Below, piece after piece: positions 1 to 36,669 of a DNA stretch of 36,669 nt; positions within the stretch are counted from its first letter, which is position 1, and every line of letters begins with the position of its first letter. The translations under genes were made by a program, and so were the position numbers. Source of the DNA: Candidatus Methanoperedens sp. (GTDB lineage: Archaea; Halobacteriota; Methanosarcinia; Methanosarcinales; Methanoperedenaceae). Where the stretch lies: the NCBI GenBank assembly GCA_026552855.1, contig JAPMTX010000157.1:1-36669 (forward strand), given 5' to 3'. Below the pieces are notes generated by a model. That model had not been told where the DNA came from. It did not search any database and worked only from the letters and a program-made list of their open reading frames with translations.

Positions 1-104
1 CAAGTTAAAAAAAATTCATGACGAATGCTCCCAATGATGATATTGCATTAATCTGAAAAATAGTTTTGAGAGCCAGCGAAGAATTCTTGTGCGCTGAGAG
101 CTAA

Positions 105-986
105 TCTGACAAAGTCAAAGTAATTGACGAAGATACTTTTAGAAGGGCTGGGGAGCAGTTGAAGAGAAACACATGGTGGGCTCCCAGAAACAATACTCAA
201 CATCCATATTTACTTCGCAGACTTGTTAGATGTGGTGAGTGCGGCTATAAAATGTGGGGTGTTTTTAGAGGGAAATATGCATATTATATGTGCAAAGAAG
301 GGAGAAACCTTGTGGGAACACATAGGGAAACGAAATGCACAAGCAGATCAGTAAGGCAGGAACTTCTGGATGAAGTTGTGTGGCAGAAAATTATTGAACT
401 CTTGGAGGATCCAAAACTTATCATTGAGCAGTACAAACGTCAGAAAGATATTGCTCTTTCAGGCGGGACTCAAAAGCAGTGCCAAAAACTTGAACAACGA
501 ATTCAACTATTTGATAAACAAATCCAGCGTTTAATTGATGCATACCAGATGGAAATTATAACCTTGAAAGAACTAGGAACCAGGAAGAATAGCCTGCAAC
601 AAAAGATTTTGCAGCTTCAAGACCAGATCAAAAATATAAAGGCTAATGAGAAAAAAGAGATAGATTCCAAGAAGATATTTGATAATATAGAGGCTTTCTG
701 TGATGCAGTTAAGCAAGGCATAGAAAATGCAAGTTTTGAGGATAAACGGAGGATAATTGAATTACTTGTTGAGGAGGTTATAGTGACTAACGGAAAAGTT
801 GAGATTATCCATATTATACCCTTTGAAAAAAAGGGTAATTTGCAACTACACCATCGACACGAATGCGCACACATGAAAAAATCCGTGAAAATCCGTCCAA
901 TCCGTGTCATCCGTGTTCTCTCCCGGATGGAGCTTTTTATCCAGCGCAGCACAGGCTCGCTGCCCGCGCGGGAGGGCGGAATATGA
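105..986 (+). pseudogene. Serine site-specific recombinase, C-terminal fragment
   Basis: The readable part begins with VIDEDTFRRAGEQLKRN and continues through HPYLLRRLVRCGECGYKMWG. This is the end of the Recombinase domain followed by the zinc beta-ribbon (CGECGY, later a second Cys pair) of large serine recombinases. A lysine/glutamine-rich coiled coil follows (roughly residues 80-170 counted from a TTG at 159). The N-terminal resolvase domain with its catalytic serine is absent, and an in-frame TAA lies at 102, so this copy cannot be an active recombinase. The frame runs on past the normal end (about position 840-870) into a hairpin repeat at 881-920, so the last 40 or so codons are probably not original protein. 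A remnant of an integrated element is the simplest reading. A frameshifted N-terminal part left of the window cannot be excluded. Confidence 0.75.
881..920. repeat. Half copy of ATCCGTG-type hairpin repeat
   Basis: Four imperfect copies of the unit ATCCGTG(N) in tandem, matching the right arm of the complete hairpins at 6984-7064 and 30963-31042. The left arm is missing here. It overlaps the end of the recombinase fragment frame. Confidence 0.75.
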
Positions 987-1022
987 TGATTTTGAGGGCT
1001 GGAATTTTGAAATGACCATACT

Positions 1023-1370
1023 TTTATAAATTCACAACGATTAATATCCGGCGCCGCGCTAAAATAAGAGCCAGACTGGACAGGATAAACAGGATTTACA
1101 GGATCAGTAGATGGGTTTATCCTGTCCATCCTGTTAATCCTGTCAGCATCCTTGCTGTCCGGCGTTCCCGCAAAAGACGAACCGCAGATGAACGCAGATG
1201 AACGCAGATTTGTTGTGCCGGGGCTGTACCGGCGCGGCGCGGGTTCGCCGCCTGTGGGGCTGCGCCAGGTGGGGCGCTCGGAGAGGAGGGGGACGTATTT
1301 TTGTTCGAGTAGGGTACAGGAGGGTTGTGTGTCGGGAGGCATGGTTTTGGGTTAGTTTATTCTTTTGTAA
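1023..1370. repeat. Composite intergenic repeat, copy 1
   Basis: This gene-free stretch holds one copy of a roughly 300-bp composite repeat also found at 3950-4235 and 7115-7660, all in the same orientation. In order: an AT-rich entry with TTTATAAATT and GATTAAT; GGCGCCGCGCTAAAA; a hairpin of tandem ACAGGAT units (1078-1104) facing ATCCTGT units (1119-1144); TTCCCGCAAAA with GACGAACC; the AACGCAGATG tandem (about 1180-1212); GTGCCGGGGCTG; then a G-rich tail ending near TTAGTTTATT. It lies just beyond the 3' end of the methyltransferase at 1374. Long antisense frames across it are shared only because the DNA is repeated. Confidence 0.8.
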
Positions 1371-1373
1371 CTG

Positions 1374-2330
1374 TTATTCAGGTGGCGCAGTCAAATACTC
1401 CTTTTTCCTTTCAAGTAGAGGCAGTTGCTTCTGAAGATTTACGCTCTCATATTTTCTTAATTTTAACCGGCATTTTTCTTCTTTTTCATCATATACCTGA
1501 ACCGAAACATCTTTCGGCCAGATTTCATCTAAGTTTTCAGTAAAAAAATAATCGCTGCGATATTTTAATATACTATCGCTATATCTGATATTGTGAAGCC
1601 TGTTTTTAATAAATGAGACGTTAGTCGTATCAATTTCGATCCCAAGCGAATCCCTCTTTAGCTGCCTTGCTACAACAAGCGTTGTTCCAGTGCCTGCGAA
1701 GGGGTCAAAAACCATATCGCCAGCTTTTGAAGAGGAAAGAATTATTCTGGTTAGTAGCTGAACCGGTGATTGCTGTTTATGCAAGCGCTCTCCGTTATCT
1801 AATCTTAACGGTTCGTCTCCAGCAAAATAGCCAGAGGTCAGTTCCCGGATATCATCCCACACATCAGTTACGTACATGCCTTTCGGGCGCTCATACTTCT
1901 CTGTAACCAGCAGAGGAGGATCTATACGTAATTTATTAAAGACGCGCGGCGTTTTACCTTTCGTAGCAAAAGCTATGATCTGATAATGTTTACCAAATCT
2001 TGCCTCACAGGGGATAGCTGATGTTTTTTTCTTCCAGATTATCAAATTCTGGAACGTCCATCCCGTTGATTGCAAAGTTTCCAGAACAAATTGTGCGTTC
2101 TTCTCTCTCTGCATGAAGTAAATCGCCCCTCCATCGGACGTACGGTCAAAAATCAATTTACAGACCCGTTTCATCCAGTCCCAGTATTCTGATGCTACCA
2201 TATCGTCGTTATGGTTCTGATACTCCTTACCCTGATTAAACGGTGGGTCAAGAAAAGTCAGGTCAAACTTTTCAGATACTGCCTGTTTCAGGAACTGTTC
2301 GCAATCAGCTTGAATTATTTCACATCTCAT
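1374..2330 (-). CDS. DNA methyltransferase, N6-adenine/N4-cytosine, beta class
   Basis: A 318-residue SAM-dependent DNA methyltransferase. Motif IV is DPPF at residues 28-31, in LTFLDPPFNQGKEYQ. Motif I is DPFAGTGTT at 209-217 near the C terminus. Motif IV before motif I is the beta-class order, and the D-P-P-F form favours N6-adenine, though N4-cytosine is possible. The target-recognition part probably lies between them (residues 100-200). The start codon overlaps the last 11 bases of the upstream PLD-family gene, so the two are almost certainly co-translated. The likely role is host protection in a restriction-modification pair whose nuclease is the PLD protein. The recognition sequence cannot be read from the sequence. 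Confidence 0.88.
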   Translation of the reverse strand: MRCEIIQADCEQFLKQAVSEKFDLTFLDPPFNQGKEYQNHNDDMVASEYWDWMKRVCKLIFDRTSDGGAIYFMQREKNAQFVLETLQSTGWTFQNLIIWKKKTSAIPCEARFGKHYQIIAFATKGKTPRVFNKLRIDPPLLVTEKYERPKGMYVTDVWDDIRELTSGYFAGDEPLRLDNGERLHKQQSPVQLLTRIILSSSKAGDMVFDPFAGTGTTLVVARQLKRDSLGIEIDTTNVSFIKNRLHNIRYSDSILKYRSDYFFTENLDEIWPKDVSVQVYDEKEEKCRLKLRKYESVNLQKQLPLLERKKEYLTAPPE

Positions 2331-3837
2331 TTATTAGCCCTCCTCCAAGTAGAAAGTCTAATTTGATCTTATAAAAATCGTCAGTTTTTTCGATCAGGTT
2401 CTTATCCAGTAGTTGTGCGAGTAAATCTCTCAGGTCAACCTCAGTGTTCAAGAGGTTCAATTTTTCATTCAACTCATTGAAATCATGCTTTCTTTCAGAT
2501 AGATAGTAAAGTATCAACGCTGAGAGGAAATCATTTCTCTCAACAATATTTTTATTGAAAACCTTCATCAGAGCCGCGGTAATTTTGCCTACATCAAAAA
2601 CAAATTTCTTCACTTCGATTTCTTTTCTGATTATTAAACGTGCAAAAAGCGTCTTTACTTCTTGTCTAGATCGCAGATTGAATTTTGAGGTAAGCATGTT
2701 GCCGACAATACCTTCGATCTTTTCAGCTAATTTATTTTTAATATCAATGCTCTCATTATAAACACCGAGATACTGTGCTTTAGCATCTTTTAAAATATCT
2801 GGATCACTGCAAACCGCTATTGATTCTGTATTTTCTCTCCAGTATCGGTTGGTTACACTGAACCCAAGATTAATTTTGTTAAGATTTACTGAACTCACGA
2901 CAAGATGCTTATCTGTAATAATAAGTTTTGCATGTATATCTTCTACGGTCCGAATGCCAATGTCCTGGGAGAGGAGTTCGCGAAGCATGTTGTTCATTCT
3001 GTCCTGGAAATCCATGCTTGTAGCGCCGCTCAATACCCTGATATCAAGCCCGTTTAATCTCATTTTAATCAAAAATGCTGAAAATTCTGTGTCTGTGAAA
3101 CTTTCAGTGGAGATATACGCAAACTCAGAAGCTTCGGAGATCAACGACATGAGGAAGCTGCGACCCCTGCAATCAAAAGGAGCCAGATACAGCCTGTCTT
3201 CGACCGGTATATCCACGGGGCATAGAGCTGAAGGGTAGTGCCTTATCCAGTGTTTCCTGTGCGTTTCTGTTTCTATAATTCTGGGTAGTTCGAACAGAGA
3301 CGGATCATCTTCTAAATCAGCTATTCTCTGCCGGATAGTTCCGTCATGTCCGGAATTTTCATTGATGAATAGATCGATAAGTTCCTCAAACTTCCTGTTG
3401 TATTCTTCAATTTTATCCGTCTCGTTCTTAAAAATGATGGCTGCATCAAGTTCCTCAGCCTGGGTGAAGTTCGCTGACAGCGCAATGGCGCTCTTATCCG
3501 TTACAATGAATTTCCCGTGGAATGAGTACCACCTGCCAACAGCAGTATTGGTTCTTTCAGGGTCTCCAACATTCCACTTACAGAAGTATAATCTGGCGCC
3601 GTTTCTTTCGACATTCTGGAACAGGCTGGTGACTTCAGCCTGTATATCTTGGTTGATGCTGTCGTAAGGAAGGGTTATTATTTCAACTCTTACGCCCTCA
3701 CCCAATTTATTGTTTAGAACGTTGAATACTTCTCTGTTGTGTATCTGAAATAAAGCGATCCGGATGTCCTCTTCTGCATCACGCAGTTCACTGATGATTG
3801 TAGTGATTACGTTCGGGCTGAATTCAAATGTTTTCAT
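2320..3837 (-). CDS. PLD-superfamily protein with two HxK domains, candidate restriction nuclease
   Basis: A 505-residue protein with two phospholipase D-type motifs. The first is H107-G-K109 with D114 and S121-A-N123 (HGKFIVTDKSAIALSANFT). The second is H302-A-K304 with D309 and N318 (HAKLIITDKHLVVSSVNLN), followed by an E at 336. Two HxK motifs in one chain would build one PLD active site without dimerisation. The last 130 residues look like a helical or winged-helix region that could bind DNA. No signal peptide is seen, so a cytoplasmic nuclease is more likely than a lipase. It overlaps the methyltransferase gene by 11 bp. BfiI is a known PLD-family restriction enzyme, so a restriction role is inferred from fold and context; a helicase-less defence nuclease is the alternative. 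Confidence 0.75.
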   Translation of the reverse strand: MKTFEFSPNVITTIISELRDAEEDIRIALFQIHNREVFNVLNNKLGEGVRVEIITLPYDSINQDIQAEVTSLFQNVERNGARLYFCKWNVGDPERTNTAVGRWYSFHGKFIVTDKSAIALSANFTQAEELDAAIIFKNETDKIEEYNRKFEELIDLFINENSGHDGTIRQRIADLEDDPSLFELPRIIETETHRKHWIRHYPSALCPVDIPVEDRLYLAPFDCRGRSFLMSLISEASEFAYISTESFTDTEFSAFLIKMRLNGLDIRVLSGATSMDFQDRMNNMLRELLSQDIGIRTVEDIHAKLIITDKHLVVSSVNLNKINLGFSVTNRYWRENTESIAVCSDPDILKDAKAQYLGVYNESIDIKNKLAEKIEGIVGNMLTSKFNLRSRQEVKTLFARLIIRKEIEVKKFVFDVGKITAALMKVFNKNIVERNDFLSALILYYLSERKHDFNELNEKLNLLNTEVDLRDLLAQLLDKNLIEKTDDFYKIKLDFLLGGGLINEM

Positions 3838-3864
3838 TTATCTAATTTCTCTTCTTGTTCTCAG

Positions 3865-3879
3865 TTATAGATATACGTT
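3865..3879 (-). promoter_or_regulatory. Possible TATA box for the PLD-methyltransferase pair
   Basis: On the minus strand, ACGTATATCTATAAC lies about 30 bp ahead of the ATG at 3837, which fits an archaeal TATA box with a very short leader. No good Shine-Dalgarno is seen before this ATG. Weak evidence. Confidence 0.3.
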
Positions 3880-3949
3880 TATTCACAATCTTGCCGCACC
3901 ATTCGTCTGAAGATGATGCTTCGGGCGCGCTGGAGTATCTGGCGCGCCG

Positions 3950-4235
3950 GACATTTATAAATATTGAACGATTAATTTGAGGCGCTTCCGCAAAAAACGA
4001 ACCGCAGATGAACGCAGATGAACGCAGATTTGCTATGCCGGGGCTGTGGCGCGGCGCGGGCTCGCTGGCGGCGTGGGGGGCGGGGAGGTGCCGGGGGAGG
4101 CGCCCGGTGAGGGGGCTGGGGTCTGGTGAGGGGAGGGCGCAGGGATAACAAAGGGGCATAATTTTTCCTCTTTTTTTGACCTTTAGTGGAGTTTCATTAT
4201 ATATTCTCGCAAGGGGAATGAAAGTATTCGCTTTA
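3950..4235. repeat. Composite intergenic repeat, copy 2 (lacks the inner hairpin)
   Basis: Shares with copies 1 and 3 the AT-rich entry (TTTATAAATATTGAACGATT), GGCGCTTCCGCAAAA, the AACGCAGATG tandem at about 4005-4030, GCCGGGGCTG and a G-rich tail ending in ATAATTTTTCC. The ACAGGAT hairpin block present in the other two is absent here: GATTAAT runs almost directly into GGCGCTTCC. The tail also resembles copy 3 further on (GAGTTT...AAATTCTC or ATATTCTC...AAAGTATTC). No gene is supported in 3838-4289. Confidence 0.78.
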
Positions 4236-4289
4236 TCGGTGGAAGCCGTACTTTACTATGATTCGATGCGGTTTCTGCAATGAGTTTAG

Positions 4290-5246
4290 TTACAGGTTGC
4301 ATAACCACCGGCATAGGGAAGCGACCTGGTTTGCATCAGTCAAGTTGGCAGCGTTGCTAAGCGTACCGTCTTCCAATTGAAGCCAGATTTCTTCAGCCAT
4401 ACTATTTTCAATCGCAGCTCCGACAAAGAATAAGTGGGGCGAAAGCCCACGATCCGCAAATACCAGTCTTATGCGGGAAAGGGATGTTCTTGCTGTTTTC
4501 CAGTGCTCATCCGCCCCGGCGGGATCTATGCCGCCCTTAAGTTCTCCAAGTGCAATGTAAAGAGCAGGCTCTCCATAGCTAACGGAAAGTTCCTGACAAC
4601 GACAATTGAAAAGGCACAAGTCCACGTTTTTCTTCAAAAATGGCACAGTAAGATTATATCTGACAGTCCGATTTCGACCGTCGCTTGACCAACTAAGCCC
4701 CTTTACATCCAACTCTATATCGGGGTCGTCTCCTGTTCCTTGTATCCATGTATTGCTCATGGAAGAAAGCCATTGATATGAAATTCCTGCAACTGAAAGA
4801 GTAGCAATAATTGCGCGAGTAAGCTTGCGTTGTGCCATTGCTCCGCCCACATTTCGCATAGATCCGCCTAATGCGTCCCCTCTTGTCAGAAGGAATCGAA
4901 AGACCAGCTCTTCAACAAAGTTCGGTCCGGCTGGCTCAAGGAACTGTTTTATCAATCCTTGTATCGCTTCCTCTTTGTCTTGCTGCTCCATATGTCCCGC
5001 AGCCTTATCCGAAACGCCAGATGCAGTCAATAAAGCAGCCTGTATTCCAGGAATATCGACCAATGAGGCAGGGGTTGCGGCTTGAGTTGCTGCTGCTTTT
5101 AGTGCCCTTGCTTCTTCGATGAATGGCGTTGCTCTACGGTTCCTTTCAAGCGCCAGGGCAACGAAACCAGCCCGTGTCTCCTCATAAGTTGTTACAAGAC
5201 TTTTGCTACTGGTTAAATGCTGGCGATGTGGTTTATCTGTGGGCAT
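4290..5246 (-). CDS. AvaI/BsoBI-family type II restriction endonuclease
   Basis: The region [19 protein letters not shown] is characteristic of the AvaI/BsoBI endonucleases, which cut CYCGRG. Counting from the chosen start, the PD-(D/E)XK centre would be D209, E235 and K237 (V-D-L-C ... G-E-L-K), with spacing like that of BsoBI. Upstream in-frame ATGs exist at 5273 and 5261. I prefer 5246 because this ATG overlaps the methyltransferase stop as TAATG and has GGAG nine bases ahead. Its length, about 318 residues, matches the family. It is translationally coupled downstream of its methyltransferase, so protection is made before the toxic nuclease. The exact recognition site of this homologue is inferred only. 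Confidence 0.85.
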
Positions 5247-6748
5247 TATATTTTTCTCCATACATACACGCATTTTCGCAAAGGATCACGCCCATGCTCA
5301 CCCATTTGCTGGCTGCTGTTACCTTTGCCGTTCGGCAGTACAAGAATATTTTCAACACGGAATCCCAGCTTTTCAGCTATAGATGAGAGTATCATATCTA
5401 CTGAGACGCTTGCGCCATCGTAACGAACATTGTCATTGACCATGAATAAGGGTGCATCCTGTTTCATCACGCGCGAACATTCAGCGATAACGCATGCCAT
5501 TTCATAAAAGTAACCCCGTACCATCCTGGGGATGCCGTTGTTGTTCAGCTTACCCTGCTCCTTTTGATGTTCCAGGTACTGCAAGATAGCCTGTAGCAAC
5601 TCCTGCCGATCCGCGGCAGCTATAGCGTTCGCCCATTGGGGATTAATGGTCAGCAAGTTTTTGGCATGGTTCTCAACAGTACAGCTTAGCATTTGCTGCC
5701 TGAGGTTGATGAGTTCTTTCTCGTCCACGCCAAGCAGCGCCAGTTCCAGGGCATAAGTCCGTGTATAGTCATAACGATTACAGTACGGGGGAGAGGTTAC
5801 GATGGCATCGTATGAATTACACGGCAGCGCTGGCATTACATCCAGACATGAACCCTGAAAAAGATGGATATTGCCCTGAGTGTGCTCCTCCAGATGTCCA
5901 CTGCCCAGCTTCAGGTCATGCAAAATCTCCTCTATCTTCGCGCAGATTGCCTGTTCGAAGTTAAGGATATGCCCCTTATTGAATGGTTTTCCTCCGTTCC
6001 TGCGTCCAGACCGATCATCCCACCGAAGATACTGACCATCTTTACGTGTGTAACTGATGGACTCCAGGACGCACAGCAGGGCAAAACGTAAGACAATCTG
6101 AACCCGTTCGTTCTCCTGCTGCAGCGTACCCATGTACCGCTCGATTGCATCGGATGTCTCTGCCGGGTACGCGCCGTCAGTAATTCGCAGTTTGGGCAGG
6201 GGATATCTCACCTGTGATTGCTTCCACGGACTGGTTTTCAACCATTGTCTGATAGCAGCAAAATCATCGTCTGTAAACTCTCTTTCCAAGCACAACCTGG
6301 TGGCAATGATCTGCTGTCCTATGGGAAGCAGTTCGATACAATCAACATCCATGCCTACAACACTGGCTGCAAACAGGGTCGTACCGCTCCCTGCGAACGG
6401 GTCCAAAACTTTACCGGAAGCAATCCCGTACCGGCAAAGCAGATACTCCACAAGAGGAGCGGAAAACGCTTCCTTGTATTTGTACCAGCGATAAGATGCC
6501 ATTTTTTTGTTTGCCTGAAAGCTGACAAGTTGTCGCGTAAGGGACGGTTGAACTATAAACTTGTCCTGGAAGTGCTGCGATAGATTAAAATCAATATCAT
6601 CAATCCCGGATAGAGCTTGCATCTGCCCGGGGACTACTATTTCGGGTTTCTCAGTCAGGTTTCCAGAGGAGATCATGGCTTCTGTGCTGAATTCAAACAG
6701 GTTCATCTCCACAGTTTTATTCTTTTTCTGGGTTAAACAGGATACCAT
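5246..6748 (-). CDS. DNA methyltransferase, probably N4-cytosine, of the AvaI-like system
   Basis: A 500-residue methyltransferase. Motif I is DPFAGSGTT at 116-124 and motif IV is [13 protein letters not shown] with SPPY at 319-322. SPPY is the usual form for N4-cytosine enzymes. Motif I comes before motif IV, with about 200 residues between them that probably carry target recognition, unlike the methyltransferase at 1374. GAGGT six bases before ATG supports the start at 6748; an ATG at 6706 is an alternative. It is the first gene of a two-gene unit with the endonuclease and shares one base with it. It most likely methylates the site cut by the AvaI-like enzyme. Confidence 0.88.
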
Positions 6749-6929
6749 ATTTTACCTCGTAGATTTCTTTATGCATTTTCCCCGCGCATAGTATGATTTC
6801 ATTCTGTCAATATATAACGTGTTGCCAAGCCCGCTGAAAGTATTGTGCATAAAACCCTGACTTGTCAAACCGGGCGCAGAAAATTTGGATAGAAGTAAGA
6901 GCGAGGGTTTTTGAGACGCCACCGATTTT

Positions 6930-7090
6930 ATAAATCTTAATATATTAATTTGCGGCGCTTCAGCGAAAAGCAAAGCAGCAGTAGAACACGGATTGCACGG
7001 ATGACACGGATTTACACGGATTTCGTATCCGTGGGCATCCGTGTTATCCGTGTCATCCGTGTTCTCCTCATCAGTCTGCTGGCACGCTGG
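6930..7090. repeat. Repeat block with complete ATCCGTG-type hairpin
   Basis: Starts with an AT-rich entry and GCGGCGCTTCAGCGAAAA, a degenerate form of the composite repeat's core. It is followed by a full hairpin: CACGGAT units on the left (6984-7020) face ATCCGTG units on the right (7026-7064). The arms are built from about 10-bp unit repeats and can pair in several registers. The stretch 6749-7662 carries no supported gene. Confidence 0.8.
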
Positions 7091-7114
7091 CTTAGAAGTA
7101 AGGGCAGAGTTTGG

Positions 7115-7660
7115 ATAAATAAGTTTTATAAATTTAATCTCATTAATGTCCGGCGCCGCGCTAAAAGAAGAGCCAGACTGGACAGGATGAACAGGATTTA
7201 CAGGATTAGAACCTATCCGAAACGTTAAAACCACAGAGAGCACAGAGAACACAGAGACACTTTTAAAAAATCTCCGTGCTCTCTGTGTTCTCTGTGGTTC
7301 ATTCGTAAATATACTTTTGATTGATTTTTCGGATAGGCTCTTAGTAGATGGGTTTATCCTGTCCATCCTGTTAATCCTGTCTGAATCCTTACTGTCCGGC
7401 GCTTCCGCAAAAAACGAACCGCAGATGAACGCAGATGAACGCAGATTTATTGTGCCGGGTCTGTACCTGGACTGGCGCAACATAGGCTTGCTGCCGGCGC
7501 AGGAGGCGGGGGTGCGCCAGTGCCGGCGCTCCTCTATGAGGGGGCTGTGTCTGGATTCGAGGAGAGCGTAGGAGGGCGGGGTTTGAGGCATGATTTTTCC
7601 TTAGTTTATTAATGTTTGGTAGAGTTTGTCATAAATTCTCAGATAGTGTTGTAAAAGTAT
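7115..7660. repeat. Composite intergenic repeat, copy 3, interrupted by a MITE
   Basis: The same order as copy 1: AT-rich entry, GGCGCCGCGCTAAAAG, ACAGGAT units (about 7178-7205), ATCCTGT units (about 7356-7382), GGCGCTTCCGCAAAA, the AACGCAGATG tandem (about 7425-7448), a G-rich tail and TTAGTTTATT. Unlike copy 1, the loop between the ACAGGAT arms contains the inserted element at 7209-7340. The copy ends against the stop codon of the Argonaute gene. Confidence 0.8.
7209..7340. mobile_element. 132-bp MITE with TIRs and TTA(G) target duplication
   Basis: The ends are GAACCTATCCGAAA and, reverse-complemented, GAGCCTATCCGAAA, matching at 13 of 14 positions. TTA (or TTAG, if the terminal G is counted as target) is duplicated on both sides. 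Copy 1 of the host repeat reads GGATCAGTAGATGGG at the same place with no insert, which gives an empty-site comparison. Inside, ACAGAGA-type units form a hairpin (7229-7257 with 7271-7299). It encodes no protein. IS5-family transposases make TNA or YTAR duplications, so such an enzyme elsewhere could move it; that link is inference. Confidence 0.75.
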
Positions 7661-7662
7661 TC

Positions 7663-9123
7663 TTACATATAATATCGATATCCAGATGGAGGATCTTTAA
7701 CATCTCGATCACGCATTTCAGAGAGTATGTTCCCAACTTTTTCAGACACGGATAATGTTGTTGGTAGTCTTTTGCAGAAATCAGCACTATTCCAATCCAA
7801 TTTGGAAAGTGCTAATATATCTTTAGAAATTAGATACGGAGTAGTACTCATTCTATATTGTTGAACAGCTATCGGCATCGGAACTGTACCTCCTGGGTAA
7901 GTCCCCAACGAAGGGATAAATCCTGTGGTAAATAAAAACCACTTGCTTTTATCTCCAAAGAAAGTCCCTCGTATTGCCGGGTAGTCATACCCAGAAGGAT
8001 AGATACGAACTCCTACATTATCTATAATATGTAAATAATCTACAAGCTCTATTTCAGAATTTGTTTCATTAAGGCCATTTATTTCCTCCGTTGTGAAAGG
8101 AGAGGATTTGTGTACGACTACTCTATTAGGTAATTGACCTTGTTGTCTTTTAAAAAGAGATAATACATCCTCCATGATTTCGGAGGCCTGTTCAGATGTC
8201 AGAGTTGGAGTTAAACCCTGGCTTAAATCCCATGAAAAAGGTTTACCCCTAATAACCTGGCTTTCACCAGTTCTAAGAAAAATTTGTGCCATGCTTGTTC
8301 TCATCGACATGCACTCTTCTGATATCTCCTGATAGAAAGATATACCAACATAACAAGTTTTACTATCAATATCAGCCAACTTCCAAGGAAATCCTGTTCC
8401 TTTATAGTAAGTAGCAACTGCAAAATTCCAAGCTATTGTTGCAGGGTCTTGGGTGTCGCTGGAAAATTTAAGTGTTCTCGGTCTGATAATTTGTGTTACC
8501 ATGTTATGTGTAAAGGCGATAACCTTCATTACATTGTGAAAATCAAATACCGGTGTATCAAATAAGTTCTTTGAACTATCGAAGGTTCTTCGCTCATACA
8601 CTATTTTATCTATCTTATACTTGCTATCTTTACAGGAATTCATTAATTTATCAGAAAGTGGTAATAACACAATCCTTGGCAGAGGATGATTACCAGCTAT
8701 ATCCGAAAATTTTCGTTTATACAATTCAACTGCTCTCAATATCCTTTCTTTTCTATTGGGAGGAGATATTGCCCGATTCAATTCTTCTTGGGTGATTATT
8801 TCAATGTTGGATTCATCGATTTCTATTTCAAATCTAAGTTGGCTATCCTTTGAGATCCCTGGAAAATCTATTCCTCTTACATTTGAATCTGCTATATCCC
8901 TTCCTTCAATTCTCCATTTTAAACGTTCTAACCAATCTCTGAGAAGCTCCAGTGACTCCATCGTGCTAATAACACCTACAGAAATTGAAGTTGAATCTGA
9001 ACTGCTAGATAGACCACTCGGCCCAAAATTCATAAGCCCAACTTTTGGATCTATCGTTGTTTTTCTTTCACCAAAGAAAAGTTCAGGTTCAGGTATTATT
9101 CTGGCTTCAAGAGTCATTTCCAT
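7663..9123 (-). CDS. Short prokaryotic Argonaute (MID-PIWI), catalytically inactive
   Basis: A 486-residue protein made of MID and PIWI only. Recognisable PIWI stretches are CYVGISFYQE (257-266), VVVHKSSPFTTEE (335-347), IRGTFF and PIAVQQYRMST (418-427), then LDWNSADFCKRLPTTLSVSEK. The first catalytic aspartate is replaced by S262 and the Asp expected after the VHK strand by S340, so target slicing is unlikely. PAZ and N domains are missing. The gene overlaps its upstream partner, the nuclease-APAZ gene, by 17 bp. In such systems the Argonaute uses a guide to sense invading nucleic acid and switches on the partner. A second ATG two codons in could also serve as the start. Confidence 0.85.
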   Translation of the reverse strand: MEMTLEARIIPEPELFFGERKTTIDPKVGLMNFGPSGLSSSSDSTSISVGVISTMESLELLRDWLERLKWRIEGRDIADSNVRGIDFPGISKDSQLRFEIEIDESNIEIITQEELNRAISPPNRKERILRAVELYKRKFSDIAGNHPLPRIVLLPLSDKLMNSCKDSKYKIDKIVYERRTFDSSKNLFDTPVFDFHNVMKVIAFTHNMVTQIIRPRTLKFSSDTQDPATIAWNFAVATYYKGTGFPWKLADIDSKTCYVGISFYQEISEECMSMRTSMAQIFLRTGESQVIRGKPFSWDLSQGLTPTLTSEQASEIMEDVLSLFKRQQGQLPNRVVVHKSSPFTTEEINGLNETNSEIELVDYLHIIDNVGVRIYPSGYDYPAIRGTFFGDKSKWFLFTTGFIPSLGTYPGGTVPMPIAVQQYRMSTTPYLISKDILALSKLDWNSADFCKRLPTTLSVSEKVGNILSEMRDRDVKDPPSGYRYYM

Positions 9124-10513
9124 CTCCGTATTCAGAAAGACTTCTTTGCTCTTTATCTAAAGATTGAGGAATCCCTAAGACACCAATGCTTTCAAAGTCC
9201 CCGAATTTGAACCTTTTAAACCAGCAGTTCATAGATTGATCTTCAGACTCCCTTTCAAACAAATAGTATTTCCAAAACTTGATCTTGGACAAGTACGTTG
9301 AATTTCTATTATAAAGAGGGTTACGGAAGTACCTATCAAGTCTATCTCTATTTTCCCCCTCTATTGGAATCCTACCGTCTGATGTATAGTGCCTGACAGG
9401 AGATATCTGAACATAAAAATGATCCCAATAAATTTTTGCATTTACTCTAACTGCTGAATGGAAAACATAATTTAGCTCAGAGTTATTTTTATTATCAAAT
9501 ATTGGACGAGCCACGCGTCTTGGCTTTCCGTTCATCGCATCAATATATCTATCCACAATTTTGTTATCATCGTAAAAAGGCTCAAAGAAATAAACATCTT
9601 TGTACTTCCTCATTCCACGAAAACGTAAAATTTTATTTAAATGATAATTTATCAAAGTAACTAATCTTTGATGATTAGAGGACATTAGCGTTCGTGTTTC
9701 AAGAGTCTCTGGTTCGCCTAAAGCTATTCCGTTAAATAAACTTTTATCTGGTGGACAAAAAGTATAGAGGATATTTCCCTCAAGTTTAAAAGGGTGATCA
9801 AATGAACCCCATATTTCTTCGGCGTGCTTATATTTACTTTTGATTATAGTTATATATTCAGGTAGTTCTATTCTCAAAAGGTTGGAGACGAGTTCACACT
9901 TTTCGTTAATCAGATTATTTCTTCGTTCTGATTCTTCCAACAAACTTTTAGCTTTTCTGGGAGGAGATATTGCACTTGTTTTTCTTTTTTCCTCGGATGC
10001 AATCTCCAAACGATAGGCAGGTCCTGTGTATGCATAAGTTTCTTTAAAAAAAGAGAGCATTTCAATCCACGGATAATCCTCAAATTCCAATTGTTTTTTA
10101 TCGGATAAATGAAATTTGTTTTCCTCAATCCATTCTCTTAACATCGTTTCATCAATCTCATTACCTAATATTGCATCCCACCAGCGTGGATTAGATTCTT
10201 CTTGAATAAATATTAGGAGCTTGAATCTATTTTCTCTCGGCATTCTGAGCCATAGAAAAAGATAATCCATTAATTCTCCACAAAAATCTTTTTGCCTTAA
10301 ACTAACTTTTGTGGCTTTAGCTTCAACATAAAATAGTCGTCCTGGGTCAACATCACGATTTACAAACACCATGTCTTGAAGATGACCCTCTATATACGAA
10401 TCAGTAGTCTGACTATAACCTAAAGATTCAAGATACTGCCTTACGGCATTTTTAAAAGCTTCTCCTGTATATGTGAGGGATTCCCTTTCACGGCATATCC
10501 TAATTATTGGCAT
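9107..10513 (-). CDS. PD-(D/E)XK nuclease-APAZ effector of the short Argonaute
   Basis: A 468-residue partner of the Argonaute. The N-terminal 120 residues look like a restriction-endonuclease fold: a helix with E18, D47 in LQDMVFV, then E64-A-K66 in LFYVEAKATK. A lysine/glutamate-rich linker follows (about 170-210). The rest fits an APAZ domain, which binds the Argonaute, e.g. HSAVRVNAKIYWDHFYVQISPV and RFKFGDFESIG. GAGGTGA ahead of the ATG supports the start. By analogy with SPARDA (DREN-APAZ) systems, guide-target recognition would release non-specific DNA degradation. I cannot tell from sequence alone whether the nuclease domain is the DUF4365 (DREN) type or another PD-(D/E)XK subfamily. 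Confidence 0.78.
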   Translation of the reverse strand: MPIIRICRERESLTYTGEAFKNAVRQYLESLGYSQTTDSYIEGHLQDMVFVNRDVDPGRLFYVEAKATKVSLRQKDFCGELMDYLFLWLRMPRENRFKLLIFIQEESNPRWWDAILGNEIDETMLREWIEENKFHLSDKKQLEFEDYPWIEMLSFFKETYAYTGPAYRLEIASEEKRKTSAISPPRKAKSLLEESERRNNLINEKCELVSNLLRIELPEYITIIKSKYKHAEEIWGSFDHPFKLEGNILYTFCPPDKSLFNGIALGEPETLETRTLMSSNHQRLVTLINYHLNKILRFRGMRKYKDVYFFEPFYDDNKIVDRYIDAMNGKPRRVARPIFDNKNNSELNYVFHSAVRVNAKIYWDHFYVQISPVRHYTSDGRIPIEGENRDRLDRYFRNPLYNRNSTYLSKIKFWKYYLFERESEDQSMNCWFKRFKFGDFESIGVLGIPQSLDKEQRSLSEYGDGNDS

Positions 10514-10628
10514 TAAGTCACCTCAAAAGTAAAATTGTTATGGCAATCGATTCAAAATTCTGCAATGCTAAGAAGGTACATGCTAATAAAGAATTGGAAT
10601 ATGTTGATACTTTTTTAGGGTACATTAT

Positions 10629-13262
10629 CTAGCCAGTTGTTATATTGTATTTTTTCTGTCGTATCAGATATGGTTCATCTCCACCTTCTAAATGTTCCAT
10701 AACCTCTTTTCTAACATCGTTTCTATCTATAGCGCCAGTAGCTCTAACTCCGGCTCTATGTGCACCAGCCTCAAGCACTATAAATTTATCAGAATCCGAC
10801 GCCACAGCAACGCTTGAATTATGGGTAGTAAGTATGAACTGCCTGTTCTCCTTATTTCCACGCAATTTCAAAGTTATATCTTCCCATACTGATGCAACAT
10901 CTAAGGCATCTTCAGGTTGGTCTATTATCACGGGCATTTTTCCCTCTAAAAGGGCTATAATTAGTAATGCGGTGCATTTTTGCCCTACCGATAATTCTTT
11001 CAAAGGATAATAGTTGCCATCTTCTTTCTGAAACTTAATAGAGGGCGAATCCTCAGGATAGCATGTATGCTGTATTCTCAATATATCTTCGAAATTCTCT
11101 ATACTCCAAAGTTTTTCAACAATTTTAGTAGATGTTTCTTGAGCAATATTTACTTTAGTAGCAAGCTCGGCAGTTCTTTTCGCCAAAATCAAGTCTACGA
11201 AATCTCTGGGTAATAACGTGTTAACTATCTGCTCAATATTAGGTTCTCTTATTTTCGCTCCTTTTAACAAAGCTTTTAATTCGCTTTTGAATAAACTACG
11301 ATTAGCTCTATGCGATATCTCTAATTTCAATTTTTCATGCGAACGCCCAGTAAGCTCTTCATATTTTTCTTTTCGCTTAGTATAATATTCTTTATGTACT
11401 TTATCTAAGGAATCCAGTAAATCTCGTCTTTCTGAGAACAAACTTTCAAACTCATCAACCTTGGATTGAAACTTTTTCTTTTCTTCCTCAAACTTCTTCT
11501 TTCTCTTATCGAGACTTACTCTGGTTTTTTCTACGTTTTTATCGATTCCCTTCTCCAGAAGTAATCTTTCATGTTCTTCTCTTTTTTCCGCCAAGGCAAC
11601 TTGACAGATTGATATAGATTCAGAGATAGAAGAACTAAGTGATGATATTTCTGAAACAATAGCATTAAGTCTCTCGACCGTGATATCCTTAGCTTTTGTG
11701 GCAATCTCTGCTGCGCCAGATATTTCACTATCTTCAGCTAATTCTGTATCAATTTCTTCAAGAGTGAGTTTAGATAGGTTCTCTTTGGTGCTTTCTAGTT
11801 GAGTTCCAACATTATTGATGTAGGATAGATATTTATTTAAAGCGACATCTTTTTTCTCAAGCCTCTTTAGTTCCACAAAAGTTGGATTTTTTAATAATTC
11901 ATCAATATTTGTAATTTGAGTACTAAGTGTATTTATTTGAACATCCAAATCGGCAACCCGTTCTTTAGCCAGTATGCTCTCAGAGAGCTTTTCGTCATTT
12001 AAGCTCAATTTTGTGGATAAATCATTTATCGTATCATCAAATGCGACAGTTTCTATGAATTTATCTATAAGCTCTAATTGTGCCTCTTCTCTTTCTGCTA
12101 TTTTTATAACTTCTAACTGGCTGTATGCTAAAATAGGAAATAATGCTGCTATATCACCTTGATAATCTTCCCCTGTTGCAACATTTTTGCATTGGGAATT
12201 ACACAGGATTTTTCCGCCTTCAAAGCCTTCATATGACTTTGTGACTTCATACAAAGCTCCATTCTCAAGTTGAAATGCAGCCATTATTTTGTGATTTTGT
12301 CCTAACTGTTTTTCAAGTTTGCTTGAATGATCTTCTAAAATCTTAGCATCACATGATGCTTGATCTAAAGCAAAGCGTAAAAATTCAACAGCCAAAGATT
12401 TACCAGTTCCTTTTCCACCTATTATACAATTTAAACCGGGCATAAATTCAAGATGTTGATCCTTCAAGAATCCATCGCTGATGCTTAAACTCACAATTTG
12501 AGGATAGTTATATTTTGGTACTTCATTAGCTAACATTATTCTTACACCAGAGTCTGCGAAACATTGTCTTAATCCTTCGAGATCAATTACATCCATTTTG
12601 AAATAAGAAAATTTACTTCCAATCCCTTCTATAGAATGTTTCTTAGCGTCCTCTGGGTCTGGGTTATCAGAAGCAAGGTAAAATGCCGGAATTCTCTTAA
12701 AACTCCTCTCTTTTTTTAGATCCGATGGCAGGCATTTTCCTTCGCATTCGACAGCAGCATATGCGGCTTCGTTAAATAGCTTTAGTCTCGAAATACCATC
12801 AAGTTCTTTAAAAACACCTTTAGGACTATCTATATGAGCCAATATGGCTAACCCATTGCGTTCTACAATTTTTACTATCACTTGCTCTGCATTAAGTTTT
12901 GAAATTGCATCAGTTGCTCCATATTTATCGGAAGTAATATCGATAGCTCCTAAAAAATTTTCTATATCGCTCCTTGATTTATTAATATCGAATAATGCCA
13001 CAACATGTAACCCTTCTGATGTTGTTATTTCGACTCCGGGGAAAATAATCAAAGGTGTATTTTTCGCTTTCTCTTTAACAATGTCAATCCATTCTGCTGA
13101 ATTATGGTCTGTTATTGCAATTGCATCCAATCTCATTTCAATAGATTTCTGAATAATGGCATCAGCCTCAACATTTTTATCCTTAAAACACTTTGAAGCT
13201 GGAGTATGTATATGAAGGTCGATTTTCCGAAATTTTAAGCCTTTAATCCCCATAAAACTCAT
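10629..13262 (-). CDS. PHP-domain SMC-like ATPase (TrlF-like), putative defence protein
   Basis: An 877-residue two-part protein. The N-terminal PHP phosphoesterase domain shows the metal-binding set DLHIHTP (H17, H19), ITDHNS (D52, H53), E78, H143 and D199. From about residue 255 an ABC/SMC-type ATPase follows: Walker A GGKGTGKS at 282-289, a long coiled coil (about 400-690), the signature LSVGQK near 757, Walker B VIIDQPEDALD near 778-788 and a final TTHN switch. This architecture resembles TrlF-family ATPases found in defence contexts; the substrate is unknown. GGAGG lies just before the first ATG and 11 bases before an ATG at 13253, so that start is equally possible. It begins 32 bp after nrdD stops, in the same direction. 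Confidence 0.8.
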   Translation of the reverse strand: MSFMGIKGLKFRKIDLHIHTPASKCFKDKNVEADAIIQKSIEMRLDAIAITDHNSAEWIDIVKEKAKNTPLIIFPGVEITTSEGLHVVALFDINKSRSDIENFLGAIDITSDKYGATDAISKLNAEQVIVKIVERNGLAILAHIDSPKGVFKELDGISRLKLFNEAAYAAVECEGKCLPSDLKKERSFKRIPAFYLASDNPDPEDAKKHSIEGIGSKFSYFKMDVIDLEGLRQCFADSGVRIMLANEVPKYNYPQIVSLSISDGFLKDQHLEFMPGLNCIIGGKGTGKSLAVEFLRFALDQASCDAKILEDHSSKLEKQLGQNHKIMAAFQLENGALYEVTKSYEGFEGGKILCNSQCKNVATGEDYQGDIAALFPILAYSQLEVIKIAEREEAQLELIDKFIETVAFDDTINDLSTKLSLNDEKLSESILAKERVADLDVQINTLSTQITNIDELLKNPTFVELKRLEKKDVALNKYLSYINNVGTQLESTKENLSKLTLEEIDTELAEDSEISGAAEIATKAKDITVERLNAIVSEISSLSSSISESISICQVALAEKREEHERLLLEKGIDKNVEKTRVSLDKRKKKFEEEKKKFQSKVDEFESLFSERRDLLDSLDKVHKEYYTKRKEKYEELTGRSHEKLKLEISHRANRSLFKSELKALLKGAKIREPNIEQIVNTLLPRDFVDLILAKRTAELATKVNIAQETSTKIVEKLWSIENFEDILRIQHTCYPEDSPSIKFQKEDGNYYPLKELSVGQKCTALLIIALLEGKMPVIIDQPEDALDVASVWEDITLKLRGNKENRQFILTTHNSSVAVASDSDKFIVLEAGAHRAGVRATGAIDRNDVRKEVMEHLEGGDEPYLIRQKKYNITTG

Positions 13263-13294
13263 ATCCTCCTGTTTACTTTATCTCTTACACACTC

Positions 13295-15691
13295 TCACCC
13301 TCCCCCCACCCCGTACCTCTTTCTGTCCCTCAGCTCCTGCTTCTTCCCCTCATTCCACCCCGAAACAGCCTGTATATACCCGGTAACACGGCTAAGATGC
13401 TCCACATTCTCGCTCTCGCAATTTGGACACTCCTTCAGCAGCCCCGAAGCCACATGGAAATCGTCCATGCACACCGTCATATCCTTCGTGAAAGCGAAAT
13501 ATCCGACCTGCGTGCTCTTCGCTATGTTCATGGCGAACTCCTTGAGCCCGTGCGGGTCAGGCGCAGCCTCGCCCAGCCAGATGTGCAGGATGTTGCCCCC
13601 GTCCACTATCGGGAAGAAGGTCTCCTCAAGCTTGATGCGCTGCGGAAGCGATACCTCGGCGCTCGGGGGTACGTGCGTGCCGTTGGTGTAATATACAGGC
13701 AGGTCGCGCGTCTCATGTATGCGCGAAAGCGCAGCAGGCACGTTGCCCTTGATGATGGGCTCTGCGCATTTCCTGAACTCTGCATGCAGCAGGTCTGAGA
13801 CCGCGAAGCGCTGCGCCGTGGTCTCAGCAGGCGTGCGCGCAAGCGCAATCTCCATCCCGTATTTCTCGCTCAGTTCCTTTGCGTAGAACTTCATCTCGAA
13901 CATGGCGCGTATCGCAAGCCGCCGCGCTTCTTCGCTCTCGTGTATCTGCTTTCCTGAGTGGAACTGCACCATCTCGTTTATGCCCACGACGCCTATGGTG
14001 TACACAAGCCCTCTCATATCGACTGCGATCTCGCCCCTCTTCAGAGTCACCGGGTCCTTGGGTCTTTGTGTCGCAAAAGGCATTCTCTCGTTCTTCACTA
14101 TTATGTCCATCCACTTGCGCTTCACCTTGAAGAGGTCGATGCACATGTCCATCATGCGCCTCAGTTCCTTGAAGAGCAGATCGTCGCTCTTCTGCGCCTT
14201 ATATGCTGCGCGCGGGCAGTTGAGCGACACGACCTGCCATGCACCCATCGAGAAATGCTTCCCGTCCCTGAAGTACAGCTTGTCCTCGAACTCGCTGTCC
14301 TTATCGTGCGAGGAGGAGAAGTTGTACGCGCAGCACTGGTAGCAGCTGATGCCTTTCCCCGCGCCCCTGTATTCTGGCAGTTGATTGTCGAAATAAGGCG
14401 CGCCGTACTTTGCCGCAAGCTCAAACGCCTTGGTATATAATTCATCGTAGCTCAGCACGTCGGGATGTGTGCGGTTGAACTCCTCGTTCTCTTCCATGAA
14501 GTCAGGCTCAATGCTTATCTCTGGCTTGGGGAAGTTGAACGGCTTGCCCCAGTAATCGCCTATCAGCATCACGTTCATCAGCGCCTCAAAAGCAAGGCGC
14601 ACCTCTCGCTCGAACTCGCCGTACGTGCGCCTCTTCTCCTGCACGCCGTCCCATATCCTGCCCTTGTACACAACCGGCTTATCCAGCCAGAGTTTTGGTA
14701 CGCCAGGGGACAACTGAACGGAGGAGAAAACAAGCTGTCCCCCTCTGGCTACCATCATCTGTGTCATCTCATAAACGAACATCTGCATGAGCTGCTCTAT
14801 CTCTTCATAGCTCATGCCCTCAAAATAGGGCGCAATAAAAGCCAGGAAATTATAGAACCCCTGCCCGCCTGCGAAATTGGTCTGCGCGCTCCCCAGCGCC
14901 TTCACTGCGTGGAGTATCGCCACCTCTGCTTTCTTGGCAGGACCTGCAACGCTCGCCTTTGTGCCGCTGCCGTCAGGCATGAGACCGTAATAAAAGAAAT
15001 ACCGCAGGTCCCAATCCTGGCAAAAAGCTCGGGTGCCGAGGTACTCAAGATCGTGGATGTGGATATCGCCGTTTAAGTGCGCGTCCGCAAGCTTCGGCGG
15101 CAGCATGAGGAGGTACTGCTCCTTGCTCATCTTGTCCGCCTTCTTCTTGTGCGAGGTCTCGGCGTTCTCCTGCAGGTTGGCGTTGTCCTTTGCCTCAAAG
15201 CCTGTGCCCATATCTATCCTGTAGGCATCGTAAACAGGCGTGCCCACCCTTGTGGAGATGTTCCTCCACTCGGTATGCCCGCGCTCAAGAAGTATTATAT
15301 TGACCAGTTCCCTGACCAGCGGACCTGAGAGGAACTTTACTCCCATGTCCTTTATCCGCCTCTCTGTCTCCTTGGCTATCTCGCGTGCTTCCTCCTCGGT
15401 GATTGCCGGCTTCCCATGGAACTGCTCGCTGAGCTTCGTTTCCTTACGGAGCTGGTGAATGATTGCATTCCTGTCCCAGTCCATCAGGTGACCGTCTGTC
15501 GTCCTTACTTTGGGAATAACAGATACTGAATACCCGCCCAGCGTCTTCTGTATGGTCTGGACCTCTTTTGCCGCCTGAGCGCTCTTCTGTTCCCTGTCAG
15601 TAGCCTGTTGGGTCTTAAGAAAAGCACTTATCATCTCTTTCTTGTGCTCTTCCAGAAGATTCGATACCTGAACCTCAATGTACTTACCCAT
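13295..15691 (-). CDS. nrdD: Anaerobic (class III) ribonucleoside-triphosphate reductase
   Basis: A 798-residue enzyme that makes deoxynucleotides under anaerobic conditions with a glycyl radical. An ATP-cone-like segment lies at about 50-140. The barrel includes DIHIHDLEYLGTRAFCQDWD, SAQTNFAGGQG and the cysteine cluster GISCYQCCAY (about 447-453). The radical site is R-V-T-G771-Y near the C terminus, followed by GWNEGKKQELRDR. One CxxC pair (C755, C758) precedes the glycine; the second pair seen in four-cysteine zinc sites is not visible. GAGGAGG ten bases upstream supports the start. The adjacent redoxin gene is 42 bp upstream, forming a nrdH-nrdD unit. The activase NrdG is not in the window. 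Confidence 0.95.
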   Translation of the reverse strand: MGKYIEVQVSNLLEEHKKEMISAFLKTQQATDREQKSAQAAKEVQTIQKTLGGYSVSVIPKVRTTDGHLMDWDRNAIIHQLRKETKLSEQFHGKPAITEEEAREIAKETERRIKDMGVKFLSGPLVRELVNIILLERGHTEWRNISTRVGTPVYDAYRIDMGTGFEAKDNANLQENAETSHKKKADKMSKEQYLLMLPPKLADAHLNGDIHIHDLEYLGTRAFCQDWDLRYFFYYGLMPDGSGTKASVAGPAKKAEVAILHAVKALGSAQTNFAGGQGFYNFLAFIAPYFEGMSYEEIEQLMQMFVYEMTQMMVARGGQLVFSSVQLSPGVPKLWLDKPVVYKGRIWDGVQEKRRTYGEFEREVRLAFEALMNVMLIGDYWGKPFNFPKPEISIEPDFMEENEEFNRTHPDVLSYDELYTKAFELAAKYGAPYFDNQLPEYRGAGKGISCYQCCAYNFSSSHDKDSEFEDKLYFRDGKHFSMGAWQVVSLNCPRAAYKAQKSDDLLFKELRRMMDMCIDLFKVKRKWMDIIVKNERMPFATQRPKDPVTLKRGEIAVDMRGLVYTIGVVGINEMVQFHSGKQIHESEEARRLAIRAMFEMKFYAKELSEKYGMEIALARTPAETTAQRFAVSDLLHAEFRKCAEPIIKGNVPAALSRIHETRDLPVYYTNGTHVPPSAEVSLPQRIKLEETFFPIVDGGNILHIWLGEAAPDPHGLKEFAMNIAKSTQVGYFAFTKDMTVCMDDFHVASGLLKECPNCESENVEHLSRVTGYIQAVSGWNEGKKQELRDRKRYGVGGG

Positions 15692-15733
15692 ATGATTATT
15701 CCTCCTCTTTCTTTTGTGTTGTCCGGGTAATCG

Positions 15734-15991
15734 TTAAGCGTTAAGGAGGCTTTCCAGCTTGGTCTGGTCTATCCCGCTCTGGCTGAAAAGCTCCCTGTAC
15801 GTATAAAAAGCGTTATCTACCTGCAGCACAGGCGCTGCCATGGTGAACACGCCGTTCATGTGAAGTTCGGTCAGCGCTGCCGGAGTAGCCATATCTACTT
15901 CCCTGTAGTTTATGTTCCTCTTGTCAAGTAACTGCTTGAGTACCCTGCAATTCGGGCAATTACTAGTAGAGTAGACCTGTATTTTTTTCAT
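15734..15991 (-). CDS. Glutaredoxin/NrdH-like redoxin
   Basis: A small thioredoxin-fold protein (85 residues) starting MKKIQVYSTSNCPNC, with the active-site C-P-N-C at residues 12-15. An in-frame upstream ATG exists at 16027, but AAGGAG eight bases ahead of the ATG at 15991 favours the shorter form. A cis-Pro region (AAPVLQVDN) is present. It sits directly upstream of nrdD. In Methanosarcina, a NrdH-like redoxin reduced by ferredoxin-disulfide reductase supplies electrons to the class III reductase, so the same role is likely here. Confidence 0.87.
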   Translation of the reverse strand: MKKIQVYSTSNCPNCRVLKQLLDKRNINYREVDMATPAALTELHMNGVFTMAAPVLQVDNAFYTYRELFSQSGIDQTKLESLLNA

Positions 15992-16028
15992 TGCCGTGTC
16001 TCCTTGTAAATTATAAGTACATTCCAAA

Positions 16029-16053
16029 AGTTTATAATGGTTTTTTAAACCAT
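16029..16053 (-). promoter_or_regulatory. Promoter of nrdH-nrdD with palindromic operator
   Basis: On the minus strand a TATA-like TTATAAAC (16029-16036) would start transcription near 16007, just ahead of the ribosome-binding site. A perfect 7-bp inverted repeat, ATGGTTT and AAACCAT separated by three T (16037-16053), covers the BRE position. A repressor bound there could block TFB. Confidence 0.5.
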
Positions 16054-16120
16054 ATCTGAATACAATTATTTATCGTTTGTTATCTGGTATTTTATCAGAC
16101 GTGGTATATTATTAACATAC

Positions 16121-16154
16121 CTGTTACCATAATATATATCAATATTGGTAACAG
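16121..16154. promoter_or_regulatory. Inverted repeat around TATA box of argS
   Basis: A perfect 9-bp inverted repeat, CTGTTACCA (16121-16129) and TGGTAACAG (16146-16154), encloses the AT run ATATATAT. The run can serve as the argS TATA box, with transcription starting near 16160 and the ATG at 16204. A regulator binding both arms would occlude the promoter. It could also act on the divergent nrd genes. Confidence 0.5.
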
Positions 16155-16203
16155 AATAACAAGAAAAAAATTATGTACTTGGCTTGTATGTTAGCTACAG
16201 TTT

Positions 16204-17898
16204 ATGTTTCTCAAGTTCAAAGATGAGGTTTCATCAATATTATCCAATGCTTTGGCAAAAGCAGGTTTAGAGGCAGACGACCTTGCGCTGGCAGAATCGC
16301 CACATGCGGATATATCATCATCCGTGGCGTTCAAACTGGCTCCGAAATACAAACGGAGCCCCAAGGAAATATGCGAGGCGATATACAGGAATGTCAGGAT
16401 ACCGCCAGACACCTATGTCGACAGGGTAGAAATGGCTGGACCCTATCTCAATTTTTTCGTAAGCCGTGCGTACCTTAACGAGACCATCCTGAATATCCTG
16501 CTTGAGAGGGAGGATTTCGGGAGCCTTGGCAAAAAGGGAAAAGTGATCCTTGAGCACACCTCAGCAAACCCGGACGGTCCACTGCATATCGGGCACATAA
16601 GGAACTCGGTTATCGGCGACACCCTCTCCAGGGTACTCGCGCGGGCTGGCTACGATGTCGAGACCCAGTACTACATAAACGACATGGGCAGGCAGATCGC
16701 AGTAGTCGTCTGGGGGCTTATGAACTTCAGGTTCGATAAGACAAAGAAGACAGACCACGCCATAGCCGAGGTCTACATCAATGCCAACAAAACCTTGGTA
16801 GACGAAAAAGAGCACTCTCCAGAAGTTGACGCGATCATGAAGAAATACGAGATGGGCGACCCTGAGACTGTCAAAAATTTCAAGGATGCCATCGATATTG
16901 CGATGCAGGGAATAAAAGAGACCCTGACATGCATGAACATCCATCACGATACCTTCATTTGGGAATCCCAGTTCGTGCGCTCAGGCGACGTGGACAGGAT
17001 AATAGCGCGCATCAAAAAGCTTGACCGCACAAAGGTAAAGGACGGCGCGCTCATGGTCGATCTGAAAGATATGGGGATCGAGAAGCCGCTTGTGATACAG
17101 CGCTCTGACGGCACATCCCTCTATACTACCCGCGATCTTGCGTACCATGAATGGAAAGTCAGGAGAAGCGACCGGATGATCGACGTCCTCGGAGCCGACC
17201 ACAAGCTGATCTCGTCTCAATTAAAAGCAGTCCTGCGTATCCTCGGTATTCCAGAGCCCGAAATAGTAATATTTGAGTTCGTCTCTCTGCCCGAAGGCTC
17301 GATGAGCACGCGGCGCGGCGTCTTTATATCAGCGGACGAGCTGCTGGACCAGGTAGAGAAAGCTGCATACGAGGAAGTGAACAGGCGGCGCCCTGAGACC
17401 GACGAGGAGTTCAAGAAGAAGGTGGCTGCGTTCGTAAGCATCGGCGCTGTGAGGTACGACATCGTCCGCGTCTCGCCTGAAAAAGCCACTACGTTTGACT
17501 GGAAAGAAGCGCTGGACTTTGAGAAGCAGGGCGCGCCTTTCATCCAGTACGCCCACGCCCGCGCATGCAGTATCCTCAAGAACGCACAGGACGAGGGCAT
17601 TGTGTATGAGAAGTACGACCCTAATATTCTGGTTGAAGAGCAGGAGATTATGCTGATAAAAAAGCTTGCTCAATTTGGAAATGCGATAGATAATACCGCA
17701 CGCGAGTTAAAGCCTAATATTATCGCCATTTATGCCAGGGAAGTTGCTGATGCTTTTAACCAGTTCTACAGGTATGTGCCCGTACTTGCCGCCGAGCCTG
17801 AATTCAGAGCCTCGCGCCTGGAGCTTGTAGAGTGTTCCAGGATCGTACTGGCGAATGCGCTTGATACGCTCGGTATAATTGCGCCTGAATCTATGTAA
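16204..17898 (+). CDS. argS: Arginyl-tRNA synthetase
   Basis: A 564-residue class I synthetase that charges tRNA-Arg. The N-terminal Add-1 domain (1-100) includes ADISSSVAFKLA. The HIGH motif is H128-I-G-H131 in ANPDGPLHIGHIRNS. The KMSKS equivalent is GSMSTRRG at 365-372, the usual degenerate form in ArgRS. The anticodon-binding DALR domain follows, with QYAHARACSIL near 445-456. The length is normal. No clear Shine-Dalgarno precedes the ATG. The next gene starts two bases after the stop, so they form an operon. Confidence 0.97.
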   Translation: MFLKFKDEVSSILSNALAKAGLEADDLALAESPHADISSSVAFKLAPKYKRSPKEICEAIYRNVRIPPDTYVDRVEMAGPYLNFFVSRAYLNETILNILLEREDFGSLGKKGKVILEHTSANPDGPLHIGHIRNSVIGDTLSRVLARAGYDVETQYYINDMGRQIAVVVWGLMNFRFDKTKKTDHAIAEVYINANKTLVDEKEHSPEVDAIMKKYEMGDPETVKNFKDAIDIAMQGIKETLTCMNIHHDTFIWESQFVRSGDVDRIIARIKKLDRTKVKDGALMVDLKDMGIEKPLVIQRSDGTSLYTTRDLAYHEWKVRRSDRMIDVLGADHKLISSQLKAVLRILGIPEPEIVIFEFVSLPEGSMSTRRGVFISADELLDQVEKAAYEEVNRRRPETDEEFKKKVAAFVSIGAVRYDIVRVSPEKATTFDWKEALDFEKQGAPFIQYAHARACSILKNAQDEGIVYEKYDPNILVEEQEIMLIKKLAQFGNAIDNTARELKPNIIAIYAREVADAFNQFYRYVPVLAAEPEFRASRLELVECSRIVLANALDTLGIIAPESM

Positions 17899-17900
17899 TT

Positions 17901-18743
17901 ATGAAAATCATCTCTGTTGTAGGCTACAAAAAGTCAGGGAAAACATCCCTGGTAGAACGTCTGGTTAAATCCCTTAAGGTTCACGGCTCAGTGGGGACGG
18001 TAAAGCACCTTCACGAGCACTCCATAAACACGCCTGGCACAGATACGTGGAAACATATGCAGGCTGGCGCAGATATCGCTGTGGGCGTAACAAAGGATGA
18101 GCTTGTGAAATTCTCGCGGGAGAATAATCTCACAGCCGCACTGGATGAGCTTACAAATGCAGGAATGGATTTCGGGATCGTTGAGGGTTTTAAGGAAAGC
18201 AACCTTACCAAAATAGCTCTTGGCGAAGTTCCTGCGCCAAACATCGTCATGCAGCTTGATTCATCCGAGAACGCTGATATCGATGAAATAACCCGCTTGG
18301 TTCTCAACCAGCCTGAATATCATACGCTCGGTTCGCTTGTAAAAAGGGTACGCCGATCAAAAGACATAGAAAAAGCAGGAGCCATCGGTACATTTACGGG
18401 TATTGTCAGGGCTGTCACGGGGGAGACCCGAACAGAATTCCTTGAGTTCGAGGAATACTCAGGGATTGCTCGGCAAAAAATGGATCAAATATGTGCTGAA
18501 CTCAGGCAAAAAGAAGGTATAATAGATGTCCTGATGTACCATAGAACCGGTATCATTCCCAGGGGGAAAGATATTGTTCACATCGTTGTTGCTGCAGGGC
18601 ACAGGGAGCAGCTCTTCCCTGTTCTGAGTGAGGCTATTGAACGTCTCAAGGCGGAGGTCCCTATCTGGAAAAAAGAGCATACACTAGAAGGTGAGTGGTG
18701 GGTACATGATAGTCCAATTAAGGAAAATTTTGAAACCCAGTAA
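17901..18743 (+). CDS. MobB-MoaE fusion for molybdopterin cofactor synthesis
   Basis: A 280-residue fusion. Residues 1-135 are MobB-like: P-loop GYKKSGKT at 8-15 and VGTVKHLHEH, a GTP-binding adaptor that aids attachment of the dinucleotide to molybdopterin. Residues 145-280 are MoaE, the large subunit of molybdopterin synthase: GAIGTFTGIVR, YHRTGIIPRGKDIVHIVVAAGHRE and VPIWKKE, with the active-site lysines. The fusion ties the sulfur-transfer step to a later maturation step. In this type of archaeon the product would serve molybdenum or tungsten enzymes such as formylmethanofuran dehydrogenase or formate dehydrogenase. No MoaD partner is in view. Confidence 0.92.
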   Translation: MKIISVVGYKKSGKTSLVERLVKSLKVHGSVGTVKHLHEHSINTPGTDTWKHMQAGADIAVGVTKDELVKFSRENNLTAALDELTNAGMDFGIVEGFKESNLTKIALGEVPAPNIVMQLDSSENADIDEITRLVLNQPEYHTLGSLVKRVRRSKDIEKAGAIGTFTGIVRAVTGETRTEFLEFEEYSGIARQKMDQICAELRQKEGIIDVLMYHRTGIIPRGKDIVHIVVAAGHREQLFPVLSEAIERLKAEVPIWKKEHTLEGEWWVHDSPIKENFETQ

Positions 18744-18829
18744 AAAAATAATTATGCTTATTCTTTGATCGGTTCTATTCCCAGACCAAGGAAGGTCTTT
18801 GAGGAATACAGGAAGAGATTTAGGTTCTT

Positions 18830-18857
18830 AATGATTATAATAACAATTATAATCATT
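18830..18857. promoter_or_regulatory. 11-bp perfect inverted repeat ahead of the PEF-CTERM gene
   Basis: AATGATTATAA (18830-18840) and TTATAATCATT (18847-18857) are perfect reverse complements with a six-base loop, followed by a T run. It could end the argS-mobB/moaE transcript, or serve as an operator for the promoter 25 bp downstream. Confidence 0.5.
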
Positions 18858-18874
18858 TTTTAAATTTTTAAAAA

Positions 18875-18890
18875 GCGATAAATTTATATA
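18875..18890 (+). promoter_or_regulatory. BRE/TATA promoter of the PEF-CTERM-oxidase cluster
   Basis: GCGATAAATTTATATA matches an archaeal BRE-TATA element. Transcription would start near 18912, giving a leader of about 60 bases with AGGAG before the ATG at 18975. Confidence 0.55.
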
Positions 18891-18974
18891 TCGGTGTTGC
18901 ACATAGATGTGACATATAACAGCCAATGGGGATAAGTGGACTTCAAGAAAACCCCTTGGTAGGAGTAGGATGCA

Positions 18975-19562
18975 ATGAAAAGTAAAGTAATAACGATTAC
19001 TGCAGTTCTTGCAGTTTTAGTGGCAATGACGAGTGTAGCGTCAGCAGCTAATGATCAGATGTTTGTATATACACACGGTACAAATAACTTGGTAACAAAG
19101 ATTCCTCTGATACCAAATGGCCCGGCAGTTCCTCTGGACGTTGGAATTACCTTTGCCGCAGATCGGCTCTCTCCGGATAATGGTCATGCCTTCGATTATA
19201 CTGTTACGGTAACCAATGACCCTGGAGGTGCAGCAGCTACCGATATAACTTTGACTGCAGTTGCAGATAATGACCCGCTCACAACCGCGCCGTATTTTCC
19301 ATTATATTGGTCTCAAGATTTGGGTGCAGGACAGACCCAGAAAATCTTTATAACAGTAAGCTCGACTGGCCCTGTGGGTGCAATCTATGACATACAATTA
19401 CAGGATATAACAACTTCACCTAACCCAACCATATTCTCCTTCTCAACTCAAAATATAGATGCAACCAATATACCTGAGTTTCCCACGATTGCCATGCCAG
19501 TAGTTGGAGCACTGGGAATATTGCTCTTCTTCCAGAGCAGGAAGACAAAAGTAGGAAAATAG
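18975..19562 (+). CDS. Secreted PEF-CTERM surface protein
   Basis: A 195-residue exported protein. It has a Sec signal peptide with cleavage after about ASA (22-24). A beta-rich domain (residues 50-160, with VTVTNDPGGAAATDITLTAVADND) resembles CARDB or DUF11-like surface modules. The C-terminal sorting signal is P167-E-F169, then a hydrophobic helix (TIAMPVVGALGILLFF) and a basic end (QSRKTKVGK). PEF-CTERM signals are processed by archaeosortases, so the mature protein is probably anchored to the cell surface. It lies 12 bp before a multicopper oxidase gene. It has no copper-ligand set of its own; a scaffold or partner role for the oxidases is inferred from context only. Confidence 0.85.
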   Translation: MKSKVITITAVLAVLVAMTSVASAANDQMFVYTHGTNNLVTKIPLIPNGPAVPLDVGITFAADRLSPDNGHAFDYTVTVTNDPGGAAATDITLTAVADNDPLTTAPYFPLYWSQDLGAGQTQKIFITVSSTGPVGAIYDIQLQDITTSPNPTIFSFSTQNIDATNIPEFPTIAMPVVGALGILLFFQSRKTKVGK

Positions 19563-19574
19563 GGAGTGATATAA

Positions 19575-21500
19575 ATGAAAGAAGAGATTAGTAGAAATAA
19601 TGAGATTAGTGAAAATGATAAATTCCGAATGAACAGAAGAACCTTTGTGAAGTTAGCCGGCACTGCCATAGGTGCAGCAGCGTTGGGCATTGGCATAAGG
19701 AATATTCCAGGTGTATCTGCCGCATCTCCACCAGTTCCTCTGGATCCCTTGACCCTGGCGAAATATGTGGATGACTTGGTCGTTCCACCGGAATTTACAC
19801 CCATTGATAATCCATCGTACCCTGATGCAGATTACTATGGAATAACGATGAGACAGTTCACTCAAAAGCTGCATAGAGATTTCCCAAGTGATACAACGGT
19901 GTGGGGTTACGGTGCTGCTGGCAATGATGCTACATCGCACTTCCCTGGCTTCACCATAAAGGCAACGAAAGGTAAACCGGTAGTTGTCAAGTATATAAAT
20001 AACCTTCCAACCACCCATCTCCTGCCGATAGATACAACCCTTTTCCACGGTGATCTGTCACTTATAAATAATCCGGTCCGGGTGGTGCCTCATTTGCATG
20101 GAGGATTCACTCCGCCGCAGTTCGATGGGCATCCGGAAGCCTGGTTCACATCGGATCAATTAAATGCAGTACACGGTACCCACTACGCATCTATGCCTGA
20201 TGCGGCACCAAACGAATGCATATTCTCCTATCCCAACCAGCAGCAGGCTACAACAGTCTGGTATCATGATCACGGGATGGGCATCACGCGACTGAATGTT
20301 TATGCCGGGCTGGCTGGCTTCTACCTTATCAGGGATAATCTTGATACAGGTGTTGAGGGCGAGGGTCTCAATATCCCCAAAGGGAATTATGAGATTCCAA
20401 TAGTGATCCAGGATAGAATGTTCGATACAAGCGGTCAACTGCTATACCCTGTCCAGGATCCCCTGCCTGCAGGCTCTGAGGCACCTCCTGTCTGGGTGCC
20501 GGAGTTCTTTGGAAACATTGCTGTTGTGAATGGCGTAGTCTTCCCGCGCTTAATAGTGGAAACCAGGAGATATAGATTCAGACTCCTGAACGGCTCAAAC
20601 GCCAGGTTCTACCAGTTGAGGTTCGTTAACCAAACTACAAAACAACCGGCACCGTTCTATGTAATCGGGACCGATGGAGGCTTACTTCCCAAGCCCGTGA
20701 AGCTCAATACTATCATGCTGGCACCGGCTGAACGCGCAGATATCATTTTTGACTTTACTGGCATTCCTAAGGGAACAGAGTTTATCCTTACGAACAATGC
20801 TAAAGCGCCATATCCGAGCGGTGGAGACTTAGACCTTCCAGAGATCATGAAATTCATGGTTGCCAATGATCCTACAGTTCCGGATACTACAACTCAGCCC
20901 TCAGGACTCGTGCTGCCCCCGGTTCCAAGACTCACTCCGACTCTTGGGGCGCCTATGAGGGAAATAGTCCTCAAAGAAAAAGAGGACCCAATAACGGGTT
21001 TCCCTGTCATGGTGCTGCTCAACAACAGGCTTTTCGCTGACCCGGTCGAAGAGAACCCGAAAGAAGGAGATACCGAGATCTGGCAGTTCATCAACCTGAC
21101 TCCGGATGCCCATCCCATGCATATGCATCTTGTCCAGTTCCAGGTGTATAACAGGCAGTTCTTCAATCATCCGTTATACCTGCAAGACTGGCTCGCATGG
21201 ATTGCAGCAGGTCGTCCGGCATCAACGAAACCAGTGCTTGCGAATTACCTTCTGGGGACTCCAATCAAACCTCCAGCCGAAGAGATGGGGTGGAAGGATA
21301 CTGCCAAGGCGTTCCCCGCCCAGATCCTGCGGGTAATCGCCAAGTTCGATATTCCTCCTGGCTCACAAAAGCTAAGGGAATATGCAGATCCTGCCGTATT
21401 AGGGACCTCTGGGGACAACTATCAGTACGTCTACCACTGCCATATCTTGGAGCATGAAGACAACGAGATGATGCGCCCGTATGATGTAGTTCCGAAGTGA
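19575..21500 (+). CDS. Tat-exported multicopper oxidase (CotA/laccase-like), first copy
   Basis: A 641-residue protein with twin arginines at R21-R22 in MNRRTFVKLAG and a hydrophobic stretch to about residue 50: a Tat signal, so the enzyme is folded with copper before export. Four copper-ligand clusters are complete: HLHGG (173-177), WYHDHGMG (229-236), HPMHMH near 505-512 and HCHILEHEDNEM (621-632), where C622 and M632 would bind type 1 copper. The enzyme couples oxidation of a metal ion or aromatic to reduction of O2; the substrate is unknown. GGAG precedes the ATG. Unusual for an apparently anaerobic host, it may protect against oxygen or copper. A paralogue follows. Confidence 0.92.
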   Translation: MKEEISRNNEISENDKFRMNRRTFVKLAGTAIGAAALGIGIRNIPGVSAASPPVPLDPLTLAKYVDDLVVPPEFTPIDNPSYPDADYYGITMRQFTQKLHRDFPSDTTVWGYGAAGNDATSHFPGFTIKATKGKPVVVKYINNLPTTHLLPIDTTLFHGDLSLINNPVRVVPHLHGGFTPPQFDGHPEAWFTSDQLNAVHGTHYASMPDAAPNECIFSYPNQQQATTVWYHDHGMGITRLNVYAGLAGFYLIRDNLDTGVEGEGLNIPKGNYEIPIVIQDRMFDTSGQLLYPVQDPLPAGSEAPPVWVPEFFGNIAVVNGVVFPRLIVETRRYRFRLLNGSNARFYQLRFVNQTTKQPAPFYVIGTDGGLLPKPVKLNTIMLAPAERADIIFDFTGIPKGTEFILTNNAKAPYPSGGDLDLPEIMKFMVANDPTVPDTTTQPSGLVLPPVPRLTPTLGAPMREIVLKEKEDPITGFPVMVLLNNRLFADPVEENPKEGDTEIWQFINLTPDAHPMHMHLVQFQVYNRQFFNHPLYLQDWLAWIAAGRPASTKPVLANYLLGTPIKPPAEEMGWKDTAKAFPAQILRVIAKFDIPPGSQKLREYADPAVLGTSGDNYQYVYHCHILEHEDNEMMRPYDVVPK

Positions 21501-21538
21501 ATACCTGGTTAACAGGTATTCCTCTTTTTCTTTTTTTA
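21500..21538 (+). terminator. Hairpin terminator after the first oxidase
   Basis: AATACCTG (21500-21507) and CAGGTATT (21513-21520) form a perfect 8-bp stem with a 5-base loop, followed by a long pyrimidine tract rich in T. The stem includes the last base of the stop codon. Confidence 0.65.
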
Positions 21539-21669
21539 AGCACGTAATTCCAGAACAGGATTATCAAAATAGTTCTTCTTATTGAAAATAAAGTTCAACA
21601 GCGTAAGTCCTACGTTAATTTTAAATATTCTGGATGCGCTATTTTTAGTAGTAGGAATGTTAGTTAGAT

Positions 21670-21745
21670 TTTCTTGAAAAGAAAGCGGGGTAAATGAGGG
21701 ATGGGATCGGAGACGCACTTTCTTGAAAGAAAAGTGGAGTAGGAT
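21670..21745 (+). repeat. Imperfect direct repeat in the leader of the second oxidase
   Basis: TTTTCTTGAAAAGAAAGCGG (about 21670) recurs in altered form as CTTTCTTGAAAGAAAAGTGG (about 21719). Each copy is itself nearly palindromic (TTTCTT/AAGAAA) and ends in a purine stretch that looks like a ribosome-binding site, but only the second is followed by the gene's ATG. It may be a regulator site pair or a duplicated leader. Confidence 0.4.
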
Positions 21746-24025
21746 ATGAAACATAAAACTGAAATGAGTGGTGGCGACGTCTCGAGTAAAGACGATATGT
21801 ACAGGATGAATAGGAGAACATTTGTGAAGTTGGCTGGTGCAACCGCGGGTGCCTTAGCATTGGGCAGGGTCTTAGGTTTTGATACACTTCCGACAGCGCG
21901 TGCATTTTACAATAGTACCGGGCTGACAAAGTTCACCCAGCCACTTCGCGGCGTCTTCCCGATTGATCCCAATGGCATTCCGGTAGCAGTGCCGGACGGA
22001 ATACGAAATTGGAAAGGAAGTAAAATTCCAGCTCAACATTACACGATTGACATCAATCAGTACCAGGACGCCTTGCATCCCAGCTTTGCCCCTGGCAGCA
22101 CGACTCTGCGCGGCTACCATTCGCGGAAAAATCTGGGCGGGGCTCCGCCGCAGAGACACCTCGGCGGCATTATCGTGGCGGAAAGAGGCATACCGGTGCA
22201 GATCACCGTCCAGAACAACCTGACTGGCAACCATCCTCTTCCGGTGGACACCTCCATCATGGGGGCGTCCGATGGAGTGAACCGCGTGACGAATCACCTT
22301 CACGGAGGTGAGGTCCCGTGGATCAGCGACGGTGGACCGTTCTCCTGGTTTGATAATGCCGGCAACTACGGCGAGAGCGCGCAAAAAGGTGCACTGAACA
22401 TCTATAAGGTCATGAACCCGAAGCTCAAGCCTGGTCAAGCCGAGTATTACTACCCCAACAACCAGAGCGCCCGGATGGAGTGGTATCATGATCATGCTGT
22501 TGGCATCACGCGCATTAACGCATACTCAGGAATTGCCTCTGCCTACATAATCCGCGATCTCTTTGAGAGGGGATTGCGACTCTTCGGTCTGCCCGACTTT
22601 ATCGAAAAAGGCGGACGCGAGATACCGATTATCATCCAGGACAAAATCTTTGTAGACAAAAATACGATTGGAACCGTGGATCCCACTTGGCCAGGACCAA
22701 CCTCTACCGGCAGCCTGTGGTACCCGCACGCTTACGATAGGTGGGACAGCGCGCCTGGCTCAACTCAGCCCGACCCCTCTGTCATCCCGGAGATGTTCGG
22801 CGACACGATGCTTGCGAACGGCGTGGTCTTCCCCTTTGCGCCAGTGGAACCGCGCCGCTATCGCCTGCGCATCCTCAACGCCTGCCAGGCCCGCGTCCTC
22901 AATCTGCAGCTTTACGAAGACGACGGCACCGGGAAGGCGGGCACGACCAAACCGGGTCCCGACTTCCTCGTCATAGGAACAGAAGGCGGTTTCCTGGCAA
23001 AGCCAGCGCTAGTCAAGCATTCGCAGATGATATATCTATCGGACGGTGTCTCAGTTGATCCCGCGAATCCCGGCGGAAGTCTCATCACTGCCCCTGCGGA
23101 GCGCTGGGACATTATCGTAGACTTTAGCGGATTTGCTGGGAAAAAACTCATCCTTTACAACGATGCGCCTGCACCGTACCCCGGAGGCGACGCGGTCAAT
23201 GATTATCAGAACGCTAACGTCGGACCCGACTCGCGGAATATCATGCGATTTGATGTTGCCACGACGATCACAGGTGAGGCGGATAAGAAGCTGCGTATCA
23301 GCCCGGCGACACCTCTCGCGCTCAATAAGCTTTCCTTAATCAATCCGTTCCTGGTGCCTCTGAACACTTCCGTGATCGACCCGGCAACTGGCAATGTGAC
23401 AATCCCTTCCATAGCTAAAGTTGTCCGCCAGTTAACCTTGAACGAAGTCTTCGATCAATACGGCCGCCTGATCCAGATGCTGGGCACGAATCTGACAGTA
23501 CCCCTGCCGACGGGATTCACGATGGACCCGGCAACCCCGGACGCTCCTAACAATTACTCCCGAGCGTACGTAGACCCGACGACGGAAACACCGACAGCCG
23601 GCACGGTGGAGGTCTGGCAGATTGCCAATCTCACAGGCGATACGCACCCCATACATTTCCATCTGGTGAATGTCCAGCTCCTCGCGAGGCAGCCGTTCAT
23701 AGACACATCTGGCGTGTACCATTATTCTAACGGCGTGCCATCCTACACTGGGCCTGCCCGCGGTCCTGATCCAACCGAGCTGGGATGGAAGGAAACGGTC
23801 AAGATGAATCCGGGCGAGGTTACTACCGTCATTATGAAATTCCACCTGCCCAGGGTTCCCTTCAAAGTTCCAGCAAGCCCGCGCACAGGTGGGAATGAAT
23901 ACGTGTGGCACTGCCACATCCTGGAGCACGAAGAGCATGATATGATGCGACCCTTGGTGGTGATAGGAGATAATGAGCAAGGGGATAATGAGCAAGGGGA
24001 TAATGAGCAAGGGGATAATGAGTAA
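21746..24025 (+). CDS. Tat-exported multicopper oxidase, second copy with repeat tail
   Basis: A 759-residue paralogue of the preceding oxidase. The N terminus again has MNRRTFVKLAG with twin arginines at 23-24, and a Tat signal to about residue 53. Copper clusters: HLHGGEVPW, WYHDHAVGIT, HPIHFH and HCHILEHEEHDM (722-733), where C723 and M733 would bind type 1 copper. It is about 120 residues longer than the first copy, mainly from extra loops between domains 1 and 3 and the tail. The C terminus ends in four copies of G-D-N-E-Q (the last cut short by the stop), an acidic, disordered tail made by a 15-bp minisatellite. Its codon use is more GC-rich than in the first copy, hinting at a different history. 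Confidence 0.92.
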   Translation: MKHKTEMSGGDVSSKDDMYRMNRRTFVKLAGATAGALALGRVLGFDTLPTARAFYNSTGLTKFTQPLRGVFPIDPNGIPVAVPDGIRNWKGSKIPAQHYTIDINQYQDALHPSFAPGSTTLRGYHSRKNLGGAPPQRHLGGIIVAERGIPVQITVQNNLTGNHPLPVDTSIMGASDGVNRVTNHLHGGEVPWISDGGPFSWFDNAGNYGESAQKGALNIYKVMNPKLKPGQAEYYYPNNQSARMEWYHDHAVGITRINAYSGIASAYIIRDLFERGLRLFGLPDFIEKGGREIPIIIQDKIFVDKNTIGTVDPTWPGPTSTGSLWYPHAYDRWDSAPGSTQPDPSVIPEMFGDTMLANGVVFPFAPVEPRRYRLRILNACQARVLNLQLYEDDGTGKAGTTKPGPDFLVIGTEGGFLAKPALVKHSQMIYLSDGVSVDPANPGGSLITAPAERWDIIVDFSGFAGKKLILYNDAPAPYPGGDAVNDYQNANVGPDSRNIMRFDVATTITGEADKKLRISPATPLALNKLSLINPFLVPLNTSVIDPATGNVTIPSIAKVVRQLTLNEVFDQYGRLIQMLGTNLTVPLPTGFTMDPATPDAPNNYSRAYVDPTTETPTAGTVEVWQIANLTGDTHPIHFHLVNVQLLARQPFIDTSGVYHYSNGVPSYTGPARGPDPTELGWKETVKMNPGEVTTVIMKFHLPRVPFKVPASPRTGGNEYVWHCHILEHEEHDMMRPLVVIGDNEQGDNEQGDNEQGDNE

Positions 24026-24031
24026 GGGGAT
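23966..24031 (+). repeat. 15-bp minisatellite, four units, at the end of the second oxidase
   Basis: Units at 23966, 23981, 23996 and 24011 follow GGGGATAATGAGCAA, the first with GGA instead of GGG and the fourth with TAA instead of CAA. That one change creates the stop codon. A partial fifth unit (GGGGAT) follows. Confidence 0.9.
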
Positions 24032-24098
24032 ATCACGATATGATACGACCCTTGAATTGTGACGCAGGTAATTTTAGTAGAAAAAGGATCTAGAGCTA

Positions 24099-24155
24099 GC
24101 AAACAACAACGGCAGGCCGTCTTAAAAACGGGTCTGCCGTTGTTTGTTGTTGCCA
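24099..24155 (+). terminator. Strong hairpin terminator after the second oxidase
   Basis: AACAACGGCAG (24105-24115) pairs perfectly with CTGCCGTTGTT (24134-24144), and the flanking CAAA/TTTG partly extend the stem. T-rich sequence follows. The rest of 24156-24340 shows no gene or motif I can name. Confidence 0.6.
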
Positions 24156-24347
24156 ATGTTTTTGAAGTAGCATAAACCCTGTACAAACCTTTCCTGCGTT
24201 CCTATCATTCATTATCACCTCCCTGTATTTCCCTTTATAATGATGACCTGTTAAACATTATTGAACTCATTGTATTTAACTTTCGCCTGTATGAATGGGG
24301 ATACCAGCTCAGGGACCTTATCTGGTTTCCTCATGCTGTTAGTTAAG

Positions 24348-24399
24348 TTTATATATCATAACTACTTACTTAAGGTTAGTAACCCCAGGTGACTAACCT
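24348..24399 (+). promoter_or_regulatory. Promoter and operator of the stress operon
   Basis: A TATA box, TTTATATATC (24348-24357), predicts transcription from about 24380. A perfect inverted repeat, AGGTTAGT (24373-24380) and ACTAACCT (24392-24399), covers that point, and a further GTTAG half lies at 24339-24343 on the other side of the TATA box. Archaeoglobus HSR1 binds paired CTAAC/GTTAG elements at the same kind of operon, so this is a good candidate operator for autorepression. Confidence 0.65.
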
Positions 24400-24415
24400 G
24401 AGGTGAAGTACGGAT

Positions 24416-25048
24416 ATGGAATCAGCACAACTGCTTGACATACTCGGGAACGAGAACCGAAGGAAAATCCTGCATCTGTTAGCGAGCAGACCCTGCTATA
24501 TGAGCGAAATAGCAGAGCGGCTGGATGTGGGAGCAAAAGCGGTACTCGGACACCTTGAGCTCCTTGAGCGTACAGGTCTGATCGAAGCCAGCGTTGATGA
24601 ACAGCGGCGCAAGTATTTCCACATCGCAGATAACCTGCGGCTGGAAGTATCTGTGTCGCCGTTCTCCTTTGAGGTGAGCACGACGACTGTCGCCTTCTCG
24701 GCTGCGCCAAAAGTGCAGGAAGAGGACAGCCATGCGCTCTCTGACCTGCGATCCCATTACATGGAAATACAGGGACTTCTGGAACACAGGCAGCGGATAA
24801 TGCTGGAATACCAGAATGTTCAGAGTGAAATAACCGAAATGATGGGAGCATGCATGGATGCTATCGAGAGGATGGCGGAGAATTACATAGAGGCTGAGAT
24901 ACTCTATGCTCTGCTTAAGAAGCCCATGGATAAACGGGCGCTGTCAATTCAGCTCGGGATACCCGAATACGTGCTTGAGGAATATCTGGCAAGAATGGAA
25001 AGAGAACAGACTATAAAAATGGACGAAAAGAACTACTGTATATGCTAA
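24416..25048 (+). CDS. HSR1-like winged-helix heat-shock regulator
   Basis: A 210-residue ArsR-type regulator. The N-terminal winged helix (about 5-70) includes LGNENRRKILHLLASRPCYMSEIAERL and VLGHLELLERTGLIE. A long helical linker (105-155) probably dimerises. A second winged-helix-like part (160-210) has YALLKKPMDKRALSIQLGIPEYVLEEYL. GAGGTGA nine bases ahead supports the start. Regulator-Hsp20-CDC48 is the order of the HSR1 operon of Archaeoglobus fulgidus (AF1298-AF1296), where HSR1 represses its own operon until heat shock. The same function is inferred from this order and from the palindrome at the promoter. Confidence 0.82.
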   Translation: MESAQLLDILGNENRRKILHLLASRPCYMSEIAERLDVGAKAVLGHLELLERTGLIEASVDEQRRKYFHIADNLRLEVSVSPFSFEVSTTTVAFSAAPKVQEEDSHALSDLRSHYMEIQGLLEHRQRIMLEYQNVQSEITEMMGACMDAIERMAENYIEAEILYALLKKPMDKRALSIQLGIPEYVLEEYLARMEREQTIKMDEKNYCIC

Positions 25049-25093
25049 AGTATATACATCCAGACTAAAATAAACATATGGAGGTTAGAAAAA

Positions 25094-25585
25094 ATGTTCA
25101 GAACATGGAGAAGACCCGACAGGGGTATTTTCGACGAGTTCGAAAAGGAGTTTGAGGAACTGAATGAGTCGGTAAACCGCATGATGCGCTCACTCGGAGA
25201 GGAGCCGTTGGTTTACGGGTTCAGCCTTCAGGTAGGACCTGACGGCGTGCCGCACGTGCAGCGCTTCGGGAACGTCATGCCGACTGTCAGAGGTGAGAAC
25301 GTGAGAGAACCTTTCACAAGCTCGATGGTAGATGAGAAAAACAATGAATTCAACATAACTGTAGAAATGCCGGGAATCCAGAAAGAGGACATAGAGGTGA
25401 ACGCGACCGAGAGCGACGTGGTCATCAAAGCCGAAGGAGAGCGGAAATACTACAAGAACATAAGGATACCTGCCCCGGTCGATCCTGAGAGCGCGAAGGC
25501 AAAGTACAACAACGGCGTACTGGAAGTGACTTTTAAGCTCAAAGAACCCTCAAAACCAAAAGGAAAACCGGTAAAAATCGAATAA
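25094..25585 (+). CDS. Small heat-shock protein Hsp20
   Basis: A 163-residue ATP-independent chaperone. Residues 1-78 are the variable N-terminal arm. The alpha-crystallin domain runs from about 79 to the end: FNITVEMPGIQKEDIEVNATESDVVIKAEG in pieces, then KYNNGVLEVTF, the usual NGVLEV signature. The C terminus ends KGKPVKIE, with an I/V-x-I/V-like anchor. GGAGG precedes the ATG. It holds unfolded proteins in the cytoplasm, and its neighbours, the CDC48 unfoldases, could then process them. Confidence 0.93.
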   Translation: MFRTWRRPDRGIFDEFEKEFEELNESVNRMMRSLGEEPLVYGFSLQVGPDGVPHVQRFGNVMPTVRGENVREPFTSSMVDEKNNEFNITVEMPGIQKEDIEVNATESDVVIKAEGERKYYKNIRIPAPVDPESAKAKYNNGVLEVTFKLKEPSKPKGKPVKIE

Positions 25586-25619
25586 ATAAATAGAAACAAA
25601 CACTCTAAAAATCAAATAT

Positions 25620-27812
25620 ATGTTATCCACAGACAGAAAAGACAAGGTTGTAACCTTAAAAGTAGGCGAAGCAAAATCATACGATGCTGGCAGGGGCATC
25701 GCCCGTATCGATCCTGAGATCACCTACAGGCTCGGACTTGCGACCGGGGACGTAATCGGGATCGAGGGTACGAAAAAGACTGCCGCGCTCGTATGGCCGG
25801 GTTATCCCGAGGACAGCAACACCGGGATAATACGGATAGACGGGACTGTGAGACGGAACGCTGGAGCAGGCATCGATGACAGGGTGAAGGTGCGGAAGAT
25901 CCAGACAGCGCCTGCTGAGAAGATACTGTTCGCACCCACCCAGCCCCTGAAGATACAGGGAGGAGAGACGTATCTGGCTCACAGCCTTGAGGGCAGGGTG
26001 ATATCACGCGGTGATGCGGTCGAACTGAACATCATGGGTCGCCGCGTTGATCTTGTGGCAATCTCGACAAAGCCTGCCATAGATTCGGTCATAATCACTG
26101 CAGGCACGCAGATAGAAATAAGCGAGAGACCTGCAAAAGATATCTCAGCCATTCCCAGGGTCTCGTATGAAGACATAGGAGGGCTGGGAGACGAAGTAAG
26201 GAAAGTAAGGGAGATGATAGAGCTTCCGCTGCGCCATCCTGAGATCTTCGAACGCCTCGGCGTTGAGGCTCCGAAGGGAGTTTTACTGCACGGTCCTCCA
26301 GGCACGGGAAAAACCCTGCTGGCAAAAGCCCTCGCCTCTGAGACGAACGCCAACTTCCTGACTCTCAGCGGTCCTGAGATCATGAGCAAATTCTACGGCG
26401 AATCCGAGGAGAGGCTGCGGGATATTTTCAAGCAGGCAGAGGATAACGCGCCGAGCATCATACTAATCGACGAGATAGACAGCATCGCCCCGAAGAGAGA
26501 AGAGGTCACGGGCGAAGTGGAGCGGCGCGTTGTAGCGCAGCTGCTGGCTGTAATGGACGGTCTAAAAGCAAGAGGAAAGGTCGTGGTCATAGGAGCGACG
26601 AACAGACCGCATGCCATAGACCCTGCGCTTCGCCGCCCCGGAAGGTTTGACCGGGAGATCGAGATAGGAGTACCCGACAGGAAAGCCAGGCTTGAGATTC
26701 TGCAGATCCACTCGCGCGGAATGCCACTGGCTGAGGATGTGAGCCTGGAGAAATTCGCAGACCTGACGCACGGTTTCGTCGGCGCCGACCTTGCTGCGCT
26801 TGCGCGCGAGGCTGCTATATGGTCTATCAGACGGGTGCTTCCTGAGATAGATCTTGATGTGGAGAGCATACCTGCCGAGATACTTAACAAGCTCGTTGTT
26901 ACTGCGGCAGATTTCAACAACGCCATGCGTGAGATGACACCCTCAGCGCTGCGCGAGGTGTTCATAGAATCACCCAATGTGCACTGGAGCGATATAGGCG
27001 GGCTTGAGAGCGCAAAACAGGAATTGAAGGAAGCAGTGGAGTGGCCGCTCCGGTATCCAGCGCTCTTCAAGCAGCTCAACGCCAAGCCGCCGAAGGGCAT
27101 CCTGCTCTACGGTCCGCCGGGCACTGGAAAAACGCTGCTGGCAAAAGCAGTCGCCACCGAGAGCGAAGCCAATTTCATAAGCGTGAAGGGACCTGAGTTC
27201 CTGAGCAAATGGGTAGGGGAAAGCGAAAAAGCGGTGCGTGAGACGTTCCGGAAAGCCAAGCAGGCTGCGCCGTGCATAATCTTTTTTGACGAGATAGACT
27301 CTATAACCCCGACGCGCGGCACAGGCTCTGACTCCCATGTGACAGAGCGGGTCATCAGCCAGATGCTCTCAGAGATTGACGGCATCGAGGAGCTGCACAA
27401 TGTCACGGTCATCGCAGCCACGAACAGACCAGATATGATCGATGCTGCGCTGCTCCGCCCTGGCAGGCTTGACCGCCTGGTTTACGTGACCCCGCCGGAT
27501 GAGAGCGCAAGGTACGAAATATTCAAGATCCATCTCTCAAACAAGCCTCTTGAGAGCGATGTTGACCTGAACATACTTGCAAGGGATACTGACGGCTTCA
27601 CGGGTGCGGATATCGCATCCATATGCAACGAAGCCACGATGCTGGCGATAAGGGAGTACGTAACTTCCGGGAAGCCGACAGACGAGGAATCCATCAAGCA
27701 GATCAAGATCGGATACCATCATCTCAAGGACGCCATGAGAAAGATAAAACCGTATTACCAGAAGGAGACCGAGAAATACAAAAAGATATCGGAGAACTTT
27801 ATATATCAGTAG
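25620..27812 (+). CDS. CDC48/VAT-type AAA+ unfoldase, first copy
   Basis: A 730-residue double-ring ATPase. N-domain (1-180): double-psi barrel with [10 protein letters not shown] and [14 protein letters not shown]1: Walker A GPPGTGKT at 225-232 and Walker [24 protein letters not shown]2: Walker A near 498-505, Walker [16 protein letters not shown], then [20 protein letters not shown] with the arginine finger. It unfolds tagged or aggregated proteins, often feeding the proteasome. It lies 34 bp after hsp20 and is presumably in the same transcript. The C terminus ends FIYQ, close to the hydrophobic-Tyr tail by which such ATPases dock on 20S proteasomes. Confidence 0.95.
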
Positions 27813-27906
27813 ATATATGAGTACATATAGAGGAATCGAAGGCAGCCCGGGCAGTTCATGTTATATTTTATGTACGATAAAGTATGTGATATAAATACGA
27901 ATAAAC

Positions 27907-30120
27907 ATGAATGAAAAAATAATGCTTCGTGTAGCGGAAGCGCATCACAGGGACGTCGGCAGGGATATCGCAAGGATAGATAGGAGCCTGATGGAAAAAC
28001 TCGGTATCCTGAGCGGCGATGTCATCCTTGTGATAGGCAAGGAAAAAGCATGCGCCATAGCCGGAGCGGGCTACCCCGAGGATGAGGAACAGGAACTGAT
28101 ACGCATAGACGGAAGTATAAGGACAAATGCCCGCATTGGGATAGATGACAAAGTGTTTGTCCAGAAATCTACCGTCATGCAGGCGAACAGGGTAGTGCTT
28201 GCGCCGACGCAGCAGGTGCGCCTTGTAGGTGGACCGCAGTACTTGCAGCGCGTACTTGAGGGCAGACCTCTTATGAAGGGGCAGCGCCTCCGCGTAGAGA
28301 CCGTTAGCAACCCTCTCTCGTTCATCGTTGTCTCGACCCAGCCACCGGGGCCTGTTGTTGTTTCAAGGAACACAAGCCTTGTCGTTAAAGAGCAGGTCAT
28401 GGAAGAGCTGGAGATGCGCCCTACACACCTTACGTATGAGGATATCGGGGGGCTGCGGCGCGAGATAGGACTGATAAGGGAGATGATAGAGCTTCCACTC
28501 CGGCATCCTGAGCTTTTCCAAAAACTGGGCATTGACCCGCCGAAAGGGGTGCTGCTGCATGGTCCTCCGGGTACAGGTAAAACGATGATCGCGAAGGCTG
28601 TGGCTAACGAGACGGACGCGAATTTCGTTTCGATAAGCGGTCCTGAGATCATGAGTAAATACTACGGGGAGAGCGAGAAGCATATACGTGAGATATTTGA
28701 GGAGGCTGAGAAGACAGCCCCGACCATTATATTCATAGATGAGATAGACAGCATTGCACCGAAGAGGGAAGAGGTCACGGGCGAGGTGGAAAGGCGCGTT
28801 GTAGCTCAGTTGTTATCGCTTATGGACGGCTTGAAATCGCGCGGTCAGGTGATAGTCATTGCCGCCACCAACAGACCGAACGCAATCGACCCCGCCCTTC
28901 GCCGCGGCGGCAGGTTTGACCGCGAGATCGAGATAGGAATCCCTGACAGGCTCGGCAGGTTTGATGTGCTTCAGATACACACACGCGGCATGCCGCTTTC
29001 AGAGGACATGGCTGAAGGGAAAGGGATGCGCGAGATTGCCGATATGACGCACGGCTTCGTTGGCGCGGACATATCCTCACTGTGCAAGGAAGCTGCAATG
29101 CACGCTATCAGGCTTATCCTGCCGAAAATAAATATCCAGGAGGAGATACCGCCTGAGATCATGGAGAGGCTGGTCGTAACAAAGGACGATTTTTACGAGG
29201 CTTTCCGCAACATCGAGCCCTCAGCCATGCGCGAGGTGTATATCGAGGTGCCTGAGGTGAGATGGAGCAATATCGGAGGGCTTGAATCCGTGAAGCAGGA
29301 GCTTATTGAGGCTGTTGAGTGGCCGCTTAAATACCCTGAGGCTTTTGAGGCAATAAATACGCGACCTCCGAAAGGTGTGCTGCTGTTCGGACCTCCGGGG
29401 ACAGGGAAAACACTGCTCGCAAAAGCTATAGCCACAGAGAGCCTGGCCAACTTCATAAGCATCAAGGGTCCTGAGCTTCTGAGCAAATACGTGGGCGAGT
29501 CTGAGCGCATAGTCAGGGAGACGTTCCGGAAGGCGCGCCAGGCAGCGCCTGCTATCATTTTCTTTGACGAGATAGACTCCATCGTACCCGCGCGCGGGTC
29601 TTCTTTTGATTCCGGTGTTACCGAGAGGGTGGTGAGCCAGATACTCACCGAGCTTGACGGGCTTGAGGAACTAAAGAACGTTGTCGTGGTGGCAGCGACT
29701 AACCGACCTGAGCTTATCGACCCTGCGCTTCTCCGCCCGGGCAGGCTTGACAGGCTCATCTACATAAGACCGCCTGACCAGAAAGAGAGAGAAATGATAT
29801 TCGGTATCCATCTGAGAGGAAAACCTTTATCTGCAGATATCAACATGGAGAGACTTGCTGAAAGAGCCGAGAGGTACGTCGGCGCCGATATTGAGGCTAT
29901 ATGCAGAGAAGCTGCCATGCTGGCTCTTCGCGACTTTATCAAGCCTGGCATGGAGAGAGAGGAAGTAAAGGAATTATCGTCTGCGATTATTATCGGGGAC
30001 GAACATTTTGAGAAAGCTTTTAATATGGTGAGACCTACTCCGTGGAATCTGAAGGAGTACGAAGAGTTGATGGCTTTTTCGAAAGCTATCGACAGAGTAA
30101 AAAAGAAAAAGGAAAACTAA
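27907..30120 (+). CDS. CDC48/VAT-type AAA+ unfoldase, second copy
   Basis: A 737-residue paralogue of the preceding gene with the same layout. The N-domain has [16 protein letters not shown] and [14 protein letters not shown]1 has Walker A near 219-226 and [18 protein letters not shown]2 has Walker A near 495-502 and [15 protein letters not shown]. It ends in a lysine-rich tail (VKKKKEN), so it lacks the docking tail of the first copy and may work with different partners. The 94 bp between the copies holds AT-rich stretches (TTATATTTTA near 27861, GATATAAATA near 27888) that could be a second promoter. No clear Shine-Dalgarno is seen. Tandem duplication followed by divergence is the simplest origin. 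Confidence 0.95.
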
Positions 30121-30122
30121 TA

Positions 30123-30551
30123 ATGAAAAAGAGTAAAGATATTGATGATTTCATAAAATGGCTGGAAGAGGCTGTCGACGGGATGCAGGATGAAGGCGGC
30201 GTATCAAAGCGACCGATATTCATTGATATTTCAATAAACCTGTGCCCGGTCATGGATTATGAGCCTGCCGACTTTTGCGTCCAGAGGGAGAGCAAAGTAC
30301 CTGTGGATGTTCTTGAGACCGAGAAAAATATACATGCAGTGGTCGGGCTTGCCGGGATGAAGAAGGAAGATATCAGGCTCATCTGCACCGGGAAGACGCT
30401 TGAGATAAGTAACGAGCAGGGGACGCTGAAAGAGATTATCGAGCTGCCTGCAAAGGTTAACAGGACCGGCATGAGGACCACGTACGAGAATGGTGTCCTT
30501 GAGGTAGTTTTTAATAAATCAAAGAAACGGGTTAAAAAGAATAATTATTAA
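30123..30551 (+). CDS. Divergent Hsp20/alpha-crystallin-like protein
   Basis: A 142-residue protein starting MKKSKDIDDFIKWLEEAVDG at an ATG two bases after the CDC48 stop. A longer in-frame start at 30042 would sit inside the CDC48 gene and is unlikely. Residues 60-135 resemble an alpha-crystallin domain: VPVDVLETEKNIHAVVGLAGMKKEDIRL, with KTLEIS and YENGVLEVVF. The C terminus is very basic (KSKKRVKKNNY) and lacks the I-x-I anchor, so it may not form large oligomers. It may be an adaptor for the adjacent CDC48 rather than a free chaperone; this is inference from position. Confidence 0.82.
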   Translation: MKKSKDIDDFIKWLEEAVDGMQDEGGVSKRPIFIDISINLCPVMDYEPADFCVQRESKVPVDVLETEKNIHAVVGLAGMKKEDIRLICTGKTLEISNEQGTLKEIIELPAKVNRTGMRTTYENGVLEVVFNKSKKRVKKNNY

Positions 30552-30577
30552 CCTTTTAACCGCTTATTCAGGGGCAC

Positions 30578-30952
30578 ATGGCAAAAGTAGAAGTAGTGAT
30601 GGACGAACGTACGCTCATCGCCAGGCATATGCTCAATCTCAGGCTTGTAAAACTATCCTGGGCTCTATTCTTCATACTGGTCGGCGGAAGCTGGATCCTT
30701 GAGGGCATGGGAAGGATAGACAACGCGCAGAAGTGGGCGCTTATATACGCAGGGAGCGGCGCGATACTTCTTTTGTTGAATCTCCTGCGAATCATATGGA
30801 GGCTCAACATCAGCAGGTTCACGGTCGGGCTCGGCGTGCTGGGTCTGCTGTTCGGGCTGGCAAAGTACTATGCACTGGGCGATTTTTCGATATGGGCTGC
30901 GGTTGTGCTGGTCATCGGCGTTTTTATGCTGTTCGAGGTGCTGAGGAGATAG
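30578..30952 (+). CDS. Small membrane protein of unknown function
   Basis: A 124-residue protein with about four hydrophobic segments (roughly 26-45, 52-70, 78-97 and 102-121), short loops and a charged N terminus (MAKVEVVMDERTLIARH). I do not recognise a family; it resembles short DUF-type envelope proteins. It starts 26 bp after the Hsp20-like gene and probably ends the stress operon, so a role in membrane stress is possible but not shown. Confidence 0.72.
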   Translation: MAKVEVVMDERTLIARHMLNLRLVKLSWALFFILVGGSWILEGMGRIDNAQKWALIYAGSGAILLLLNLLRIIWRLNISRFTVGLGVLGLLFGLAKYYALGDFSIWAAVVLVIGVFMLFEVLRR

Positions 30953-30962
30953 CAACGACTTA

Positions 30963-31042
30963 GAACACGGATTGCACGGATGAACGGATGCGCACGGATA
31001 CGGAATCCGTGAAGATCCGTCCAATCCGTGTCATCCGTGTTC
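30963..31042. repeat. Complete ATCCGTG-type hairpin repeat
   Basis: GAACACGGAT at the left end faces ATCCGTGTTC at the right. Between them are CACGGAT units on the left and ATCCGT(G/C) units on the right of a centre near GATACGGAATCC. Same family as 6984-7064. It lies just after the stress operon and might act in transcript ending. Confidence 0.8.
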
Positions 31043-31102
31043 AATTGCAGTAACCCAGACATCTGCTTTATCGGCGTTCATCTGCGGGCTAATAACGATT
31101 AC

Positions 31103-31200
31103 GATTCCGTCACGGAATCAATATTGTAAAATTCCGTAACGGCATTTAACCTGATAAAACCCGTTACGGGTTTGTTGTCGATAAAATCCGTAACGGGAAT
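31103..31200. repeat. 27-bp phased palindrome array 1 (four units)
   Basis: CCGTNACGG occurs at 31107, 31134, 31161 and 31188, exactly 27 bp apart. Centre bases are C, A, T, A. The first and third are embedded in 17-bp palindromes (GATTCCGT/ACGGAATC; AAACCCGT/ACGGGTTT). The 18-bp spacers differ and are AT-rich. The rest of 30953-31403 holds the hairpin repeat before it, a small CAGGGA/TCCCTG hairpin at 31300-31322 and the dif-like site. Confidence 0.88.
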
Positions 31201-31347
31201 TAGCACAAACATTTTTATTCAAGTCTCTTATTTTAATTTATAGCGAATCTTCTTCGGCAGGTCTGACCTTTCTATCCTGGGAGTGGACTAAGTCTTATTC
31301 AGGGAAAGATATTTTATCCCTGCCTGCCAGTAGATAGCTACCCCAGC

Positions 31348-31381
31348 AAAATGTCGTATAAGATAGATTATACGACATTTT
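31348..31381. other. dif-like Xer site (14-6-14 palindrome)
   Basis: AAAATGTCGTATAA (31348-31361), spacer GATAGA and TTATACGACATTTT (31368-31381) form perfect 14-bp arms. Two arms around a 6-bp centre with inner ends TAA and TTA is the layout of Xer recombination sites (bacterial dif has ATAA-N6-TTAT). It lies 22 bp before the xerA-like start. A promoter operator or hairpin is the alternative, as a TATA-like run (TTATATATAT) begins at its right end. Confidence 0.6.
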
Positions 31382-31403
31382 TATATATATGGCAGGACAA
31401 TAA

Positions 31404-32249
31404 ATGACTGGTATGCAAAACGATACGCCGCTGGCATTAAAGAAGCTTGAGACTGAAATGAAGCTGAGGGGATTCTCAAAGCAGACCTCCAAAATGTACC
31501 TTTTCTATAATACCAAATTCCTTGCGTACATTAAAAAGCCTCAGGAGGATGTCGATGAGGATGATATAAAGGAATACCTGGCGCACAAGATGTCAGATCA
31601 TTCCCTATCAAATGCCTCGATCTCACTAATCAAAGCCTCGCTGAAATTCTTCTACACCGAAATACTTGGTAAAAACCTGGCGCTTATCAAAACGCCGAAA
31701 GCCTCGAAAAAATTACCTGTCGTACTGACACGCAAAGAGATAAGAGACCTGCTCGATAATACCGAGAACCCAAAGCACAGACTTTTGATCGAACTACTTT
31801 ACTCCACAGGCTTGCGGCTTTCCGAATGTGTCAACCTGAAATACTCAGATCTCGACCTGAACGAAGGAATTGGCTGGGTACGTATGGGGAAAGGCGCGAA
31901 GGACAGGATATTCATTATCTCCGGGATGTTCAGGAGAGACCTGCTGGAATACAGGGAAAAAAGCGGCGCAGATGGGAAAGGATACATATTCTCGATGAGC
32001 GGCAAAAAAATGTCACCACGCGGAATCCAGCATGCGATCAAGAAAGCAGCGAAGCGTGCAGGCATCGAAAAAGATGTGCACGTGCACACGCTGCGCCATT
32101 CCTTCGCCACGCACCTGCTCGATGACGGCGTGGACATAAGGAAGATTCAGACGCTCCTCGGGCATGCGAACCTTCAGACGACGCAGATATACACGCAGGT
32201 CTCAAGCGAGGAGATCAAGAAGATTAAGAGCCCGCTGGATATGCTGTAG
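31404..32249 (+). CDS. xerA: XerA-like tyrosine recombinase
   Basis: A 281-residue recombinase of archaeal XerA size. The N-terminal SAM-like core-binding domain (about 10-100) includes LRGFSKQTSKMYLFYNTKFL. The catalytic set is R138 (STGLRLSE), K163 or K166, H228 and R231 (HTLRHSFATHLL), H254 (LLGHANLQTT) and nucleophile Y263 (QIYTQV). XerA acts at dif to resolve chromosome dimers without a XerC/XerD pair. If transcription starts about 25 bp after the TATA run at 31382-31391, the first codon at 31404 would lie at or before the transcript start, so translation could begin at the ATG at 31413 on a leaderless mRNA. It is flanked by the dif-like site and by arrays of CCGTNACGG. A plasmid-type integrase is less likely given the short length. 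Confidence 0.9.
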   Translation: MTGMQNDTPLALKKLETEMKLRGFSKQTSKMYLFYNTKFLAYIKKPQEDVDEDDIKEYLAHKMSDHSLSNASISLIKASLKFFYTEILGKNLALIKTPKASKKLPVVLTRKEIRDLLDNTENPKHRLLIELLYSTGLRLSECVNLKYSDLDLNEGIGWVRMGKGAKDRIFIISGMFRRDLLEYREKSGADGKGYIFSMSGKKMSPRGIQHAIKKAAKRAGIEKDVHVHTLRHSFATHLLDDGVDIRKIQTLLGHANLQTTQIYTQVSSEEIKKIKSPLDML

Positions 32250-32278
32250 ATTTTTCAAAAGTATCAAGGCGCATAGTT

Positions 32279-32367
32279 GCGTGACGGATTTTTCATCGTC
32301 AATTACCGTTACGGGATGTTTAACATTAAATCCCGTTACGGCATTTTGGCACGATGTCCCGTAACGG
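32279..32367. repeat. 27-bp phased palindrome array 2
   Basis: A degenerate unit, GCGTGACGG, at 32279, then CCGTTACGG at 32306 and 32333 and CCGTAACGG at 32359. Steps are 27, 27 and 26 bp. It starts 30 bp after the xerA stop. Confidence 0.85.
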
Positions 32368-32417
32368 AATATTCAAATCGAAATAGTTTATTTCCTCAAT
32401 ATATCTATTGTAGGAGT

Positions 32418-32473
32418 AGCGGGCAGAGGAGGGGATTATAATGGAAATGAGAAAAGTGATCTTTCTGCCCGCT
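32418..32473 (-). ncRNA. Putative small RNA, stem-loop unit 1
   Basis: AGCGGGCAGA (32418-32427) pairs perfectly with TCTGCCCGCT (32464-32473) around a 36-base loop. On the minus strand a TATA-like TTTTATATCC (32495-32504) lies about 26 bp upstream, placing the transcript start at the stem. Between them is TTCG-N8-CGAA (32477-32492). Just before the 3' arm the minus-strand loop reads CCCCTCC, complementary to Shine-Dalgarno sequences. Unit 2 repeats every one of these parts. The 3' end is not defined. The 628-bp stretch 32250-32877 has no supported gene apart from these units and the arrays. Confidence 0.45.
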
Positions 32474-32572
32474 GCATTCGTACATATGCGAACAGGATAT
32501 AAAAGCTTTAGCTTGCTAGGAACTCTGATGTGATGGCAGCAATTTTGAAGTAGAACCTTTAAAGATAAGATT

Positions 32573-32627
32573 AGTGGGCAGAGGTGGAGTATGGTGGTGG
32601 TATGCAAAAAAAGTTTTTCTGCCCACT
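32573..32627 (-). ncRNA. Putative small RNA, stem-loop unit 2
   Basis: AGTGGGCAGA (32573-32582) pairs with TCTGCCCACT (32618-32627) around a 35-base loop. Against unit 1, the second stem pair after the A-T closing pair has changed on both sides (G-C to A-U or its complement), keeping the stem. TTCG-N8-CGAA recurs at 32632-32647 and a TATA-like CTATATATAC at 32653-32662 on the minus strand. The loop ends CTCCACC before the 3' arm, again Shine-Dalgarno-complementary. Confidence 0.45.
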
Positions 32628-32772
32628 ATAGTTCGCATATATACGAATAAGGGTATATATAGTTTACGTCTTATGTAAAGCTGATAAATTTTGCTCTATC
32701 ATGTCAGCAGGCGATGAAATGCATATATGAGAGCTAGTAAATTCTCTCCTATACTTGTGAAGCAGGTAGAAG

Positions 32773-32835
32773 CCGCAATGGGATTTTTTTAGAACAACCC
32801 CGTTACGGCTTCTATATAAAAACATCCCGTGACGG
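32773..32835. repeat. 27-bp phased palindrome array 3
   Basis: A degenerate unit, CCGCAATGG, at 32773, then CCGTTACGG at 32800 and CCGTGACGG at 32827, again exactly 27 bp apart. It lies between the stem-loop units and the hsdS fragment. A minor hairpin (GAGAG/CTCTC, about 32730-32749) precedes it. Confidence 0.8.
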
Positions 32836-32877
32836 CACTCATGCATAACCTTAAAATCCCGGCACATCTGCTGCTCT

Positions 32878-33012
32878 CTATAATTCGCCTTTAAATGGTT
32901 TAATCAGCACCTCAGGCATCGTATCCAGTTCTACACCGCTCTCTACATGGAGGCGGCGGAGCTTGTCCACTTTCGCCTGAAGGCCGTCGAGATAGGCGAC
33001 GATACGGCGCTG
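32878..33012 (-). pseudogene. 3' fragment of a type I specificity gene hsdS
   Basis: Translating the minus strand gives QRRIVAYLDGLQAKVDKLRR, then LHVESGVELDTMPEVLIKPFKGEL and a stop. This is clearly the last conserved segment of HsdS and is similar throughout to the end of the full gene at 33559-34734 (QRRIVSYLDSLKAKVDELRR). An in-frame TGA lies just upstream, and no start or recognition domain remains. It begins about 17 bases after the hicA stop. It is a leftover of a second hsdS copy or of a duplication. Confidence 0.85.
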
Positions 33013-33031
33013 AGTTGATCAGATATCGCTC

Positions 33032-33259
33032 TTATAATCGATTAAAATCCTCAATCGAATACCCTGATTCTTTTATGATAGCCCTCAGAGTTCCAGTTGG
33101 TATATCCTTTCCTGGATGGTTCGGGACTGTGACCCTTCTTTTTGTAACCGGATTATACCAGATCTCATGGCTGCCCTTGGCATACCTGTCAAAAAAGAAT
33201 CCACCTTTTTTAAGCTTTTTAATAACCGCAGTGGCGGTCATCGAAGGGAGCCTTGTCAT
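33032..33259 (-). CDS. hicA: HicA-type mRNA interferase toxin
   Basis: A 75-residue double-stranded RNA-binding-fold toxin: AVIKKLKKGGFFFDR, then GSHEIW with the catalytic H31, RVTVPNHPGKDIPTGTLRAIIKESG and a final EDF. HicA cleaves mRNA and stops growth until bound by HicB. Its ATG overlaps the hicB stop as ATGA, so it is made only with the antitoxin. Antitoxin-first order is less common in classical hicAB but frequent in archaea. Confidence 0.92.
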   Translation of the reverse strand: MTRLPSMTATAVIKKLKKGGFFFDRYAKGSHEIWYNPVTKRRVTVPNHPGKDIPTGTLRAIIKESGYSIEDFNRL

Positions 33260-33513
33260 GCATTAACACTTACAGGAACGCTGGTTGTAATTACAAAACC
33301 CTTCTTTTCTTTTAATTCAAATGGAAGCGGATCGCCATGCTCAAGATACGACTCAATCAATTTTTTAGCCACATCCTGCGCGATCTCTATAGTCTCTGCG
33401 ATTGTCCTGCCCTGCGCTATCAGTCCCTGTAATGTATCGCTAGTGGCGAGATAGCCCCCTTCTTCCAGCTTTTCTATTTTAATATCGATCATGGCTTCAG
33501 GCATTTTAGTCAC
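33256..33513 (-). CDS. hicB: HicB-type antitoxin
   Basis: An 85-residue partly degraded-RNase-H-fold antitoxin: IDIKIEKLEEGGYLATSDTLQGLIAQGRTIAETIEIAQDVAKKLIE in pieces. It is short and has no obvious C-terminal DNA-binding domain (it ends TTSVPVSVNA), so autoregulation may need another factor. AAGGTGA ahead of the ATG is a good ribosome-binding site, and a TATA-like GATATAATAA (33551-33560, minus strand) overlaps the hsdS stop, giving the pair its own promoter. Confidence 0.88.
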   Translation of the reverse strand: MTKMPEAMIDIKIEKLEEGGYLATSDTLQGLIAQGRTIAETIEIAQDVAKKLIESYLEHGDPLPFELKEKKGFVITTSVPVSVNA

Positions 33514-33558
33514 CTTATGCTCTAAGAATGATAATCCAATGATATTAAAGTTATTATA

Positions 33559-34734
33559 TCACAATTCTCCCTTGAACGCCTTTTCAAGCACCGCAGGCAT
33601 TATCGCCTCCAGTTCCGCGCAGCTCTCAGCCTGGAGGCGGCGGAGTTCGTCTACTTTCGCTTTTAAGCTGTCGAGATAAGAGACGATGCGGCGCTGGTCG
33701 GGGAGGGGCGGGAGAGGAAATGGGATGGAATATACGTGATTCTGATTCAAAGTTGCCATTCCACATTGCTGTTTGAGTGCTTGGCGATAATATTCTCGGG
33801 TCTCTTTCGAGTTCAATATCTTTGCAGCATATTCTGGTAGAACCTTTTTAGGATCTATTCTTAGTCTCATATTTTTGCTTTCAAAAGTACACCTTGGGTA
33901 ATTTTCATTAATCAATCCAGTTTTACCGACTAATTCAGCGCTATTCACACGGTTAAATATTAAATCGCCTGGCTTGCAAGAGTAAATTTCAAGTTCTGCA
34001 GGAGTAACATCAAGCATTTGAAGTCGATTCGTATTCATTTCAGGACCTTCAATATTGTACATTCTCACACAAGGGATGCCAAATCCCCAATATTCTGGAG
34101 GCTTGTATATTCCATTTTTGGCTTCAAGCAAAACATCTCCAAACGAGCACATAATTTGGCCATTACTGTAACATTTTGCAGATGTAATTAAGGATATTAA
34201 TGCTTCCGCCTCCTCCCCCGCCTCCCTCCGCAGCCCCCGCGCCTCATCTATCTTCGCCGCGACCTCCTCGATGTGTGCCACGAGGCGGCGCTGTTCGGCG
34301 AGAGGGGGGAGGGGGATTTTATAAGCCAGAACATTAGCTGGGCGAATTGCAGCATAATTTGTCGTACCCTGTGCCGTAACCTGCTCACGGAAATACGGGG
34401 TGCGGATGAAGAAATCCAAGAAACGGCGGTCGAGGCGAGACTCATCTATAACGAACAGAAAATAATGGCTACTGACAATAGCGCCATCAAGCTCAGGAGG
34501 GACGATACCAAATCCACCTATCTTGGCATCGATTTCAGCCACTAAAAATTCACCAGCACGGCAGACCTGTTGCTTTTTTGTTTTTATCTCAGCGCCGGAA
34601 ATGATATCGCGCAGGACTATACCTTGAGCATGAAGCTGCACTCTGCATCGCTTATAGCTCTTTAAATCATCGATTTGTACGAATTCATTGCGATATCTAA
34701 CGACCTCCCCCAGCGCCACCATCGGAAAGCTCAT
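33559..34734 (-). CDS. hsdS: Type I restriction-modification specificity subunit
   Basis: A 391-residue HsdS with two target-recognition domains. TRD1 (about 1-135) starts MSFPMVALGEVVRYRNEFVQ. The first conserved helix is PPLAEQRRLVAHIEEVAAKIDE. TRD2 includes SFGDVLLEAKNGIYKPPEYW. The second conserved helix is PPLPDQRRIVSYLDSLKAKVDE with the end KAFKGEL. A longer frame reaches 34944, but it runs through repeats and lacks homology; GGTGG ahead of the ATG at 34734 supports this start. HsdS sets the DNA sequence recognised by HsdM and HsdR, neither of which is in the window. No stop or frameshift is seen, so it may be functional with subunits encoded elsewhere. Confidence 0.9.
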   Translation of the reverse strand: MSFPMVALGEVVRYRNEFVQIDDLKSYKRCRVQLHAQGIVLRDIISGAEIKTKKQQVCRAGEFLVAEIDAKIGGFGIVPPELDGAIVSSHYFLFVIDESRLDRRFLDFFIRTPYFREQVTAQGTTNYAAIRPANVLAYKIPLPPLAEQRRLVAHIEEVAAKIDEARGLRREAGEEAEALISLITSAKCYSNGQIMCSFGDVLLEAKNGIYKPPEYWGFGIPCVRMYNIEGPEMNTNRLQMLDVTPAELEIYSCKPGDLIFNRVNSAELVGKTGLINENYPRCTFESKNMRLRIDPKKVLPEYAAKILNSKETREYYRQALKQQCGMATLNQNHVYSIPFPLPPLPDQRRIVSYLDSLKAKVDELRRLQAESCAELEAIMPAVLEKAFKGEL

Positions 34735-34786
34735 CGTTCCACCCCAGCCGCGAATTTTCCAGCAGGCGCGCCATTTATTATTAACC

Positions 34787-34921
34787 ACAGATAAACGCAG
34801 ATGAACGCAGATGGTTGACCAATAGCAAATATTCTGTGCAGGCAATTTATGGAGCGCACCGCCAAGAGCGCAAAGGGCGCAAAGATTGTTAACGCTTTCC
34901 TTTGCGTTCTTTGCGTCCTGG
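34787..34921. repeat. AACGCAGATG tandem plus CTTTGCG-type hairpin
   Basis: An AACGCAGATG tandem (about 34787-34812), as in the composite repeats, is followed by GCGCAAAG units (34861-34884) facing CTTTGCG units (about 34895-34916), another short-unit hairpin family. The rest of 34735-35125 is AT-rich with no gene; it probably contains the downstream end of the IS110 element. Confidence 0.75.
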
Positions 34922-35125
34922 TATGAAAAATAGTACAACTTCAAACATTAAAAGATTAACCCAAAGTAAGTTTTCAGAGGTATAGTTCAACTTACATAAC
35001 AAAATATTATATTAAGAGAGCTCATTGTATCAAAATAAGGTTTATATTACCGTCTTTAGATATATTTATTTAAGATCACCAAAGCTCAATGATGTTGGGA
35101 TTCTGGACTTTACGCCAGTTCTTTA

Positions 35126-36364
35126 TTATCCTGCTACTGAACTTTTATTAACGGTATAGCCTGCTTCACAAAGTATTCCTATCATCTCTTCGAGATCAAG
35201 GTCTTTCATTGGGATTAACTTCGGAAGTTTGATCATCTTTCCTTTCAGTTCTCCCTCAGAATATTTCTCATTGTTTGTGAGCAGATTATGAATGATACAT
35301 GCAAGCTTCCTAGCAAGGGCAACTATAGCCTTCTTCCGTCCTTTTTTAGCCTGAATTCGCTGGTAGAAAAATCGAAGCTTGTTTGGTTTTCCAATAGCAA
35401 TCGAATTTGCTGCCAGAACAAGAAACGTTCGAAGATATTTATTGCCTCTTTTTGTGATGTGGCTGTTAGAGGATTTTCCTGCTGATTCATTTACAGCAGG
35501 TGCAAGACCGCTCCAGCTTACAAGATTTTTAGGTTTAGGAAATACGGTAATATTTCCTATTTCTGCAAGAACCCCGGCGGCTGTTGTAAAACCTATACCA
35601 GGGATGCTCATCAGAATTTCTATTTCTTTTTTCATTCCAGTCAAAGACTTGAGTGTTCCGGAATCAACTTCTTTGAGCTTGTTGCTAAGAAAGCCAATCG
35701 TTTCAAGACATTCTTTCACCACAAAAATGTCGCTCTGGCTCAACTCACCCTTTATAGCCTCTTTTATTTCAGCCCTCGTTGCTTTTATCCGTTTGCTTTT
35801 GAGTTCTCCAAATATTTGTTCTATAGATTTACCGTCCAATATACCGTTCAGGATAATGGTACCGGATTTGCCGAATATATCTGAAAGAACTACAGAAATC
35901 CGAATGCCTGCCCTCTGTAATATTTTATGAACTCTGTTCTTGAATGCAGTTATTGCCTGGTTTAATTTTACATGTGTTCTTGTGAGTTCACGAATATCAC
36001 GTATTTCTCTGCATGGTATATAGGATGGTTTTATCTGACCATTCAAACAAACTTCAGCTATCCATTCCGAATCCAGGGCATCAGTCTTTCTTCCCGGAAT
36101 ATATTTTATCTGTAAAGGGTTCGCTACTATTGTTTCAACTTTACCTTCTAACATTGTGTAGGTTGGAATCCAGTAAATTCCGGTTGATTCTATGGCTACC
36201 CTCTGACAGTCGTTCTCTACTATCCAATTTCTTAAGTCCAGTAATCCTTCTAAACTCGTGCTGAATTCCCTTGTATCTTTAATACCAGTCTGGGTCAGTA
36301 TCGTTGCTGATAGAAAGGCTTTATGGACATCTATGCCGCAAGACTTTTCAACTCGTATATTCAT
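35126..36364 (-). CDS. IS110-family DEDD transposase
   Basis: A 412-residue transposase. The N-terminal DEDD (RuvC-like) domain has D12 (CGIDVHK), E59 (AIESTGIYW), D95 and D98 (GRKTDALDSEWIAE). The middle part is coiled coil. The C-terminal Tnp_20 domain has SIPGIGFTTAAGVLAEIGN and LVSWSGLAPAVNESAGKS, then ITKRGNKYLR, with the expected nucleophilic serine nearby. GAGGTGA ahead of the ATG supports the start. Length and all motifs are intact, so the element may be active. The upstream flank folds like a bridge RNA, as required by IS110 relatives such as IS621. Confidence 0.95.
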   Translation of the reverse strand: MNIRVEKSCGIDVHKAFLSATILTQTGIKDTREFSTSLEGLLDLRNWIVENDCQRVAIESTGIYWIPTYTMLEGKVETIVANPLQIKYIPGRKTDALDSEWIAEVCLNGQIKPSYIPCREIRDIRELTRTHVKLNQAITAFKNRVHKILQRAGIRISVVLSDIFGKSGTIILNGILDGKSIEQIFGELKSKRIKATRAEIKEAIKGELSQSDIFVVKECLETIGFLSNKLKEVDSGTLKSLTGMKKEIEILMSIPGIGFTTAAGVLAEIGNITVFPKPKNLVSWSGLAPAVNESAGKSSNSHITKRGNKYLRTFLVLAANSIAIGKPNKLRFFYQRIQAKKGRKKAIVALARKLACIIHNLLTNNEKYSEGELKGKMIKLPKLIPMKDLDLEEMIGILCEAGYTVNKSSVAG

Positions 36365-36393
36365 ATCTCAAATCACCTCTTTATGAGGAATCT

Positions 36394-36529
36394 GGTAAAA
36401 GCAGAGACTTGAAATAGTGACAATCTGGTATACGTACTCAAAGGTACAGTTATCTATTCGCAAGAAAAAGACCAGACTTTGCGACAGGTTGAATACCTAA
36501 GGGCGCAATTGGTCTTCTCTGCTCTTACC
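36394..36529 (-). ncRNA. Candidate IS110 bridge RNA
   Basis: In the noncoding flank upstream of the transposase, GGTAAAAGCAGAGA (36394-36407) and TCTCTGCTCTTACC (36516-36529) pair at 13 of 14 positions, enclosing about 108 bases. Inside, TCGCAA (36458-36463) faces TTGCGA (36479-36484), AAGACCA (36468-36474) can pair with TGGTCTT (36510-36516), and GTAC faces GTAC around 36434-36446. A closed structured RNA in this position and of this size matches the bridge RNAs of IS110 group elements. Transcription was not shown; guide loops are not assigned. Confidence 0.5.
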
Positions 36530-36550
36530 ATAGAACAAAAAGGCAATTAA

Positions 36551-36669
36551 TGGACTGCACCCCAAAAAGTGGACAGGTAGTTAAGAAACATTCTTAACAA
36601 ACATCTACAGAAAGGGTGCAAATATGAAAACAAGGAAAAAATTCACACGAGAATTCAAAATATCGACTC
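36551..36669 (+). mobile_element. IS3-family insertion sequence, left end (partial)
   Basis: Begins with TGGACTGCACCCCAAAAAGT and GGACAG, the typical IS3-family terminal inverted repeat, followed about 50 bp later by orfA. The rest lies outside the window. It directly abuts the IS110 flank. Confidence 0.82.
36624..36669 (+). CDS. IS3-family transposase OrfA, N-terminal part
   Basis: Fifteen codons are visible: MKTRKKFTREFKIST, the standard start of IS3 OrfA helix-turn-helix proteins. GGGTG stands a few bases ahead of the ATG. OrfA normally binds the ends and is joined to OrfB by programmed frameshifting; that part is outside the window. Confidence 0.82.
   Translation, partial: MKTRKKFTREFKIST

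Follow-up and report, generated by a model that had tools for sequence, protein, structure and literature searches.

Archaea have XerA and dif and lack FtsK, so that, according to the literature, their chromosome dimer resolution must be controlled in another way, which is still debated (PMC2958812, PMC8371274). P. abyssi XerA is described as recombining dif alone in vitro (PMC2958812). In Thermococcales, dif is described as having conserved AT-rich flanks of ~23 bp, together with flanking inverted repeats that were proposed as partner sites (Cortez et al., PMC2958812). According to the account in PMC2409434, the accessory DNA of the ColE1 cer site measures ~180 bp and includes an 18-bp Arg box, which lies 98 bp from the XerC site; its binding by PepA and ArgR restricts recombination to direct repeats on the same molecule. 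The Methanoperedens locus analyzed here is, to judge by analogy of its anatomy, a Xer core with accessory DNA, laid out like cer and psi.

The dif-xerA locus and its palindromes

The window, by which we mean the whole stretch of 36,669 bases that was analyzed, belongs to a genome of 211 contigs (G000), one of a set of 34 Methanoperedens-family genomes (G000 to G033). It holds nine exact copies of the palindrome CCGTNACGG, compared with 0.17 on average and never more than 2 in 100 dinucleotide shuffles, and all nine are confined to 31107-32835. Units with at most one mismatch to CCGTNACGG were chained into arrays; with GCGTGACGG at 32279 included, two chains have four units each and the third has two (Table 1). 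This variant (first C changed to G) is the commonest type across the family, accounting for 34 of 81 one-mismatch units. Ten of the eleven units claimed in the earlier note were recovered by chaining, whereas the eleventh, at 32773, is weak. Both of its mismatches fall inside the otherwise near-invariant part of the core, and it is a relic at best.

Table 1. Features of the dif-xerA locus, in window positions
Feature	Position	Strand	Remarks
Array A	31107..31196	.	Four CCGTNACGG units (31107, 31134, 31161, 31188) at 27-bp steps; on the side of dif away from xerA
AT-rich block	31210..31246	+	Consensus TATTTTTATTCAAACCTCTTATTTTAATTTATAGCGA, from which the window copy departs at 3 positions; lies between array A and dif
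dif-like Xer core site	31350..31379	+	AATGTCGTATAA-GATAGA-TTATACGACATT; perfect 12-bp arms, 6-bp spacer; between array A and xerA
Putative xerA TATA box	31380..31389	+	TTTATATATA; adjoins the right arm of dif
xerA	31404..32249	+	Archaeal Xer tyrosine recombinase, 281 aa; NCBIfam NF040815, PF00589, structure 4a8e
Array B	32279..32367	.	Units at 32279 (GCGTGACGG), 32306, 32333, 32359; directly 3' of the xerA stop codon
Possible decayed unit	32773..32781	.	CCGCAATGG; 27 bp before 32800; two mismatches; weak
Array C	32800..32835	.	Two units (32800, 32827), from chaining

As the earlier note said, the spacers between units differ, and the locus is neither a CRISPR array nor a plain tandem repeat. 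We rejected the latter because of these differing spacers and the former because only the palindrome and its AT-rich edges recur (9-bp core, 17- to 18-bp spacers), with no constant repeats. No cas genes were recognized by eye in the window's ORF list.

The xerA product scored 267.6 bits against NCBIfam NF040815 (cut-off, 220) and also matched PF00589. It aligned at E 3.5e-48 with the solved structure 4a8e, which we take to be P. abyssi XerA, and by eye the alignment covers the R, K, HxxR, H, and Y regions. An archaeal dif comprises 28 bp, made up of two 11-bp arms and a 6-bp spacer. The dif-like site that had been mentioned without a position exists; it has been placed at 31350-31379 and is, by its anatomy, a dif site. 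Of the 29 family genomes in which xerA was found, 28 have a site of this build upstream of the xerA match, at a distance of no more than 605 bp. We accepted 31 dif loci, namely, these 28 beside xerA, one in G013, and two at contig ends (G011 and G020). Arms are identical in 21 of the 31 sites, and the several arm forms are mostly still complementary.

Copy number of dif was assessed with one degenerate pattern, common to all genomes, at up to 3 mismatches. The accepted dif was the sole best match at 23 of 31 loci, tied with another place in three genomes (G000, G002, and G007), was beaten in G027 (by C61, with 1 mismatch), and had more than 3 mismatches in four (G010, G017, G020, and G028). 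The frequency of extra matches was close to that of control matches. Away from the dif locus, G027 (C61, C41, and C117), G009 (C19), G010 (C76), G020 (C42), and G007 (C102) have dif-like sites in which TTTTTG-like spacers recur; these sites are perhaps used by Xer-exploiting mobile elements. A small cysteine-rich ORF (113 to 131 aa), named HNH-nuclease-like by eye, lies between dif and xerA in G003, G010, G017, G018, and G028 and may have been inserted at dif; a 70-aa fragment of it (G010) gave only sub-cut-off Pfam matches. G016 carries a second XerA-like gene (C6:27292-28125; 54% identity) with its own dif-like dyads nearby and, in the available sequence, no array within 3 kb.

By eye, the locus looks chromosomal rather than plasmid-borne, with argS and cdc48 in the window and a UbiD-like gene at 17 of 29 relatives' loci. 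Within 19575-30551, inspection by eye showed a pair of neighboring multicopper-oxidase-like proteins whose start is Tat-like (RRTFVK); after them come an ArsR-like regulator, an Hsp20-like protein, and two Cdc48-like AAA ATPases. Short dispersed CACGGAT/ATCCGTG repeats (30966-31039) lie directly upstream of array A; they also occur near dif in G020 and G023, and similar letters stand beside a stray array on contig C158 of G000. Between arrays B and C, there are two diverged elements of the form GGGCAGAGG...CTGCCC with inverted ends (32417-32475 and 32572-32628). GGGCAGAGG is also found downstream of xerA in G002, G007, G021, G026, G027, and G028. These elements are possibly small RNAs; an Rfam scan of 30900-33200 gave no family at gathering score.

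Motif, phase, and distribution of the arrays

Across the family, 237 chained units gave a consensus of about AAWTN[C/G]CGTWACG[G/C]NAWTT, a palindrome of roughly 19 bp, in which conservation of the core is partly built in by preselection of units at no more than one mismatch. The conserved site is thus wider than the 9-bp core to which the earlier note had limited it. Among one-mismatch units, 79 of 81 are altered only at the outermost pair, compared with the ~20 that an even spread over eight positions would give.

The 27-bp step was analyzed without any spacing rule. The sequence up to 2 kb from the 31 dif loci holds 151 exact cores, and of their 120 successive gaps, 61 measured 25 to 28 bp (50 exactly 27 bp), 11 measured 53 to 55 bp, and a few were near 81 and 108; none measured 10 to 23 or 29 to 45 bp. 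Since the peak at 27 bp appears with no spacing rule, the phase is not a product of chaining. The one 26-bp step reported among the 27-bp steps of the window is real, and 26 bp is also the second commonest near-phase gap family-wide (9 of 61). With ~10.5 bp per helical turn, 27 bp makes 2.6 turns, and adjacent units would face nearly opposite sides of the DNA, as would suit a protein that wraps or oligomerizes along it. From the dyad and the phasing together, it is fair to infer that a dimeric protein binds the array units cooperatively.

In G000, exact CCGTNACGG pairs at 26 to 27 bp occur six times at the window locus and once on contig C158 (reversed control, 0). Single cores number 37, against 79 for the reversed control and ~33 expected from base composition (a rough estimate); being near that expectation, they indicate that the phased array, not the core, is special. 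Exact pairs are present in 24 of 185 genomes of the order, comprising 24 of 34 in the Methanoperedens family and 0 of 151 outside it. In the 34 family genomes, 65 of 67 exact pairs lie within ~6 kb of dif (reversed control pattern, 0). Within the order, exact pairs are thus restricted to the family and lie almost always close to dif, and the arrays are kept in relatives, a positive outcome for the check that had been proposed. The two pairs away from dif are on C158 of G000, an assembly with an estimated contamination of 6.5%, and on C101 of G027, ~20 kb off. The C158 pair (2098-2133) lies beside a DNA-methylase-like ORF closely similar, by eye, to window 5246-6748. G014, G025, and G033 (63 to 68% complete) yielded neither xerA nor an accepted dif nor an exact pair.

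A wider search for an exact triple pattern in a named genome collection returned 45 stretches, 11 of them from the Methanoperedens family, including Ca. M. nitroreducens ANME-2d and Mnv1. In 10 of these 11, xerA lies inside the fetched stretch. The 34 non-family stretches are GC-rich (0.58-0.76) and by eye mostly consist of near-identical tandem units, and xerA is absent from all of them as fetched. A viral collection yielded two stretches, neither with xerA in the stretch, one with identical units and the other with differing units inside a 791-codon open frame. Relatives of this XerA type are uncommon in the neighboring lineages; they were found at E 1e-40 in 1 of 26 other genomes of the order (26 picked of 151) and at E 1e-55 in 8 of 246 genomes of a phylum sample, G000 included. 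Nine XerA loci outside the family had no arrays within 3 kb in the available sequence, so that the dif-array module seems to be a trait of the Methanoperedens family. In the open-licence PMC literature, no account of a dif palindrome array appeared in titles or abstract beginnings among the matches listed, and a search by the core letters gave no paper.

Position of the arrays and possible roles

An array of at least two units lies within 1.6 kb at 31 of 31 dif loci, compared with 0 of 3100 first-order Markov shuffles, in a count that, like the distances below, treats the family genomes as independent (shared ancestry uncorrected). Arrays flank dif on both sides at 16 of the 31 loci; among all 31, six had less than 1.6 kb of sequence on one side. 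Distances were compared for arrays upstream of dif in 25 of the 28 genomes with linked dif and xerA, leaving out G003, whose array is 3.8 kb distant, and also G008 and G032, which lack an upstream array (in G032 the contig end cuts the locus). The array-dif gap has a median of 168 bp and an SD of 70; it is 137 to 175 bp in 17 of 25 genomes and 217 to 430 bp in the other eight. It shows no trend with the dif-xerA distance (Spearman 0.03; far versus near genomes, p 1.0). The array-xerA gap has an SD of 190 and rises with that distance (0.82), an arithmetic consequence if the array stays with dif. The interval from dif to xerA is free of cores in all 28 linked genomes, so this comparison passed over no array there.

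Two further arrangements bear on the same point. When dif is 200 to 575 bp from xerA (eight genomes), the array is beyond dif in seven, and the eighth, G003, has no close upstream array. G013 is a natural experiment in which xerA moved away and dif and the arrays stayed together, in a draft assembly where a misjoin is possible. Its xerA is on C117 with neither dif nor array beside it (a lone core is 9 kb away), and its dif is on C61 with a six-unit array at a distance of 265 bp, a lone unit at 157 bp, a further pair at ~4.5 kb, and no xerA match. Judged from these positions, the arrays belong to dif rather than to xerA. Among the roles that had been offered, accessory sites for dif recombination is the best supported, given arrays at every accepted dif locus and a distance to dif that is independent of the place of xerA. 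Control of xerA as the main role is not supported, given the separate contigs in G013 and the 28 genomes with no core between dif and xerA.

It is improbable, in our estimate, that the palindromes are operators, that is, repressor or activator sites for xerA transcription, even though array A ends 206 to 250 bp upstream of xerA in 13 of 25 genomes, array B often begins directly after the gene, and the TATA box adjoins dif. In all 20 genomes in which dif is near xerA, the right arm passes directly into a TATA-like box, and the box at or across this junction reads TTTATATA in 19 of them and TTAATATA in G007. The far-dif genomes fit operators poorly, as seven of the eight have a separate xerA TATA-like box (by eye) and seven of the eight, as described above, have an array on the far side of dif. 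The same holds for G013, for the lack of cores between dif and xerA, and for array B, which is downstream of the gene.

A second conserved element accompanies dif at 26 of 31 loci: an AT-rich block of 37 bp, on the side of the array and in a single orientation (at most 10 substitutions). In all but G003 and G008, where no two-unit array lies close upstream of dif, it sits between array and dif. It is missing at five loci (G022, G023, G026, G031, and G032); of these, G032 has just 115 bp of upstream sequence. Nine further copies of its 16-base core occur in nine genomes, compared with 2 control matches. In seven genomes, its 30-base pattern (at most 3 mismatches) recovered every dif copy (7 of 7); it also matched at two further places in G002 and at one in G016:C6, compared with 4 control matches. 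On these counts of extra copies, with the three places below control, a general promoter element was rejected. The block could be a bend, a promoter, or the site of a second protein.

A role in segregation is the strongest rival, and one that we regard as unlikely. Short motifs are bound near the terminus or centromere in matS/MatP and parS/ParB, with matS scattered in the terminus; similarly, centromere- or terminus-organizing arrays might be kept at dif, and their protein would tether or position the dif region. Multi-unit palindromes with a flexible unit number suit such a function, as do the arrays on both sides of dif at 16 of 31 loci and those lying kilobases off. However, a centromere has no need of the 137- to 175-bp gap to dif seen in 17 of 25 genomes, and single cores near the base-composition expectation (37 in G000) are unlike scattered matS. 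Gene content around dif turns over strongly, and among the best 30 neighbor clusters listed, none but xerA recurs widely, the next being UbiD-like (17 of 29 loci, by eye). A NifH/ParA-type ATPase (by eye) is present at only three loci among the clusters listed.

The position at dif and the presence on both sides at about half of the loci (16 of 31) would also be expected of a replication-fork trap, in which a Tus- or RTP-like protein on the arrays halts forks. We consider this very improbable: the sites are symmetric and thus have no polarity, and no GC, TGGT, or 3-mer skew switch was seen at dif in 360 kb of G001:C3. The replication-terminus locus that had been suggested likewise found no support in a GC or short-word skew change there. 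Orc1/Cdc6 genes above cut-off are on contigs other than the dif contig in 8 of 9 draft genomes. In G030, a second Orc1/Cdc6 paralogue is 26 kb from dif, and the dif contig of G005 has a weak partial match (40.7 bits).

We give least credence, and very little, to the arrays being relics of an element inserting at or near dif (IMEX-like or restriction modules). Strong turnover of the genes around dif and the stray C158 pair, with its methylase ORF related to one in the window, would fit such an origin. It is difficult to reconcile with arrays at every accepted dif locus, in two genera, with fixed motif and phase, with the absence of widely recurring element genes among the neighbor clusters listed, and with a viral collection that gave just two triple-pattern stretches, both lacking xerA in the stretch.

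A proposed accessory module and its relation to known systems

On balance, we judge it somewhat probable that the locus is a chromosomal dif/XerA system with an accessory control module, in which the arrays hold a dimeric host protein, distinct from XerA, that controls XerA/dif recombination. The array core and the dif arm have only a CGTA-like stretch in common, and exact CCGTNACGG cores occur at every dif-arm class. Arrays as XerA binding sites were rejected on these grounds, and the unchanged cores point to a binder other than XerA. Two candidates were also set aside. One, which by eye is RHH-like and is encoded near dif in G002, G027, and G029, is present in 11 of 34 genomes and not in G000; the other, an ArsR-like gene, is near xerA in few genomes (G000, G013, and G027).

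The layout of cer, the lack of FtsK in archaea, and the partners proposed for dif flanks together suggest that the arrays gate XerA/dif synapsis. A dimeric host DNA-binding protein other than XerA would fill the arrays cooperatively and, with whatever binds the AT-rich block, would fold or wrap the DNA beside dif. The folded complex would limit XerA mainly to dif pairs in direct repeat on one molecule, as in a chromosome dimer, or to the right cell-cycle stage. Such gating by the array protein would replace FtsK. In genomes whose xerA TATA box adjoins dif, dif-bound XerA could in addition lower the activity of its own promoter. The activity of P. abyssi XerA alone means that a partner may be dispensable, and the arrays, which vary in unit number and side and have gaps to dif of up to 430 bp, are looser than the arrangement at cer.

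A bolder version, possible though somewhat short of evenly likely, is a synaptosome for dimer resolution, in which an undescribed protein would polymerize on the 27-bp-phased palindromes beside dif and supply, with no translocase involved, the direction that FtsK gives to recombination in bacteria. If true, a topological filter of the cer type would be known from a cellular chromosome for the first time, as far as we are aware. The array would also serve as bait for the missing XerA partner, as a switch for a recombination assay, and as a sequence marker for dif in draft Methanoperedens genomes. A second set of phased sites at dif, usually at a near-fixed distance, gives the question of archaeal dimer resolution a concrete target.

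In comparison with described systems, the locus resembles archaeal XerA/dif of P. abyssi in its single XerA, inverted dif arms, and 6-bp spacer (Cortez et al. 2010, PMC2958812). As reported there, dif is not beside xerA and has short flanks in Thermococcales, whereas in Sulfolobales it is close to xerA and has a 13-bp flank on one side. Methanoperedens-family dif differs in its phased array of a second palindrome, which is not described in the passages of PMC2958812 on archaeal dif. XerS/difSL and XerH/difH likewise use one recombinase, and the XerS gene adjoins its own dif; however, XerS needs KOPS-oriented FtsK, and the passages on these systems do not mention arrays of the dif-flanking kind (PMC5357621, PMC2958812). 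KOPS are described as spread over and polarized along the chromosome (PMC2958812) and differ in sequence from the array, which is confined to dif. The sequences of matS and parS also differ from that of the dif array. The cer and psi sites (ArgR/PepA or ArcA/PepA; PMC2409434, PMC5357621) have a Xer core with accessory DNA, to which, by anatomy, the array 137 to 175 bp from dif in 17 of 25 genomes (217 to 430 bp in eight) may correspond. As described in these sources, they are plasmid-borne, are used by bacterial XerCD, and have one Arg box rather than a 27-bp-phased array; the Methanoperedens-family loci differ further in that arrays often also lie past xerA, on the other side.
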